In this document: one piece after another, positions 1 to 64,000 of the stretch
Layout: each line of letters starts with the position of its first letter
Position numbering within the stretch: the first letter of the stretch is position 1
Assembly (NCBI GenBank): GCA_016278265.1
Contig: JADQCE010000003.1
Coordinates: 248,001 to 312,000, forward strand
Direction of reading: 5' to 3'
DNA: 64,000 nt
DNA from: Halothiobacillus sp.
Lineage (GTDB): Bacteria; Pseudomonadota; Gammaproteobacteria; Halothiobacillales; Halothiobacillaceae
Translations under genes and position numbers: made by a program
Notes under the pieces: model-generated
Told to the model about the DNA's origin: nothing
Seen by the model: the letters and a program-made list of their open reading frames with translations, nothing else
Database searches by the model: none

Positions 1-834
1 ATGCTCGTCGCGGCGCACCGCCAGGTGCATGGTCGCCGACAGGCCGTCGCCCAGCGGCCGGGCGGTGACGATGCCCCGGGTGAGTTCGTCGCTGATGGCC
101 CATTTCGGCAGCGCCGCCACGCCGTGCCCGCTGGCAACCCACTGGGCGATCATCGCGGTCAGTTCCGAGCGGCGCGACCCGGCCGGCTCGACGCCCGCCG
201 GATCGAGAAAACGTCGGTAGATATCCAGTCGATCGCGCTCGACCGGGTAGCCGATCACCGTCTGGTCGGCCAGCATCTCGGGGGTGATATGCGCCTCGGC
301 GGCCAGCGGGTGGCCCGGGGCGAGCACCAGCACCACCGGGTAGTGGAACAGCGGCTCGAAGTGTAACTCCGCGTCATCGACCGGATCGGAGCTGATCACC
401 CCGTCGAGCTGACCGCGGCGCAGCGCGTCGATGGCATCGAAGCTGAACGACATCGACAGGTCGGTCTCGATCGAGGGCCACTGCGCGCGATACCGCTCGA
501 GCGTGGGAATCAGCCAGGTGAAGCAGGAATGGCATTCCAGCGCCAGGAACAGCCGGCCGGTCGCCCCGCCGGCAATCTGGCGCAGGTCGCGGTCGAGCCG
601 GTCCACCTCCGGCAGCACGGTGTCGGCCGCGGCCAGCAGACGCCGCCCCGCCTCGGTCAGCCGCATGGGGCGCGAGCTGCGCGAGAACAGCGGCGTCTCG
701 TAGTACGACTCAAGCGCACGGATTTGGTGCGACAGGGCCGACTGCGTCAGGTGCAGGCGTTCGGCCGCCGCGGCCAGCGAGCCGGTCTGCTCGATCGCGC
801 GGATGGTCTTCAGGTGTCGCAGCTCCAGGAACAT
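1..834 (-). CDS. metR: LysR-type regulator, MetR-like (3' end cut by window edge)
   Basis: This gene reads leftward and runs off the window, so its C-terminus is missing. It encodes a LysR-family transcription factor that in relatives activates methionine-synthesis genes with homocysteine as coeffector. The N-terminal winged helix-turn-helix begins MFLELRHLKTIRAIEQTGSL and continues into the typical QSALSHQIRALE recognition helix. The effector domain carries ECHSCFTWLIPTLERY, close to the ECHSC segment typical of MetR, followed by VLVLAPGHPLA. The ATG at 832-834 fits the family start. It lies downstream of gor on the same strand, but an intrinsic terminator separates them, so it probably has its own promoter. 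The metE or metH target is not in the window. The MetR assignment within the LysR family is good but rests on remembered motifs. Confidence 0.85.
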   Translation of the reverse strand, partial: MFLELRHLKTIRAIEQTGSLAAAAERLHLTQSALSHQIRALESYYETPLFSRSSRPMRLTEAGRRLLAAADTVLPEVDRLDRDLRQIAGGATGRLFLALECHSCFTWLIPTLERYRAQWPSIETDLSMSFSFDAIDALRRGQLDGVISSDPVDDAELHFEPLFHYPVVLVLAPGHPLAAEAHITPEMLADQTVIGYPVERDRLDIYRRFLDPAGVEPAGSRRSELTAMIAQWVASGHGVAALPKWAISDELTRGIVTARPLGDGLSATMHLAVRRDEH

Positions 835-845
835 GGATGAACCTC

Positions 846-884
846 AAAAAAATTGGCCGACCGGGATGTCCCGCGCCGGCCAAT
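846..884 (-). terminator. Rho-independent terminator of gor
   Basis: Read on the minus strand, an 8-bp stem (ATTGGCCG at 852-859 pairing with CGGCCAAT at 877-884) with a further GC-rich inner helix is followed by seven T residues (846-852). It begins about 29 nt after the gor stop codon and separates gor from the metR-like gene. Confidence 0.85.
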
Positions 885-912
885 GGGGTCTCGTGAAGAG
901 TGCCCGTCGCGG

Positions 913-2280
913 TCAGTCTGCGCGGGGTGTCTTGAGTGTGACCAGCTCCTCGGCCGAGGTTGGGTGTAGGGCGACGGTGTCGTCGAATTGGCCCTTGGTC
1001 AGGCCGGCCTTCACTGCCACGGCAAAGCCCTGCAGCATCTCGTCCGCGCCGTCGCCGACCAGGTGCAGCCCGACGACGCGTTCTTCCTTGCCGACGCAGA
1101 CGAGCTTCATCGCCGTCTTGAAGCCATGCGCGGAGAGCGCGTAGCGCATCGGCGTGAAGGTGGTCTCGTAGATCGTCACCTGCTTCTTGCCGAAGCGCTC
1201 GACGGCCTGCGGCTCGGTCAGACCGACCGTACCCAGCGCCGGGTGGGCGAAGACCACCGTCGGGATGGTCTCGTACTCGAGATGCGCGTCGTTCTGGCCG
1301 TCGAACAGGCGGTCGGACAGGCGCCGCCCGGCGGCGATGGCCACCGGCGTGAGCGGGTACTTGCCGATGATGTCGCCGATGGCGTAGATGCCCTCGACAT
1401 TGGTGTTCTGGTAGGCATCGACCGGGATCACGCCGTTCTTCTCCATCGCGACGCCGGCCTTGTCCAGCCCGATGTCGTCGGTGTTCGGCTTGCGGCCGAC
1501 GGCCCAGATCACCTGGTCGAACGGGCCGAGTTTCTCGCCGTCCCCGCCGTGGATGACCGTGCCCTTGTCGGTCTTTTCCAGCTTGGAGACCTTGTAGGGC
1601 AGGTGGGTCTCGATGCCCATCTGGTGCAGGTTCTCGGTGGCCGTCTCGCGGATCAGCGGGTCGAATGGCGCGAGCACGGTGTCGAGCATGTCGAGCAGGG
1701 TCACTTCGCTGCCCAGCGAGCGCAGCACGCCGGCCAGTTCCACGCCGATGTAGCCGCCGCCGATCACGGCGGTCTTTTTCGGCAATGCGTCGAGCTCGAA
1801 GAAGCCGTCCGAGGTGATGCCGTGCTCGGCGCCCGGTACCGGCGGGACCAGCGGACGGCCGCCGGTGGAGATCACGATGTGATCGGCGGTGTAGGGGGTG
1901 CCGTCGACATCGACCTTGTTGTCGCCGGCCAGGCGGCCGTAGCCGTCGATCACCTCGAGCTTGAGATCCTTGGCGTAGCCGTTCCAGAAGTTCGTGATGC
2001 CGGCGATGAACTCGCGGCGCTTTTTCGCCAGCGTGCCGAAGTCCACCGCGCCCGGCGCCTCCGGGAAGCCCCAGTCGACGGCGTCCGCCCGGTCGTGGGC
2101 GAGGTTGGCGGCGTACCACATGACCTTCTTCGGCACGCAGCCGACGTTGACGCAGGTGCCGCCGAGCGCGGTGGGCTCGATTACGGCGACCCGCTTGCCG
2201 TGCTGGGACGCCCGCTCGGCGACCGCCAGGCCCCCGGAGCCGCCGCCGAGGACGATCATGTCGAAATGCTTGCCACTCAT
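913..2280 (-). CDS. gor: Glutathione-disulfide reductase
   Basis: This 455-residue flavoprotein reduces oxidised glutathione with NADPH in the cytoplasm. The N-terminal FAD-binding motif GGGSGG (about residues 12-17) is followed by the redox-active disulfide in [13 protein letters not shown] (Cys43 and Cys48). The NADPH domain has the [11 protein letters not shown] dinucleotide motif, and the C-terminal dimerisation domain ends with the catalytic HPTSAEE. Length matches the family. It lies downstream of the peroxiredoxin-glutaredoxin fusion gene on the same strand, about 170 bp away. Reduced glutathione made by this enzyme would recharge the glutaredoxin domain, so the pair forms a peroxide-removal pathway. 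Hairpins in the 170-bp gap may limit readthrough between the two genes. Confidence 0.95.
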
Positions 2281-2369
2281 GGATGTCTCCAGAAAGGGAT
2301 GTCAGAAAACGCGGTTGGATGCCAAGACCGCTCTGGTCGGCAGGTCCACGCACGATCGAAGGTGAGTGA

Positions 2370-2429
2370 GGCTTTCGTCTGCCTTGCCCTGCGTGGCAGG
2401 CGAAAGCCGGCCCGGCGAGCCCGGGCCGG
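2370..2429 (-). terminator. Two adjacent hairpins between prx-grx and gor
   Basis: The first inverted repeat pairs 2370-2383 with 2395-2408 (GGCTTTCGTCTGCC against GGCAGGCGAAAGCC, one mismatch). The second overlaps its end and pairs CCGGCCCGG with CCCGGGCCGG around 2407-2429. No long T-tract follows on the minus strand, so these may act as an attenuator or mRNA-stabilising structure rather than a full stop. Confidence 0.5.
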
Positions 2430-2453
2430 TGCTGGCATCAGATCAGACGGTGA

Positions 2454-3194
2454 TCAGTAGCCCTTCTGCTTGAGCCAGGTTTCGACTTCCTCGCTGCCAC
2501 CGACGCGCTGACCGTCGACGTAGACCTGCGGGACCGTTTCGGTCTGGGCCACGGCACGCAGGGCGCGCAGCTCGACGTCTTCACCGACCACGATCTCGTC
2601 GAACTCCAGCCCCGCGTCGTGCAGCATGCCCTTGGCGCGCGCGCAGAACGGGCAGCCCTTGCGTGAGAACATCATGATCGAGTGTGGCTTCTTGGCGTTC
2701 GGCGCCAGCCAGTCGAGCATGGTGTCGGCATCGGAGACCTCGTAGGGGTCGCCCGGCTTCTCCGGCTCGATGAACATCTTCTCGATGGTGCCGTCCTTGA
2801 CCAGCATGGAGTAGCGCCAGGAGCGCTTGCCGAAACCGAGGTCGTCCTTGTCGACCAGCATGCCCATGCCGTCGGTGAAGTCGCCGTTGCCGTCCGGGAT
2901 GAAGCGGATGCGATCGGCATCCTGGTCCACGGCCCACTCGTTCATGACGAAGGCATCGTTGACCGAGAGGCAGACGATCTCGTCGACGCCGTGCTTCTTG
3001 AATACCGGCGCCAGCTCGTTGAAGCGCGGCACGTGGCTCGAGGAGCAGGTCGGGGTGAATGCGCCCGGCAGCGAGAAGACGGCGACGGTCTTGCCCTTGA
3101 AGATCTCGTCGGTGGTCACGTCGACCCAGTCATGGTTCTGACGGGTGCGGAAGGTGACGTTGGGTACCTTCTGGCCTTCACGATTCTCCAGCAT
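2454..3194 (-). CDS. Peroxiredoxin-glutaredoxin fusion (hybrid Prx5/Grx)
   Basis: This 246-residue protein is a glutathione-dependent peroxidase. Its N-terminal peroxiredoxin-5 domain reduces hydroperoxides and its C-terminal glutaredoxin domain recycles it. The peroxidatic cysteine lies in [16 protein letters not shown] (Cys50). The glutaredoxin motif is CPFC (Cys181 and Cys184), followed by TVPQVYVDG, the cis-proline loop. The architecture matches the Haemophilus-type hybrid Prx. An AGGAG ribosome-binding site lies just upstream of the ATG at 3192-3194. The next gene on the same strand is glutathione reductase, which supplies the electron donor. A candidate OxyR-type site lies in the upstream intergenic region at 3410-3446. 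Confidence 0.93.
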
Positions 3195-3409
3195 GGAAAG
3201 TCTCCTGTTCAGTTTGAGGGTAAATAATCACGAAAAATCGGGACGGGCGTCAGCGCATCACGCTGGCATCCCGTTGCACCGAAAATTTGGGGCCGAAACC
3301 GGCAAATGCAATGCCCACCAAATGGATGAGACAACATGCCTGCCCGGCATGGTCCGTTCACATTGATTTGAATGGCATTCAGCCTAATCGAGTGATTCGA
3401 TCGAGAGAA

Positions 3410-3446
3410 ATTGTATTTCTCGATCTTTTCTATAGAGGCTGGCTAT
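3410..3446. promoter_or_regulatory. Candidate OxyR-type binding site upstream of prx-grx
   Basis: The 300-bp gap between prx-grx and lysA is AT-richer than its surroundings. Within it four tetrads spaced by 7 bp read ATTG-N7-CGAT-N7-ATAG-N7-CTAT (3410-3413, 3421-3424, 3432-3435, 3443-3446). This matches the OxyR tetrad pattern at 14 of 16 core bases. The site is about 216 bp upstream of the prx-grx start codon, further than usual. Apart from this and a small dyad at 3335-3351 (CATGCC/GGCATG) nothing else is visible in the gap. Confidence 0.4.
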
Positions 3447-3453
3447 GAAAGAG

Positions 3454-3478
3454 CCGCCGGTGGGACGCCCGCCGGCGG
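3454..3478 (-). terminator. Possible weak terminator after lysA
   Basis: On the minus strand a 7-bp GC stem (3454-3460 with 3472-3478, CCGCCGG/CCGGCGG, 11-nt loop) lies 17 bp beyond the lysA stop and is followed by CTCTTTC. The T-tract is poor, so this is only a candidate. Confidence 0.35.
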
Positions 3479-3494
3479 TGGGCGGGCCGGCCGG

Positions 3495-4784
3495 TCAGTC
3501 GGCCGCGGGGAGTTGTTCGAGGGCCCACAGCGAGTCGAGCGGTTCGCGCCGACGAATTTCATGGATGGCGCGTCCGTCGACCAGTACCTCCGCGGCGCGG
3601 GGGCGGGTGTTGTAGTTCGAGGCCATGGAAAAACCGTAGGCGCCGGCACCCAGTACCGCGAGCAGATCGCCTGGCGCGAGCTCGAGGGCGCGCTCGTGGC
3701 CGAGGAAATCCCCGGTCTCGCAGATGGGACCGACGATCTCCCAGGTGCCCGGGTGGCGCTCGCCCGCGCCCCGGCCGGCGGGGACGATCGCCATGTCGCT
3801 GCCGTAGAGGGCCGGGCGCATCAGGTCGTTCATGGCGGCATCGACGATGGCAAACGACTTGTGCTGGCCGGGCTTGAGGTACTCGACCCGGGTGAGCAAC
3901 GCGCCGGCCGGGCCGGCGATGAAGCGACCCGGCTCGATCCAGATCGGCAGCTCGCGGGCCAACGGGTCGGCGTCGACCACCGAGCGGATTGCCTCGATCC
4001 AGTCGGCGGCTGCCGGCGGGGTCTCGTCGGTGTACCGGATGCCGAGCCCACCGCCCAGATCCAGGTGCTGGAGCGTGATGCCCCGTTCGGCCAGGCGGTG
4101 GGCAAGCTTCATCACCCGCTCGGCGGCATCGCGAAACGGGCTGACGTCGGTGAGTTGCGAGCCGATGTGGCAATCGATGCCCGTGACCTCGAGTGCCGGA
4201 TGCGCGTGGGCCCACTCGTACAGTGGCAGCGCCTCGTCGATCGCGACGCCGAACTTGTTGTCCTTGAGCCCGGTGGAGATATAGGGATGAGTGCGCGCAT
4301 CGACGTCCGGGTTGACTCGCAGCGATATCGGCGCAATTTGCTCCATTTCACTGGCGATGTCCGCAATTTGATGCAATTCTGCCTCGGATTCGACGTTCAG
4401 GCAGCCGATGCCAGCCTCGAGCGCGCCGCGGATCTCGTCGGCCGACTTGCCTACCCCGGAGAACACGCACCGGGCCGGGTCGCCGCCGGCGGCCATCACG
4501 CGGGCCAGTTCACCGTAGGAGACGATGTCGAAGCCGGCCCCCAGGCGCGCGAGCACGTTGAGGATGCCGATGTTGCTGTTGGCCTTGACCGCGTAGCAGA
4601 TGCGGTGGGCCCGATCGCCGAAGGCGGCGGTCAGAGCGTTGAAGGCCGATTCGATCGCCGCGCGCGAGTAGACGTAGGTGGGCGAGTCGAAACGCTCGAC
4701 GATCTCGCCGGCAGTGACTTGCTCGATCTGCAGATCACCGGCGTCGTTGCGGGAGAAGAAGGGGGGCAGTTCGCTCTGGGGCAC
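3495..4784 (-). CDS. lysA: Diaminopimelate decarboxylase
   Basis: This 429-residue PLP-dependent enzyme converts meso-diaminopimelate to L-lysine, the last step of lysine synthesis. The PLP lysine is in YAVKANSN (Lys67). The barrel contains HIGSQLTD and the glycine-rich LGGGLGIRY, and the C-terminal active-site motif is CETGDFLG. Length is normal for the fold-type III decarboxylases. A small lipoprotein gene ends 15 bp upstream, reproducing the lppL-lysA arrangement seen in pseudomonads. The dapF gene that often follows is absent here, and the peroxide genes follow instead. Confidence 0.95.
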   Translation of the reverse strand: MPQSELPPFFSRNDAGDLQIEQVTAGEIVERFDSPTYVYSRAAIESAFNALTAAFGDRAHRICYAVKANSNIGILNVLARLGAGFDIVSYGELARVMAAGGDPARCVFSGVGKSADEIRGALEAGIGCLNVESEAELHQIADIASEMEQIAPISLRVNPDVDARTHPYISTGLKDNKFGVAIDEALPLYEWAHAHPALEVTGIDCHIGSQLTDVSPFRDAAERVMKLAHRLAERGITLQHLDLGGGLGIRYTDETPPAAADWIEAIRSVVDADPLARELPIWIEPGRFIAGPAGALLTRVEYLKPGQHKSFAIVDAAMNDLMRPALYGSDMAIVPAGRGAGERHPGTWEIVGPICETGDFLGHERALELAPGDLLAVLGAGAYGFSMASNYNTRPRAAEVLVDGRAIHEIRRREPLDSLWALEQLPAAD

Positions 4785-4799
4785 GGCGAGGCTCCGGGG

Positions 4800-4976
4800 T
4801 CAGTCTTGGTTGGTGGTGGCTGCGGCTGGTGCGGTGTCGTCGGTCGAGGCGACCGCTTCGTCCTCGGGGAAGTAGAGCGGGCCTTTCTGGCCACAGCCGG
4901 CCAACAGCAGGGCGGCCAGCAGCAACCCGGCACCGAGGCGGCGGGACGATGAGGGGGTCGGCGAAGAGCGGTGCAT
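4800..4976 (-). CDS. lptM: Small lipoprotein LptM/LppL (YifL-like)
   Basis: This 58-residue precursor has an Arg-containing N-terminus, a hydrophobic stretch and the lipobox LLLAGC, followed directly by GQKGPLYFPE, the signature of the YifL/LptM family. In E. coli LptM assists maturation of the LptD LPS translocon. Here that role is inferred from family and from position next to lysA. I chose the ATG at 4974-4976 because it gives a compact signal peptide. An upstream in-frame start at 5051 would add 25 residues with no signal-like character. Confidence 0.85.
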   Translation of the reverse strand: MHRSSPTPSSSRRLGAGLLLAALLLAGCGQKGPLYFPEDEAVASTDDTAPAAATTNQD

Positions 4977-5047
4977 GCGGACTCCGAGGCCCGGCGGGCC
5001 GTTGGTACAGCGGTGTTCGGATTCGAATTGTTGGCCCCGATTATGCC

Positions 5048-6370
5048 TCAAGCGACGATCGGTGCTTGCAGGCAGGCAACGAAAAACCCATCGCAGCCAT
5101 GGTGATCGGGGCGCAGGCGGATCCAGCCGTCGGCGGTGATGGCGTCATCGGGCAGATCGTCGAGCAAGGGACGGGTTGTGCTCCAGTCGGGGTGCTGGGC
5201 GAGAAAGGCCGCGACGATGGCCTCGTTCTCCGCCGGCCACAGGCTGCAAGTGGCGTAGACCAGCCGCCCGCCGGGACGCGTGGCGCACGCCCCTTGTTCG
5301 AGCAGCTGGCTCTGCGTCTCGGCGAGCGCCTCCCAGTCGATGGTGGCCCAACGCAGTTCCGGGTGGCGTCGCCAGGTGCCCGAGCCGCTGCAGGGGGCGT
5401 CGATCAGCACGCGATCGAATCCAGTGAGATCCGTGGGCAGTGGCTGGGTGGCATCCACCGTGCGAAGTTCGAGGTCGGTGTCACCATGACGCTGGGCGCG
5501 CGTGCGCAACCGATCAAGACGTTCGGGGTGTAGGTCGCAGGCGGTCAGGTGCAATTGCCCGCGGGCCTCGTCGAGCAGTCCGAGGGTCTTGCCGCCGGCA
5601 CCGGCGCAAAGGTCCAGCACCCGTTCGCCCCGCTGGGCTTCGACGGTGCGAACGACCCACTGGCTGCCGGCATCCTGGATCTCGAAACCGCCGGCCTCGA
5701 AGCTGGGCAGGCGGGTCAGGCGCCCCGGGCGCTCGAGCCGGAGGCCCAGCGGCAGTCCCGCGATGGCCTTGGCGTCGATGTCCGCCTCGGCCAGCTCTTT
5801 TATCAGCGCGTCGCGCTCGCCGTGTCGTGGGTTGGCATGCAGATCGACGGCCGCGCGGCCATCCAGTGCCCGGGCCAGCGACTCTGGGGCGTCGGGTTGC
5901 CAGGCCTGCCATTGGTCGGCGGCAGCAGGGGCCAGGTTGAAACGAACGGTCCAGGGAAGGGAGTCGAACGGCTCCGCGCGCCGTCGTGACAGGATGGCGG
6001 TGGCCTCGGGCGTCAGCCCCGCCGCCTCGGCGAGCACCGGGTCGAGGGCATCGGCAAGCGACAGGGTCGCGGCGACCCGCGCGGCCATGCTCGGCGCGTT
6101 GTCATCGAGCAGCCAGTCGAGCACTCGGCGCTGGCGCAGCGCGAACAGGGTCAGTTCGCGCACCCGCTCGCGGTCCCGTCGCCCCATCTTGCGTCGCGCG
6201 GTCAATTCCCGTTGCAGGCTGCGGTCGGCGGGCAGGCCCTGCTCGGTGATGCGCTCGAGTAGTTCGGCGGCCAGCTGCAACTGCGCCGGGAAGGTGCGTC
6301 CGCGGGGCAGTTGGGGAGTTGGCCAGTCGTCGCCGGGCATTGGACGTTGGGACGGGATCGGGTCGGTCAT
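5048..6370 (-). CDS. rsmB: 16S rRNA m5C methyltransferase, RsmB/NOP family
   Basis: This protein of about 440 residues has an N-terminal NusB-like helical region (about residues 20-130) and a C-terminal class I SAM-dependent methyltransferase domain. The SAM-binding motif is VLDLCAGAGGKTL. The two family cysteines are in DAPCSGSGTWRRHPE and YATCSLWPAENE. RsmB methylates C967 of 16S rRNA, and that exact target is inferred from family. The ATG at 6368-6370 (MTDPIPSQ) is preferred over the in-frame ATG at 6463, which lies in the AT-rich divergent promoter region. No good Shine-Dalgarno precedes either. The usual fmt-rsmB neighbour is absent. Confidence 0.85.
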   Translation of the reverse strand: MTDPIPSQRPMPGDDWPTPQLPRGRTFPAQLQLAAELLERITEQGLPADRSLQRELTARRKMGRRDRERVRELTLFALRQRRVLDWLLDDNAPSMAARVAATLSLADALDPVLAEAAGLTPEATAILSRRRAEPFDSLPWTVRFNLAPAAADQWQAWQPDAPESLARALDGRAAVDLHANPRHGERDALIKELAEADIDAKAIAGLPLGLRLERPGRLTRLPSFEAGGFEIQDAGSQWVVRTVEAQRGERVLDLCAGAGGKTLGLLDEARGQLHLTACDLHPERLDRLRTRAQRHGDTDLELRTVDATQPLPTDLTGFDRVLIDAPCSGSGTWRRHPELRWATIDWEALAETQSQLLEQGACATRPGGRLVYATCSLWPAENEAIVAAFLAQHPDWSTTRPLLDDLPDDAITADGWIRLRPDHHGCDGFFVACLQAPIVA

Positions 6371-6472
6371 GGGGGCTCGGCGGTCGGTGAGGCTGGCGTT
6401 TGGTAGTATCTCACGATCTCGCATGCCCCCGATTGGGGTGCCCGATTTCAATAAGAGAGACATGTCATTTCA

Positions 6473-7300
6473 ATGAGCACGCAAGCAAACGCGGCAAATG
6501 CGACGGTTGACCTGCACTTCGAGGAGCGCGGCGGCGGCCTGCCGGTGATCATCATGCACGGGTTGTTCGGGTCGCTCTCCAACTGGCGTGGTATCGCCCA
6601 ATCGTTGAGCGCGAACTACCGCGTCATCAATGTCGATCTGCGCAACCACGGTCGTTCACCCCACGCCCCGGGGCTTTCCTACGAGGCGATGGCCAACGAC
6701 ATCCTGGCGGTGATGGATCGGCTCGGGGTCGAGCGCGCCCACCTGATCGGACATTCACTGGGCGGCAAGCTCGGCATGGTGCTGGCCGACCGCCACCCCG
6801 AGCGGGTCGCCCGGCTGGCCGTGGTCGATATCGCGCCGAAGTGGTATCCGCCCTGGCACAAGGATGTCTTCGCCGCGCTGGATGCCGTTGACCTCGAGAC
6901 GCTCGAGTCGCGGGAGCAGGCGCGCCAGCAGATGGCCGCGCACGTGTTCGAGCCCGAGGTGCGGTCCTTCCTCGCGGCCAACCTCGAGCAGGTCGACGGC
7001 CAGTGGCGCTGGCGCTTCAACCTGCCCGAGCTCAAGGCGGCCTACGAGCAGACGTCCGACATGCCGACGCTGTCCGGCTTCTACCTCGGGCCGGCCCTGT
7101 TCATCCGCGGGGCCCAGTCGGCGTATATCGAGGCAGGCGACGAGGAGCGCATCGGCCGGGACTTTCCGCAAAGCTGCATCGTCACCCTGGAGCAGGCCCG
7201 CCATTGGCCGCACATCGAGGACACCGCCGGGTTCCTTGATGCCGTCACCCGCTTTTTCGCCCACGGCTGCCACGATTTTCCGGAGCAATCGATCGGCTGA
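6473..7300 (+). CDS. Alpha/beta-hydrolase, YbfF-like esterase
   Basis: This 275-residue alpha/beta-hydrolase begins with a strand-HG oxyanion segment (IIMHGLFGSLSNW). It has LRNHGRSP and the nucleophile elbow GHSLGGK, and ends with the catalytic histidine in ARHWPHIED. The combination of GLFGS..NW, NHGRS and GHSLGGK matches the E. coli YbfF acyl-CoA/short-chain esterase group, but the natural substrate is unknown. The ATG at 6473 follows AAGAGAG. An upstream ATG at 6462 opens only a four-codon frame. It diverges from rsmB and precedes the large non-coding RNA. Confidence 0.85.
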   Translation: MSTQANAANATVDLHFEERGGGLPVIIMHGLFGSLSNWRGIAQSLSANYRVINVDLRNHGRSPHAPGLSYEAMANDILAVMDRLGVERAHLIGHSLGGKLGMVLADRHPERVARLAVVDIAPKWYPPWHKDVFAALDAVDLETLESREQARQQMAAHVFEPEVRSFLAANLEQVDGQWRWRFNLPELKAAYEQTSDMPTLSGFYLGPALFIRGAQSAYIEAGDEERIGRDFPQSCIVTLEQARHWPHIEDTAGFLDAVTRFFAHGCHDFPEQSIG

Positions 7301-7308
7301 TCGGCACG

Positions 7309-7347
7309 TGTAGGAAAATTCCTACAAAAGAAATCGAAAATTCCTAC
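7309..7347 (+). promoter_or_regulatory. Tandem GacA/UvrY-type upstream activating boxes
   Basis: The 18-bp near-perfect palindrome TGTAGG-AAAATT-CCTACA (7309-7326) fits the GacA/UvrY/SirA consensus TGTAAG-N6-CTTACA at 10 of 12 defined positions. The 12-bp string GAAAATTCCTAC occurs at 7314-7325 and again at 7336-7347. The second box therefore sits exactly 22 bp downstream, on the same helix face, though its left arm is degenerate. A possible -10 (TCTATC) lies at 7367-7372, giving a start near 7380. Confidence 0.75.
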
Positions 7348-7379
7348 GAAACTTTCGGCGATTTCGTCTATCCAGCTGG

Positions 7380-8028
7380 CGTCAGAGCGCGCATCATGCA
7401 CCCGTGCTTGGATGCACAGGGCAGGAAGCCCACCCGGCCAGGAGGCCGAGGGATCGTACGGCGGACAGGGAGTCCGCGCAGGAAGCACCGGCAGAGGATC
7501 TGCCAGTTCGGGAGGTCGGGTTCGCCCGACGCGTGCACGGCGCTTTTCTAAGGAAGCGCACCGTAAACAACCGGACCTCGGGACAGAGTCCAGGTTTTTT
7601 GCGGGCAGCCAGGAAGGCCGCGGCGCGTTCGGCACGGAAGCCGGGACCGAATCAAGGATCTAGCCAAGCACCCAGGACGGGTGCTGCCACGGACGGCAAG
7701 GGACGATTCCGCGCAGGATGCGCGTTCGATGCAGGATGGCATCGCTGAAAAAAAACGGTGGTAGACGCCGGCAACAACAAGAACCCGCAGGAACGGTCAG
7801 CGGCGAGACAAGAATCAACAGGATCGGCAACGGATATTGCCCTCGTCTTAAGGAAAAGCACCCGCCACACCGGACCCAGGGATTGGGACCCAAGACTCCG
7901 CGCAGGGACAACGCGCCCGATCCATGCCGCAGGGCAGGATCGTTTCCCGGCCAGGAAGGCCCTCCTCCTTTTTCGCGATTCACGACCCAGGACCACCCTC
8001 TGAGTGACTCAGATTCGGGTGTTTTTTT
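7380..8028 (+). ncRNA. csrB: CsrB/RsmZ-type CsrA-sequestering small RNA (unusually long)
   Basis: The 920-bp gap between the esterase and queA has no credible protein gene. On the plus strand it contains 32 GGA triplets between 7380 and 8028, of which 12 are CAGGA and 3 are CAGGGA. Many sit in the loop of a short perfect hairpin: GGGC-AGGAA-GCCC (7419-7431), GGCC-AGGA-GGCC (7436-7447), GCGGAC-AGGGA-GTCCGC (7461-7477), GGCAG-AGGAT-CTGCC (7490-7504), GCACCC-AGGAC-GGGTGC (7668-7684), GCGC-AGGAT-GCGC (7711-7723), GATGC-AGGATG-GCATC (7728-7743) and GGCC-AGGAA-GGCC (7949-7961). This is the hallmark of RNAs that titrate the CsrA/RsmA translational regulator. GacA-type boxes lie upstream and an intrinsic terminator closes it. 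At about 650 nt it is much longer than E. coli CsrB (about 370 nt). The 5' end is estimated. csrA itself is not in the window. Confidence 0.85.
7994..8028 (+). terminator. Intrinsic terminator of the CsrB-like RNA
   Basis: An outer stem CACCC (7994-7998) with GGGTG (8017-8021) encloses an inner stem CTGAG (8000-8004) with CTCAG (8008-8012). Seven T residues follow at 8022-8028. Confidence 0.85.
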
Positions 8029-8224
8029 GCGTGTGCGTATCAGCGGTCCCTGCCGGCCACCCCGCTTCGATGATTCGCGCCGTGGTTCGCTGGTATCGCC
8101 GCCTGCCCCGTTGCCCCTTCCCGCTGACGGCCCGCACGGCGATCGGCTTGTTGGGCGTGGGCGATGGCCGGGCTCGATGTTCCCGGTGGCCTGTCCCCGC
8201 GCGGCGGGGTAGACTGCGCCCGCC

Positions 8225-10446
<2,222 letters not shown>

Positions 10447-10542
10447 TCGGCGCGTAGCAATGCAAACCGCGGGGCTTGTGGCATACTCCGGCGTTGTCTT
10501 GCAAACCACCTAAAACAACACGAAATCGGAGCGACCACCACG

Positions 10543-10878
10543 ATGTTCTTTATCAGCGATGCCATGGCCCAGGCGGAAGGGGCCGGTGAGCCGAGCCTGC
10601 TGGCGACCTTCCTGCCGCTGCTGCTCATCTTCGCCGTCATGTACTTCCTGTTGATCCGTCCGCAGATCAAGCGTCAGAAGGAACACAAGAAGCTGGTCGA
10701 GGCGATCGAGAAGGGCGACGAGATCGCGACCTCCGGCGGTCTGCTTGGCCGCGTCGTCAACGTCGGCGACACGTTGCTGGTACTGGAAATCGCCGACGGC
10801 ACCACGGTGGTCGTGCAGCGATTCGCCGTCAGCACGGTGATGCCCAAGGGCACCATCAAGGACGCCCGCGAGGCCTGA
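10543..10878 (+). CDS. yajC: Preprotein translocase accessory subunit YajC
   Basis: This 111-residue inner-membrane protein has one transmembrane helix (about residues 22-44, ending YFLLIRPQIKRQKEHKKL) and a basic cytoplasmic tail. The IRPQ-x-KRQKEH motif is characteristic of YajC. It sits directly upstream of secD and secF, its partners in the Sec holotranslocon. Confidence 0.95.
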   Translation: MFFISDAMAQAEGAGEPSLLATFLPLLLIFAVMYFLLIRPQIKRQKEHKKLVEAIEKGDEIATSGGLLGRVVNVGDTLLVLEIADGTTVVVQRFAVSTVMPKGTIKDAREA

Positions 10879-10893
10879 TCCTCGCTATTTCCC

Positions 10894-10924
10894 AGGGCTC
10901 GCCACGGCGGGCCCTCTCGTTTTA
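10894..10924 (+). terminator. Attenuator-like hairpin between yajC and secD
   Basis: AGGGCTCGCC (10894-10903) pairs with GGCGGGCCCT (10106 is not involved; right arm 10106+800, that is 10906-10915) with one mismatch, and CTCG plus TTTT follows. The T-tract is interrupted, so termination is probably partial and secDF may still be read from upstream. Confidence 0.4.
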
Positions 10925-11004
10925 TCCGCCCGCCGGCCAGGGATGCGTGTCGGCGGGCCGCGTCCCGGTCCGCCGGGGCGCCTTTCCACGCGAAGGCCTA
11001 GAAG

Positions 11005-12870
11005 ATGAACCGCTATCCCCTGTGGAAGAATCTGATCGTCGTCGTTGTCGTGCTGGTGGGGTTGTTCTACGCCTTGCCGAACTTCTTCGGCGAAGAGCCG
11101 GCCCTGCAGATCTCCAAGCGCGACGGCACCATGGAGCAGGCAGCCCTGTCCGAGGCGCAGAGCGCCCTGCGGGCCGCCGGCATCGAGTACAGCCGCGCCG
11201 ATTTGCGGGAAGACTCCGGTCTGATCCGCTTCAACTCCACGGACGATCAGCTCGAGGCGGTCGACGTGGTGCGCGCCGCCCTCGGCGGTGATTACCCCGT
11301 TGCCCTTAATCTCGCCCCGGCGGCCCCGACCTGGCTGACCGATCTCGGCGCCCTGCCGATGTACCTGGGCCTAGACCTGCGTGGCGGTGTCCACTTCCTG
11401 ATGCAGGTGGACATGGGTGCGGCGGTCAATACCGCGCTGGATCGTCGTGTCGACGGCATGCGTGCCGACCTGCGCGGCGAGCGCCTGCGTTATGTCTCCG
11501 CCGAGGTGACCGACGAGCAGCGCATCCAGGTGCGTTTCCGTGATGCCGAGTCCCGCGACCAGGCCATCGAGAAGCTGGCCGGCGACTACGAAGACCTCGA
11601 GTTCGATTCGGCGGAAATAGACGGCGAGCCGTACCTGACGGCGACGATGACCGACAAGGGGGTCGAGACCGAACGCCGCGCCGCCCTCGAACAGAACATC
11701 ACCACCTTGCGTAACCGTGTCAACGAACTGGGCGTGGCCGAGCCGCTGATCCAGCAGCAGGGCGATGACCGCATCGTGGTCGAGTTGCCGGGCATTCAGG
11801 ACACGGTGCGCGCCAAGGAAATCCTCGGCGCGACCGCCACCCTGGAGTTCCGCCTGGTCCACGGTTCGCCGGCCGACTGGGTCGATGCCGACGAGTCCGG
11901 CAGCATCCCGCCACAGGCGCGGCTCTACCAGCGACGCGATGGCGGGCCGGTGCTGCTCAAGCGCCAGGTGATCGTCACTGGGGACCGCGTCACCGGGGCG
12001 TCGTCGGGCTTCGATCAGGATTCCGGCTCGCCGGCGGTGTTCGTCAACCTCGACAGCCAGGGCGCGCGACGCATGGCCGACATCACCGGCGACAACATCG
12101 GCCAGCAGATGGGCGTGGTGTTCATCGAGAACCGCATCGACACCACGGTCGACGAGGACGGCAACCTGATCGAGGAAAAGAAGCTGGTCGAGGAGGTGAT
12201 CAGCGTCGCCACCATTCGTGACCAGTTGGCCAACCGCTTCCAGATCACGGGGCTCGACTCGTCTCAGGAGGCGCGCAACCTGTCGCTGCTGCTGCGTGCC
12301 GGTGCCCTGCGTGCCCCGATGGACATCGTCGAGGAGCGCACCGTCGGTCCGAGCCTGGGTGCCGAGAACATCCAGGCCGGCGTGAACGCCGCCATCCTCG
12401 GCTTCGTGTTGGTCTCGATCTTCATGATGATCTACTACCGCGTGTTCGGTGTGATCGCCGTGGTCGCGCTGGTGGTCAACCTGGTCCTGATCGTCGCGGT
12501 GCTCTCGATGCTGCAGGCGACGCTGACCCTGCCGGGCATTGCCGGCATCGTGCTGACCGTGGGCATGGCGGTGGATGCCAACGTGTTGATCTTCGAGCGG
12601 ATTCGCGAGGAGGTCAGGAATGGCATGACACCGCACGCGGCGATGAAGGCCGGTTACGAGCGTGCCTTTGCCACCATCCTGGATGCGAACATCACCACCC
12701 TGCTGGCGGCCCTCGCCCTGTTTGCCTTCGGCACCGGGCCGGTCAAGGGCTTTGCCGTGACCCTGTCGATCGGCATCCTCGCCTCGGTGTTCACCGCGGT
12801 GATGCTGTCGCGAGCCCTGGCTAACCTGGTCTACGGCCGCCAAGCGCGCCTGAAGGGACTTTCCATCTGA
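11005..12870 (+). CDS. secD: Protein translocase subunit SecD
   Basis: This 621-residue inner-membrane protein has an N-terminal transmembrane helix (about residues 7-26) and a large periplasmic region. Five further helices follow in the C-terminal third. The family motif LGLDLRGGVHFLMQVDM begins the first periplasmic domain. The later signatures GIAGIVLTVGMAVDANVLIFERIREE and the following helices are typical of the RND-like SecD core. With SecF it uses the proton gradient to pull exported proteins from the SecYEG channel. secF follows after 40 bp. Confidence 0.96.
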   Translation: MNRYPLWKNLIVVVVVLVGLFYALPNFFGEEPALQISKRDGTMEQAALSEAQSALRAAGIEYSRADLREDSGLIRFNSTDDQLEAVDVVRAALGGDYPVALNLAPAAPTWLTDLGALPMYLGLDLRGGVHFLMQVDMGAAVNTALDRRVDGMRADLRGERLRYVSAEVTDEQRIQVRFRDAESRDQAIEKLAGDYEDLEFDSAEIDGEPYLTATMTDKGVETERRAALEQNITTLRNRVNELGVAEPLIQQQGDDRIVVELPGIQDTVRAKEILGATATLEFRLVHGSPADWVDADESGSIPPQARLYQRRDGGPVLLKRQVIVTGDRVTGASSGFDQDSGSPAVFVNLDSQGARRMADITGDNIGQQMGVVFIENRIDTTVDEDGNLIEEKKLVEEVISVATIRDQLANRFQITGLDSSQEARNLSLLLRAGALRAPMDIVEERTVGPSLGAENIQAGVNAAILGFVLVSIFMMIYYRVFGVIAVVALVVNLVLIVAVLSMLQATLTLPGIAGIVLTVGMAVDANVLIFERIREEVRNGMTPHAAMKAGYERAFATILDANITTLLAALALFAFGTGPVKGFAVTLSIGILASVFTAVMLSRALANLVYGRQARLKGLSI

Positions 12871-12910
12871 GCCGGCCAGGTGCCGGCAATCGAATCAGAC
12901 GAGTGACACC

Positions 12911-13852
12911 ATGAACGTATTTCCAGCCGACGCGCGATTCGACTTCTTCGGCAAGCGCTTCTTCGCCTACGCCCTGTCGGCGATCCTGCTGCTGGTCGCA
13001 GCCGGCTCGCTGGCGACCAAGGGGCTCAACCTCGGTCTGGACTTCACCGGGGGGGTGGTCGTCGAGCTGGGCTACCCCGGTGGGGCGGATATCGAGGCCG
13101 TGCGCGACACGCTCGATGCCCAAGGCTTCGACCAAGCGGTCGCCCAGCTGTTCGGCTCGTCGGAATCGGTGCTAATCCGTTTGCCGCCGAGCGGCGAGAG
13201 TCAGTCGCGGCTAGCCGACCAAGTGCTGATCGCGCTGCAGTCGGAGTCGGATGACGTCACCATGCGCCGGGTCGAGTACGTCGGCCCGGCCGTCGGCGAC
13301 GAGCTGTTCAACGCCGGCGGGCTTGCCCTGCTGGTCGTGCTGGCCGGCATCCTCGTCTACGTGGGCTTTCGCTTCCAGGTACGCCTGGCCGGCGGGGCGA
13401 TCCTCGCGCTGGCGCACGATCTGGTGGTGGTGCTGGGTATCGTCAGCCTGGTGGGGCTGCGCTTCGACCTGACCGTGCTGGCCGCCTTCCTCGCGCTGGC
13501 CGGCTACTCGATCAACGACACCATCGTGGTGTTCGACCGCATCCGCGAGAACTTCCAGAAGATGCGCAAGGGCACCGAGAAGGAGGTGATGAACGCCTCG
13601 GTCAACCAGACCATGTCGCGCACGGTGCTCACCTCGGGCACCACCTTCCTCACCGCGCTGGCGCTGTTCGTCTTCGGCGGCGAGGCGCTGTACGGCTTCT
13701 CGCTGACGCTGTTGCTCGGGATCGCGATCGGTACGTTCTCCTCGATCTACGTCGCCTCGGCCCTGTCGCTGGACATGGGGCTCAAGCGTCAGGACCTGCT
13801 CAAGATCGATGACAAGGAGCGGCTCAAGCAGGCCGAGGACGGCGCACCCTGA
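12911..13852 (+). CDS. secF: Protein translocase subunit SecF
   Basis: This 313-residue partner of SecD has six transmembrane helices. The motif GLNLGLDFTGGVVVELGYPGG lies after the first helix, and LAGYSINDTIVVFDRIREN lies in the core helices. Both are family signatures. The gene is followed by a strong intrinsic terminator, so it is the last gene of the queA-tgt-yajC-secD-secF unit. Confidence 0.96.
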   Translation: MNVFPADARFDFFGKRFFAYALSAILLLVAAGSLATKGLNLGLDFTGGVVVELGYPGGADIEAVRDTLDAQGFDQAVAQLFGSSESVLIRLPPSGESQSRLADQVLIALQSESDDVTMRRVEYVGPAVGDELFNAGGLALLVVLAGILVYVGFRFQVRLAGGAILALAHDLVVVLGIVSLVGLRFDLTVLAAFLALAGYSINDTIVVFDRIRENFQKMRKGTEKEVMNASVNQTMSRTVLTSGTTFLTALALFVFGGEALYGFSLTLLLGIAIGTFSSIYVASALSLDMGLKRQDLLKIDDKERLKQAEDGAP

Positions 13853-13875
13853 TCGCTGACCGGCCTTTAAAGACG

Positions 13876-13901
13876 AAAGCCCGCATGAGTGCGGGCTTTT
13901 T
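13876..13901. terminator. Bidirectional terminator between secF and suhB
   Basis: A 10-bp perfect stem (AAAGCCCGCA at 13876-13885 with TGCGGGCTTT at 13890-13899, loop TGAG) is flanked by A and T runs, suiting both convergent genes. Confidence 0.9.
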
Positions 13902-13924
13902 CATGTCCGGCGTAGCGCCGCTCG

Positions 13925-14746
13925 TTATTCGGGTCGGGACACCGAGCGCCAGGTTTTTTCACCCTTGCTGATCGCCTGGAGCATGACGTGGACCAGCTTG
14001 GGGTTGGCACAGATGACATTGCCACTGCCGAGGTAGTCGTCGCCGCCCTGGTTGTCGATCACCACGCCGCCGGCCTCGCGGACCAGCAGCACGCCGGCCG
14101 CCATGTCCCAGGGCTTGAGGCCGAATTCCCAGAAGCCGTCGAAACGGCCCGCGGCCACGTAGGCCAGGTCCAGCGCGGCCGAACCGGGACGGCGGATGCC
14201 GGCGATCGGACCGTGCAGCGCCCGCAGGGTCGCGATGTAGCGTTCGAGATTCTGGTCGTCACGGAACGGGATGCCGGTACCCAGCAACGCGCCGTCCAGC
14301 CCCTTGCGCGGGGTGACGCGGATGCGGCGGTTGTCGAGAAAGGCCCCGCCGCCGCGCTCGGCGGTGAACAGTTCCTGGTTGACCGGGTTGTAGATCACCC
14401 CCAGTTCCAGTCGACCCTGGCGTTCCAGCGCGATGGAGACCGCGTAGTGGCCGATGCCGTGCAGGAAGTTCGTGGTGCCGTCGAGTGGATCGATGATCCA
14501 ACGGAACTCGGCATCTTCCTGCTGCCCCGCGGCGCCGGACTCCTCGGCGAGGATGCTGTGGTCGGGGTAGGCGCGCAGCAGCGTGTCGATGATCGCCGCC
14601 TCGGCCTGGTGGTCGACCTCGCTGACGAAGTCGTTGCGCTTTTTCGACTCGATCGTGAGATCGTTGACGCGATCGCGGCTGCGGGAGATGACATTGCCGG
14701 CGGCGCGGGCGGCGCGCACGGCGATATTGAGCATGGGGTGCGGCAT
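13925..14746 (-). CDS. suhB: Inositol-1-monophosphatase SuhB
   Basis: This roughly 273-residue protein of the Mg-dependent inositol phosphatase family begins MPHPMLNIAVRAARAAGNVI, close to E. coli SuhB. Metal-binding motifs are EES (about residue 68), DPLDGTTNF (about 86) and the C-terminal LKPWDMAAGVLLVREAGG. SuhB also acts as a partner of NusA in rRNA antitermination, a role inferred from family. I chose the ATG at 14744-14746. The frame stays open far upstream, but that region is the divergent promoter and the start of trmJ. Confidence 0.93.
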   Translation of the reverse strand: MPHPMLNIAVRAARAAGNVISRSRDRVNDLTIESKKRNDFVSEVDHQAEAAIIDTLLRAYPDHSILAEESGAAGQQEDAEFRWIIDPLDGTTNFLHGIGHYAVSIALERQGRLELGVIYNPVNQELFTAERGGGAFLDNRRIRVTPRKGLDGALLGTGIPFRDDQNLERYIATLRALHGPIAGIRRPGSAALDLAYVAAGRFDGFWEFGLKPWDMAAGVLLVREAGGVVIDNQGGDDYLGSGNVICANPKLVHVMLQAISKGEKTWRSVSRPE

Positions 14747-14912
14747 AATGGTCTGGTCGGCTCGACGAGCGAATGGTGGATGACGGGCCGCGGCAGGCGG
14801 TTTGCTCACTGCCAAAGGCGCGCCCGGGCCGGTCGATCGGACCGTGACACCCGGCCGGGACGCTGATGGCGCCCCGTTCCTCGGATTCGGAATTATACGC
14901 GTAAACGCCCCT

Positions 14913-15740
14913 ATGTCAGCCATGCCGCAATCGCCAACTCCCACAAACACCGCGCCTCCCGCCGAGATCCTTGCGCCCATCGAGATCGTGCTCTGCCAGA
15001 CGTCGATGGCCGAGAACATCGGCGCCGCCGCCCGGGCCATGAAGACCATGGGTCTCTCGCGGCTGGTGCTGGTCGCGCCGCGAGTCAGCCGGGCGGCGAT
15101 CGATGACAGGGCCCGGGCGGTGGCAACGCATGCCGCCGACGTGCTGGACGCGGCGCGTGTGGTCGACTCGGTCGACGCGGCCGTGGCGGACTCGGTGGCC
15201 GTGTGGGCGACCACCGCGCGGACACGCAGCCTGGCCCTGCCGCTGCTCGACGGGCGGGCGGCGGCGGCCGAGGTCATGCGGCAGGTGGGCTCGCTGCCGC
15301 CCGACTCGCCCAGCCGCGTCAGCATCCTGTTCGGCGCCGAGCGCACTGGCCTGACCAACGAGGAGTTGGCTGTGGCCGATCATCTGCTCGCCCTGCACGC
15401 CAATCCGGACTACCCGGTGCTCAACCTTGCCCAGGCGGTCCAGTTGGTGGCCTACGAGCTGTTCCACGCCTCGCGCCAGCCGGAACCGCTGGAGGCCGGC
15501 GGCGAACCGCCGGCCCGCAAGGCCGAGCTTGCTACACTCTGCGCTCGTCTCGAGGCGGTGTTGGCCGAGCGCGACTATTTCCCCGGCGCCGATGCGGCGG
15601 AGACCGAGCGGCATGCCCGACGCCTGATGCAACGCCTGCGTGTGATGCTCAACCGGGCCGAGCCGCGTCGCGACGAACTGCAGATCCTGCAGGGCATGCT
15701 GACCGCGCTTTCCCGGAGCGGGCGCGGCGCGGCGGATTGA
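14913..15740 (+). CDS. trmJ: tRNA (cytidine/uridine-2'-O-)-methyltransferase TrmJ
   Basis: This roughly 275-residue SPOUT-fold enzyme methylates the ribose of position 32 in tRNA. The first motif is [20 protein letters not shown]. The SAM-binding knot comprises [16 protein letters not shown] and [15 protein letters not shown]. The ATG at 14913 (MSAMPQSP) was chosen because the upstream in-frame extension crosses the promoter region, which includes a TATAC-like -10 at about 14894. cysE follows after 23 bp, reproducing the trmJ-cysE-iscR order common in gammaproteobacteria. Confidence 0.92.
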
Positions 15741-15763
15741 TCGATAGATTGCGGAGCAAGTGC

Positions 15764-16576
15764 ATGGGTTGGTGGAAAACGATTCTCGATGACGTCGACA
15801 GCGTATTCGACCGCGACCCGGCGGCGCGCAGCCGCTGGGAGATCGCGCTGACCTATCCGGGTCTGCACGCCGTCTGGTGGCATCGCGTCGCCCATGCCCT
15901 CTGGCGGCGCAACTGGCGCTTGCTCGCCCGGCTGATCTCCAACGTCAGCCGCTGGCTGACCGGTATCGAGATCCACCCCGGTGCCGAGATCGGACGCCGC
16001 TTCTTCATCGACCACGGCATGGGGGTGGTGATCGGCGAGACCGCCGAGATCGGCGATGACTGCACCCTCTATCACGGCGTCACGCTGGGTGGGACGACCT
16101 GGCGCGAGGGCAAGCGTCACCCGACCCTGGGCGCCGGCGTGGTAGTTGGGGCGGGGGCGAAGATCCTCGGCCCGATCACCCTCGGCGCGGGGGTGCGCGT
16201 CGGTTCGAACGCCGTCGTGCTCCGGGACGCCCCCGACGGGGCGACCCTGGTGGGCATTCCCGCGCGGATGGTCGAGCAGCGCGCCGAGCAGAACGAGACC
16301 AAGCGACGTGTTGCCCAGCGACTCGGTTTTGATGCCTACGGCGTGGCCCGCGACATGCCCGACCCGGTGGCGACCGTGGTCGATCGCCTGCTCGATCACG
16401 TCCAGACGGTCGACGGTCAGCTCGACGAGATGGCCGACGCCTTGCGCTCGCTGGGGGTGGACGTCTCTCGACCGAGTCGTCCCAGCCTGGATGGCTGCCA
16501 TCTCGACGAGGAAGACCGACTGATCGGTTGCGGTCGCGACGAGGCGGTCGATGAGGGCTCGGTTCGGCGCGACTGA
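15764..16576 (+). CDS. cysE: Serine O-acetyltransferase
   Basis: This 270-residue enzyme makes O-acetylserine, the acceptor for sulfide in cysteine synthesis. The central left-handed beta-helix contains the family block [20 protein letters not shown], followed by [20 protein letters not shown] and [16 protein letters not shown]. The catalytic His is in [10 protein letters not shown]. The C-terminal tail of about 80 residues is longer than in compact EpsC-type enzymes and contains Cys residues, function unknown. A GGAG ribosome-binding site precedes the ATG at 15764. It lies between trmJ and iscR. Confidence 0.95.
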
Positions 16577-16595
16577 TTTGGGCGGCGCTCGCCCA

Positions 16596-16657
16596 TATAC
16601 AGCGCCGTGTCGCCGGACTATGATGGGGCGACTATCCCCGAGAGTCCCGCTCGGGAT
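16596..16657 (+). promoter_or_regulatory. iscR promoter with inverted repeat
   Basis: A -35-like TATACA (16596-16601) and a -10 TATGAT (16619-16624) are spaced by 17 bp. Just downstream an inverted repeat, ATCCCCGAG (16634-16642) with CTCGGGAT (16650-16657), could be the autoregulatory site of IscR. It does not closely match the E. coli type 1 consensus. Confidence 0.5.
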
Positions 16658-16702
16658 TGACCCGTTTTGGCGGCCCCGACAGGGGCTGCCCGGAGGTTTG
16701 CA

Positions 16703-17203
16703 ATGAGGCTGACGACCAAGGGGCGCTACGCCGTCACGGCCATGCTCGATCTGGCCATCCATGACCGTGGCCAGCCGACGGCACTGGCCGACATCGCCGA
16801 ACGACAGTCATTGTCGCTCTCCTACCTCGAGCAGCTGTTCGCCCAGTTGCGGCGCGGGCAGCTGGTCAGCAGCGTGCGAGGCCCCGGCGGTGGCTACCAG
16901 CTGGCCCGCGAGCCGGCCCGGATCAACATTGCCGAGATCGTCCACGCGGTCGACGAGGTGGTCGACGTCACCCGTTGCGGCGGGCGCGGCAACTGCCAGG
17001 ATGGCGGCAAGTGTCTTGCGCACGACCTGTGGATGGGGCTGTCGGCCCAGATCCAGGGGTTCCTCGAGTCCATTTCGCTCGCCGACCTGGTGGAGCAGCC
17101 CGACGTGCTCGACGTCTCCGCTCGCCAGGACGATCAACTGCAGCAGACGCGTGACGAGCGCTCCGAGGCGGTCGCTGCCGGCATGCGGGGCATCGGCCCC
17201 TGA
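16703..17203 (+). CDS. iscR: Iron-sulfur cluster regulator IscR (Rrf2 family)
   Basis: This 166-residue Rrf2-family regulator begins [18 protein letters not shown], typical of IscR. The cluster-ligand residues Cys92, Cys98, Cys104 and His107 ([20 protein letters not shown]) are all present at the E. coli positions, so it should bind [2Fe-2S]. A GGAGG site lies just upstream of the ATG at 16703; an in-frame start 12 codons earlier lacks one. The iscS-iscU-iscA-hscBA-fdx genes that normally follow are absent. The next gene is ndk after a 458-bp gap containing a repeat element. Confidence 0.95.
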
Positions 17204-17278
17204 TCGACCGGCTCGGTGCGGCCTTCGCTCCGGCTGCCGCCCGATCGGTTCGCATGGATTGTTTTCCGGTGAATCGTC

Positions 17279-17547
17279 AAGGAACCTCTGTGCAAATAGC
17301 CAACGCCTCTGCGGATCGCCAGGCGTCCAGATGCAAGGCGCAGCGCGCCGCGCAATGGCTATGGTCATTGGCAAGCGCTGCAACGCCGCAGGTGGGCGCC
17401 TGGCGGTCCGCCCGATGGGGCTTGCCGGCTTGCCCGCCCTCGGCGTTACCGATTCTCGCCGGGCAACGAGCCCGCCTTCGGATCGGTGCCTTGATGGCGA
17501 ACAAGCCGGCAAGCCAGAGGCATTGGCTATTCGCGCAGAGGTTCCTT
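17279..17547 (-). repeat. Inverted-repeat element, copy A (about 265 bp)
   Basis: The 458-bp gap between iscR and ndk is mostly filled by this element. Its ends are 31-bp imperfect inverted repeats with 3 mismatches, beginning GGAACCTCTG at 17281 and ending CAGAGGTTCC at 17545. Inside, a perfect 14-bp stem pairs 17419-17432 with 17502-17515, and a 9-bp stem pairs 17317-17325 with 17397-17405. Its reverse complement aligns along its whole length with copy B at 37728-37995. It encodes no credible protein. It could be a MITE-like non-autonomous element or a structured RNA. Flanking TCAA and TTAA are only weakly like a target duplication. Confidence 0.8.
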
Positions 17548-17661
17548 AAACTATCGCGCTTTGCTGTCGCTCGCCTTCGGTGAGCGACAGCTTCCTGTTT
17601 CCGTTTTCTTTTTCACGTTTCACCGGGGCGGTCCGATCCCGCCCGATCAGGAGATAACTTC

Positions 17662-18087
17662 ATGGCCGTAGAACGCACCCTTTCGATCATCAAGCCCGAC
17701 GCCGTTGCCAAGAACGTGATCGGTCAGATCATCTCGCGCTTCGAGGACGCCGGTCTGTCGGTGGTCGGTGCGCGCATGCTGCAACTGACCCGCGAGCAGG
17801 CCGAAGGCTTCTACGCGGTCCACAAGGAGCGCCCGTTCTTCGGCGAACTGGTCGGCTTCATGATCTCCGGCCCGGTATTCGTCCAGGTACTTGAGGGCGA
17901 GGACGCCATCGCCAAGAACCGTGACCTGATGGGCGCGACCAACCCGAAGGAAGCCGAGCCGGGCACCATCCGCGCCGACTTCGCCGAGTCGATCGACGCC
18001 AACGCGGTCCACGGTTCGGACAGTGCCGAGAACGCACGTACCGAGATCGATTTCTTCTTCAAGCCCGACGAGTTGACCGGCCGCTAA
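17662..18087 (+). CDS. ndk: Nucleoside-diphosphate kinase
   Basis: This 141-residue enzyme exchanges the terminal phosphate between nucleoside tri- and diphosphates. It begins [21 protein letters not shown]. The phosphohistidine is His117 in [12 protein letters not shown], and the length is standard. It heads the ndk-rlmN-pilF-rodZ-ispG-hisS-yfgM-bamB-der cluster. A GGAG site precedes the ATG. Confidence 0.97.
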
Positions 18088-18128
18088 GACCGCTGGCACC
18101 TTTTCGGGTCGACATACGGGTGGCCTGA

Positions 18129-19259
18129 ATGACTTCGACCGACGAACGCATCAACCTGCTGGGCCTGGCGCCCAGCCGCCTGCGTGCCTGGTTTGCCGAG
18201 ATGGGCGAGAAGCCCTTCCGTGCCAACCAGGTGCTCAAGTGGGTGCATCAGCGCCGGGTCGAAGACTTCGATGCGATGACCGATCTCGCCAAGAGTCTGC
18301 GTGAGAAACTCAAGGAGATCGCCTGCATTCAGGCACCCATGATCCTGCTTGATCAGGAATCGAAGGACGGGACGCGCAAGTTTCTCGTCGATACGGGAGG
18401 CGGCAACTCCGTGGAGATGGTCTACATCCCCGAGGACGACCGTGCGACCCTCTGTATTTCCTCGCAGGTGGGCTGTTCGCTCACCTGCACCTTCTGCTCG
18501 ACCGGTCGACAGGGCTTCAATCGCAACCTGTCGACCGCGGAGATCGTCGGTCAGCTCTGGCTGGCCGAACGGTTGATCGAACGACGCCTGCCGACCGGCA
18601 AGGCGATCAGCAACGTGGTCTTCATGGGCATGGGCGAGCCGCTCTTGAACGAGCAGGCGGTGGTCGATGCCGCGGAGCTGATGCTCGACGACCACGCCTA
18701 CGGCCTGTCCAAGCGTCGCGTGACCATCTCGACCTCCGGCATCGTCCCGGCGATCGACCGGCTGGGCGCGCGCCTGCCGATCTCACTGGCGATCTCGCTG
18801 CACGCGCCCAACGACGCGCTGCGCAACGAGCTGGTGCCGATCAACGAGAAGTACCCGCTCGACCAGCTGATGGCCGCCTGCGACCGTTACGCCGAGGTGG
18901 TGCCGCACGGCGCGATCATCTACGAGTACGTGATGATCCAGGGCGTCAACGACACGCCCGAACACGCCGACGAGTTGATCGAGCTGCTTGGCCCGCGCAA
19001 GGAGGCGGTCAAGATCAACCTGATCCCGTTCAACCCCTTCGAGGGCTCCGGCTACGAGCGCTCGTCGCGCAATCGCATCGAGCGGTTCCGGGCGCAGCTC
19101 AAGGCGGTGGGTATCAACACCGTGCCACGCAAGACACGTGGCGACGATATCGATGCCGCCTGCGGCCAGCTGGCGGGCAAGGTGGCCGATCGCTCGCGGC
19201 GGCAGGATCGCCTGGCGCAGATGGGCCTGGGCCAAGGTGTCGTGGAGGTCACTCGATGA
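18129..19259 (+). CDS. rlmN: Dual-specificity 23S rRNA/tRNA m2A methyltransferase RlmN
   Basis: This 376-residue radical-SAM enzyme makes 2-methyladenosine at A2503 of 23S rRNA and A37 of some tRNAs. The radical-SAM cluster is bound by Cys116, Cys120 and Cys123 in [12 protein letters not shown]. The conserved Cys near the C-terminus ([13 protein letters not shown]) is the second catalytic cysteine. MGMGEPLLN and SLHAPND are further family motifs. It overlaps pilF by 4 bp. Confidence 0.96.
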
Positions 19260-20044
19260 GCCACCGCCTGTTGAGCGTGTACGCGTTGGTCCTGCTCGGT
19301 TTGACCGGCTGCGCGACGACCGGTGGCATGGAGAGCGATCGTGGCTCGATCGAGCGCCATGTCGGCGAAAATCGTCAGGCCGCCGAGATCAATACCGAAC
19401 TGGCCGCCGGCTACATGCGCGAGGGTGAGCTCAAGGTCTCGATGGAGAAGGTCCGTCGGGCGATCCGGTTTGATAGCGGCTATGCCCCGGCCCACCACGT
19501 CCATGCCCTGCTGCTCCAGCGTCTGGGGGAGGACGACAAGGCCGCCAAGGCATTCGCCCAGGCCATTCGCCTCGACGGCGACAATTCGGACATGGCCAAC
19601 AACTACGGCGGTTTTCTCTGCTCGCAGGGCGATTACGAGCGGGCCCAGGCAATGTTCCGCCGAGCCTACGGCGACCCCTTGTACGAGACCCCCGAGTACG
19701 CCCTGGTCAACTCCGGCCGTTGCTACCAGCAGGCGGGCGATCAGGCCCGGGCGCTGGCCCAGTTCCGTCGTGCCATGGACGAAGGCGCTCGCCAGCCGGC
19801 CGCCCTGCTGGGTCTCGCGCAGGCTTTGCTGGAAACCGGTGAGGGACGCGAGGCGGCGGAGGCGATGCGTCAATACGAGTCGCGCCACCGGCACACTCCA
19901 CGGTCGCTGAGCGTCGCGATCGCGATCGACCGCGCGGTGAGTGACGAGCAGGCATTGAATAACCACCGCCTGATCCTGCGCGGCCGATTCCCGGATTCGC
20001 CGGAGGCCCAGGCACAGGCACTGGAACAGGAAGGCAGTCGATGA
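19256..20044 (+). CDS. pilF: Type IV pilus biogenesis lipoprotein PilF/PilW (TPR)
   Basis: This 262-residue outer-membrane lipoprotein has the signal peptide and lipobox LLGLTGC (Cys19). Tetratricopeptide repeats fill most of the rest (for example [20 protein letters not shown] and [20 protein letters not shown]). PilF is the pilotin that brings the PilQ secretin to the outer membrane. Its position between rlmN and rodZ is the conserved gammaproteobacterial one. It connects functionally to the minor pilin operon at 41.6-49.2 kb. Confidence 0.92.
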
Positions 20045-21126
20045 GCGAGCAGGAGCGGCATGAACCCGCGGTCGGAGAAACGACGCGCGGCCCGGACGAG
20101 GCGATCACCCTTGGGCAGGACGTAACCGGCCCCAGCGTCGGCGAACGAATCCGGCGGGGCCGCGAAGCCGCCGGTCTGAGCGCTGCCGACCTGGCCCAGC
20201 CGCTCAACCTCGATCTTAAGTTGATCGAGCGCATCGAACGCGACGAGCTCGATGCCGTACCGGGCCGCCCGTACATCCTTGCCTACTTGCGCACCTGGGC
20301 GGGGCAATTGGGTCTGGACGGTGATGAGTTGATCGCCCAGTACAATGCCCAACGCGTCCCGGACAACGGCACCGTGCAGGGCGGAATCCACCCGACACTG
20401 GATGTCATGGAAACTCGCGGTGGAGGTGGTGGCCGTCGCCTGCTGGGGTGGCTCGGCATTCTGATCCTCATCGCCGTCGTGGTGCTCGGTCTGTCGCAGT
20501 TGGATGCCGAGCGTGTCCAGTCCTGGTGGAATGACCTGCGGGGCGAGACGGCAGAATCCTCGACCAACGGCGATTCGGCTCCGGTTGACGGCGAGGGTTC
20601 GGGCGACGGACGACCGGTCATCGACGGCGCACTCGACGCGCCCCCGGCACCGCCGACCGGCGCCCCGTCACAAACCGAGACGGCGGCCGTTCCCGGGACA
20701 TCACCAGGGCCGGTCGAGGCCGCCTCGCTGGCGCTGCCCGGTGAGCGCCTGGCCGCGATCGGTTCCTCGGCGGAAGGCCGCGATCCGCTGGCCGAGGGCC
20801 AGTCCGCCGATCCAGCCGATGGCGAGCCAAGCGATGAGGCATCCGCTGCCTCCACCGAGACGGCTGCCGACAAACCGCCGGCCCTGCTGTTGCGTGCCAC
20901 CCGTGCCGACAGCTGGGTCGAGGTGCGTGACGGCAATGGCGAGCGGTTGATGTATGACGTGCTGGCGGCTGGCGAGGAGCGCGAGTTTGCCGAAGCGGCC
21001 GGACCCTTCTCGCTGGTGCTGGGGCATCCCGAGGGGTTCGAAGTTGAATACCAGGGCGAGCCGGTTGAGCTTGGTGAGTCGAGCGATAACACCGGCGTGC
21101 TGCGAACGACCGTGGGGAATTCATGA
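20041..21126 (+). CDS. rodZ: Cell-shape protein RodZ (helix-turn-helix, single membrane span)
   Basis: This 361-residue protein has a cytoplasmic helix-turn-helix domain (about residues 35-100, [20 protein letters not shown]). One transmembrane helix follows (about 138-157, [20 protein letters not shown]). Then come a long acidic Pro/Ala/Ser-rich periplasmic linker and a C-terminal DUF4115 domain ([20 protein letters not shown]). RodZ links MreB filaments to the elongation machinery. It overlaps pilF and ispG by 4 bp each. Confidence 0.93.
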
Positions 21127-22244
21127 GTTTTCAACCGGTTCCGGTGACGCGTCGCTTGTCCCGTCGGATCCAGGTCGGATCCGTGGGCGTGGGCGGCGAT
21201 GCGCCGATCTCCGTCCAGTCGATGACCAACACCGATACCTGTGATGTCGAGGCGACTGTCGCGCAGATCCAGCGTCTGGAAGCGGCCGGCGCCGACCTCG
21301 TGCGGGTCTCCGTGCCCAACATGGATTCCGCCGAGGCCTTCGGCAAGATCAAGCAGCGGGTCTCGATCCCGCTGATCACCGACATCCACTTCGATTACCG
21401 CATCGCCCTGCGCGTGGCGGAACTCGGCGCCGACTGCCTGCGTATCAACCCGGGCAACATCGGCCGCGAGGACCGGGTGCGCCAGGTGATCGACTCGGCG
21501 CGTGACCACGGTATTCCACTGCGCATCGGCGTCAATGCCGGCTCGTTGGAGAAGGACCTGCAGCAGAAGTACGGCGAGCCGACGCCGGACGCGCTGGTCG
21601 AGTCCGCCCTGCGGCACATCGATATCCTCGACCGGCTCGACTACCCCGAATTCAAGGTCTCGCTGAAGGCCTCCGACGTCTGGATGACGCTGGGCGCCTA
21701 CCGCAAGCTCGCCTCCCAGATCGAGCAGCCGCTGCATCTCGGCATCACCGAGGCGGGTGGCCCGCGCGCCGGGGCGGTCAAGTCGGCCGTGGGCTTGGGC
21801 ATGCTGCTGGCCGAGGGCATCGGCGACACCCTGCGCGTCTCGCTGGCCGCCGACCCGGTCGAGGAGGTCAAGGTCGGCTGGGACATCTTGAAGTCGCTGA
21901 AATTGCGCAGCCGCGGCGTGAACCTGATCGCCTGCCCGTCCTGCGCCCGCCAGGAGTTCGACGTCATCAAGACCGTCAACGCCCTGGAAGAGCGCATCGA
22001 GGACATTGACCTGCCCATGGACGTCGCCGTGATCGGTTGCGTGGTCAACGGGCCCGGCGAGGCCCGCGAGGCGGCCATCGGCCTGACTGGCGGCCAGCCC
22101 AATCTCCTGTACGTCGACGGCAAGCCCTCGCGCAAGCTATCCGAGGAAGAGCTGGTCGACCAGATCGAACACACCATTCGCGAGCGCGTCGCCCGGGACA
22201 AGGCCGCCCATGAGGCCGCCCACGATTCCAACGACGACCGATAA
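21123..22244 (+). CDS. ispG: 4-hydroxy-3-methylbut-2-enyl-diphosphate synthase
   Basis: This 373-residue [4Fe-4S] enzyme of the MEP isoprenoid pathway converts MEcPP to HMBPP. Cluster ligands are in [10 protein letters not shown] and in CVVNGPGEA. The barrel begins with [18 protein letters not shown]. ispH, the next enzyme of the pathway, is also in this window at 53.1 kb. The ORF starts by overlapping rodZ. Confidence 0.96.
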
Positions 22245-22256
22245 CCTGATCCCACG

Positions 22257-23507
22257 ATGAGCAAGACGCCCAAGAGCATCCGGGGCATGCACGACGTGCT
22301 GCCCGACGACACCCCTGCCTGGCAGGGGCTGGAGACGGCGCTGCGCGAGACCGCTGCCGCCTTCGGTTACGAAGAGATCCGCATGCCGATCGTCGAGCAG
22401 ACCGCGCTGTTCGCCCGGTCGATCGGCGAGGTGACCGACATCGTCGAGAAGGAGATGTATACCTTCGACGACCGCAACGGCGATTCGCTCACCCTCCGCC
22501 CGGAGGGCACGGCCGGGTGCGTACGCGCCTGCCTGCAGCACGGCATCATCCACAACCAGCAGCGGCGCCTGTGGTACACCGGGCCGATGTTCCGCCACGA
22601 GCGCCCGCAGAAAGGGCGCTATCGGCAGTTTCACCAGTTCGGTGTCGAGACCTTCGGCGTCGCCGGCCCGGAACTCGAGGTGGAGCTGATCCAAATGGCC
22701 GCCTCACTGTGGGACCGCCTCGGCATTCAGGACGTGCGCCTGGAGATCAACACCCTGGGTCAGCCCGAGGCGCGTGCCCGCCACCGCGAGGTGCTGATCG
22801 AGTACCTCGAGGGCCATGCCGACCAGCTCGACGAGGAGGCGCGCCGTCGCCTGCACGAGAACCCGTTGCGCGTGCTCGACAGCAAGAACCCGGCGATCCA
22901 GGAGATTCTCGAGGCGGCACCGAAGCTGGCCGATTACCTCGATGAGGATTCGGCGGCCGATTTTCAGCGGACCTGCGAGCTGCTCGACGCGCTGGGCATC
23001 GAGTATCGGGTCAACCCGAGGCTGGTGCGCGGGCTGGACTACTACAACAAACTGGTGTTCGAGTGGATCACCGAGTCGCTCGGTGCCCAGGGCACCATCT
23101 GCGCGGGCGGTCGCTACGATGGACTGGTCGAACAGCTCGGCGGTCGGGCCACGCCGGCGGCCGGGTTCGCTATCGGCATCGAGCGACTGCTGTCGCTGGC
23201 CGAGACGCCGGCGGACGCCGGCCGGGCCGACATCTACGTGATCGTGCCGGAGGTGGCCCGCCAGGGGGCGGGATTACGGCTGGCCGACCGCCTGCGCCGC
23301 ACCTTGGTCGGCCGGCGGGTGCAGTGTAATCTCGACGGCGGCAGCCTCAAGGCACAGTTCAAGCGCGCGGATCGCAGTGGCGCCGCGACTGCGCTGATCG
23401 TCGAGGACGAGGTCGGCGAGCAGGTCTCGGTCAAGCCGCTGCGCGGCGACGGCGAGCAGCAGACCGTCGCCGTGGACGCCCTCGACGGCCTTTTGGCCAC
23501 TAACTAA
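22257..23507 (+). CDS. hisS: Histidine-tRNA ligase
   Basis: This 416-residue class II synthetase begins [13 protein letters not shown]. Motif 2 is [19 protein letters not shown], the histidine-specific block is [15 protein letters not shown], and motif 3 is [12 protein letters not shown]. The anticodon-binding domain is at the C-terminus. It lies 12 bp after ispG in the conserved order. Confidence 0.97.
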
Positions 23508-23525
23508 CGTATTTCGGGAACCCCT

Positions 23526-24149
23526 ATGGTCGCCTCAGACGAAGAACAGATTGAACGCATCCGCGATTGGTGGTCGGAGCACGGCAAGACGGTGATTGCC
23601 GGGGTCGTGCTCGGCATTGCCGGGCTGGTCGGCTGGCAGGGCTGGCAGGGCTGGCAGGACAACCGGGTCGCCTCGGCCTCCGCGGCCTTTGCCAATCTCG
23701 AGCAGATGGCGGCCCGTGGCGAAGGCGACGTGGTCGAGCGGGCGCGCGAAGTGGCTACCAGCCACGACGGTACCAGCTATACCTCGCTGGCCTGGCTGAT
23801 CGGTGCCGGTGCCGCCGTCGAGAGCAACGATCTCGAAACGGCCACGTCCTACCTCGAAAAGGCACGCGAGAGCGCCGAACGGGTCCAGCTGGTCGCGACG
23901 GTCGATCTGCGACTGGCCCGCGTACTCTGGGCACAGGGCGAACATGACGCCGCGCTCGAGCGGCTGGCCAATCCGCCGGCCGGCTTTGACGGCCTGTTTG
24001 CCGAACTGCGCGGCGACATCCTTGCCGAACGCGGTGACCTGGTCGCCGCGCGCGAGGCCTACGAAACCGCCATCGAATCCGATGCCGCCAACGGCTTGCT
24101 GCAGATGAAGCTTGATAGCCTGCCGGCCGGCGCCGAGGAGAAATCATGA
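23526..24149 (+). CDS. yfgM: Periplasmic chaperone-like YfgM (AncA), TPR
   Basis: This 207-residue protein begins VASDEEQIERIRDWWSEHGK and has one transmembrane helix at about residues 20-38. A periplasmic tetratricopeptide-like domain follows. In E. coli YfgM associates with PpiD and the Sec translocon. The EEQ-x-E-x-I-x-x-W-W-x-x-H-GK start is characteristic. It overlaps bamB by 4 bp. Confidence 0.92.
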   Translation: MVASDEEQIERIRDWWSEHGKTVIAGVVLGIAGLVGWQGWQGWQDNRVASASAAFANLEQMAARGEGDVVERAREVATSHDGTSYTSLAWLIGAGAAVESNDLETATSYLEKARESAERVQLVATVDLRLARVLWAQGEHDAALERLANPPAGFDGLFAELRGDILAERGDLVAAREAYETAIESDAANGLLQMKLDSLPAGAEEKS

Positions 24150-25297
24150 TCAACACGCACTCGACCCGTTGGACGCTGCCGCTTGTTGCGGGCCTGGCCG
24201 TCGCACTCGCCGGCTGCTCGGCACCGCGCGAACTGGTCAAGCCCACGCCGTTGCAGGAGATCGACAACCAGCAACCGCCCCAGGTTGCCTGGAGCGGTTC
24301 CTCCGGCGGTGATCAGGAAAATCATTTGACCGCTATCGCCCCGGTCGAGGACGACGGGCGTGTGTTCGTTGCGGGCCCCGAGGGTGACGTGCTTGCCTAC
24401 GATCTCGAGTCGGGCAAGCGACTGTGGTCGGTCGATCTCGATGCCGACCTGAGCGTCGGCGGCGGGGCCGGCGAAGGGATCGTCGTCTTCGGCAGCGAGG
24501 ACGGTCGAGTCTTCGCGCTGGCTGCTGACAGTGGCGAGCGTCGCTGGGACACCTCGATTCGCAGTTCCGTGGATGCCGCGCCGTCGGTCGGTTTTGGTGA
24601 CGTGGCCGTGCGCGGTCGCGATGGCACGCTGGCCGTGCTGGATGCCGACACCGGCGAGGTGCGTTGGCGCCAGTCGAAGAACCCGCCTGCCCTGACCCTG
24701 CAGGGGCAGGGCCGCGTGCTGATGTTCCCTGACGCCCTGGCCGCCGGTTTCGACGACGGCACGATTGCCGTGTTCGCCCGCGAGGACGGCCGGGAGCTGT
24801 GGAGCCAGTCCGTGGCACTGCCGACCGGCCGGACCGACGTCGATCGCATGGTGGACGTCGATGCCACGCCGGTGTTTGCCGACGGCGTCTTCTACGCCGC
24901 GACCTACCAGGGCAAGCTGGTCGCCATGGCCGCCCAGGGTGGTCGCGAGCTGTGGTCACGCGACTTCTCCAACACCAATAACATCGCTGCCGGTGGTCGG
25001 GCGCTCTACCTGAGCGACGCCGACGGCGTGATCTGGGCGATCGATCGCCGCAGCGGCGATGCCCTATGGCGTCAATCGGATCTCAAGCACCGCGGCCTGA
25101 CCGGCCCGGCCCTGATCAACGGTCATTTGGTCGTTGGTGATCGTGAGGGCTACGTGCACGTGCTATCGACCACCAGCGGCGCGCTGGTCGGCCGGGCCGA
25201 CTGGGGCGACGCCCTGATCGACCCGATCCAGCAGGTCGACGGCCAGGGCCTGGCGGTCACCCGTGACGGCGAGCTCCGGGTGTTCACGCTTGATTAA
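24146..25297 (+). CDS. bamB: Outer-membrane assembly lipoprotein BamB
   Basis: This 383-residue lipoprotein has the lipobox LAGCSAP (Cys24) and an eight-bladed beta-propeller of PQQ-like repeats (for example VFVAGPEGDVLAYDLESGKR, VVFGSEDGRVFALAADSGER and LYLSDADGVIWAIDRRSGD). BamB is a subunit of the BAM complex that folds outer-membrane proteins. The neighbours yfgM and der are the expected ones. Confidence 0.95.
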   Translation: MINTHSTRWTLPLVAGLAVALAGCSAPRELVKPTPLQEIDNQQPPQVAWSGSSGGDQENHLTAIAPVEDDGRVFVAGPEGDVLAYDLESGKRLWSVDLDADLSVGGGAGEGIVVFGSEDGRVFALAADSGERRWDTSIRSSVDAAPSVGFGDVAVRGRDGTLAVLDADTGEVRWRQSKNPPALTLQGQGRVLMFPDALAAGFDDGTIAVFAREDGRELWSQSVALPTGRTDVDRMVDVDATPVFADGVFYAATYQGKLVAMAAQGGRELWSRDFSNTNNIAAGGRALYLSDADGVIWAIDRRSGDALWRQSDLKHRGLTGPALINGHLVVGDREGYVHVLSTTSGALVGRADWGDALIDPIQQVDGQGLAVTRDGELRVFTLD

Positions 25298-25333
25298 CTT
25301 TGGCCTTCGCCACCCCACGAGTCCCATGATCCG

Positions 25334-26752
25334 ATGAAACCCGTTATCGCCCTGGTCGGCCGTCCCAACGTGGGCAAGTCGACGCTGTTCAACCAGCTCA
25401 CTCGCAGTCGCGATGCGCTGGTGGCCGATTTCGCCGGCCTGACCCGCGATCGGCAGTACGGCGAGGCCTACCACGAGGAACGTGGCTGGCTGGTGATCGA
25501 CACCGGCGGGCTGACCGGCGAGCGCGGCGGCATCGAGGCCTTGATGGAGGATCAGGCCTGGCTGGCCGTCGAGGAGGCCGATGTGATCGCCTTCCTCGTC
25601 GATGGGCGTGCCGGGCTGACCGCTGCCGACGAGCAGATCGCCGCGGAGTTGCGCCGCGCCGGCAAGCCGTTTCTGCTGGTGGTCAACAAGACCGACGGCG
25701 TCGACGAGCACGAGGTGCAGGCCGAGTTCTGGGCACTGGGCATGGGTGAGCCGGAGTACATCGCTGCCTCGCATGGGCGCGGGATCGGCGGGCTGTGGGA
25801 GCGGCTCGAGACCATGCTGCCGCCGGAGCTCGCCGAGGAGCCGGCCGAGGAGCCCGAAGGGCGAGGGATCACCGTCGCCCTGGTCGGCCGTCCCAACGTG
25901 GGCAAGTCAACACTGACCAACCGCCTGCTGGGCGAGTCGCGCGTGCTCGCCTTCGACGAGCCGGGCACTACCCGCGACTCGATCAAGATTCCCTTCGAAC
26001 GAGACGACAAGCCCTATACGCTGATCGATACCGCCGGGGTGCGGCGCAAGTCGCGCGTCGGCGAGGCGATCGAGAAGTTCAGTATCGTCAAGACGTTGCA
26101 GGCGATCGATGCGGCCAATGTCGTGATCCTGGTGCTCGACGCGCACACCGGCATTACCGAGCAGGACCAGCACTTGCTGGGTTTCATCCACGAGCGTGGC
26201 CGGGCGTTGGTGATCGCGGTCAACAAGTGGGATGGGCTGGAGTCGGACGTGCGCGAGCGCGTGGCCTCGGAAATCGAGCGCAAGCTCGGTTTTATCAATT
26301 ACGCCAAGATCCATCGCATTTCCGCCCTGCACGGCACCGGCGTGGGTCACCTGTTCGAGAGCGTGGATCAGGCCTATGAAGCGGCCATGCGCTCGATCTC
26401 GACCAATGCGCTGACCCGGACGCTGGGCGCCGCCGTGGAGCAGCATCAACCGCCGCTGGTACACGGCCGGCGCATCCGTCTGCGTTATGCCCACCAGGGC
26501 GGCAGCAACCCGCCGATCATCGTCATTCACGGCAAGCAGACCAAGCGCCTGCCGGGGCATTACCACCGCTACCTCGAGTCTTACTTCCGCCGCGAACACG
26601 ACCTGATGGGGACGCCGATCCGGATCGAATTCCGCACCGACTCGAACCCCTACGAGGGCAAGGTCGACCGACGTACCCCGCTGCAGAAGGTCAAGCAGAA
26701 GAAGGCCGAGTCCCGTCGACGCTCGGCGGGCCGCGAGCCGCGCAAGCGCTGA
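25334..26752 (+). CDS. der: Ribosome-assembly GTPase Der (EngA)
   Basis: This 472-residue protein has two tandem GTPase domains. The first P-loop is [14 protein letters not shown] (about residue 9) with DTGG and NKTD. The second is [14 protein letters not shown] (about 187) with DTAG and NKWD. A C-terminal KH-like domain and a Lys/Arg-rich tail follow. Der acts in 50S subunit maturation. It ends the ndk-to-der cluster. No clear terminator is visible in the 94 bp before the convergent cysZ. Confidence 0.97.
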
Positions 26753-26846
26753 GTCCGGCTTGGCCGGGCAGGCTCGCAGGCGACGCCTGGGAAACGCGCC
26801 GGCGGCATTGAAGGTTGTGCCGCTTCCGGCTTACGGCTCTGAGCTC

Positions 26847-27602
26847 TCAGGCCTCTCGTCTAAGTGTCTTCCCCTCGAATCCCTCGACCCACATCCGGGT
26901 CGCCCCGCAGACGCCTACCGGCATGGCGAAGAAATTCGCCACGGGCACCATAGTCATCAGCGTCATCAGGCTGCCGAAGCCGAGCGTGAGTGCGGGTCGT
27001 TGGCGCAACCGACGACGCTGCTCGACAAATGACAGGCCATGGTTGCCGGCCGCGTTGTCGACGTATTCCAGGCTCATCATCCAGGCCGAGAAGACGAACC
27101 AGGCGAACGGTGCCAGCAGGTTCAGGCCCGGGATGAACCACAGGATCACCAGCGGGACCGCCCAGGCCGCAAGATAGAGCAATCGGCCGACCTCGCCGGC
27201 CACCGCGCCAACCGCGCCGGCAATCACTCCTTGGCCGTCTTCGGGCGGTGGCTCGCCGGTCAAATGCGTCTCGACCCGCGCGGCAAGCACGGCATTGAAC
27301 GGTGCGGCGATCAGATTGGCGACCAACGTGAAGGTAAAGAAGGTCGCCAGCAGCAGGCCGAGCACCACGATTGGCATCAGCAGCCAGTAGAGGAAATCGA
27401 GCCACTCGGGCAGCAGGCCCGCGACCCAGTCGCCGGCGAGGTTCAGCAGCAGCCAGCCGGCCAGGCCGAACAGCAGGGTGTTGATGAAAAGCGGGATCAG
27501 GGTGAAACGGCGCAGGCCGGGCTGCCACATCAAACGCCAACCGGCCAGCCAGTAACCCAGCCCGCCCATTTCGCGTGCCACTTGGGTGAGTGGTTGGGTC
27601 AC
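26847..27602 (-). CDS. cysZ: Sulfate transporter CysZ
   Basis: This 251-residue inner-membrane protein has several hydrophobic segments. The first region reads GLRRFTLIPLFINTLLF and the TLVANLIAAPFNAVLAARVE segment is characteristic of CysZ, as is NHGLSFVEQRRRL. CysZ imports sulfate for assimilation. It starts with GTG at 27600-27602 and overlaps the stop of the FGGY kinase gene by 3 bp. cysE at 15.8 kb belongs to the same assimilation pathway. Confidence 0.9.
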   Translation of the reverse strand: MTQPLTQVAREMGGLGYWLAGWRLMWQPGLRRFTLIPLFINTLLFGLAGWLLLNLAGDWVAGLLPEWLDFLYWLLMPIVVLGLLLATFFTFTLVANLIAAPFNAVLAARVETHLTGEPPPEDGQGVIAGAVGAVAGEVGRLLYLAAWAVPLVILWFIPGLNLLAPFAWFVFSAWMMSLEYVDNAAGNHGLSFVEQRRRLRQRPALTLGFGSLMTLMTMVPVANFFAMPVGVCGATRMWVEGFEGKTLRREA

Positions 27603-28861
27603 GTTCTCTCTCCGTTCGCCAATGCCGCGAGGCGTGCCGCGCCCACGGCTGCCTCGGTGTGCTCGGCCATCTGCACGGGCACGCCCAGTGCGCGTTCGCG
27701 GATGCGGGCGAACACCGGATTGTGTGCGCCGCCGCCGGAGGACAGCACCCGCCGCACGGTCGTGCCACCCAGCGCGGCGAAGCGCCGATAACCCAACGCC
27801 TCGATCCGCGCGATGCCGCGCAACAGGCCGCCGAGAAACGCGGCCGGGTCGGTCGGGCGCGGCGTCAGGCGCGGGCTCATGTCGGGTGCGACCACCGGGA
27901 ACCGCTCGCCTCGCCCGGCCAGCGGCCAGTAACCCAAGGTGTCCGGGGCCGTCGGGTCGATCGATTGGCTCAGCCGGGCCAACTCCTCGCTGTCGAAGAA
28001 CGCGGCCAGGACCCGCCCGCCGGTGTTGGAGGCCCCGGAGACCGCGAACCGGTCACCGAATCGATGGCTGTACACCCCGCTGGCCGCATCACTCACCGGG
28101 CGGGCGCTGATCAGTTTCAACGCCAGCGTCGAGCCCAGGCTGGTCACGCCGTCGCCCTCGTCGGTCGCACCGCTGGCCCAGAGGGCGGCCATCGAGTCGG
28201 TGGTGCCAGCGGCCACGACTACACCCTCCGGCAGGCCCCAGCGTCGGCCCAGCTCGGGCGTGACGGGCCCGATGGCCGTGCCGGGGCGATGGACCTCGGG
28301 CAGCCGGTCGCCGAATCGTTCGAGAAGGGTGGAGGGCCATTGCTCGGCCACCGCATCGAAGCCCCACTTGAGGGCGTTGTTGCTGTCGCTGACATGCCGG
28401 CCGGTCAGGCGGGCGACGAACCAGTCGGCCTGGCTGAGGGGGCGCCCGGCCTGGCCGCGTTCCTCGGCCAGGCATCGCCAGCGGGCCAGCGCGGACAACT
28501 GGGCGTCGGGATCGAGTTCGAGTTGGCGCAACGCGGCGAGCTGCTCGCTCCCCTGCGGGTCGTCGTACATCAGCGCCGGCCCTTCCGGCTGGCCGTCGGC
28601 GCCTGTGGTCAGCACCGTGCCCGAGGTGCCGGCAAAGGCCAGTGAGTCGACGTCGGCCAGCCGCCCCTCTTCGCCCAGCTGACTCATCAGCCTGTCGAAG
28701 GCCTGCCACCAGTCGGCCGGGCTCTGCTCGTGGCCGTGATGGGTCGGTGGCGCCGGCCAGTCGGCCTTTTCCAGCCACAGGCAGGTGCCGGCGGCATCCA
28801 GGGCGGCGATGCGCAGCCCCGAGGTGCCGACGTCGATGCCGAGGTGTCGGGCTACCGTCAT
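27599..28861 (-). CDS. FGGY-family carbohydrate kinase (possible D-ribulose kinase)
   Basis: This 420-residue sugar kinase has the ATP-binding motif LGIDVGTSGLRIAALD at the N-terminus. FAGTSGTVL, VVAAGTTDSMAALWA and the C-terminal GGTTVRRVLSSGGGAHNPVF define the FGGY fold. The sequence style resembles the cyanobacterial and plant D-ribulose/xylulose-like kinases more than GlpK or XylB. The substrate is inferred only. The ATG at 28859-28861 follows CAGAGG, a good ribosome-binding site. It lies between queF and cysZ on the same strand with very short gaps, so the three are probably co-transcribed. Confidence 0.8.
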   Translation of the reverse strand: MTVARHLGIDVGTSGLRIAALDAAGTCLWLEKADWPAPPTHHGHEQSPADWWQAFDRLMSQLGEEGRLADVDSLAFAGTSGTVLTTGADGQPEGPALMYDDPQGSEQLAALRQLELDPDAQLSALARWRCLAEERGQAGRPLSQADWFVARLTGRHVSDSNNALKWGFDAVAEQWPSTLLERFGDRLPEVHRPGTAIGPVTPELGRRWGLPEGVVVAAGTTDSMAALWASGATDEGDGVTSLGSTLALKLISARPVSDAASGVYSHRFGDRFAVSGASNTGGRVLAAFFDSEELARLSQSIDPTAPDTLGYWPLAGRGERFPVVAPDMSPRLTPRPTDPAAFLGGLLRGIARIEALGYRRFAALGGTTVRRVLSSGGGAHNPVFARIRERALGVPVQMAEHTEAAVGAARLAALANGERT

Positions 28862-28878
28862 GGGAACCTCTGAACGAA

Positions 28879-29268
28879 TCAGGGCAGCTCGACTTTCGGC
28901 GCCGGCGTCCAACCGTCCTGGCGATGTTCGACCACCACGTTGGTCCAGATGCCGCCGCGCACGTTCCAGCGGCCGGTCAGGCGCAGGAAGCGCGGGTTGA
29001 TCGCGGCCACGATGTCGTCGGCGATGCGGTTGGTCATCGCCTCGTGAAAGCCGCCTTCCTCGCGGAACGACCACATGTACATCTTCAGCGACTTGAGCTC
29101 GACGCATAGCTGGTCCGGCACGAAGTCGATCAGGATGGTGGCGAAGTCCGGCTGGCCGGTCTTGGGGCACAGGCAGGTGAACTCGGGCACCTCCATGTGA
29201 ATGGTATAGTCCCGTTCCGGATGCGGGTTGGGGAAGGTTTCGAGTGTCTTGTTGGGTTGCGTCGACAT
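28879..29268 (-). CDS. queF: NADPH-dependent 7-cyano-7-deazaguanine reductase QueF (short type)
   Basis: This 129-residue unimodular QueF reduces preQ0 to preQ1 in queuosine synthesis. The catalytic motif is [15 protein letters not shown], with Cys34 as the likely nucleophile and Asp41 the general acid. The NADPH-binding region is [20 protein letters not shown]. It is the short Bacillus-type form rather than the long bimodular E. coli form. No preQ1 riboswitch is visible upstream. The product feeds Tgt, encoded at 9.3 kb. Confidence 0.95.
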
Positions 29269-29472
29269 GGATGACTGTCCTGCGGTGTGTGACGAGGTTC
29301 TGTTGAGTCGCGGGCGGAAGTATAAGTCCCCGACCCGGGCCTTGCCGACCGTAGCGGCCGATTACGGTTTCCACCTGTCCCGTGGGAGCTCGCCCCGCAA
29401 GCGAACCGCGCGGCAAGGGCGTGCCTCCACTTCGGTCTGCTGCCTCGCTCGCACCGGGGGTGTGCCGATCCC

Positions 29473-32400
29473 ATGCGCCTGACCCGCCTGTATCTTGCCG
29501 GCTTCAAGTCCTTCGCCTCGCCCACCGAGATCCGCCTGCCGGAAAATACGCTGGCGATCGTCGGGCCCAACGGCTGTGGCAAATCCAACCTGATCGACGC
29601 CCTGCGCTGGGTGATGGGCGAGTCCTCGGCCCGCCACCTGCGCGGCCAGGCCCTCGATGACCTGATCTTCGCCGGTAGCGGCGAGCGGGCCGCGGCCAGT
29701 CGGGCCGTGGTCGAGTTGACCCTGGATAACCGCGAGCGCCGCATCCATGGTCCCTTCGCCGCCTACAACGAGCTGACCGTCCGGCGCAGCCTCGACCGCG
29801 ACGGCCAGTCCCGCTACGAGATCAACAACACCCGCGTGCGTCGCCGCGACGTAGTCGACCTGTTCCTCGGCACCGGCGTGGGCGCGCGCTCCTACTCGGT
29901 GATCGAGCAGGGGCAGGTCAACCGCATCGTCGATGCCAAGCCCGACGAGCTGCGCGGCTACCTCGAGGAGGCCGCCGGCATCTCGGTCTACCGCGAGCGC
30001 CGCCGCGAGACCGCCAACCGCATCGGCCACACCGAGGAAAACCTGTCGCGGCTGAATGACATCGCCGCCGAACTCGAGCGTCAGGAGGCCACGCTGGCCC
30101 GCCAGGCGCGGGCCGCGCGGCGATACCGCGAGTTGTCGGCGGCGCGCCGTCGCCGCCAGGTCGAGGCCGCGGCCGTTGCCCTGATCGAGGCCCGCGAGGA
30201 ACGTCAGCAACTCGATCGGATCGTCGCCGACACCGGCGAGACCGAGGCGGCCTGCGAGTCGCGGCTTGTCACGGCCGAGGCCGCCCAGGACGAGGCCGAA
30301 CGCGCCGTCCGGACCGCCGGCGAGCGACTGGCCGAGCTGTCGGCCGAGAAGTACCGGTTGGCCAATGACCTCAACGCCGTCACCACGCGTCAGGCCGAGC
30401 TCGACGCCCGTATCGAGGGGCTTGATCGGCAGGCGCACCACGACCGGGAGACCGCCGAGCGCCGCGAGGTCGAACGCCGCGATGCCGAGACCCGCCGCGA
30501 GCGGCTGACCGCCGAGCAGCACGACATCCGCGCGTCCCTCGATGAGCTCGCCGCCGCCCACGAGCGCGCCCGCGATCATCGCTCGGCGGCCGAGGCCGAA
30601 CTCGACTCACTGCGCCGCGAGGCGATGACCGCCGCCGAGGCCCGTATCGGTCCGCAGCGTGAGCAGGCGCGGCTCGGCGAGCGTCTCGATGCCGTGGCGC
30701 GCGAATGCCGGCGACTCGAATCCGCTCCGGCCGCCGCTGAGCTGGCCCGGGCCCGCGAGGAACGGGCCGAACTGGAGCGTGAGCGCAACCAACATGCCGA
30801 CGAGATCGCCACGGCCGAGGCGGCCCTCGAGTTGGTCGAACGCGAGCATGACGAGGCGGTGGCGGTCGTCGAGGCCAGCGAGGTCGTCCTGCACGATCAC
30901 GAGGAGGCCCGGCGCCAGGCGCGCCACGCGCACGACGGGCTCACCGCCGAGCAGCAAGCCCTCGATCGGCTGATTGCCGCGCATGGCCCGCAGAATTCCG
31001 GTGACCGTTCGGGGCCGCGACTGGTCGAGCGGCTGGTCGAGGCCGATATTCGCGAGCCCTGGGTGGGCCACGCCCTGGGCGAGGCACTGGAGGCCGAGCT
31101 GGTCGATGACCTCGATGCGATGGTGGCCGCCGAGATCGATCGATTCAACGAGACCGAGGGCGCCGGGGGCTGGTGGCTGGAGGCGCAGGCGGGTCGAGAC
31201 GCCGACTGGCTGGCCGAGCGCGTACGCGACTTTCCGGGGCGGCCGGTCGAGGATCTGGATGCCGCGTTGGCCCGTCGTCCGTCTTTGGTGGCCGGCGAGT
31301 TCCTGGTCACCCCGACCGGCTGGTGGGTCGGGCGGCACTGGGTCGGGCGCAGCGGCAACGCGGGCGCCGCGACCCACCTGGCCCATCTGGCCCGTCGTCG
31401 CGAACTCGAACAGGAGGTCACCCACGCCGAGCTCGTGCTGGAACAGGCCGAGACGGCACTGGGCGAGAGCCGGCGGCGTTTCGAGGCCGACCGCAAGGCC
31501 GTCGAAGCCACCCGCCAGGAACGCGACAGGCAGGCGCGCGCGCTCGAGTCGGCCCGACTGGCGGGCCGGCACCTCGGCGAACGCCTCGAGCGCCTGGCAC
31601 AGACCGTCGAGACGCTCGAGGCCCGCGCGAGTGCCGAATCCGAGGAGCTGAAGGTGGCCCGCCGGGAGCAGGTGCGCCTGGAGGCCGAGCGCGATGCGGC
31701 GGCCGAGGCCGTGGCCCAGGCCGATCAGCGCCGTAACCAGGCGGTCGAACGGCAGGAGGCGGCCCGCGAGGCACTGGAGGCCGCCCGCGAGACCGCGCGT
31801 GTGGCGGCCGACCGCTTTCATCGTGCCCGCCGCGAGATCGAGCAGCGCGAGGAGAGCATCGCGCGCCTCGGCGACGAGATCCGCCGGCTGGATCACGAGC
31901 GCGAGGCGATCGCCCGTCGTCTGGATGAGCAGGCCCGCGAGCGCGAGCGGGCCCAAGCCGAGCGCGAGGGGCTGTTGACCGAGCGACGCCGTCAGGCCGA
32001 GCGCCTCGCCCAGGCGGAGGCGGCCGAGGTGCAGGCGCGCGAGGATCAGCGGGTGGCCACCGAGGCCCAGGCCGCGGCGCGTCAGGCGGTCGCCGAGGTG
32101 CGTGGCGAGCGCGACGCGGCGCGGGCAAAGAGCGAGCAGGCCCGCATCGATCGCGCCCAGGGCGAGACCCGCGAACAGCATGCCCGCAGCCGCCTGGCCG
32201 AGGCCCGCGAGCAGTTGGCCGACGACGAGGAAGAGCCCGAGGCCGAGGCGATCGAACGACTCGCCGCCGAGCCGGGGGTGGCCGAGCGACTGGCCGCGGA
32301 GCTTGCCGATCTCGAGACCCAGATTCGCCGGCTGGGTACGGTCAATCTCTCGGCAATCGAGGATCATCGCGAGGTCGAGCAGCGTCGCGAGGAACTGGCC

Positions 32401-32946
32401 GGCCAGATCGAGGATGTCGAGTCGGCCCTGGCGCAACTGGCCGAGGCGATCGAGACCATGGATCGCCAGACCCGCGAGCGCTTTCGTGAGACCTTCCATG
32501 CGGTCAACCAGCGGCTCGGTCCGCGGTTCGAGGCGCTGTTCGGCGGCGGCGAGGCCCGCCTGGAACTGACCGGCGACGATCCACTGGATGCCGGGGTGGC
32601 CCTGATGGCCCGTCCGCCCGGCAAGCGCATCAGTCATTTGTCGCTGCTGTCGGGGGGCGAGCGGGCACTCACGGCCACCGCGCTGATCTTCGCGATCTTC
32701 GAGCTCAACCCCGCGCCGTTCTGCATTCTCGACGAGGTCGACGCCCCGCTGGACGAGGCTAACGTCGGGCGCTTCTGTGCTATGGTTTCGGCCATGTCGG
32801 ACCGGGTGCAGTTCATGTACATCACCCACAACAAGACCACCATGGCGAGCGCCTCGGCGCTGGTCGGCGTGACCATGCGCGAGGCCGGCGTGTCGCGCAT
32901 CGTCTCCGTCGACATCGACGCCGCGGTGGGCCTGATCGAGACCTGA
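29473..32946 (+). CDS. smc: Chromosome partition protein SMC
   Basis: This 1157-residue condensin ATPase has the N-terminal head with GPNGCGKSN (about residue 32). Two very long coiled coils rich in Glu, Arg and Ala surround a hinge at about residues 500-640. The C-terminal head has the signature LSGGERALTA and Walker B FCILDEVDAPLDEAN. MukB, the E. coli alternative, is not present. smc is followed by zipA and ligA, the common order in pseudomonads and purple sulfur bacteria. Confidence 0.96.
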   Translation: MRLTRLYLAGFKSFASPTEIRLPENTLAIVGPNGCGKSNLIDALRWVMGESSARHLRGQALDDLIFAGSGERAAASRAVVELTLDNRERRIHGPFAAYNELTVRRSLDRDGQSRYEINNTRVRRRDVVDLFLGTGVGARSYSVIEQGQVNRIVDAKPDELRGYLEEAAGISVYRERRRETANRIGHTEENLSRLNDIAAELERQEATLARQARAARRYRELSAARRRRQVEAAAVALIEAREERQQLDRIVADTGETEAACESRLVTAEAAQDEAERAVRTAGERLAELSAEKYRLANDLNAVTTRQAELDARIEGLDRQAHHDRETAERREVERRDAETRRERLTAEQHDIRASLDELAAAHERARDHRSAAEAELDSLRREAMTAAEARIGPQREQARLGERLDAVARECRRLESAPAAAELARAREERAELERERNQHADEIATAEAALELVEREHDEAVAVVEASEVVLHDHEEARRQARHAHDGLTAEQQALDRLIAAHGPQNSGDRSGPRLVERLVEADIREPWVGHALGEALEAELVDDLDAMVAAEIDRFNETEGAGGWWLEAQAGRDADWLAERVRDFPGRPVEDLDAALARRPSLVAGEFLVTPTGWWVGRHWVGRSGNAGAATHLAHLARRRELEQEVTHAELVLEQAETALGESRRRFEADRKAVEATRQERDRQARALESARLAGRHLGERLERLAQTVETLEARASAESEELKVARREQVRLEAERDAAAEAVAQADQRRNQAVERQEAAREALEAARETARVAADRFHRARREIEQREESIARLGDEIRRLDHEREAIARRLDEQARERERAQAEREGLLTERRRQAERLAQAEAAEVQAREDQRVATEAQAAARQAVAEVRGERDAARAKSEQARIDRAQGETREQHARSRLAEAREQLADDEEEPEAEAIERLAAEPGVAERLAAELADLETQIRRLGTVNLSAIEDHREVEQRREELAGQIEDVESALAQLAEAIETMDRQTRERFRETFHAVNQRLGPRFEALFGGGEARLELTGDDPLDAGVALMARPPGKRISHLSLLSGGERALTATALIFAIFELNPAPFCILDEVDAPLDEANVGRFCAMVSAMSDRVQFMYITHNKTTMASASALVGVTMREAGVSRIVSVDIDAAVGLIET

Positions 32947-33064
32947 TCCAGATGTTCCCAACAATTGTCGCGAGCGGACCCGTGAGCCAGCAAACGTATC
33001 GAACCGACAAGCGAAGTCTCTGCGTGAATGGGTGCGTGGCACCGGGTTTCGGGGAGTAGACGGT

Positions 33065-36380
<3,316 letters not shown>

Positions 36381-36492
36381 TCTGTCTGTTTGCTGCCTTC
36401 TGAAGTCTGATTTCTGACCTCTTTTCCCCTGTCGCCAAATCGTCAACGAGGCGACACGGTCCTGTCATCCATTGCGCCTAGCGTCCTGATTC

Positions 36493-37677
36493 ATGGGGTC
36501 ATCTCGCCCCGGATTGCCGCCGAGGTGCCGATTGGATATCCGACTAGTCACGGAAACCTTCCCGCCCGATATCAACGGGGTAGCCACGACGCTGGGTTGC
36601 CTGGTCGCGGGCCTGCGCGACCGAGGCCACCGGGTGGTGATCACCTGCCCGAAGGCTGCGTTTCGCCGCGATCTGGGCGAGGGCGCCGAGGTGCGCGGGG
36701 TGGCGCTGCCGTTCTACCGTGAGGTCCGTTTTGGCCTGCCGCGGCGCCGTGCGTTCCTCGCCGAGTGGCGCGAGGATCCGCCGGATGTGGTGCACATCGC
36801 CACCGAAGGGCCGTTGGGTGCCTCGGCGCTGGCCGCTGCCCGCGCCCTGGATTTGCCGGTCACGACGTCGCTGCACACCAACTTCCACGCCTACGCGCGG
36901 GCCTATCGGCTCAGGTGGCTTGCCCGGCCGGTGATGGGCTACCTGCGACGTTTCCACAATCGCGCGGCGAACACCTTCATTCCCACGGCGAAGCAGGCCG
37001 CGGAGCTCGAGGCTAGCGGTTTCGAGCGTCTGATGGTGCTGGGACGGGGGGTCGATACCGACCTGTTCGCACCGGTGCGGCGCGACCCCGACCTCCGCGC
37101 CTCCTGGGGTGCGGGCGACGAGACACCGGTATTGCTGCACGTCGGCCGGCTGGCCGCCGAGAAGAATCTCGATCTGCTGGCGCAGGCCTGGTCACGTGCT
37201 CGCGACATCAACCCGGACGTGCGCATGGTGGTCGTCGGCGACGGGCCGCAACGCGTGCGGCTGGAACGGCAGCTGCCGGGCGCGGTCTTCGCCGGGGCGC
37301 TGCGCGGTGAGGCGCTGGCCCGGTACTACGCCTCGGCGGATGCGTTCCTGTTCCCCAGCCTCACCGAGACCTTCGGCATCGTGGTGCTGGAGGCCATGGC
37401 CAGCGGGCTTGATTGCCTGGCCTTCGATTACGCCGCCGGTCGACAGCTGATCGAGTCGGGCGTGAATGGCTTGTTGGCGCCGGTCGGGGAGCCGACGGCC
37501 TTTCTCGACCACGTGCCTGAGCTGCTGGTCGAAGGGTCGCGCGCTCGGCGTGAACGTGCCCGTAACTCCGGCACGCATTATGGCTGGGCGGCGGTCGTTG
37601 ATGGCTTCGAGCGGAACCTGGTCGAGGTGGTCGAGCGCGCCCAACGGGGTATGCAGCCGCAGGAGGGGTGGGCGTGA
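36493..37677 (+). CDS. Glycosyltransferase family 4 (possible alpha-mannosyltransferase)
   Basis: This 394-residue GT-B enzyme begins IRLVTETFPPDINGVATTL, the nucleotide-sugar glycosyltransferase start. It carries LHVGRLAAEKNLDLL and the C-terminal EX7E region PSLTETFGIVVLEAMASG. It resembles GDP-mannose-dependent mannosyltransferases, but donor and acceptor are unproven. A TTG at 36532 preceded by GAGGTG is an alternative start that would remove 13 residues lacking family similarity. The stop overlaps the GTG start of the PAP2 gene (GTGA), which suggests joint function in lipid or glycolipid metabolism. Confidence 0.82.
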   Translation: MGSSRPGLPPRCRLDIRLVTETFPPDINGVATTLGCLVAGLRDRGHRVVITCPKAAFRRDLGEGAEVRGVALPFYREVRFGLPRRRAFLAEWREDPPDVVHIATEGPLGASALAAARALDLPVTTSLHTNFHAYARAYRLRWLARPVMGYLRRFHNRAANTFIPTAKQAAELEASGFERLMVLGRGVDTDLFAPVRRDPDLRASWGAGDETPVLLHVGRLAAEKNLDLLAQAWSRARDINPDVRMVVVGDGPQRVRLERQLPGAVFAGALRGEALARYYASADAFLFPSLTETFGIVVLEAMASGLDCLAFDYAAGRQLIESGVNGLLAPVGEPTAFLDHVPELLVEGSRARRERARNSGTHYGWAAVVDGFERNLVEVVERAQRGMQPQEGWA

Positions 37678-38507
37678 GCCTGTTGCGCCCCGACACGCTG
37701 GCCGCCGTTCGGTGGTCGCGAGCCGAAGGGAAACTCTGCACGATTCGATGGCATCTCTGGCTCGCGGGTTTGTTTGCAATCAAGGCGTCGGACCGAAGAC
37801 GGGCTCGTTGCCCGTCGAGGGACGGCAACGCCGAGTGCGGGCAAACCCGCGAGCCCCGTCTGGGCGGGCCGCCAAGGGCCCATCTGCGGCGTTGCAGCCC
37901 TTGTAAAGGGCGACGACCCTTCACGGCGGACTGCGCCTTGCATCTGGGCCCTTGGCGGTCCCGCAGAGACGCTATCGAATCGTGCAGAGCTTCCCTAGGT
38001 GCCTATCTCGCGTGGGAGGCGCTGGTGACCGAGCGCTGCAATCGCGCTCACCGAGTCATGGCGTTGCGCGCCTTGTTCGCGACCGCGTCGAGGCTTGGCG
38101 ACGGTCTGGGCTGGTATGTGCTGGCGCTCCTGATGCTTGTGCTGCATGGGGCGTCGGCCGTGTTGCCCATGGCGCTGATGATCGGCTCCGGTGGGGCGGG
38201 CGTGCTGATCTACCTGACGATCAAGCGCCGCACGGCCCGGCTGCGCCCCCTGAATCGCAATGGTCGACTCGAGACCAGTGTTGCGCCCCTTGATCAGTAC
38301 AGCTTCCCCTCCGGCCACACCCTGCACGCGGTCAACTTCGGCATTCAGCTGGTGGTCTTCCAGCCCGCGCTGATCTGGATCGTCCTGCCGTTCGCCCTGC
38401 TGGTCGCCACCTCCCGCATGGTGCTTGGCCTCCACTACCTCTCCGATGTGTTGGTGGGCGCTGCGATCGGTGCCGCGATCGCGCTCATCAGTTTCTCCGT
38501 GCTTTGA
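37674..38507 (+). CDS. PAP2-family phosphatase with a repeat element near its 5' end
   Basis: The C-terminal two-thirds is a PAP2 membrane phosphatase: RLGDGLGWYVLALLMLVLHG, the active-site motif KRRTARLRP, PSGHT, and SRMVLGLHYLSD, with several membrane spans. The GTG at 37674 overlaps the upstream gene's stop and follows GGAGGGG, so this is the natural start. After about 18 codons the frame enters repeat element copy B and stays open for about 90 Arg/Pro/Cys-rich codons before rejoining the expected WEALVTERCNRAHR segment. The product is either an enlarged protein or one made from an internal start (possibly ATG at about 38059). Function is uncertain. Confidence 0.7.
   Translation: MSLLRPDTLAAVRWSRAEGKLCTIRWHLWLAGLFAIKASDRRRARCPSRDGNAECGQTREPRLGGPPRAHLRRCSPCKGRRPFTADCALHLGPWRSRRDAIESCRASLGAYLAWEALVTERCNRAHRVMALRALFATASRLGDGLGWYVLALLMLVLHGASAVLPMALMIGSGGAGVLIYLTIKRRTARLRPLNRNGRLETSVAPLDQYSFPSGHTLHAVNFGIQLVVFQPALIWIVLPFALLVATSRMVLGLHYLSDVLVGAAIGAAIALISFSVL
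37728..37995 (+). repeat. Inverted-repeat element, copy B (268 bp)
   Basis: Second copy of the element at 17279-17547, in the opposite orientation. Its termini are 25-bp inverted repeats with 2 mismatches (GGGAAACTCTGCACG at the left; the right end reads CAGAGCTTCCC). A perfect 14-bp stem pairs 37759-37772 with 37842-37855. Another perfect 14-bp stem pairs 37869-37882 with 37945-37958. Conserved unpaired or short-stem blocks shared with copy A include GGGCTCGTTGCCCG, GGCGTTGCAG and TGCGCCTTGCATCTGG. It lies inside the 5' part of the PAP2 gene. Confidence 0.85.
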
Positions 38508-38630
38508 ATCGGTCCGCGGCCTGGCGGGCATTTCCCCTGACGTCACCTCGACCGGCGCGTCATTCCATCCGGGAAGGGACCGGGCGGCAACGATTGGCCG
38601 CGACTCGAGACGAGTCGCTGAGGCAGTTTG

Positions 38631-38659
38631 TCGATATGGGTAGAAAAACAGTCTATACA
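38631..38659 (+). promoter_or_regulatory. Candidate promoter of fccAB
   Basis: TCGATA (38631-38636) and TATACA (38654-38659) are spaced by 17 bp, about 100 bp upstream of fccA. This is the only AT-rich stretch in the 255-bp gap after the PAP2 gene. A small dyad CGACTC/GAGTCG lies just upstream at 38601-38617. Confidence 0.4.
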
Positions 38660-38762
38660 GATGGATACGCGACCGGCGACGTTGACGGTCGGGTTGCTTC
38701 GCTCGGCCGCCGGGACCAGGTGCCGGTCTCGGGCGAACAAGACCAACGAGGAGGAAAAGGGA

Positions 38763-39116
38763 ATGTCACAGAATCGAGAAGCGGCGATCAGCCGCCGACT
38801 GCCGATCGCGTCTCTCGCGGCGATCGGGTTGGGTCTGATGCTGACAGCCGGCACGTCGCAAGCGGCAAGCGAGACGGAAAAGATGGAGCTAAGCCATGCC
38901 GCGATCATCGGGGCGACCTGCATGGGTTGCCACGGATTCCGGGGCATGGGTAGCGGTGAAATACCGCGCCTGGCCGGCGTGGCCAAGGAGGTCACTGCCG
39001 GCAAGCTGCTGGAATACAAGTCGGGAGCCCTCGAGGGGACGGTGATGAACCGGATCGCCAAGGGCTACACGGACGACGAGATTCAGGCCGTGGCCGAATT
39101 CTTCGCCAACCAGTGA
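38763..39116 (+). CDS. fccA: Flavocytochrome c sulfide dehydrogenase, cytochrome subunit
   Basis: This 117-residue c-type cytochrome has a signal peptide ending at about TSQAA (residues 31-35) and a single haem site CMGCH (Cys53, Cys56, His57). The distal Met is probably in GTVMNRIAKGY. It is the monohaem electron acceptor of periplasmic sulfide dehydrogenase. AGGAGG precedes the ATG at 38763. In-frame upstream codons carry no signal-like sequence. fccB follows after 41 bp. Confidence 0.9.
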   Translation: MSQNREAAISRRLPIASLAAIGLGLMLTAGTSQAASETEKMELSHAAIIGATCMGCHGFRGMGSGEIPRLAGVAKEVTAGKLLEYKSGALEGTVMNRIAKGYTDDEIQAVAEFFANQ

Positions 39117-39157
39117 GCCGTCCCGCTCAAGCACAAGGAACACGAGAGGTAACCGCA

Positions 39158-40444
39158 ATGAGTCTTTCCCGACGCGGATTTCTAAAACTGAGCATGGCGA
39201 TGGCCGGCGTGGGCGCGGCGACCGGCCTGGCTGGCTGCCAAGACAGCAATTCCATGGCCGACGCCAAGCGTGTGGTGGTCATCGGCGGCGGCTTTGGCGG
39301 CGCGACCGCGGCCAAGTACGTCAAGCTGTTCGACCCGTCCGTCGACGTCACCATGATCGATGGCCAGTCCAGCCACACCACCTGCCCGTTCTCCAACCTG
39401 GTGATCGGTGGTCTCAAGGACATCGACGAGATCACCCATGATTTCTCGGCGCTGGAGAAGCGTGGCATCAATGTGGTCAAGGGCTGGGTCACCGGCATCG
39501 ATGCCGAGGCACGCACGGTCACTCTGAAGGACGGCAGTCGCTACGAGTACGACCGGCTGGTCGTCTCCCCAGGCATCGACTTCAATTACGACGCCATCGA
39601 GGGCTACTCCGAGGAAGTTGCCAACACCAAGATGCCGCATGCCTGGCAGGCCGGTGAGCAGACGCTCCTGCTGCGAAAGCAGCTCGAGGACATGGAAGAC
39701 GGCGGCACGTTCATCATGGCCGCGCCGCCCAACCCGTTCCGTTGCCCACCGGGGCCGTATGAGCGCGCCGGCCTGATCGCCAACTACTTCAAGGAAAACA
39801 AGCCCAACTCGAAGATCCTGATCCTTGATCCGAAAACCAACTTCTCCAAGGAACCGCTGTTCCGCGAAGGCTGGACGGCCAACTACGGCAATATGATCGA
39901 GTGGATCGGTGGCGACTTCGGTGGCGGCGTCGAGAGCGTCGACCCGGACACCATGACCGTCGTGGCTGGTGGCACCGAGTACCAGGGCGATGTCATCAAC
40001 GTCATCCCGCCGCAAAAGGCCGGTTGGATCGCGCACGAGGCCGGCCTGGTCGACGATTCCGGCTGGTGCCCGATCAACACCGGCACCTACGAGTCGACCA
40101 TGCATGCCGGGGTTCACGTCGTGGGGGATGCCTGCATCGGCTCGCCACTGCCCAAGTCCGGCTTTGCCGCGAATTCGCAGGCCAAGAACTGCGCGGCGGC
40201 GATCGTGGCCATGTTCCACAACGAGAACCCGCCGGAGCCGAGCTGGGTGAATACCTGCTACAGCCTGGTCGCCCCGGACTACGGCATTTCCGTCGCTGCC
40301 GTCTACGCGGTCGAGGACGGCAAGACCGTCTCGGTCGAGGGCGCCGGCGGCGTCTCGCCGCTGGGCGGCAAGAACGCGGAGAAGGAAGCCGGCTATGCCC
40401 ACGACTGGTACGCCTCGATCACCGAGGATATCTGGGGCAGTTGA
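39158..40444 (+). CDS. fccB: Flavocytochrome c sulfide dehydrogenase, flavoprotein subunit
   Basis: This 428-residue flavoprotein oxidises sulfide to sulfur in the periplasm and passes electrons to FccA. A twin-arginine signal (LSRRGFLKLS) leads the sequence, consistent with export of a folded FAD protein. The FAD motif is VVVIGGGFGGATAA. TTCPFSNLVIGG holds Cys76, matching the cysteine that binds FAD covalently in Allochromatium. Cys196 in RCPPGPYER and a later Cys (KNCAAAIV) are the likely redox disulfide pair. The GAGAGG site and the ATG at 39158 fit the Tat signal. This pair is the main metabolic marker in the window. Confidence 0.93.
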   Translation: MSLSRRGFLKLSMAMAGVGAATGLAGCQDSNSMADAKRVVVIGGGFGGATAAKYVKLFDPSVDVTMIDGQSSHTTCPFSNLVIGGLKDIDEITHDFSALEKRGINVVKGWVTGIDAEARTVTLKDGSRYEYDRLVVSPGIDFNYDAIEGYSEEVANTKMPHAWQAGEQTLLLRKQLEDMEDGGTFIMAAPPNPFRCPPGPYERAGLIANYFKENKPNSKILILDPKTNFSKEPLFREGWTANYGNMIEWIGGDFGGGVESVDPDTMTVVAGGTEYQGDVINVIPPQKAGWIAHEAGLVDDSGWCPINTGTYESTMHAGVHVVGDACIGSPLPKSGFAANSQAKNCAAAIVAMFHNENPPEPSWVNTCYSLVAPDYGISVAAVYAVEDGKTVSVEGAGGVSPLGGKNAEKEAGYAHDWYASITEDIWGS

Positions 40445-40484
40445 TCCCTGCCGTGCCGCCCACATCCGGGCGGCCGAATCGAAG

Positions 40485-40516
40485 AAGGCCCGTCATCGCG
40501 AGATGGCGGGCCTTTG
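40485..40516 (+). terminator. Intrinsic terminator of fccAB
   Basis: A 13-bp stem with a single mismatch pairs 40485-40497 (AAGGCCCGTCATC) with 40502-40514 (GATGGCGGGCCTT), loop GCGA, followed by TGT and CTTT. Confidence 0.85.
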
Positions 40517-40632
40517 TCTTTGAGCGATGGCCAAATTCAACGGCCAACGTCTTTACGGTGGGTTGGGCTGCAGCTCGGCGTTGCTCGAAAGGCCGACGGT
40601 TTGAACCTAGGCACAATGTCGGCAGGTTCTTC

Positions 40633-40660
40633 CAGTTCTCAGTTCTCAGTTCTCAGTTCT
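40633..40660. repeat. Heptanucleotide tandem repeat (CAGTTCT) x4
   Basis: Four perfect copies of CAGTTCT lie at 40633-40639, 40640-40646, 40647-40653 and 40654-40660. On the minus strand they encode the last codons of the inositol-phosphatase gene, and its stop codon (40639-40641) is inside the repeat. A change in copy number would change the C-terminus. Confidence 0.95.
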
Positions 40661-41469
40661 TCGAGCCAATCCTCCAGCAACTCCACATGCGTTGCCGCCA
40701 CCGCCGAGCGCGGCAAGGGCTCCAGTGGCCGGTCGAGGTAATCGATCTCGCCGTCCAGATCGGCGGACGCCCCGCCCGCCTCGTGCAGGATCAGCTGGCC
40801 AGCGGCGTAGTCCCAAAGTTTCTGCTTGCCATGCACGTAGACCTGCGCCCGATGCGCCGCCACCCAGCACCAGTCCAGTGCCACCGAGCCGATCGAGCGC
40901 TGCGAGGCATAGGGCGGATCACAGGCCAGGTGCGCAGCCACGGTGCGCGGCAAGCGCTTGAAATCCACCGTCGCCAGACAGCTTTTCAACGGTTGTTTCG
41001 GCTCGTTGGCAAGCGACAAGGCTTCCCCGTTCAGCCAGGCCCCCTCGCCACGGACGGCATGGAAGCACTCGTCCCGGCTGGGGTCATAGACCACGCCGAA
41101 CCGGGTCTTGCCACCGATCAGCAGGGCCACGGTCACCGAGAACACCGGAAAACCCAGGCGGAAGTTGCTGGTGCCGTCGAGTGGATCGACCACCCACGTC
41201 GGCCGTCCGTCCAGGCACTCGCGCCAGGCGTCTTCCTGCTCCGCGACGGTCATCTCCTCGCCAAGGAAGCCATGCGACGGGAAACGTTCGGCCAGCCCGT
41301 CCTGCAAAGCCGTCTGCATGGCCTCGTCGGTGGCGGTGATCCAGCTGCCATCGGCCTTGCGGTCGGCGGCCTGAGTGCCTTTAATGGCCAAGTGCTCTGC
41401 GGCAGCGCGCCGGACCAGGTCGATGAGGGCATGCTGGTCGGGCGCGGAGAGCGTGTGGTCCTGTGTCAT
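40639..41469 (-). CDS. Inositol monophosphatase-family protein
   Basis: This 276-residue Mg-dependent phosphatase-family protein is distinct from SuhB in this window. Metal motifs are GEEMT (about residue 69), VVDPLDGTSNFRLGFP (about 94) and LWDYAAGQLILHEAGG near the C-terminus. The substrate could be inositol phosphate, fructose-1,6-bisphosphate or phosphoadenosine phosphate; the sequence does not decide. It is divergent from the pilin operon. Its last residues are encoded by a heptanucleotide repeat. Confidence 0.82.
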   Translation of the reverse strand: MTQDHTLSAPDQHALIDLVRRAAAEHLAIKGTQAADRKADGSWITATDEAMQTALQDGLAERFPSHGFLGEEMTVAEQEDAWRECLDGRPTWVVDPLDGTSNFRLGFPVFSVTVALLIGGKTRFGVVYDPSRDECFHAVRGEGAWLNGEALSLANEPKQPLKSCLATVDFKRLPRTVAAHLACDPPYASQRSIGSVALDWCWVAAHRAQVYVHGKQKLWDYAAGQLILHEAGGASADLDGEIDYLDRPLEPLPRSAVAATHVELLEDWLEELRTEN

Positions 41470-41564
41470 ATCGGGGATTCGCGTAAGGAGTGATTGGCCT
41501 GATTCTACGCCACCGACGAGGGGGGTGGCCGCTCGTCAGTGGAAATCATCCTTTCATCCCCAGG

Positions 41565-41579
41565 GGGCTGGCGGCTTGC
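41565..41579 (+). promoter_or_regulatory. Candidate sigma-54 promoter of the minor pilin operon
   Basis: GGGCTGG-CGGC-TTGC (41565-41579) matches TGGCACG-N4-TTGC at 8 of 11 positions. The invariant GG and GC are exactly 12 bp apart. The predicted start lies near 41591, about 35 bp upstream of the first pilin ATG. Confidence 0.4.
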
Positions 41580-41625
41580 GCTCTGACATGATGTGATTCA
41601 TTACGTGGAAAAGGAATCGAACGGT

Positions 41626-42180
41626 ATGAATCGTAACTTCGTCACTCATCCCGGCTCGCGGGCACGGCATCAGGGTTTCAGCTTGATCGAGCTGATGATC
41701 ACCGTCGTCGTGGCCGCGATCCTGTTGGCAGTTGCCATTCCCAGCTTCCGCAACCTCATCCTGTCCAACGAGCTGACCACCACGACCAACGAATGGGTCA
41801 CCGCGATCAATCTGGCACGTTCGGAGGCGATTAAGCGTAGTGCCGGGGTGGTCGTCTGCGGTGCGGGCGGCAACGAGAACACTGGATTGAGTAACGGTTG
41901 CGCGGGTAACCTCGGCGAGGTGCGCGCCTTCCAGGCCGGCACGACCAACATCACCGTGGTGCGAGGCGCGCTGGAAATCCCGGACAGCGTGACGCTCGCC
42001 AGCACCCAGAGCCTGCGTTTCGGCGCCACCGGTATCGGCCGGCTGCCGAATGCCACCGTCCCGTTTACCGGCGTCGCCGCGGACATCAGCTCGCCGAATC
42101 TCGGTGGCGAGAATCACCGTTGCGTCCGGGTGATCTCCGGCACCACCGTGGCCACCGACTCCGACACGGTATGCAACTGA
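41626..42180 (+). CDS. fimT: Type IV minor pilin, FimT/GspH-like
   Basis: This 184-residue prepilin has a 17-residue basic leader (MNRNFVTHPGSRARHQG). The class III cleavage site QG|FSLIELM and a hydrophobic helix (ITVVVAAILLAVAIPSF) follow. The body is a GspH-type domain. Such proteins prime pilus assembly, and some FimT proteins bind DNA during natural transformation. The ATG at 41626 gives the most typical leader, with an in-frame ATG 11 codons upstream as an alternative. It overlaps pilV (TGATG). Confidence 0.85.
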   Translation: MNRNFVTHPGSRARHQGFSLIELMITVVVAAILLAVAIPSFRNLILSNELTTTTNEWVTAINLARSEAIKRSAGVVVCGAGGNENTGLSNGCAGNLGEVRAFQAGTTNITVVRGALEIPDSVTLASTQSLRFGATGIGRLPNATVPFTGVAADISSPNLGGENHRCVRVISGTTVATDSDTVCN

Positions 42181-42656
42181 TGAATACCCATCTCCCACAC
42201 AGCAAGAAACAGGCGGGCGTCGGGCTGATCGAGATCCTGATCGCGGTACTTGTGCTCTCGATCGGCTTTCTCGGCATGGCCGCGCTGCAGACCAAGGCCT
42301 TGTCGAACAACAACAGCGCGATGGACCGGACACAGGCGACGATTGCCAGCTACTCAATCCTCGATGCGATGCGCGCGGATCGCGCCAACGTGCTGAATGG
42401 CAATTACAACACCACCGTGACCGTCGGCAGTTGCCCCGGCGCTGGCGGTACGTTAGCCAGCGTGCAGTTGGATCGCTGGTGTACGGGGTCAACGGGCGTC
42501 ACGCCTCCCGACGGTCTGGCCGCGCTCGGTACCGGCGCGACCGGCGAGATCAGTTGTGACGGCAATGGCATCTGTGGAATCACCGTGACGTTCGACGACG
42601 ACAAAGCGACGGGTGGCAGTAGCGCCCAGGAAGTCGTGACCAGGGCCAGATTATGA
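42180..42656 (+). CDS. pilV: Type IV pilus minor pilin PilV
   Basis: This 158-residue prepilin has the leader and cleavage motif KKQAGVG|LIEILIAVLVLSIGFLGMAAL. The GxGLIEIL-x-V-L-x-S-x-G-LGMA motif is typical of PilV. It contains four cysteines that may pair. The start overlaps the fimT-like stop by one base and the stop overlaps pilW, indicating tight coupling. Confidence 0.9.
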   Translation: MNTHLPHSKKQAGVGLIEILIAVLVLSIGFLGMAALQTKALSNNNSAMDRTQATIASYSILDAMRADRANVLNGNYNTTVTVGSCPGAGGTLASVQLDRWCTGSTGVTPPDGLAALGTGATGEISCDGNGICGITVTFDDDKATGGSSAQEVVTRARL

Positions 42657-43702
42657 AGAACAGGATTTATCAACGAAAACCGCGACAGGGTTGGCCGACC
42701 GCTCGAAGACAGGCGCAAGGATTCACGCTGGTCGAGCTGATGATCGCCATGGTGCTGGGCCTGATCATCATCGGTGGCGTGATCAGTGTCTTTCTCGCCA
42801 ACAAGCAGTCCTACCGCACCAACGAGGCACTGAGCCAGGTGCAGGATCATGGCCGGACGGCGTTCGAGTTCCTCGCGCGGGACATCCGTATGGCGGGGCT
42901 GACCGGTTGCGGCAACCTCAATCGTATCGCGAACGTCCTGAACAACGGCCCGAACGGCGGCTCGGCGACCGACTGGTTTGCCGATTTCTCGAATTCAATT
43001 ATCGGCTACGAGGGCAACCAGGCCGACCCCGCCGTGACCACAGGCACCGGTGAGGCCGAGCGCGTTGCCGGCACGGATTCGTTCCAGCTCGTGGGCATCG
43101 AGGGCAGCGGTTTCAGCGTCGAGAGTCACCAGCCGACATCGGCCCAGCTCAAGATCAACGAGGCTAGTACCGATTTCCAGGTGGGCGACATTGTCGTGGT
43201 TTGTGACCCCGACCACGCCGCGGTGATGCAGATCACTAACTACAACAGCAGTAACGTGACCGTGGTGCACAACACCGGTACCGGCACGCCGGGGAACTGC
43301 TCCAAGGGGCTGGGTTTCCCCACGCAGTGCAGCGCGGTCGGTAATAGCTACGAGTTCGGACCGAACTCCCAGATCGCCAAGCTCTCATCGACTGCCTGGT
43401 ATATAGGCAATAACCCGGTGGGCGGCAATTCGCTCTACCGTGTCGACATTGTGAACAGCGGTGGCGTACCTACCGAACAGGCGACGGAAATGGTACGCAA
43501 CGTGACGGACCTCCAGATCACGTATCTCAGCGAGGGTGGAGCCACGTTCCAGGATGCCGATGCCGTCACGAACTGGGCCTTGGTCGATGCAGCGCGCGTG
43601 GCCTTCACCATGCAGAGTGAAATGGAGCGCGCCGGCACCGACCAGAATGCCCTGACGCGCACGTTGTCGACCACGGTCACGGTGCGGAACCGGGTGGAGT
43701 GA
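42653..43702 (+). CDS. pilW: Type IV pilus minor pilin PilW
   Basis: This 349-residue large minor pilin has the prepilin motif QAQGFTLVELMIAMVLGLIIIGG followed by VFLANKQSYRTNEALSQVQD and ARDIRMAG, both characteristic of PilW. It forms part of the minor pilin priming complex with PilV, PilX and PilY1. pilX starts 2 bp after the stop. Confidence 0.9.
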   Translation: MKNRIYQRKPRQGWPTARRQAQGFTLVELMIAMVLGLIIIGGVISVFLANKQSYRTNEALSQVQDHGRTAFEFLARDIRMAGLTGCGNLNRIANVLNNGPNGGSATDWFADFSNSIIGYEGNQADPAVTTGTGEAERVAGTDSFQLVGIEGSGFSVESHQPTSAQLKINEASTDFQVGDIVVVCDPDHAAVMQITNYNSSNVTVVHNTGTGTPGNCSKGLGFPTQCSAVGNSYEFGPNSQIAKLSSTAWYIGNNPVGGNSLYRVDIVNSGGVPTEQATEMVRNVTDLQITYLSEGGATFQDADAVTNWALVDAARVAFTMQSEMERAGTDQNALTRTLSTTVTVRNRVE

Positions 43703-43703
43703 C

Positions 43704-44258
43704 ATGACGATGAATGCCCTGAAAAACCGACAGTCCGGCATTGCGCTGGTGATCGCGCTGGTGCTGCTGCTGGCCATCACCCTGGTCGGGCTGGCTTCCA
43801 TCCGCGGCACAACCTTGCAGGAGAAGATGTCGAGCAACCTGCAGGACCGCGATATCGCCTTCCAGGCGGCCGAGGCGGCCCTGCGTATCGCCGAACGGCG
43901 CATTGCCGACACCACGGCCGATATCTGGCACGACTGCTCGCTGGGTGGTGTGACCTGTGAGGCCCTGCCGTCGGGCGGAAGTGTGCCCTGGCAGACCGTA
44001 ACGGCCGGCACGGCCGCAGACGAGTTCAATGCCGGCGCACTGTCGGCCGCGCAGCCGCAATACGTGGTCGAAAACATGGGGCTGTGGCCGGACCCGACCT
44101 CGAACACGGGGGTGAATCTCAGTGGCGCGGCCAGTCAGTACGGCGCGCAGGGGACCAGCACCACCATCAATTTCTATCGGGTCACGGCACGAAGCGCGGA
44201 CCCGTCAGTGGCGTCGGACCGGGCCATCGTGGTCCTGCAGACCTGGGTTCGGGGCTAG
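43704..44258 (+). CDS. pilX: Type IV pilus minor pilin PilX
   Basis: This 184-residue protein begins NRQSGIALVIALVLLLAITLVGLASIRG, the PilX-type N-terminal helix. It lacks the usual Glu5 of major pilins. DRDIAFQAAEAALRIAER follows, a strong PilX signature. It sits between pilW and pilY1 as in Pseudomonas. Confidence 0.9.
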   Translation: MTMNALKNRQSGIALVIALVLLLAITLVGLASIRGTTLQEKMSSNLQDRDIAFQAAEAALRIAERRIADTTADIWHDCSLGGVTCEALPSGGSVPWQTVTAGTAADEFNAGALSAAQPQYVVENMGLWPDPTSNTGVNLSGAASQYGAQGTSTTINFYRVTARSADPSVASDRAIVVLQTWVRG

Positions 44259-44270
44259 GAGGAATATCCC

Positions 44271-47200
44271 ATGAACATCTCAACGCGTTACCGGGATCTC
44301 TCTTGTTACCTGCGAGGCCTCGGCAGGAGGCATGTCGTTCGAGTCGCTTCCAGTCTGCTGTTTGCCGCTGGGTTATGGACCGGGCAGGCGGCCGCGATCA
44401 CCATCGACCAGACACCGCTGATCGTGCAGCAGTCCCTGCCACCCAACGTGATGCTGCTGCTGGATGATTCCGGTTCGATGGCGCGCGAGTACATGCCGGA
44501 TTCCGGCTATCTCAGCGACACTTCCGATCAGGGCATGCAGAGTGCATCGGTCAACTACATCTACTACGACGAAAATGTGACCTACGAGCCGCCGCTGAAG
44601 GCGGATGGCACCAGCTATGCGGATGTCACCGCCTTCCCTACGCTTCCGTTGGACGGTTTTGACGGCTCATCGTCAACGACGGACGTGACGGCCTATTACT
44701 CGACGGGGGGCTACGCGAACGTGAGCTTTCCGTTCTTCCGCGCCTTCTGTCCGTCGGGCACCACCCAGAGCAGCGTTCATTATGGCCGTTGTTACTCGGG
44801 CACTTATTACAACGATGCCGACCACGTCTATCTGTTCCAGGACAGCGGTAACAACAATTACTACTACGAGGCCGATGCCCTGGCATTCGTCTATACCACG
44901 CCCGATGGCAGCGGCGGCTACGACGAGCACTATGTCGCTACCAACTGTGCCGATCTGCCGAGCGGCGCACAGGGCAGCTGTGCTGACGATGCGGCCACCC
45001 AGCAGAATGTCGGGAACTGGTTCGGCTACTACCGTACCCGCATGCTGGCGGCCAAGAGCGGTCTGATGAATGGCTTCGCCGATGTGAGCGAGGGGTTCCG
45101 GGTCGGTTTCGGTTCGATCAACGGCAACTCGGCCGACTTTATCCGCAGTATTACTGCCGGCGATTGCGGGGACGTATTCAACGCGAGCTGCCGATACGGC
45201 TTTGCTACCGACACGGAGAGCAACAACGAATTCGCCGGGGTCGCTGTCTGGGGTGACGGTGCCTCCGGGACCCGCAAGGCCCAGTTCTGGGAGTGGCTGG
45301 AGGCCGCCGAGGGTAACCAGAACACCCCGCTGCGCGAAACGCTCGAGGCCGCCGGCGAGTATTACCGCACCGGCCAGCCGTGGTCGAGCGAAGACTCCAG
45401 CGGCACCTCGCAGGAACATGCCTGTCGTCAGTCCTACACCATCCTCACGTCGGACGGCTTCTGGAATGAGGTAGGCGATCCCGACCCGGATGTCGGGAAT
45501 GCCGATGGCACCTCCGGCGCTACGCTGGGTGACGATGGCACCGGCCGCATGACGGCACCTAACGGCATCGAGTACACCTACGACGCGGTCGATCCGTACA
45601 GCGATGATTTCAGCAACACGCTAGCTGACGTGGCGATGTACTACTGGAAGAACGACCTGCGCACAGGGATCGAGAACCAGGTGCCCACCACCGGCGAGGA
45701 CCCTGCCTTCTGGCAGCACATGACCACATTCTCCGTCGGACTTGGTTACGAGCCGCTCGACGCCAACGGCAACGCGATCAATGCCGATGCGGTGTTCGAC
45801 TGGGCCAATGGTGGTGATCTGATCAGCGGTTTTGCCTGGCCGCAGCCGAGTTCGGGAAGCATCAACAACATCGCCGACATGCTGCATGCCGCGGTCAACG
45901 GCCACGGTGGTTTCTATTCAGCCAAGTCGGCGCAGGCGTTCTCGGCGGCGATTGCCGATGCCGTGGGGCGTACCGCCGAGCGCGTCGGTACCGGCGCGAG
46001 CCTGGCGGCGAACTCCACGCGCCTGGAAACCGGTACCGTCACCTACCAGGCGAACTATTTCACCGGCACCTGGGTCGGTGATCTCAAGGCTTATCTTGTG
46101 GACCCGGCCACCAAGCAGATTGCCACCTATCCTGACTGGTCAGTGGCCGACAACCTGCTTGCCGTGCCGGCAGATAGCTGCTCCGCATCGGTCGGGCAAG
46201 TCTGCCCGGATGGCCGGACGATCTACACCTACGCGACCAACGATGCCAACCTCGGGAACAACGACCCGCAGTACCGGGAGTTTCTGGCCACCGACATCGG
46301 CAGCCTGTCGAACGCGCAGCAGACTGCTCTGGGCGGCACGGCCGCCGAGCGGCAGGCGATCGTCGACTTCCTGCGCGGTGATACCGCCAACGCCGAGGCC
46401 AATGGCGGAGACTACCGCGATCGGAGCACCGCCCTCGGCGACATCGTGAACTCCCAGCCGGTCTATGTGGGGCAGCCTGACCCCAATCTCTACACCTCCC
46501 GCTCATTCACCGGCGTGAGCACCTATGCCGCCTTCGCCGAGGATCCCGAAGGAGACAACGACAACCAGGGCGTGGACCCCCAGGGCGGCAGCAATACTCG
46601 CGAGCCACTGGTTTACGTGGCTGCCAACGATGGGATGCTGCATGGCTTCGACGCGACTACCGGAGAAGAACACTACGCCTTCCTTCCGGGCGCGGTGATC
46701 GAGGCGGGCATCAAGAAACTGGCCGACCCGGACTACGGCGCCAACCCGGGTCACGAGTATTTCAATGACGGCGAGCTCACCGTGGCGGACGTCTACATCG
46801 ACCTGCCATACACCAATGGCAACGATGTGCAGTGGCGGACCGTTTTGGTGGGCAGTACTGGTCGGGGCGAGGCGAAGACCGTCTACGCCCTCGACATCAC
46901 CGACCCGGCCAATATCCGCTTCCTGTGGGAGCGCTCCGCCGGGGATGGCGGTGCCAACGCTGGTTATATCGGCCAGATGGTCGGCAAGCCGCTGGTCGTC
47001 CAGACGGCCGACGCCGAATGGTCGGTCCTGATCGGCAACGGCTACAACAGCACGAATGACAGCGCGGCGCTGTTGCAGTTCGACGTGGGGACGGGGGCAC
47101 TGGACGTGCACGTGACCAATGACGGCATCACGGGCAACGGCCTCGCGGCCCCGGCCACCTTCGACTACACGGACAGCCCCGACGGCATTCAGGATGTGGC

Positions 47201-48008
47201 CTATGCCGGCGACCTCAACGGCTGGGTGTGGCGCTTCGATCTGAGCTCTTCGACCAGTGTTGGCGAACAGGTGTATCAGGCGACGGACGGCACGAATGCC
47301 CAGCCGATCACTGCCGGGTTCCTGTTGGGCAAGGATCCGGCGACCAACAACCTCTGGGCGTTCTTCGGTACCGGCAAGTACCTCTCGCAGGGCGATCTGG
47401 ACGACCAGTCGGTACAGACCTGGTACGGCTTGATCGTCGAGTCGGGTGACGCCGATCTGCCGGTTTCCAGTGGGGATGGTCGTTCGGTGCTGGTCGAGCG
47501 GGACATTGTCGACGAGCAGAACAACGGCACCTTCTCTGCCCGCGCCTTCAGCAAGGGGGCGGTGAACGACATGGATGGCAAGTCCGGTTGGTACATGGAT
47601 CTGATCTCGCCGGACAATGGTGTCGAGGGCGAGCGTATGGTCGAACCCAACCAGTTCCAGGGCGAGGTCCTCGTGGGCACATCGCTGATTCCCGACGCGG
47701 TAAACATCTGCAACCCGTCCGGCCGCGGCTTCATCATGGGGGTCGATCCGTTCGACGGCACCAACGTCGAGCAGCCGTTCGTCGATTACAACGGCGACGG
47801 CGTGGTCGATGCCTCCGACACGATCACCGTGAACGGGGAGACGTTCGCCGTTGGTGCGATCGGCTTCAACCGCCTTCCCAACGCGCCGATCTTCGTCGGC
47901 AATACCATGCTGATCAGTTTCGACGATGGCAGCACCGCCTCGGTCGAGGCGGCCGGTGGCGGCAGCTCGGGGCAGCGCAGTTCCTGGCGCGAGATCATCT
48001 TCGATTAA
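44271..48008 (+). CDS. pilY1: Type IV pilus tip adhesin/assembly factor PilY1
   Basis: This 1245-residue exported protein has an N-terminal signal region of about 45 residues. Near the start lies a von Willebrand-like metal site, MLLLDDSGSMAREY (DxSxS type). A Tyr/Gly/Ser-rich domain of about 600 residues follows. The C-terminal PilY1 beta-propeller runs from about REPLVYVAANDGMLHGFDA. Near the end, DYNGDGVVDASD is an EF-hand-type calcium loop, as in Pseudomonas PilY1, where calcium controls extension and retraction. Roughly 1200 residues is typical. It supplies adhesion and surface sensing for the pili. Confidence 0.92.
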   Translation: MNISTRYRDLSCYLRGLGRRHVVRVASSLLFAAGLWTGQAAAITIDQTPLIVQQSLPPNVMLLLDDSGSMAREYMPDSGYLSDTSDQGMQSASVNYIYYDENVTYEPPLKADGTSYADVTAFPTLPLDGFDGSSSTTDVTAYYSTGGYANVSFPFFRAFCPSGTTQSSVHYGRCYSGTYYNDADHVYLFQDSGNNNYYYEADALAFVYTTPDGSGGYDEHYVATNCADLPSGAQGSCADDAATQQNVGNWFGYYRTRMLAAKSGLMNGFADVSEGFRVGFGSINGNSADFIRSITAGDCGDVFNASCRYGFATDTESNNEFAGVAVWGDGASGTRKAQFWEWLEAAEGNQNTPLRETLEAAGEYYRTGQPWSSEDSSGTSQEHACRQSYTILTSDGFWNEVGDPDPDVGNADGTSGATLGDDGTGRMTAPNGIEYTYDAVDPYSDDFSNTLADVAMYYWKNDLRTGIENQVPTTGEDPAFWQHMTTFSVGLGYEPLDANGNAINADAVFDWANGGDLISGFAWPQPSSGSINNIADMLHAAVNGHGGFYSAKSAQAFSAAIADAVGRTAERVGTGASLAANSTRLETGTVTYQANYFTGTWVGDLKAYLVDPATKQIATYPDWSVADNLLAVPADSCSASVGQVCPDGRTIYTYATNDANLGNNDPQYREFLATDIGSLSNAQQTALGGTAAERQAIVDFLRGDTANAEANGGDYRDRSTALGDIVNSQPVYVGQPDPNLYTSRSFTGVSTYAAFAEDPEGDNDNQGVDPQGGSNTREPLVYVAANDGMLHGFDATTGEEHYAFLPGAVIEAGIKKLADPDYGANPGHEYFNDGELTVADVYIDLPYTNGNDVQWRTVLVGSTGRGEAKTVYALDITDPANIRFLWERSAGDGGANAGYIGQMVGKPLVVQTADAEWSVLIGNGYNSTNDSAALLQFDVGTGALDVHVTNDGITGNGLAAPATFDYTDSPDGIQDVAYAGDLNGWVWRFDLSSSTSVGEQVYQATDGTNAQPITAGFLLGKDPATNNLWAFFGTGKYLSQGDLDDQSVQTWYGLIVESGDADLPVSSGDGRSVLVERDIVDEQNNGTFSARAFSKGAVNDMDGKSGWYMDLISPDNGVEGERMVEPNQFQGEVLVGTSLIPDAVNICNPSGRGFIMGVDPFDGTNVEQPFVDYNGDGVVDASDTITVNGETFAVGAIGFNRLPNAPIFVGNTMLISFDDGSTASVEAAGGGSSGQRSSWREIIFD

Positions 48009-48023
48009 TTCAAGGAGACACGG

Positions 48024-48497
48024 ATGAGCACAGCGATGAACGCGGGCCTGATGTCGCCGCCCCGGCGCGGCCTTGGCTTTACCCTGATCGAGCTGATGAT
48101 CGTGGTCGCGATCATAGGCATCCTCGCGGCGATCGCCTATCCGGCCTATACGCAGCACGTGGTCAAGACCAAGCGGGCGGCGGCAGCCGCCTGCCTCTCC
48201 GAATACGCGAGTTTTATGGAGCGGTTCTACACCACCAACCTTCGTTACGACGAGGATAGTGGCGGGACGGCCATGAACACGGCCAACCTGCCGGCGCTGG
48301 ACTGTGCCTCGAATGACAATACCGGCCAAGATTATAACTATGCGTTCGCTGCTGGCGAGCCAACCCGGTCGACCTTTGTCCTTACCGCCGCGCCTCAGGA
48401 TGCCCAGGCGAACCGTGATGACTGCGGCACGCTAACGCTCGACCAGGCCGGTACGCGAGCCGTGAGCGGCGGTGGGACAGTGGCTGAATGTTGGTAA
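48024..48497 (+). CDS. pilE: Type IV minor pilin PilE
   Basis: This 157-residue prepilin has the leader ending in LG|FTLIELMIVVAIIGILAAIAYPAY, the classical N-methyl pilin helix with Glu5. Four cysteines follow, including ones near the C-terminus (DDCGTL, AECW). It follows pilY1 by 15 bp, matching pilE in the Pseudomonas minor pilin operon. A stem (48532-48539 with 48544-48551, CGGGCGCA/TGCGCCCG) beyond its stop may attenuate transcription. Confidence 0.9.
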   Translation: MSTAMNAGLMSPPRRGLGFTLIELMIVVAIIGILAAIAYPAYTQHVVKTKRAAAAACLSEYASFMERFYTTNLRYDEDSGGTAMNTANLPALDCASNDNTGQDYNYAFAAGEPTRSTFVLTAAPQDAQANRDDCGTLTLDQAGTRAVSGGGTVAECW

Positions 48498-48531
48498 GGC
48501 TGCCTCGCCGCTGACCAGATATGACTGAAAA

Positions 48532-48560
48532 CGGGCGCACGGATGCGCCCGCTCGCATTT
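48532..48560 (+). terminator. Hairpin between pilE and the second FimT-like gene
   Basis: A perfect 8-bp stem, CGGGCGCA (48532-48539) and TGCGCCCG (48544-48551), is followed by CTCGCATTTT. The T-run is displaced, so termination is probably partial. Confidence 0.5.
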
Positions 48561-48585
48561 TCCAACTTAGGATAAGGAGGTCCTT

Positions 48586-49206
48586 ATGCTCAGGGACGAG
48601 CGAGTGGCCCGTTATGGGGGCGAGCTTTTCTGTTTCCGCGCCGTTTTTCCAGGCAAGAAGGCGGGCGGTTTCTCGTTGATCGAACTCATGGTGACCGTTT
48701 CGGTTGCCGCCGTGCTCATGGCAATCGCCATCCCGGCATTCTCTTCGATAATGGCCCAGAACCAGTTGGCGACGGCGACCAATGCTGCCCGAGGGGCCTT
48801 GATGTCGGCCCGGCAGTCGGCGGTGATGCAGGGTCGGCCGGTGTCCCTTTGCGCCGGAACGCCTACCGAGGGCTGTTCCGGGGATTGGTCGGCCGGCGAG
48901 TGGTTGGTCTTCCGGGATGACGATCACAGCGGTGATCTCGATGACGACGAGCGGGTCGTGCGTCACGGTCGCGTCCCTGCCGCCGACGGTGCCGTGAGCC
49001 TGGATGGTAACGGGCCGTTTCGCTCGGCCCTGGTCTACGTGCCGATGGGTCACGCCGAGCGCGTCAGCGGGGCGTTCGGTGCCGGCCGGCTGCGGGTTTG
49101 CGTGGCGGCGGATCTGTCGCCGAATGCGCGGGAACTGGTGATTTCGGCGAGTGGTCGGGTGCGGTTGCAGGCGGTCGATCTCGACGGGGCGTGTCCGAGT
49201 CTTTGA
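48586..49206 (+). CDS. Second GspH/FimT-like pseudopilin
   Basis: This 206-residue prepilin has the cleavage site GG|FSLIELMVTVSVAAVLMAIAIPAF and a GspH-type C-terminal domain with a Cys pair. TAAGGAGGTCC is an excellent ribosome-binding site for the ATG at 48586. The leader is 28 residues, longer than usual and containing a Cys. It is probably a FimT/FimU paralogue added to the end of the minor pilin operon. Which of the two GspH-like genes is the true fimT or fimU cannot be decided from sequence. Confidence 0.82.
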   Translation: MLRDERVARYGGELFCFRAVFPGKKAGGFSLIELMVTVSVAAVLMAIAIPAFSSIMAQNQLATATNAARGALMSARQSAVMQGRPVSLCAGTPTEGCSGDWSAGEWLVFRDDDHSGDLDDDERVVRHGRVPAADGAVSLDGNGPFRSALVYVPMGHAERVSGAFGAGRLRVCVAADLSPNARELVISASGRVRLQAVDLDGACPSL

Positions 49207-49321
49207 GTGGTGTCGGCACTCGGTCGTTGCCGGGTCGAGGCCATGAGCGTTCCCGCGGGTTGCGCTGTTACAATCAGTGGTTTGCAGTCTTCCGGCGAAA
49301 CTGAACTGACGTGGCCCAACC

Positions 49322-52153
49322 GTGACCGATTACAAATCGACGCTCAACCTCCCCAAGACCGACTTCCCGATGCGTGGCAACCTGCCCAAGCGCGAGCCCG
49401 AGCGGCTGGCGCAGTGGCAGGAGCGTGATCTCTATCGTGCGGTGCGCGAGCACGCTGCCGGGCGCCCGAAATTCGTGCTGCACGACGGCCCGCCGTACGC
49501 CAACGGTGACATCCACATCGGGCACGCGGTCAACAAGATCCTCAAGGACATCATCAACAAGACCCGGCTACTCGAGGGCTTCGATACGCCCTACGTGCCG
49601 GGTTGGGACTGTCACGGTCTGCCGATCGAGTTGGTGGTTGAGCGCGAGCACGGCAAGCCGGGCGTCAAGCTCGACGAGCGGGCCTTCCGCCAGGCCTGCC
49701 GCGACTACGCGGCCAGCCAGATCGAGCGCCAGAAGCAGGACTTCATCCGCCTGGGCGTGATGGGCGACTGGGAAAACCCCTACCGCTCGATGGACTTCGC
49801 CTTCGAGGCGGACACCCTGCGCGCGCTGGCGGGCATTATCGAGCGCGGCCACCTGCACCGCGGCGAAAAGCCGGTGCACTGGTGCGTCGACTGCGGCTCG
49901 GCGCTGGCCGAGGCCGAGGTGGAGTACGAGGACAAGACATCCGACCAGATCGACGTGGCCTTCGCGGCGGTCGACCCGGCGGCGGTCAGCCGCGCCTTCG
50001 GCGTGAACGATGACGCGCCGGTGGATCTGGTCATCTGGACCACCACCCCCTGGACGCTGCCGGCCAACCAGGCCGTGGCGGTCAACGCCGAGCTGGACTA
50101 CCAGCTGATCGAGATCGACGCCCGCCGCATCGTGCTGGCCGAAGGGGTGGCCGAGGACGCGCTGGCCCGCATGGGTATCGAGTCGCCACGCGTGCTGGGT
50201 AAATGCGCCGGCGCCGCGCTGGAAGGCCAGGAACTGGCGCACCCGTTCCTCGAACGTCGCGTGCCGGTGATCCTCGGCGAGCACGTCACGCTTGATGCCG
50301 GTACCGGTCTGGTTCACACGGCCCCCGCCCACGGCGAGGAAGACTTCGCGGTCGGCAAGCGCTACCACCTGCCCGTCGACAACCCGGTCGATGGCGAGGG
50401 GCGCTTCTTCGCCGATACGCCGTTCGTCGGCGGGATGGATCTCAAGGCGGGTGGCAAGGCCATCCTCGAGCGTCTCGAAGCGGACGGCCGCCTGCTGGCG
50501 CACTCGAAGTTCAAGCACAGCTACCCACACTGCTGGCGGCACAAGACGCCGCTGATCTTCCGCGCCACGCACCAGTGGTTCATCTCGATGACCCAGCAGC
50601 ATCTGCGCAGTGATGCCATCAAGGCGCTTGAAACGGTCGAGTTCACGCCGGACTGGGGTCGGGCGCGCATCGAGGGCATGGTCGAGAATCGCCCCGACTG
50701 GTGCATCTCGCGCCAGCGCTTCTGGGGCGTGCCGATCGCGCTGTTCGCCCACAAGCAGACCGGGCATGCCCACCCGGATTCCGCCGCGCTGATGCGCCAG
50801 GTCGCCGAACAGGTCGAGCAGCACGGCGTGGACTGGTGGTTCGATCTGGACGCCGCCGAGCTGATCGGCGAGGACGCGGCCGAATACGAGAAGGTCATCG
50901 ACACGCTCGACGTGTGGTTCGATTCGGGCGTGACCCACTGGGCCGTGCTCGACCGCCGCGAGGAGCTGACCTGGCCGGCGGACCTGTACCTCGAGGGCTC
51001 CGATCAGCACCGCGGCTGGTTCCAGTCATCCTTGCTCACCGCCACCGCGCTGCGCGAGCAGGCGCCTTATCGCGGCGTGCTGACGCACGGCTTCACCGTG
51101 GATGCCAAGGGCCGCAAGATGTCCAAGTCGCTGGGTAACGTGGTTGCCCCGCAGAAGGTCATCGACAAGATGGGCGCCGACCCGCTGCGCCTGTGGGTGG
51201 CCTCCACGGATTATTCCGGTGAGATGACGGTCAGTGACGAGATCCTGCAGCGCACCGCCGATGCCTATCGCCGCATCCGCAATACCGCGCGTTTCCTGCT
51301 CTCCAACATCGATGGCTTCGACCCCAACCGGGATGCCGTCGAGGATGACGAGCTACTGGCGTTGGACGCCTGGCTGGTCGACTGGGCCGCGCAACTCAAC
51401 CGCGAGGTGCGCGAGGGCTTCGAGTCCTACCAGTTCCACCAGACGATCGCGCGCATCCACCACTTCTGCTCGATCGAGCTGGGCGCGTTCTACCTCGACA
51501 TCGTCAAGGACCGCATCTACACCGGCCAGACCGATGCGCCCATGCGCCGCTCGGCACAGACCGCCATGTGGCGCACGGTCGAGGCGCTGACCCGCTGGAT
51601 CGCCCCGGTGCTGTCGTTCACCGCCGAAGAGCTTTGGGAGCACCTGCCGGCGCTGGCGGAAGGTCGCGAGGAAACGGTCTTCATGGCCACCCACGTCGAC
51701 ACGCTCGCCCCGCTGCTCGATGACGGTCACGCCGGGCCGAATCAGCGTGGCTTCTGGAGTGATGTGATCGCCATCCGCGATGCGGTCAACCGTCACGCCG
51801 AGGCGGCGCGCAATGAAAAACGCATCAAGGCCAACCTCTCGGCGAATGTCGAGATCTGGGCCGATGACGCCGTCGCCGGGCGTCTGTCCGAGCTGGGTGA
51901 CGAGCTTCGCTTTTTGCTGATCGTCTCGGAGGCGACTGTCCGGCCGCTGGCCGACAGGCCCGTGGATGTGGAGGCCGAGTCGATCGAGGGCGTGGGCGAA
52001 CTGGCCGTGCGCATTGCCCCGGCCGAGGCGGAGAAATGCGAGCGCTGCTGGCACTTCCGTCCGGATGTGGGCACGCACGCCGCACATCCCACGCTTTGCG
52101 GGCGCTGCATCGAGAACATCGAGGGTGACGGCGAAACCCGCCGCTTCGTCTGA
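49322..52153 (+). CDS. ileS: Isoleucine-tRNA ligase
   Basis: This 943-residue class I synthetase has the HIGH motif ([11 protein letters not shown], about residue 65). A CP1 editing domain follows, then the KMSKS motif ([10 protein letters not shown], about 600) and a C-terminal zinc site CERCWHF and CGRCIENI. It starts with GTG at 49322. A -10-like TACAAT lies at 49269-49274 in the 115-bp upstream gap, and no T-box is visible. The ribF gene that often precedes ileS is absent. lspA overlaps the stop codon. Confidence 0.96.
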
Positions 52154-52656
52154 TGGACGCCCGCATGCCCCGCGCGAACCTTCGCTGGCTCTGGTTGTCT
52201 CTCGGGGTGCTGGTCGCCGACCAGCTGACCAAGTGGGCGGCACTGGCCGGGCTGGTCTACGCCCGGCCGGTCGAGGTGCTACCGTTCTTCAACTTCACCC
52301 TGTTGTACAACACCGGGGCGGCCTTCTCGTTTCTCGCCGACCACGACGGCTGGCAGCGCTGGTTCTTCGTCTTTCTGGCCGTGGTGATCACGGCCGCGCT
52401 GCTGGCCTGGCTGACGTTCGTCTCGATCCGGGACGGGCGCATCAAGGCGGGCATCACGTTGGTGATCGGCGGGGCGGTGGGCAACGTGATCGACCGGGTC
52501 CTCTATGGCCACGTGGTCGATTTCCTCGATTTCCATGCCGCCGGCTGGCACTGGCCGGCCTTCAACATCGCCGATGCGGCCATTACCATCGGCGTGGCAC
52601 TGATTATCTGGGCCGAACTACGGCCCGCTGGCCGAGAGAGCGTATCCGATGAGTGA
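52153..52656 (+). CDS. lspA: Lipoprotein signal peptidase
   Basis: This 167-residue inner-membrane aspartic protease with four spans cleaves prolipoproteins. The catalytic motifs are GGAVGNVIDRVLYGHVVDFLD and FNIADAAITIG, holding the two aspartates. It would process PilF, BamB and LptM precursors encoded here. Its ATG overlaps the ileS stop, and fkpB overlaps its end. Confidence 0.96.
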   Translation: MDARMPRANLRWLWLSLGVLVADQLTKWAALAGLVYARPVEVLPFFNFTLLYNTGAAFSFLADHDGWQRWFFVFLAVVITAALLAWLTFVSIRDGRIKAGITLVIGGAVGNVIDRVLYGHVVDFLDFHAAGWHWPAFNIADAAITIGVALIIWAELRPAGRESVSDE

Positions 52657-53149
52657 TGCCGACACGTCCGACCTGCCGACCATCGGCAAGGACTCCGAGG
52701 TGACCGTCCACTACGAGATTCGTCTGCCCGACGATCGCGTGGTCGACAGCACCTTCGGCGACGAGCCGTTCACCGTGAAGCTCGGTGCCGGGGCCTTCGA
52801 GCCGCGGCTCGAGGAGGCGCTGGTGGGGCTGCCGCTGGGTGAATACACCCGCATCCTGCTCACCCCGCAGTACGCCTTCGGCACGCCGGACCCCGGCAAC
52901 GTGCACACCATGCCGCGCGGTCGGTTCCCGGAGGACATGAACCTCGAGCCGCAACTGGTGATCGAGTTCGACCTGCCCAACGGCGAGTCGGTGCCGGGCA
53001 CCGTGACGGCCCTGACGGAGGATGCCGTGACGGTGGATTTCAACCACCCGCTGGCCGGGCAGAATATCCAGTTCATCGTTCGGGTGATGGCCGTCGACGG
53101 GCAGCCCGCACCCGCCGATTCGCCAGCCCTGAAGGAGGAGGTGTCATGA
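52649..53149 (+). CDS. fkpB: FKBP-type peptidyl-prolyl isomerase FkpB (SlpA)
   Basis: This 166-residue SlpA-type FKBP has the FKBP half ([20 protein letters not shown]), an IF insert ([19 protein letters not shown]) and the closing [15 protein letters not shown]. It is a cytoplasmic proline isomerase and chaperone. Position between lspA and ispH is the conserved one. Confidence 0.93.
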
Positions 53150-54084
53150 AGATCCAGCTCGCCAATCCGCGCGGCTTCTGCGCCGGCGTCGACCGGGCGG
53201 TGGAGATCGTCGACCGCGCACTCGACTCCTTCGGCGCGCCCATCTACGTGCGCCACGAGATCGTCCACAACCGCTATATCGTCGACAACCTGCGCGACAA
53301 GGGTGCGATCTTCATCGAGGACCTGGCCGACGTGCCTGATGAGGCTACCCTGATCTTCTCCGCCCACGGCGTTTCCAAGGCGATTCAGGACACGGCCGCG
53401 GAGCGCGGTCTGACCGTCTTCGATGCCACCTGCCCGCTGGTGACCAAGGTGCACATGGAGGTCGCCCGCCACGCCAGGGCGGGGCGCGACGTGGTGCTGA
53501 TCGGCCACGAAGGCCACCCCGAGGTCGAGGGCACCATGGGGCACTTTGACCCGGCCTTCGGTGGGCAGATCCATCTGGTTGAGAAGATCGCGGACGTGGA
53601 GCATTTGCAGGTGGACAACGCCAAGGGGCTGGCCTGGGCTACCCAGACCACGCTCTCGGTCGACGAGACCCGCGCGATCATCGGCGCACTGCAGGAGCGT
53701 TTTCCCCAGGTCGAGGGGCCGCGCAAGGATGACATCTGCTACGCCACGCAGAACCGCCAGGACGCCGTGCGCGAGCTGGCCGAAAGCTGCGACCTGGTGC
53801 TGGTGGTCGGCTCGAAGACCAGTTCCAACTCCAATCGCCTGCGCGAACTGGCGGAGCAGTCCGGCACGCCCGCCCACCTGATTGACGATGCGGCCGACAT
53901 CGACCCGGCCTGGTTCACCGATTGCAGCCGGGTAGGCGTCACGGCCGGCGCTTCGGCCCCCGAGATCCTCGTCCAGCAGGTGATCGAGCGGCTCAAGCTC
54001 GAGTGCAAGGCGACGCTCGAGGAACGCGAGCCCGCCGTGGTCGAGAACATGGTCTTTCCCATCCCGGTCGAGTTGCGCCGCTAG
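53146..54084 (+). CDS. ispH: 4-hydroxy-3-methylbut-2-enyl diphosphate reductase
   Basis: This 312-residue [4Fe-4S] enzyme makes IPP and DMAPP in the last MEP-pathway step. The cluster cysteines are in [23 protein letters not shown] and [23 protein letters not shown] and TAGASAPE are further conserved active-site motifs. It overlaps fkpB by 4 bp and ends the ileS operon. Confidence 0.96.
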
Positions 54085-54146
54085 GGACGCTCCATGTGCT
54101 CGCGTCCTGTCTTCACCGTCGGGTCGTGTTCTCGAGTGGGCGGCGC

Positions 54147-54458
54147 TCAGGCCGTGGCCTGGATGCGGCGACGGACCAGCCGGTGCGAGACCAGCCCACC
54201 GAAGGGGATAAACGCCGCGATTGCGACCACCGCCCCATGGTGGACGGGCAGCAGTCGGCGATAGAGCGTGATGGCCAGCACGGCCATCGTCCAGAGGAAC
54301 AGCACCCCGTGGGCCGGGCCGACGGCACTGACGGCCTCGGGCATGCCTGCCAGATACTTGAGAGGCATGGCGATTGCCACCAGGGCAATCAGCGAGCCGC
54401 CTTCCAGTAGGGTCATCAGCCCTAAGTGTCGGAGCGCCGGATTTGGTTGCTGTGCCAT
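54147..54458 (-). CDS. Small DUF3817-like membrane protein
   Basis: This 103-residue protein has about three hydrophobic helices (LMTLLEGGSLIALVAIAMPLK, AHGVLFLWTMAVLAITLY, AVVAIAAFIPFGGLVSHRL). The pattern of GP-x-HG-x-LF-x-W and FGG resembles the DUF3817 family of unknown function. The ATG at 54456-54458 is preferred over the GTG at 54468-54470, because the latter lies in a 27-bp palindrome. It is downstream of an ArsR-type regulator on the same strand, with that palindrome between them. Confidence 0.7.
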   Translation of the reverse strand: MAQQPNPALRHLGLMTLLEGGSLIALVAIAMPLKYLAGMPEAVSAVGPAHGVLFLWTMAVLAITLYRRLLPVHHGAVVAIAAFIPFGGLVSHRLVRRRIQATA

Positions 54459-54468
54459 GAGGATCGTC

Positions 54469-54495
54469 ACTTGCCTTATTTCAAATAAGGCAAGT
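54469..54495. promoter_or_regulatory. Perfect 12-3-12 palindrome, candidate ArsR-family operator
   Basis: ACTTGCCTTATT (54469-54480) and AATAAGGCAAGT (54484-54495) are perfect inverted repeats around TCA. The site is directly upstream of the DUF3817-like gene and 111 bp downstream of the ArsR gene. Its size and symmetry fit ArsR/SmtB-type operators. The match to this particular regulator is inference. Confidence 0.6.
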
Positions 54496-54605
54496 CTATC
54501 TAAAAGCAGGCGCCTTGCCTTCTGGATAGCCGAATTGACTCGAAAATGGCCGGTTATGGCTTGGCTTGCCGAATTGGCAATTCGTGCCTACCGTCTGGAC
54601 AGAAT

Positions 54606-54953
54606 TCAGGTGCCGCAATCACGTGGCGGGCGGCCGATCATCTGCTTGAGTCGGGCCAGATCCTCGGTCAATGTCTCGCCATTGGCGTTGCCGTCGAAGG
54701 TGGCCTTGAGGACGGCGCGGACCCAGGCGGGCAGGTCCTCATCCACGCGGTAGAACACCCAGGTGCCATCGCGTCGCACCTGGGCAATGCCGGCATCGCG
54801 CAAATGGGCCAGGTGGCGGGAAATCTTCGGCTGGCTCAAGGCCAGTGCCTCGGTCAACTCGCAGACACACAGTTCCCCCTCGCGGAGCAGCAGCATCAGG
54901 CAGCGCAGGCGGGTGGTGTCGCCAAGGGCGCGAAACAGGACCTCGGGTGGCAT
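54606..54953 (-). CDS. ArsR/SmtB-family transcriptional regulator
   Basis: This 115-residue winged-helix repressor has the metal-box ELCVCELTEAL, with two cysteines in the alpha-3 position as in ArsR-type As(III) sensors. The recognition region is SQPKISRHLAHLRDAGI. The ATG at 54951-54953 (MPPEVLFRAL) follows AGAGAG. The frame extends 19 codons upstream without family similarity. There are no arsB, arsC or czc-type genes nearby. The only obvious partner is the small membrane protein downstream. Confidence 0.88.
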   Translation of the reverse strand: MPPEVLFRALGDTTRLRCLMLLLREGELCVCELTEALALSQPKISRHLAHLRDAGIAQVRRDGTWVFYRVDEDLPAWVRAVLKATFDGNANGETLTEDLARLKQMIGRPPRDCGT

Positions 54954-55104
54954 GGCAGTCTCTCTGTTCTCAAAATGTCTTCGAAAGGAATAATGATTAG
55001 TTCGGCTCATTGTAACGCCGGCTTAGGGCTGCGTCGCATTCAGCTCGGCAGGCCGGTGTCGATTGCCTACAATGAAGAGGGCAAAACTGCATAGGAGTTC
55101 CGTA

Positions 55105-55338
55105 ATGAAGTGGGATCACATCGCAGGTAACTGGCGCTCGTTCATCGGGCACGCCGAGGAATACTGGGGCAAGATCACGGGCGATGAGTTCGCGGTGATC
55201 GAGGGCAAGAAGGATGAGCTGATCGGCAAGATCCAGGCCCGCTACGGTGTCAGCGAACAACAGGCCCGCGAGCAGATCAAGGAATTCCAAAAGCGGATGA
55301 AGGAAGAGCTGGGCGCCGAGGGCGTTCCGAAAAAGTAG
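55105..55338 (+). CDS. CsbD-family stress protein
   Basis: This 77-residue protein begins MKWDHIAGNWRSFIGHAEEYWGKIT and continues KIQARYGVSEQQAREQIKEF, a CsbD-like four-helix protein. Family members are induced by general stress. The molecular role is unknown. AGGAG precedes the ATG at 55105. A terminator follows. Confidence 0.88.
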   Translation: MKWDHIAGNWRSFIGHAEEYWGKITGDEFAVIEGKKDELIGKIQARYGVSEQQAREQIKEFQKRMKEELGAEGVPKK

Positions 55339-55366
55339 GCCGCCTTCCTCCGCTGGCGCCACGCAT

Positions 55367-55393
55367 GAAAAACGCCCCGCAATGCGGGGCGTT
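55367..55393. terminator. Bidirectional terminator between csbD-like gene and glnA
   Basis: A 10-bp perfect stem (AACGCCCCGC at 55371-55380, GCGGGGCGTT at 55384-55393, loop AAT) has an A-run on its left side that gives the minus-strand glnA transcript a T-tract. Confidence 0.9.
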
Positions 55394-55438
55394 CGTGTTT
55401 CCGGCGGCCAGGCATTGCGCCCGGCCGGACCACTGGCC

Positions 55439-56854
55439 TTACAGGCTGTAGTACATGTCGAACTCGACCGGATGCGTGGTCATCCGCAGCAGCTGGACTT
55501 CCTCTTCCTTGAGCTCGATGTAGGCGTCGATCAGGTCGTCGGAAAAGACATCGCCACGGGTCAGGAACTCGCGGTCCTCGTCGAGCGCCTTGAGCGCCTC
55601 GTCCAGCGAGAAGGCCACCTCGGGGATGTTCTTCTCTTCTTCCGGCGGCAGGTCGTAGAGGTTCTTGCTGGCTGCCTCGCCTGGGTGGATCTTGTTCTGG
55701 ATACCGTCGATGCCGGCCATCAGCATCGCCGAGAACGCCAGGTACGGGTTGGCAGTGGAGTCCGGGAAGCGCAGCTCGACGCGACGGGCCTTCGGGTTCG
55801 AGACGAACGGGATCCGGATGGATGCCGAGCGGTTGCGGCTGGAGTAGGCTAGCTTGACCGGTGCCTCGAAGCCCGGGACCAGGCGCTTGTAGCTGTTGGT
55901 CGACGGGTTGCAGAACGCGTTCAACGCGCGGGCGTGCTTGATGATGCCGCCAATGTAGTACAGCGCCATCTCGGAGAGGCCCGCGTAGCCGTCGCCGGAG
56001 AACAGGTTCTTGCCGTCCCGGGTCATCGACTGGTGGACGTGCATGCCGGAACCGTTGTCACCAACGATCGGCTTGGGCATGAAGGTCGCGGTCTTGCCGT
56101 AGGCGTGGGCGACGTTGTGGATGACGTACTTGAAATCCTGTACTTCGTCGGCCTTCTTCACCAGGGTGTTGAACGCGACACCGATCTCGCACTGACCGGC
56201 AGTCGCGACTTCGTGGTGGTGTACCTCGACGTCCTGGCCCATTTCCTCGAGCACCAGGCACATCGCCTGACGGAGATCGTGCAGGGAGTCGACCGGCGGG
56301 ACGGGGAAGTAGCCACCCTTGACGCCCGGACGGTGGCCCATGTTGCCGTCCTCGTAGACGCGCTCGGCGTTCCAGGAGGCTTCCTTGGAGTCGATCTTGA
56401 CGAACGAGCCGGACATGTCCGAGCCCCAGCGGACGTCGTCGAGGATGAAGAATTCGTTTTCCGGGCCGAACAGTGCGGCATCGGCCAGGCCGGACGACTG
56501 GATGTAGGCCTCGGCGCGACGGGCGACCGAGCGCGGGTCACGGTTGTAGCCCTGCATGGTGTCCGGCTCGATGATGTCGCAGATGACGATCAGCGTCGGC
56601 TCTTCGGAGAACGGATCGATGTTGGCGGATTCCGGGTCCGGCATCAGGATCATGTCCGAGGCGTTGATGCCCTTCCAGCCGGCGATCGAGGAGCCGTCGA
56701 ACATCACGCCGTCCTCGAAGGTTTCCTCGTCGATGTGGCTGGCCGGGTAGGTGACGTGCTGCTGCTTGCCCAGCGTGTCGGTGAAGCGGAAGTCGACGAA
56801 CTTGACGCCGTTTTCTTCCATCATGGTCATGACTTTGTTGGTCGCGTTGGACAT
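55439..56854 (-). CDS. glnA: Glutamine synthetase type I
   Basis: This 471-residue dodecameric enzyme makes glutamine from glutamate and ammonia. Motifs include [16 protein letters not shown], the ATP-binding [18 protein letters not shown] and the adenylylation loop NLYDLPPEE with its regulatory Tyr (about residue 400). Adenylylation control is therefore expected. GGAGG precedes the ATG at 56852-56854. The frame stays open upstream, but that region holds promoters. Two promoters and NtrC-type sites are readable upstream (56955-57190). ntrB and ntrC do not follow, as a terminator and then csbD come next. Confidence 0.97.
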
Positions 56855-56954
56855 GGAATCCTCCGGTGAACGATGTATCTCGAATGCGGCGGGCGCGAGA
56901 TCGCGCGGCATGCTGTCGACATGATCCGCTGATGCCCGACTTGGTGCAAGAAAA

Positions 56955-56969
56955 GCAGAAACCATGCCG
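56955..56969 (-). promoter_or_regulatory. sigma-54 promoter of glnA
   Basis: Minus-strand CGGCATG-GTTT-CTGC (56969 down to 56955) matches TGGCACG-N4-TTGC at 8 of 11 positions, with the invariant GG and GC 12 bp apart. The start would be about 90 bp upstream of the glnA ATG. Confidence 0.65.
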
Positions 56970-57051
56970 GTTTGTTCTTGCTGGGTTGCTGCGTGGGGGT
57001 GCGGCCCGATGGCCCCGGTGCCAGGTGCCCCGTATGCGCCCAAGTGACTGT

Positions 57052-57080
57052 TATATATAGGTCTGCAGGGGGGGTGTCAG
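57052..57080 (-). promoter_or_regulatory. sigma-70 promoter of glnA
   Basis: On the minus strand CTGACA (57075-57080) and TATATA (57052-57057) are spaced by 17 bp. This would be the constitutive, upstream glnA promoter. Confidence 0.65.
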
Positions 57081-57142
57081 GTGGTGTCGTCGCCGGTGCC
57101 TCGGAACCCGTCACGGCAGCCGCCTGGGACGCGCGCCCCGGC

Positions 57143-57190
57143 TGCACGCAAATGGTGCGTTTGGCCGCTCGGACGCACCATCGTGGGTCA
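57143..57190. promoter_or_regulatory. Tandem NtrC-type enhancer sites
   Basis: TGCACGCAAATGGTGCG (57143-57159) matches the NtrC site TGCACCAAAATGGTGCA at 14 of 17 positions. A weaker site, CGCACC-ATCGT-GGGTCA, lies at about 57174-57190, roughly three helical turns away. Both lie about 200 bp upstream of the sigma-54 start. The rest of the 342-bp gap shows nothing else. Confidence 0.6.
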
Positions 57191-57196
57191 AATGCG

Positions 57197-57511
57197 CTAT
57201 GAGTTGGCGGCTGGCAGGCTGTCGAGAGTCGCGATGGGTTGATCTGCTGCCGCCGGGTAGTGGGGGCAGTCGGCCGCCAGGCAGGCCATGCCGTGACGGC
57301 ATTCCTGCGCGCAGGCCAGCAATGCCAGCTTCCGACACAGCGCGGCCTGGCCTGCCGAGCGTCGGTCGAACAGCTCCGCGCTGGAGAGCTTGCCCTCGGC
57401 GATGAAACCGTCGAGCTCGGCATAGCGAAACCGGGCAATCTCCCGGTCCCCTTCGGGCGAGGTGACCATGATCTGGTCGGCCTCTTCCCCACAGTGGTGC
57501 AGCAGCTGCAT
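57197..57511 (-). CDS. Cys-rich small protein of unknown function
   Basis: This 104-residue protein has no family I recognise. It has a His-His-Cys near the N-terminus (MQLLHHCGEEADQ). A C-terminal cluster of cysteines follows (ALCRKLALLACAQECRHGMACLAADC) and could bind a metal or form disulfides. There is no signal peptide or membrane helix. GGGAGGT precedes the ATG at 57509-57511. The frame extends upstream, but without a ribosome-binding site. A Fur-like box lies 65 bp upstream. It is between the SDR gene and glnA, with the NtrC sites just beyond its stop. Confidence 0.65.
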   Translation of the reverse strand: MQLLHHCGEEADQIMVTSPEGDREIARFRYAELDGFIAEGKLSSAELFDRRSAGQAALCRKLALLACAQECRHGMACLAADCPHYPAAADQPIATLDSLPAANS

Positions 57512-57575
57512 GGTGACCTCCCGGCTGGCATGGGCCGACGGCGCATCGGCGATGGCGCGACGCTCGGAATCGCTG

Positions 57576-57594
57576 CGTAATGATAACGATTCCT
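57576..57594. promoter_or_regulatory. Candidate Fur box upstream of the Cys-rich protein
   Basis: The 19 bp at 57576-57594 contain TAATGATAACGATT and match the Fur consensus at 12 of 19 positions, including nine consecutive bases (TAATGATAA). It overlaps a possible minus-strand -10 region with TTGGCG as -35. Confidence 0.4.
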
Positions 57595-57696
57595 GTTTGC
57601 GCCAACAAGCCAGGCGCGGTTGCGCCCTGCCTGAGCCCGTCCCGGGAAACCGGACGGAACCGCTCGACGGCAACGCCTTAGCGGTATCGAGGTGCC

Positions 57697-58395
57697 CTAC
57701 CAGGGAATGGTCGTGCCATCGATGTCGATGAACCGGCCCCGGTCCGCCTCGGTCAGGCCGGCCATGTTGCGGCGCAGCCCGTCGGCGCTCTGCGCGGTGG
57801 AGATCTCGGCGTTGGGGCCGCCCATGTCGGTGAGCACCCAGCCCGGGTGGAGGGCAACCACGTTGATGCCGCGCGGTTCGAGATCGATGGAGGCGCTCTT
57901 GATTACCGCATTGACCGCCGCCTTGCTGGAGCGGTAGATGTAGCCGCCGCCCGAGCCGTTGTCACCCATCGAGCCGACCTTGCTCGAGAGGATGCCGATC
58001 TTCTTCTCGTCGCTGCGCGCCACCTGCTCGGCGAACGCCTGCATGATCAGCATTGGCGCGATGCTGTTGATGCGGAATACCTCCAGCCACGCCTCGGTGT
58101 CGGTGACGTTGCCGAAGGCCACGCCGCGCGGGCCGTAGATGCCGGCGTTGTTGATCAACCAGTCGATCGACTCGTCGGCCAGCTCGCTAGAAAGCGCCCG
58201 AATGGCCTCAGCATCCGTGACGTCCAGGGCATGCAAGTGCAGGCTATCGGCGTGTTCGAAGGCCAATGCCTTGAGTTCGGCCGAGTCCTCCGGGTCACGC
58301 GCGGTGGCATGCACACGCCAGCCGTCCTCGAGCAACTGGCGGGTCAGTTCCAGGCCGATGCCTCGATTGGCGCCGGTGATCAGGGCGGTTTTCAT
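57697..58395 (-). CDS. Short-chain dehydrogenase/reductase (SDR)
   Basis: This 232-residue classical SDR has the cofactor motif TGANRGIG (residues 7-14), NNAGIYGP (about 86) and the catalytic Tyr/Lys in YIYRSSKAA with a Ser in LSSKVGSM. It resembles C-factor/sniffer-type carbonyl reductases. The substrate is unknown. The next gene on the same strand is separated by about 185 bp. Confidence 0.85.
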   Translation of the reverse strand: MKTALITGANRGIGLELTRQLLEDGWRVHATARDPEDSAELKALAFEHADSLHLHALDVTDAEAIRALSSELADESIDWLINNAGIYGPRGVAFGNVTDTEAWLEVFRINSIAPMLIMQAFAEQVARSDEKKIGILSSKVGSMGDNGSGGGYIYRSSKAAVNAVIKSASIDLEPRGINVVALHPGWVLTDMGGPNAEISTAQSADGLRRNMAGLTEADRGRFIDIDGTTIPW

Positions 58396-58432
58396 GCGCG
58401 TGCCTCCTATGGATGTTGATGGTTGGTGATCG

Positions 58433-59191
58433 TCATTCGGCCAGCCGGAACACGAGTTGACCCTCCTCGACCTGAACGGACTCGACCCCGTCGGCGAGGG
58501 ACTGCCAGAAGCCCGGCTCGCTGCCGAATTCCGCGACCAGGTCGACGCCCTTGAGCCCGCCGATCCAGGTATTCGGCAGCGGCACTCCCCACAGGCTCAC
58601 GCCCGTGACGATGACGGCCAGCCGCGAGCCAACGGGGGTTGGGATCTGCTGGACTTCCGCGCCGGCATTCAGCCTCAGCGTCTGGCCACCCATGAACGGG
58701 AAGTCCGGCGGCAGCGGCACCAGGAGCTTCACGCTGACGAGGTCCTCGGACAGGTCGATCGCCAGCCGACGGGCCATCTCCGGGTCGCGGGCGATGATCG
58801 CATTGAGCTCGCGCTCGTCGAATTGCACCTCGCGCGGGGCGTCCTTCTCCCGGTATGGCTCGGGCTTGAGTCGACCCTGCTCATCGAATTCCTCCGGTTG
58901 CGAGGAAAATCGATCCCCCGCTCGGGGTGGGGGTTGGTCGGGCTGCACGCCGATGGCCGCGAGCTTGTCGTCGAGTGTCTGTTGCTCGGTCGCGTTCAGT
59001 TCGACCGGCTCGAACTGGTTCGGGAACAGGTAGTAGCGCACGGCGATTGCCCCGACCACCAGGGTGACGATCATCGTGCCCACGATGATGAGGCTCACCC
59101 CGAGGCATCCGATGCCGCGACGTGGCTGACCCGGCCGGCGAGAGGGCTCGTCAGTGGCCGGGGGCTGGTTGGGCTGATTGGGGTCGGTCAC
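58433..59191 (-). CDS. Membrane-anchored protein of unknown function
   Basis: This 252-residue protein has a Pro/Gln-rich cytoplasmic N-terminus (about residues 1-27) and one transmembrane helix (GCLGVSLIIVGTMIVTLVVGAIAVRYYLF in part, about 28-56). A periplasmic part has acidic and Pro-rich segments and a C-terminal beta-rich region (LRLNAGAEVQQIPTP, VSLWGVPLPNTWIGG). I do not recognise the family. It is upstream of the SDR gene on the same strand with a short gap, and 74 bp downstream of the His-rich outer-membrane protein gene. Confidence 0.7.
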   Translation of the reverse strand: MTDPNQPNQPPATDEPSRRPGQPRRGIGCLGVSLIIVGTMIVTLVVGAIAVRYYLFPNQFEPVELNATEQQTLDDKLAAIGVQPDQPPPRAGDRFSSQPEEFDEQGRLKPEPYREKDAPREVQFDERELNAIIARDPEMARRLAIDLSEDLVSVKLLVPLPPDFPFMGGQTLRLNAGAEVQQIPTPVGSRLAVIVTGVSLWGVPLPNTWIGGLKGVDLVAEFGSEPGFWQSLADGVESVQVEEGQLVFRLAE

Positions 59192-59265
59192 GGCAGGTCC
59201 TCGCGTCGTGCCGCCCAGGCTGGCGGCTCATCGAGGTTAGCATGCCAGCCGAGTCCCTGGCCCCG

Positions 59266-60567
59266 TCAGTGATCGTGGCCGTGGTGATGCCCGGCGCGAC
59301 GGTCCGAGCGTTCGCCGAGCGAGAATCGCCACTGGTATTGCAGGTAGAACTGGGTGTAGTGCTCCCGGCCGGTTTCGAGGGCGACACTGGCTCGCGCAAC
59401 CTGGGCGCGCAGCCGGCTGCTATCGCTGATGTGCCACGTGGCGGCCGCCGTCCAACGGTCGCTCTCGTCGTGGTCGGCATTCACGCCCGGGAGCGGGCCG
59501 CGCTTCTCGTTGGTGAAGCCAGCCGCGTCGAAGCGCAGACCGACCTCCCAGCGCGGCGCGATACCGTAGATGGCCTGTACGTAGAAGCCATCTTCGGTGA
59601 AGTCGCGCGCCTGGCCGATGACGCCGGGATTGCTGGCGTGATGCGCCACTTCGAGGTTCTTCTCGGCGATCAGGTATTCGGCCGCCACGCGCCAGTCACC
59701 TTGGCCGTGGGTGCCATCCGCGTCGAAGGCGTAGGTGGCATCGAGCCCCCAGAGTCGCGCCTCGCCATCCAGGCCGTGTTCGTCCGGCTCGCCGTGGTGA
59801 TGGAGTTCCTGGTGACTGCGAAAAAAGGCCGCCGAGGCGCCCAGTTGCAGGGCGTGATCGTGGCCGAGATCCGGTGACCACTTGGCAAAGGCGGTCCAAA
59901 GTCGGGGGGCGTCGTCCCGCCCGGGCAGGTCGTCGTGGTTGGCCTTGGTGCCGAGTCGTTCGTTGTTGTCGCCCTGGAAGGCCTCGATGCCAAGGCGCGT
60001 GTCGTGGTCCCAGGCCGGTTGCCAGGTGAGTTGCACACCGGTGTCGGACAGGCCATGTACGCCCAGGAGGGTGCGGTAGGGGAGGTTCTGGTCGACGAAG
60101 TCCCAGTCGTTCGGATGCCGCTCGTTGGCGTAGCCAATGCCCGAGTAGAACGTGCCTGCCTTGACCCGCAGCCCGGCGGGCAGGTTCGTGGTGGCGAGAA
60201 AGGCCTCCTCGACCTCAACGTCGCCCCCATCGTAGATGGCGACGTTTAGTCGCGCATCGAACAGCGCCTCGATGCCGCCGGTCAGCGAGATTTCGGTATG
60301 GCGGAGATTGAATCCCTGCTCGAGGCCGTGTTCGTGGCCTGCGGCGTCATGGTCGGCGTCATGGTCATAGGCATTGAAGATGCCGGCGGTTTCGCCGAGC
60401 AGCGCGTCACCTTCGCCATTGGCATTGTCATCGTAGTAGACGCCGTCCAGAACGATGGTGAGTGTCGGGTCGAGCAGCAGGTCGGCTGCCTGGCTCGTGC
60501 CCCAGGGCAGCAGGCTGGTCGCGGCGGCGACCGTGAGGGCTCGACGAAACCGCAGGGGGCGGGGCAT
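59266..60567 (-). CDS. His-rich outer-membrane porin-like protein (probable zinc-responsive)
   Basis: This 433-residue protein has a signal peptide ending at about TSQAA. The rest is a probable beta-barrel with alternating strands and a C-terminal aromatic strand (HYTQFYLQYQWRFSL). Histidine-rich segments occur at AYDHDADHDAAGHEHG, SHQELHHHGEPDEHG and the C-terminal HHHGHDH. The pattern fits zinc-limitation outer-membrane proteins. A Zur-type box sits between the -35 and -10 of its promoter. GGAAGGA precedes the ATG at 60565-60567. Transport of zinc or binding of zinc at the surface is inference. Confidence 0.75.
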   Translation of the reverse strand: MPRPLRFRRALTVAAATSLLPWGTSQAADLLLDPTLTIVLDGVYYDDNANGEGDALLGETAGIFNAYDHDADHDAAGHEHGLEQGFNLRHTEISLTGGIEALFDARLNVAIYDGGDVEVEEAFLATTNLPAGLRVKAGTFYSGIGYANERHPNDWDFVDQNLPYRTLLGVHGLSDTGVQLTWQPAWDHDTRLGIEAFQGDNNERLGTKANHDDLPGRDDAPRLWTAFAKWSPDLGHDHALQLGASAAFFRSHQELHHHGEPDEHGLDGEARLWGLDATYAFDADGTHGQGDWRVAAEYLIAEKNLEVAHHASNPGVIGQARDFTEDGFYVQAIYGIAPRWEVGLRFDAAGFTNEKRGPLPGVNADHDESDRWTAAATWHISDSSRLRAQVARASVALETGREHYTQFYLQYQWRFSLGERSDRRAGHHHGHDH

Positions 60568-60602
60568 GGCTGTCTTCCTTCCAACAGAACGTGAGTCGGC
60601 GA

Positions 60603-60631
60603 TTTAAAGCACGTTATAACATAACCATTAA
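60603..60631 (-). promoter_or_regulatory. Promoter with embedded Zur-type box
   Basis: On the minus strand TTAATG (60626-60631) and TTTAAA (60603-60608) are spaced by 17 bp. Between them GTTATAACATAAC (60613-60625) matches the core of gammaproteobacterial Zur operators. Its position between -35 and -10 fits repression when zinc is plentiful. Confidence 0.75.
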
Positions 60632-60724
60632 CAGGACTGACCCCGTCCCGCTGCCCGGTGTCATGCCCCTGCAACCTGCCGCGGATACGTTACGGCTCCT
60701 TTATGAGCTGAGAAGACGAGTGTT

Positions 60725-62203
60725 ATGCGTGGTTTTAGTTGGGGGATTTCGCAACGGTTGTGGATGGGTTTCGGCGCCTTATTGGTCCTTCTGATCACGG
60801 TCGCGACGGTTTCCGTGCTTCAGTCTCGCGATCTCGCCCAGGTGGTTCAGCGGCTGAGCGTCGAGGTGATAGAACGGGTGCAGTTATCACAAACGCTGGT
60901 CAGCGAGGTGGAGAGCTTCCAGACCGCGCAGAAGAGTGGCCTGCTGGCGCGCGCCACACTGCGCATACTGCAATCCCGCGCGTATTTCGACCGCGCCGAG
61001 CAGGCCGCAGCGCGCATCGAGGAACAGGTGACCGCGATGGATGCTGGCTTGAGTGAGCGCGAGCGCGGCCTGATCGACTCGTTTCGTGAGCCCTGGCAAG
61101 GCTATCTCGAGGTGCACCGGCGCGTGCGCGAGAAGGCCTCGCAAGGACAGATCGAGCCGGCCCTGGCGCTGTTGGAGAACGAGGGTGCGCCGCGACTGGA
61201 TGCGGCGCGGGAGGCGCTCGCACGGTTGACCGTCTTCCTGCGTGAGGACCTCGCGGCACAGCGCCAGGCCGTCGCCAAGCGCATGCAACGCGACCAGCTC
61301 ATCCTGATCGGCATGGTGGCTCTTTCCTTGTTGATCGGGGGGCTGCTGGCCGTGAGCACGACACGCTACCTGCGAGGCAGTCTCGACCGGGTGCTGAGCG
61401 TGGCGGCACCACGGGTCGTCGACGGGGATCTCACCGCTCGCACGGGCTTGTCTCGCAACGATGAGATCAGTGCCATGGGGCGGGCCGTTGACGGCACCTG
61501 CCGGCAGTTCGAGGAGGTCGTGGCTCAGGTGGCCGAGGTGGCCGAATCGATGAAGGAACGCTCGTCGTCTCTTAGCCTGGCCGGCGAGCGGATCGTCGAT
61601 GGCATGCATCGCCAGGAAGCGGCGACCGAACGCGCCAATGAGTTGATGGAGCGCAATCTCGCCGAAGTGGACGAGGTGGTGGGCCATTCCGATCGGGCCG
61701 CTCGGTATGCCGAGGAGGTGGATCGGCTTTCCACCGGCGGCCTGAACCGGGTGGGGGCCACGGTGAGCGCTTTGCAGGCCCTGACCGATCGGCTCGAGCA
61801 GGCCGGCGCGATCATCCACCAACTCGATGCGCATGGTGGCGAGATCGGCTCGGTGGTCGACATGATCCGCGCGGTCAGCGAGCAGACCAATCTGCTGGCG
61901 CTCAATGCCGCCATCGAGGCGGCGCGGGCGGGTGAGCATGGGCGCGGTTTCGCGGTGGTCGCCGACGAGGTGCGGACCCTCTCCATGCGCACCCGCGACT
62001 CGACCGATCGCATCGCCGACATGATCGGCTCGCTGAAGACGACCATGCATCAGGCCGCCGAGCTGATGACTGACTCGAGCGAATACGCCGAGCGGACCCT
62101 GCAGGAGGCCGAGCAGGCCGGCGGCCCAATCGCAACGAGGCGAGGCGCACGAGCTCAGTTCAGCATTGCAGGAGATCGCCGTGCTTGCCGGCGAGGCAAT
62201 TGA
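60725..62203 (+). CDS. Methyl-accepting chemotaxis protein, 3' end frameshifted
   Basis: The 492-residue open frame has a first transmembrane helix (about residues 14-34), a periplasmic four-helix sensor region ([19 protein letters not shown]), a second helix (about 196-214) and a HAMP domain. The signalling hairpin tip [20 protein letters not shown] is intact. At about 62123-62130 the frame breaks. The last 30 or so residues ([14 protein letters not shown]...) are out of frame, while the neighbouring frame continues [20 protein letters not shown] to a TGA at 62292-62294. One extra base in the CCC run explains this. The full gene would be 60725-62294 and about 522 residues. The ligand is unknown. 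Confidence 0.88.
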
Positions 62204-62294
62204 GGTCAGTCGAGATAATGAGCGCATGGGGAGTGCCATGCGCGAACAGTCCGACGACCTGGGTGTGCTGGTGGGGCGTTTTCGTTTCTCTTGA
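62204..62294 (+). pseudogene. Out-of-frame 3' end of the chemotaxis receptor
   Basis: Continuation of the receptor in the +1 frame, encoding a coiled-coil tail that ends LGVLVGRFRFS. It is separated from the main frame by the single-base shift near 62128. It should not be annotated as a separate gene. Confidence 0.8.
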
Positions 62295-62337
62295 TTCGCC
62301 TGGCCTGATGAGTTCATTCGGTTCTCGAGTTTGGATA

Positions 62338-62381
62338 CACAAAGGCCGCGCAACCGGAGTTCGGTCAGCGCGGCCTTTGTG
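62338..62381. terminator. Inverted repeat between the receptor and gpmI
   Basis: A perfect 13-bp stem pairs CACAAAGGCCGCG (62338-62350) with CGCGGCCTTTGTG (62369-62381) around an 18-nt loop. It lies between two convergent genes and probably ends both transcripts, though T-tracts are short. Confidence 0.7.
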
Positions 62382-62405
62382 GCTCGCAAAGCCGGTGCGA
62401 TTCCG

Positions 62406-63941
62406 TTAGCTGGAGGGTTTTTCCAGCAGCAGGGAGCGCTTCATTTTCTTCGGCATGGGCAGCCCCATCAGTTCTAGGACGGTCGCGGCGATATTGGCGA
62501 TGCCGCCGCCGGTGCGCAGGCGCACCGGGGTCTTGTCGATGACGATGCAAGGCACTGGATAGGTGGTGTGCTGGGTGTGCGGGTCGCCGGTCACCGGGTC
62601 GACCATCTCGTCACAGTTGCCGTGGTCGGCGGTGAGGATGATCGAGTAGCCCTGCTCCCGGGCGGCATCCACCAGGCGACCGACCTCCAGGTCGACCGTC
62701 TCCATCGCCTTGATCACCGACTCGCGCACGGCCGTGTGCCCGACCATGTCGCCGTTGGCGAAGTTGACCAGCACGAAGCCGTACTGCTCGGCGCGCACGG
62801 CGTCGATGGCCGCATCCGCCACCTCGCGCGCACTCATCTCCGGTTGCAGGTCGTAGGTCGCGACCTTGGGCGAGGGCACCATGACGCGGTCCTCGCCGGC
62901 GAAGGTCTCTTCCTTGCCGCCGTTGAAGAAGAACGTCACGTGTGCGTATTTCTCGGTCTCGGCGCAGTGGAACTGCTTGATGCCGGCCTGGCTGATCGCC
63001 TCGGCCAGCACGTTCTTGGGCCGCTCGGGCGGGAAGCCGATCGGCGAGAGGAAGCGCGGGTCGTACTCGGTTAGGCAGGTGACCACGAGCGGGCGGTAGT
63101 TACCGCGGTCGAAGCCGGCGAATTCCGCCTGGCCAAGCGCCTCGGTGAGCTGGCGCGGGCGGTCGTTGCGGAAGTTGAAGAAGATCATCGAATCATCGGA
63201 CGACAGTGGCTCGAAGCCATCGAGCACCGCCGGGCGGATGAACTCGTCGTGCTGTTCGGCCGCGTAGGAGGCGGCCAGCGCCTCGCGCGCGTCGGCAAAG
63301 CGCGGGCCGTCGCCGCGGACGATGGCGTTGAACGCCTCCTCGGTGCGCTCCCAGCGCTGGTCTCGGTCCATCGCGTAGTACCGACCGCTGATGGTGGCGA
63401 TCGCGCCGTTGGCGTCCTTGAGCTTGGGCTCGAGCTGGTCGAGGTAGGTCCGGGCCGATTTCGGTGCCGTGTCGCGGCCGTCGGTGATCATGTGGATCAG
63501 CGGCCGGGCGCCGACCTTCTTCGCCATCTTGATCAGCGCGAGCAGGTGGCGGACATGGCTGTGCACGCCGCCGTCGGACACCAGGCCGATCAGGTGGATC
63601 GGGCGACCGGCATCGGCGGCCTTCTGCATCGCCTGGTTGATGGCGGCATTCTCGTAGAAGCTGCCGTCCTTGATCGCGTCGTCGATGCGTACCAGGTCCT
63701 GGCGATTGATCGCCCCGCAGCCCAGGGTCAGGTGACCGACCTCGGAGTTGCCCATCTGGCCGTCGGGCAGGCCGCAGGCCCGTCCGGAGGCCTCGATCAC
63801 CGTGTGGGGGTGGTTGGCGTACAGCTCGTCGAGTCGGGGCGTCTCGGCCAGACTCACGGCGTTGTGCTTGCGGCTCGGGTTGACGCCGACACCGTCCATG
63901 ATCACAAGGAGGACGGGGCGTCGCGGGGCGATATTGGACAT
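62406..63941 (-). CDS. gpmI: 2,3-bisphosphoglycerate-independent phosphoglycerate mutase
   Basis: This 511-residue manganese enzyme interconverts 3- and 2-phosphoglycerate. The N-terminal metal motif is VLLVIMDGVGVN. The catalytic phospho-serine is Ser66 in MGNSEVGHLTLG, and later metal-site motifs are LVNFANGDMVGHT and LTADHGNCDEM. Length is normal. Only 59 bp upstream are in the window, so the promoter is not described. Confidence 0.97.
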   Translation of the reverse strand: MSNIAPRRPVLLVIMDGVGVNPSRKHNAVSLAETPRLDELYANHPHTVIEASGRACGLPDGQMGNSEVGHLTLGCGAINRQDLVRIDDAIKDGSFYENAAINQAMQKAADAGRPIHLIGLVSDGGVHSHVRHLLALIKMAKKVGARPLIHMITDGRDTAPKSARTYLDQLEPKLKDANGAIATISGRYYAMDRDQRWERTEEAFNAIVRGDGPRFADAREALAASYAAEQHDEFIRPAVLDGFEPLSSDDSMIFFNFRNDRPRQLTEALGQAEFAGFDRGNYRPLVVTCLTEYDPRFLSPIGFPPERPKNVLAEAISQAGIKQFHCAETEKYAHVTFFFNGGKEETFAGEDRVMVPSPKVATYDLQPEMSAREVADAAIDAVRAEQYGFVLVNFANGDMVGHTAVRESVIKAMETVDLEVGRLVDAAREQGYSIILTADHGNCDEMVDPVTGDPHTQHTTYPVPCIVIDKTPVRLRTGGGIANIAATVLELMGLPMPKKMKRSLLLEKPSS

Positions 63942-64000
63942 GGGCTTGCGTTCCTTGTTCGTGTTTCGGTTGTAGCCACCGGAGCGAATCGGGTGGCGCG

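Follow-up and report, generated by a model that had tools for sequence, protein, structure and literature searches.

Two copies of a double-hairpin element

The window, by which we mean the whole 64,000-nucleotide stretch of DNA analysed, carries two related elements in opposite orientation. Element A occupies positions 17281-17545 on the plus strand (265 bp, H1-first orientation), and element B occupies positions 37729-37994 on the minus strand (266 bp; the plus strand reads H2 first). The preliminary description had assigned them to one repeat family of about 265 bp with terminal inverted repeats of 25-31 bp, and the present boundaries, with terminal stems of 30 bp, bear this out. Each element consists of a 30-bp basal stem formed by the terminal repeats, a hairpin H1, a short linker and a hairpin H2. 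The two hairpins are homologous modules in opposite orientation, H1 being read on the top strand and H2 on the bottom strand. The module core reads CAAGGCG...CAACGCC, with an AA bulge 5' and an AAC bulge 3' of a GGC:GCC mini-helix. Twenty aligned modules, drawn from the genus of the host genome, from Halothiobacillus and from three other genomes, agree without exception at CAAGGCG, at CAAC, at the C two bases beyond CAAC and at three single positions in between. The linker carries a CCC-NNN-GGG mini-hairpin or a near variant of it. Across the 64-kb window, a covariance model of the module matched these four modules, two weaker antisense readings of them and one further site at E 0.45, and nothing else.

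In element A, the left terminal repeat (17281-17310, plus strand) is followed by H1 (17311-17411, plus strand; model match 17316-17405, E 1.8e-21; core CAAGGCG...CAACGCCG). The central mini-hairpin CCC-GAT-GGG (17411-17419) overlaps H1 and H2 by its outermost bases, and H2, a module of the same kind on the minus strand (17419-17515; match 17424-17511, E 6.9e-16), leads to the right terminal repeat (17516-17545, minus strand). Within the left terminal repeat, the outer 18 bp or so are mostly conserved in sequence, the next eight pairs are variable and mostly paired, and the junction CTCT is conserved. The flanks are TCAA (17277-17280) and TTAA (17546-17549); the empty site in sister genomes reads GTTAAAC, which accounts for both, TCAA being one change away from TTAA. 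Site A lies in a stretch upstream of ndk (17250-17290), where the empty sequence GGATTGTT...TCGTTAAACTAT is conserved in seven aligned sister genomes; this stretch is promoter-like in appearance and is split by the insertion in three genomes. Elsewhere in the window, a lone match to the terminal-repeat end (GGAACCTCTGAACGAAT) was seen at 28863-28879, with no adjoining hairpin module found.

Element B lies within a PAP2-family gene (37668-38507), into which it is inserted about 20 codons from the start with the frame staying open. It encodes a 90-residue in-frame insert that is absent from the orthologue in a sister genome (G006), and the proteins measure 279 and 189 residues, respectively. On the plus strand, the terminal repeat adjoining H2 (37729-37758) precedes H2 itself (37759-37855; match 37763-37850, E 1.6e-15). 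On the minus strand lie H1 (37864-37964; match 37870-37958, E 1.8e-23) and the terminal repeat adjoining it (37965-37994). The flanks, GAAG (37725-37728) and CTAG (37995-37998), form an imperfect duplication.

Folding of these sequences as RNA gave energies of -190 to -194 kcal/mol for both strands of A and for the H1-first strand of B. The corresponding z-scores were -14.1 for the plus strand of A, -12.8 for its minus strand, -13.7 for its plus strand folded as DNA and -14.1 for the minus strand of B, and in each of the four tests none of 200 shuffles was as stable as the element. The earlier claim of covarying stems holds exactly for the H2 stem, in which GGCTTGCCGGCTTG/CAAGCCGGCAAGCC of A corresponds to GGCTCGCGGGTTTG/CAAACCCGCGAGCC of B with three changes per side, all compensated; a second stem and a small apical hairpin likewise differ in sequence between A and B and retain their pairing. 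Chance palindromes are ruled out by the fold z-scores, together with the covariation and the linker-motif controls given below. A known Rfam RNA was also excluded as the identity of the element, since the copy A region gave five matches that all fell far below the gathering score, and 15 other loci gave none at E <= 0.05.

Insertion sites and the search for a mobilising enzyme

The genome from which the window comes (2.73 Mb, 99.96% complete) holds 26 places that match copy B over at least 240 of its 270 bases, so that the resemblance of A and B is no two-copy coincidence. The terminal-repeat pattern occurs there at 71 ends, many of them paired about 249 bases apart, versus none in a reversed control. 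Matches were found in 16 of 56 other genomes: nine of the ten remaining genomes of the genus, the exception being G003 (64% complete), four genomes of the same family and three of other families (G040, G041 and G047), the last with partial matches to the module core. The element is quasi-palindromic, and a MAFFT alignment of 224 profile matches therefore mixed both orientations.

Of 147 insertions from the host genus and Halothiobacillus, 146 had ends that could be placed. Identical 4-bp flanks were present in 39 of the 146, compared with 10.6 +/- 2.9 after shuffling (none of 2000 shuffles had as many). Exact YTAR words stand at 61 left and 57 right flanks, CTAG being the commonest flank (35 left, 29 right). 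In 58 insertions the body measures 266 bp. Site A is filled in the host genome, G006 and G009 and empty in G001, G002, G004, G005, G007, G008 and G010, whereas site B is filled solely in the host genome and empty in G001, G002, G004, G005, G006, G007, G009 and G010; the genomes aligned were those other than G003 at both sites and G008 at site B. Insertion is precise and duplicates 4 bp of mostly YTAR-like target, and the element has been mobile since the Guyparkeria species split. Its features are those of a miniature inverted-repeat transposable element (MITE): terminal inverted repeats and small size, target duplication and precise empty sites (the duplication of B being imperfect), and no transposase coding capacity in only about 266 bp. 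The flanks of these 146 insertions also agree with the YTAR target of IS5-group MITEs.

Precise insertion, the duplications and the conserved outer ends speak for a DDE-type transposase acting in trans, which would recognise the outer 18 bp or so of the terminal repeats in a lineage-specific manner. IS5 prefers YTAR targets, and we take the GGAA..CTCTGCAC ends and the YTAR target of the present element to resemble those of the IS5 group. The IS5-like transposase with the same ends that had been suggested beforehand was not found: profile searches detected PF13586 in none and PF01609 in one of the 11 genus genomes (seven of them at least 90% complete), the latter with other ends. That single PF01609 transposase, in the host genome itself, was rejected as the partner, given that, by inspection, the inverted repeats around it (L187:1493-1526 and 3029-3062) bear no relation to the present element. 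In a single-contig genome (G148), each of the 22 forward terminal-repeat matches has a reverse partner 246-247 bases on, two extra reverse matches carry 2 and 3 mismatches, and no larger element is bounded by the family's terminal repeats at up to 3 mismatches. Among the matches listed for four draft genomes, close terminal-repeat pairs are 49 to 315 bases apart, and many matches are single or at contig ends. A plasmid-borne insertion sequence with the same ends was rejected as well: one 35-base terminal repeat used as query went unmatched, and a second terminal repeat gave two matches at E ~4 inside unrelated genes. Searching with the whole element gave further copies and one 41-bp terminal match, read as a truncated copy. 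Phage carriage was rejected on two queries only, one exact H1-type pattern with no exact match in viral contigs, and the Azotobacter element with one weak 38-base match in phages.

A related autonomous element with the same ends was thus absent from the genomes searched, which is no proof of its non-existence; the missing partner may reflect loss, transient supply or an enzyme without these ends. The absence would suit a structure-specific recombinase, of the HUH/tyrosine or integron-integrase type and recognising hairpins with extrahelical bases, in place of a DDE transposase, and so would the inverted pair of imperfect hairpins, the conserved bulges and the free stem sequence. However, target duplications of 4 bp and outer terminal repeats conserved in sequence are, to our knowledge, not expected of IS200/IS605-type or integron recombination, and we consider such a recombinase improbable.

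Spread beyond the genus and relation to known systems

The covariance model was built from a seed (A1) of 20 hairpins, namely 18 of 28 plus the two of L088. The ten dropped comprised five chance matches (L077, L169, L184, L205 and L209), L207 with an insert, and four real hairpins (one each of L002, L029, L080 and L124). With E-values that are rough owing to a shortened calibration, and with at most 11 candidates scored per genome, the model matched at E <= 1e-4 in 114 of 369 genomes and 87 of 271 genera of Gammaproteobacteria, 107 of the genomes remaining after removal of those of the host genus and of the seed. In a draw from the whole phylum, which overlaps the former so that the counts are not additive, 85 of 398 genomes matched at the same threshold, and 48 of the 85 belong to other classes. 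Among the carriers are plasmids of Azotobacter chroococcum, Pseudomonas aeruginosa and Halomonas.

Independently of the model, 37 of the 54 best-scoring loci fetched from outside the genus have a convergent second module (E <= 0.001 and 0.01). A CCCN2-4GGG motif lies in the linker of 36 of these 37 two-module loci, versus a mean of 2.5 and a maximum of 9 in mononucleotide shuffles, and in 2 of 111 control windows, a few of which were over-long near contig ends and could only raise the control count. Terminal repeats were recognised in 23 of 27 loci of one set, at 264-274 bp from outer end to outer end (some including the duplicated CTAG). A further set had them at 17 of 21 loci, 14 of these at 259-281 bp and three, with a single hairpin, at 160-171 bp. 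These terminal sequences are of many types that show no obvious resemblance to one another, and several carry CTAG at their ends. Elements of the same architecture but with unrelated terminal repeats therefore occur both across Gammaproteobacteria and in further classes of the phylum.

The terminal repeats appear to have been swapped many times with the hairpin core retained, and with the terminal repeats changed, the transposase presumably changed too. Alternatively, one enzyme class might recognise the fold itself, that is, the opposed bulged hairpins, the basal stem and the central mini-hairpin, and not the terminal sequence. We regard this as unlikely; if true, it would free the terminal repeats to change between lineages, explain why no element with matching ends turned up alongside the recent bursts, and amount to a structure-addressed transposition system spread over Proteobacteria.

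Several relatives with other ends or a single hairpin were noted. On Azotobacter chroococcum plasmid pAcX50e (L333:6220-6385), a different terminal-repeat type, GAGGCTGTGAAAAAACTC, surrounds a seemingly related single-hairpin core. Single-hairpin relatives also occur in other genomes (L235:1-300, L318, L323, L328 and L330; about 160-171 bp for L318, L323 and L328), and the ends of several of this group, as we take them, recall IS5. A Comamonas plasmid (L304:2486-2574), from a betaproteobacterium, carries a single module between ruvA and a trypsin-like peptidase gene, with no evident terminal repeats.

No description of this repeat family was found in the full-text literature searched, outside which most subscription journals and preprints lie. 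Some repeats of Pseudomonas fluorescens, such as the 177-bp R6 and the 320-bp R200, could be relatives (PMC2718517). The family resembles bacterial MITEs in size, terminal inverted repeats, short target duplication, many copies, absence of a gene and a stable fold. By the account in the available part of PMC10969869, type II MITEs have only their terminal repeats in common with the parent insertion sequence; in contrast, it is here the body that stays conserved from genus to genus, with changing ends, and no autonomous partner was found in the genomes searched. The inverted pair of imperfect palindromes is shared with REPINs and REP sequences moved by RAYTs, and compensatory changes are on record for the REPIN spacer hairpin (PMC3116915 and PMC3733652, in the parts available). 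Unlike REPINs, the present element measures about 266 bp and has its hairpins flanked by terminal repeats and 4-bp duplications. The GTAG tag at the foot of REPIN and REP hairpins is absent by inspection, a TCTG/TCAG-type junction standing at the hairpin base instead.

Integron attC sites have conserved extrahelical bases, and conserved unpaired bases are common to them and the present family. As the accessible portion of PMC8946536 describes them, attC sites also have little sequence conservation and an imperfect palindrome foldable as a single strand. Unlike attC, each element here has two opposed modules and a target duplication. Rickettsia palindromic elements are palindromic and can sit in frame within genes, as copy B does; unlike them, the present element is larger, with two modules and with terminal repeats accompanied by duplication. 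They are named in the available parts of PMC10969869 and PMC3733652. QMITE1 and QMITE2 of Coxiella are likewise very stable palindromic MITE families of a gammaproteobacterium; the part of PMC5896051 available reports no orthologues of QMITE1 in other genomes, whereas the present family occurs in many. Our best reading is that this structured, MITE-like superfamily is new.

Base pairing, its history and the proposed mechanism

Covariation was measured on 17 diverged copies of 266-272 bp, taken from 19 chosen among 116 with L024 and L029 left out, so that the counts lean toward intact elements. Standard pairing was found in 90.8% of pair cells, and double changes at 60 of 109 pairs. The covariation score was 0.406, compared with 0.176 +/- 0.008 for shuffled partners (none of 500 as high) and at most 0.097 for slid partners; in the 20 aligned modules it was 0.612, versus 0.206 +/- 0.017 for shuffled and at most 0.124 for slid partners. 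The structure was taken from one aligned sequence in both sets, a choice that biases the comparison towards it and against the slid versions. In the terminal stem, the outer 18 pairs have few variable pairs, the commonest type averaging 14.3 of the 17 copies. The next eight pairs vary: their commonest type occurs in 5 to 10 of 17 copies, and 12 of their 135 cells are unpaired. At the junction, CTCT is again shared by 16 of the 17 copies.

The fate of pairs was followed at shared insertions (15 groups with 34 members, one comparison per group). These gave 93 changed paired positions, 81 single and 12 double. Of the single changes, 35 were still paired and 46 broken; of the double changes, 10 were paired and 2 broken. 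Pair-preserving doubles thus make up 10 of 93 changed pairs, versus 25%, 35% and 39% between non-orthologous copies in identity bands of 0.88-0.96, 0.80-0.88 and 0.70-0.80 (240, 531 and 713 comparisons, which are not independent). Counting single and double changes together, pairing is kept at 48% of the changed pairs of shared insertions, versus 60%, 65% and 59% in the same bands; for the most part, shared insertions also resemble one another more closely than do the copies set against them. We read the pair changes at shared insertions as drift. Given that shared insertions lose pairs readily and copies at different sites keep more, pairing would be maintained mainly in lineages that go on to move, and a host function of resident copies was rejected on the same loss of pairs. 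The earlier interpretation accordingly stands in part: a constraint on the structure is supported by covariation, invariant bulges and the same architecture with different sequence in many genera, whereas the IS5-like partner was not found. The constraint is seen in the propagating lineage, and resident copies lose pairs. Broken stems in further copies had been named beforehand as counting against selection; stems do break, but in place after insertion.

As 10 of the 12 double changes at shared insertions preserve the pair, repair or conversion in place likely contributes. Such changes would also be seen in an ordinary MITE derived from an insertion sequence, whose pairing is kept by template switching or gene conversion between copies and whose fold is unselected; terminal repeats with a YTAR-like duplication fit this account, as does the near-equality of G.T and A.C in the terminal stems (122 vs 136). 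However, correction should erase the AA and AAC bulges, the GA/GA mismatches of H1, the A.G mismatch of H2 and the fixed wobbles, all of which are conserved. Furthermore, length, linker motif and module order are kept in unrelated lineages, and broken pairs accumulate at shared insertions (46 of 81 single changes). We therefore judge an unselected fold to be quite unlikely.

Strand preference was assessed from the counts of G.T and A.C on the canonical strand, only in those hairpins in which 9 or more of the 18 pairs are Watson-Crick, a filter that misses badly decayed hairpins. G.T exceeds A.C in H1 of the host's own family (113 vs 35; 118 hairpins), in H2 on the opposite strand (144 vs 23; 80 hairpins) and in other genomes (77 vs 16; 53 hairpins). 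The excess comes mostly from wobble pairs at a few conserved positions, 7 to 10 from the core. With the motif positions set aside, a set picked after the counts were seen, the ratios become 25:24 and 15:20 in the host genus and 22:9 in other genomes. The inner stem leans to G.T too (102:21, 30:4 and 21:3). Since the two modules lie on opposite strands, each strand of the element carries one canonical module, which fits a symmetric DNA element with a hairpin per end and equally a bidirectional RNA element.

The G.T excess in both hairpins and in other genomes would be expected of an RNA-level function, such as a site of processing, protection or antitermination by which insertions become tolerable; such a function is compatible with a transposase in trans. 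Transcription from either side meets a terminal repeat and then a canonical hairpin, so that the action would be the same in both orientations. The in-frame insertion of B points the same way, as does a stop-free frame, at least one, in 111 of 122 own-family copies, a count without a shuffle control; taken singly, the frames are open in 15 to 76 copies, versus 11 to 13 in mononucleotide shuffles. Outside the genus, the three-base central loops are TNC or GNA in 30 of 35 cases, which on one strand we take to be the UNCG tetraloop pattern. A stable central loop is, however, expected in DNA and RNA alike, and the same loops presumably form stable GNA triloops in DNA. Against an RNA function also stand the equality of G.T and A.C in the host genus away from the motif positions, the lack of G.T preference among new pairs at shared insertions (20 vs 18) and the lack of a matching family in Rfam. 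An RNA-level role is thus rather unlikely in our view.

On balance, we favour the reading, at a probability of roughly 60%, that A and B are miniature, non-coding, MITE-like mobile elements with a conserved fold, moved in trans by a putative transposase, and that the fold is read during propagation. In this model, the hairpin pair, with one canonical module per strand, would be recognised in a folded form, more likely extruded or single-stranded DNA than RNA, and such recognition would select the copies still able to fold. With its shape conserved across genera while stems and terminal repeats are rewritten, the family would represent a mobile element kept by shape. The module covariance model is ready for annotating a widespread repeat, and structure-addressed bacterial transposition, with the enzyme responsible, becomes directly testable.

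Some copies depart from the standard layout. An apparent extra palindromic insert lies within H1 of L013/L021 (G000:C6, ~85.5 kb), L011/L026 and L028. In L015, L020 and L241, one hairpin is wholly or mostly missing, with a deletion near the hairpin base that resembles replication slippage.
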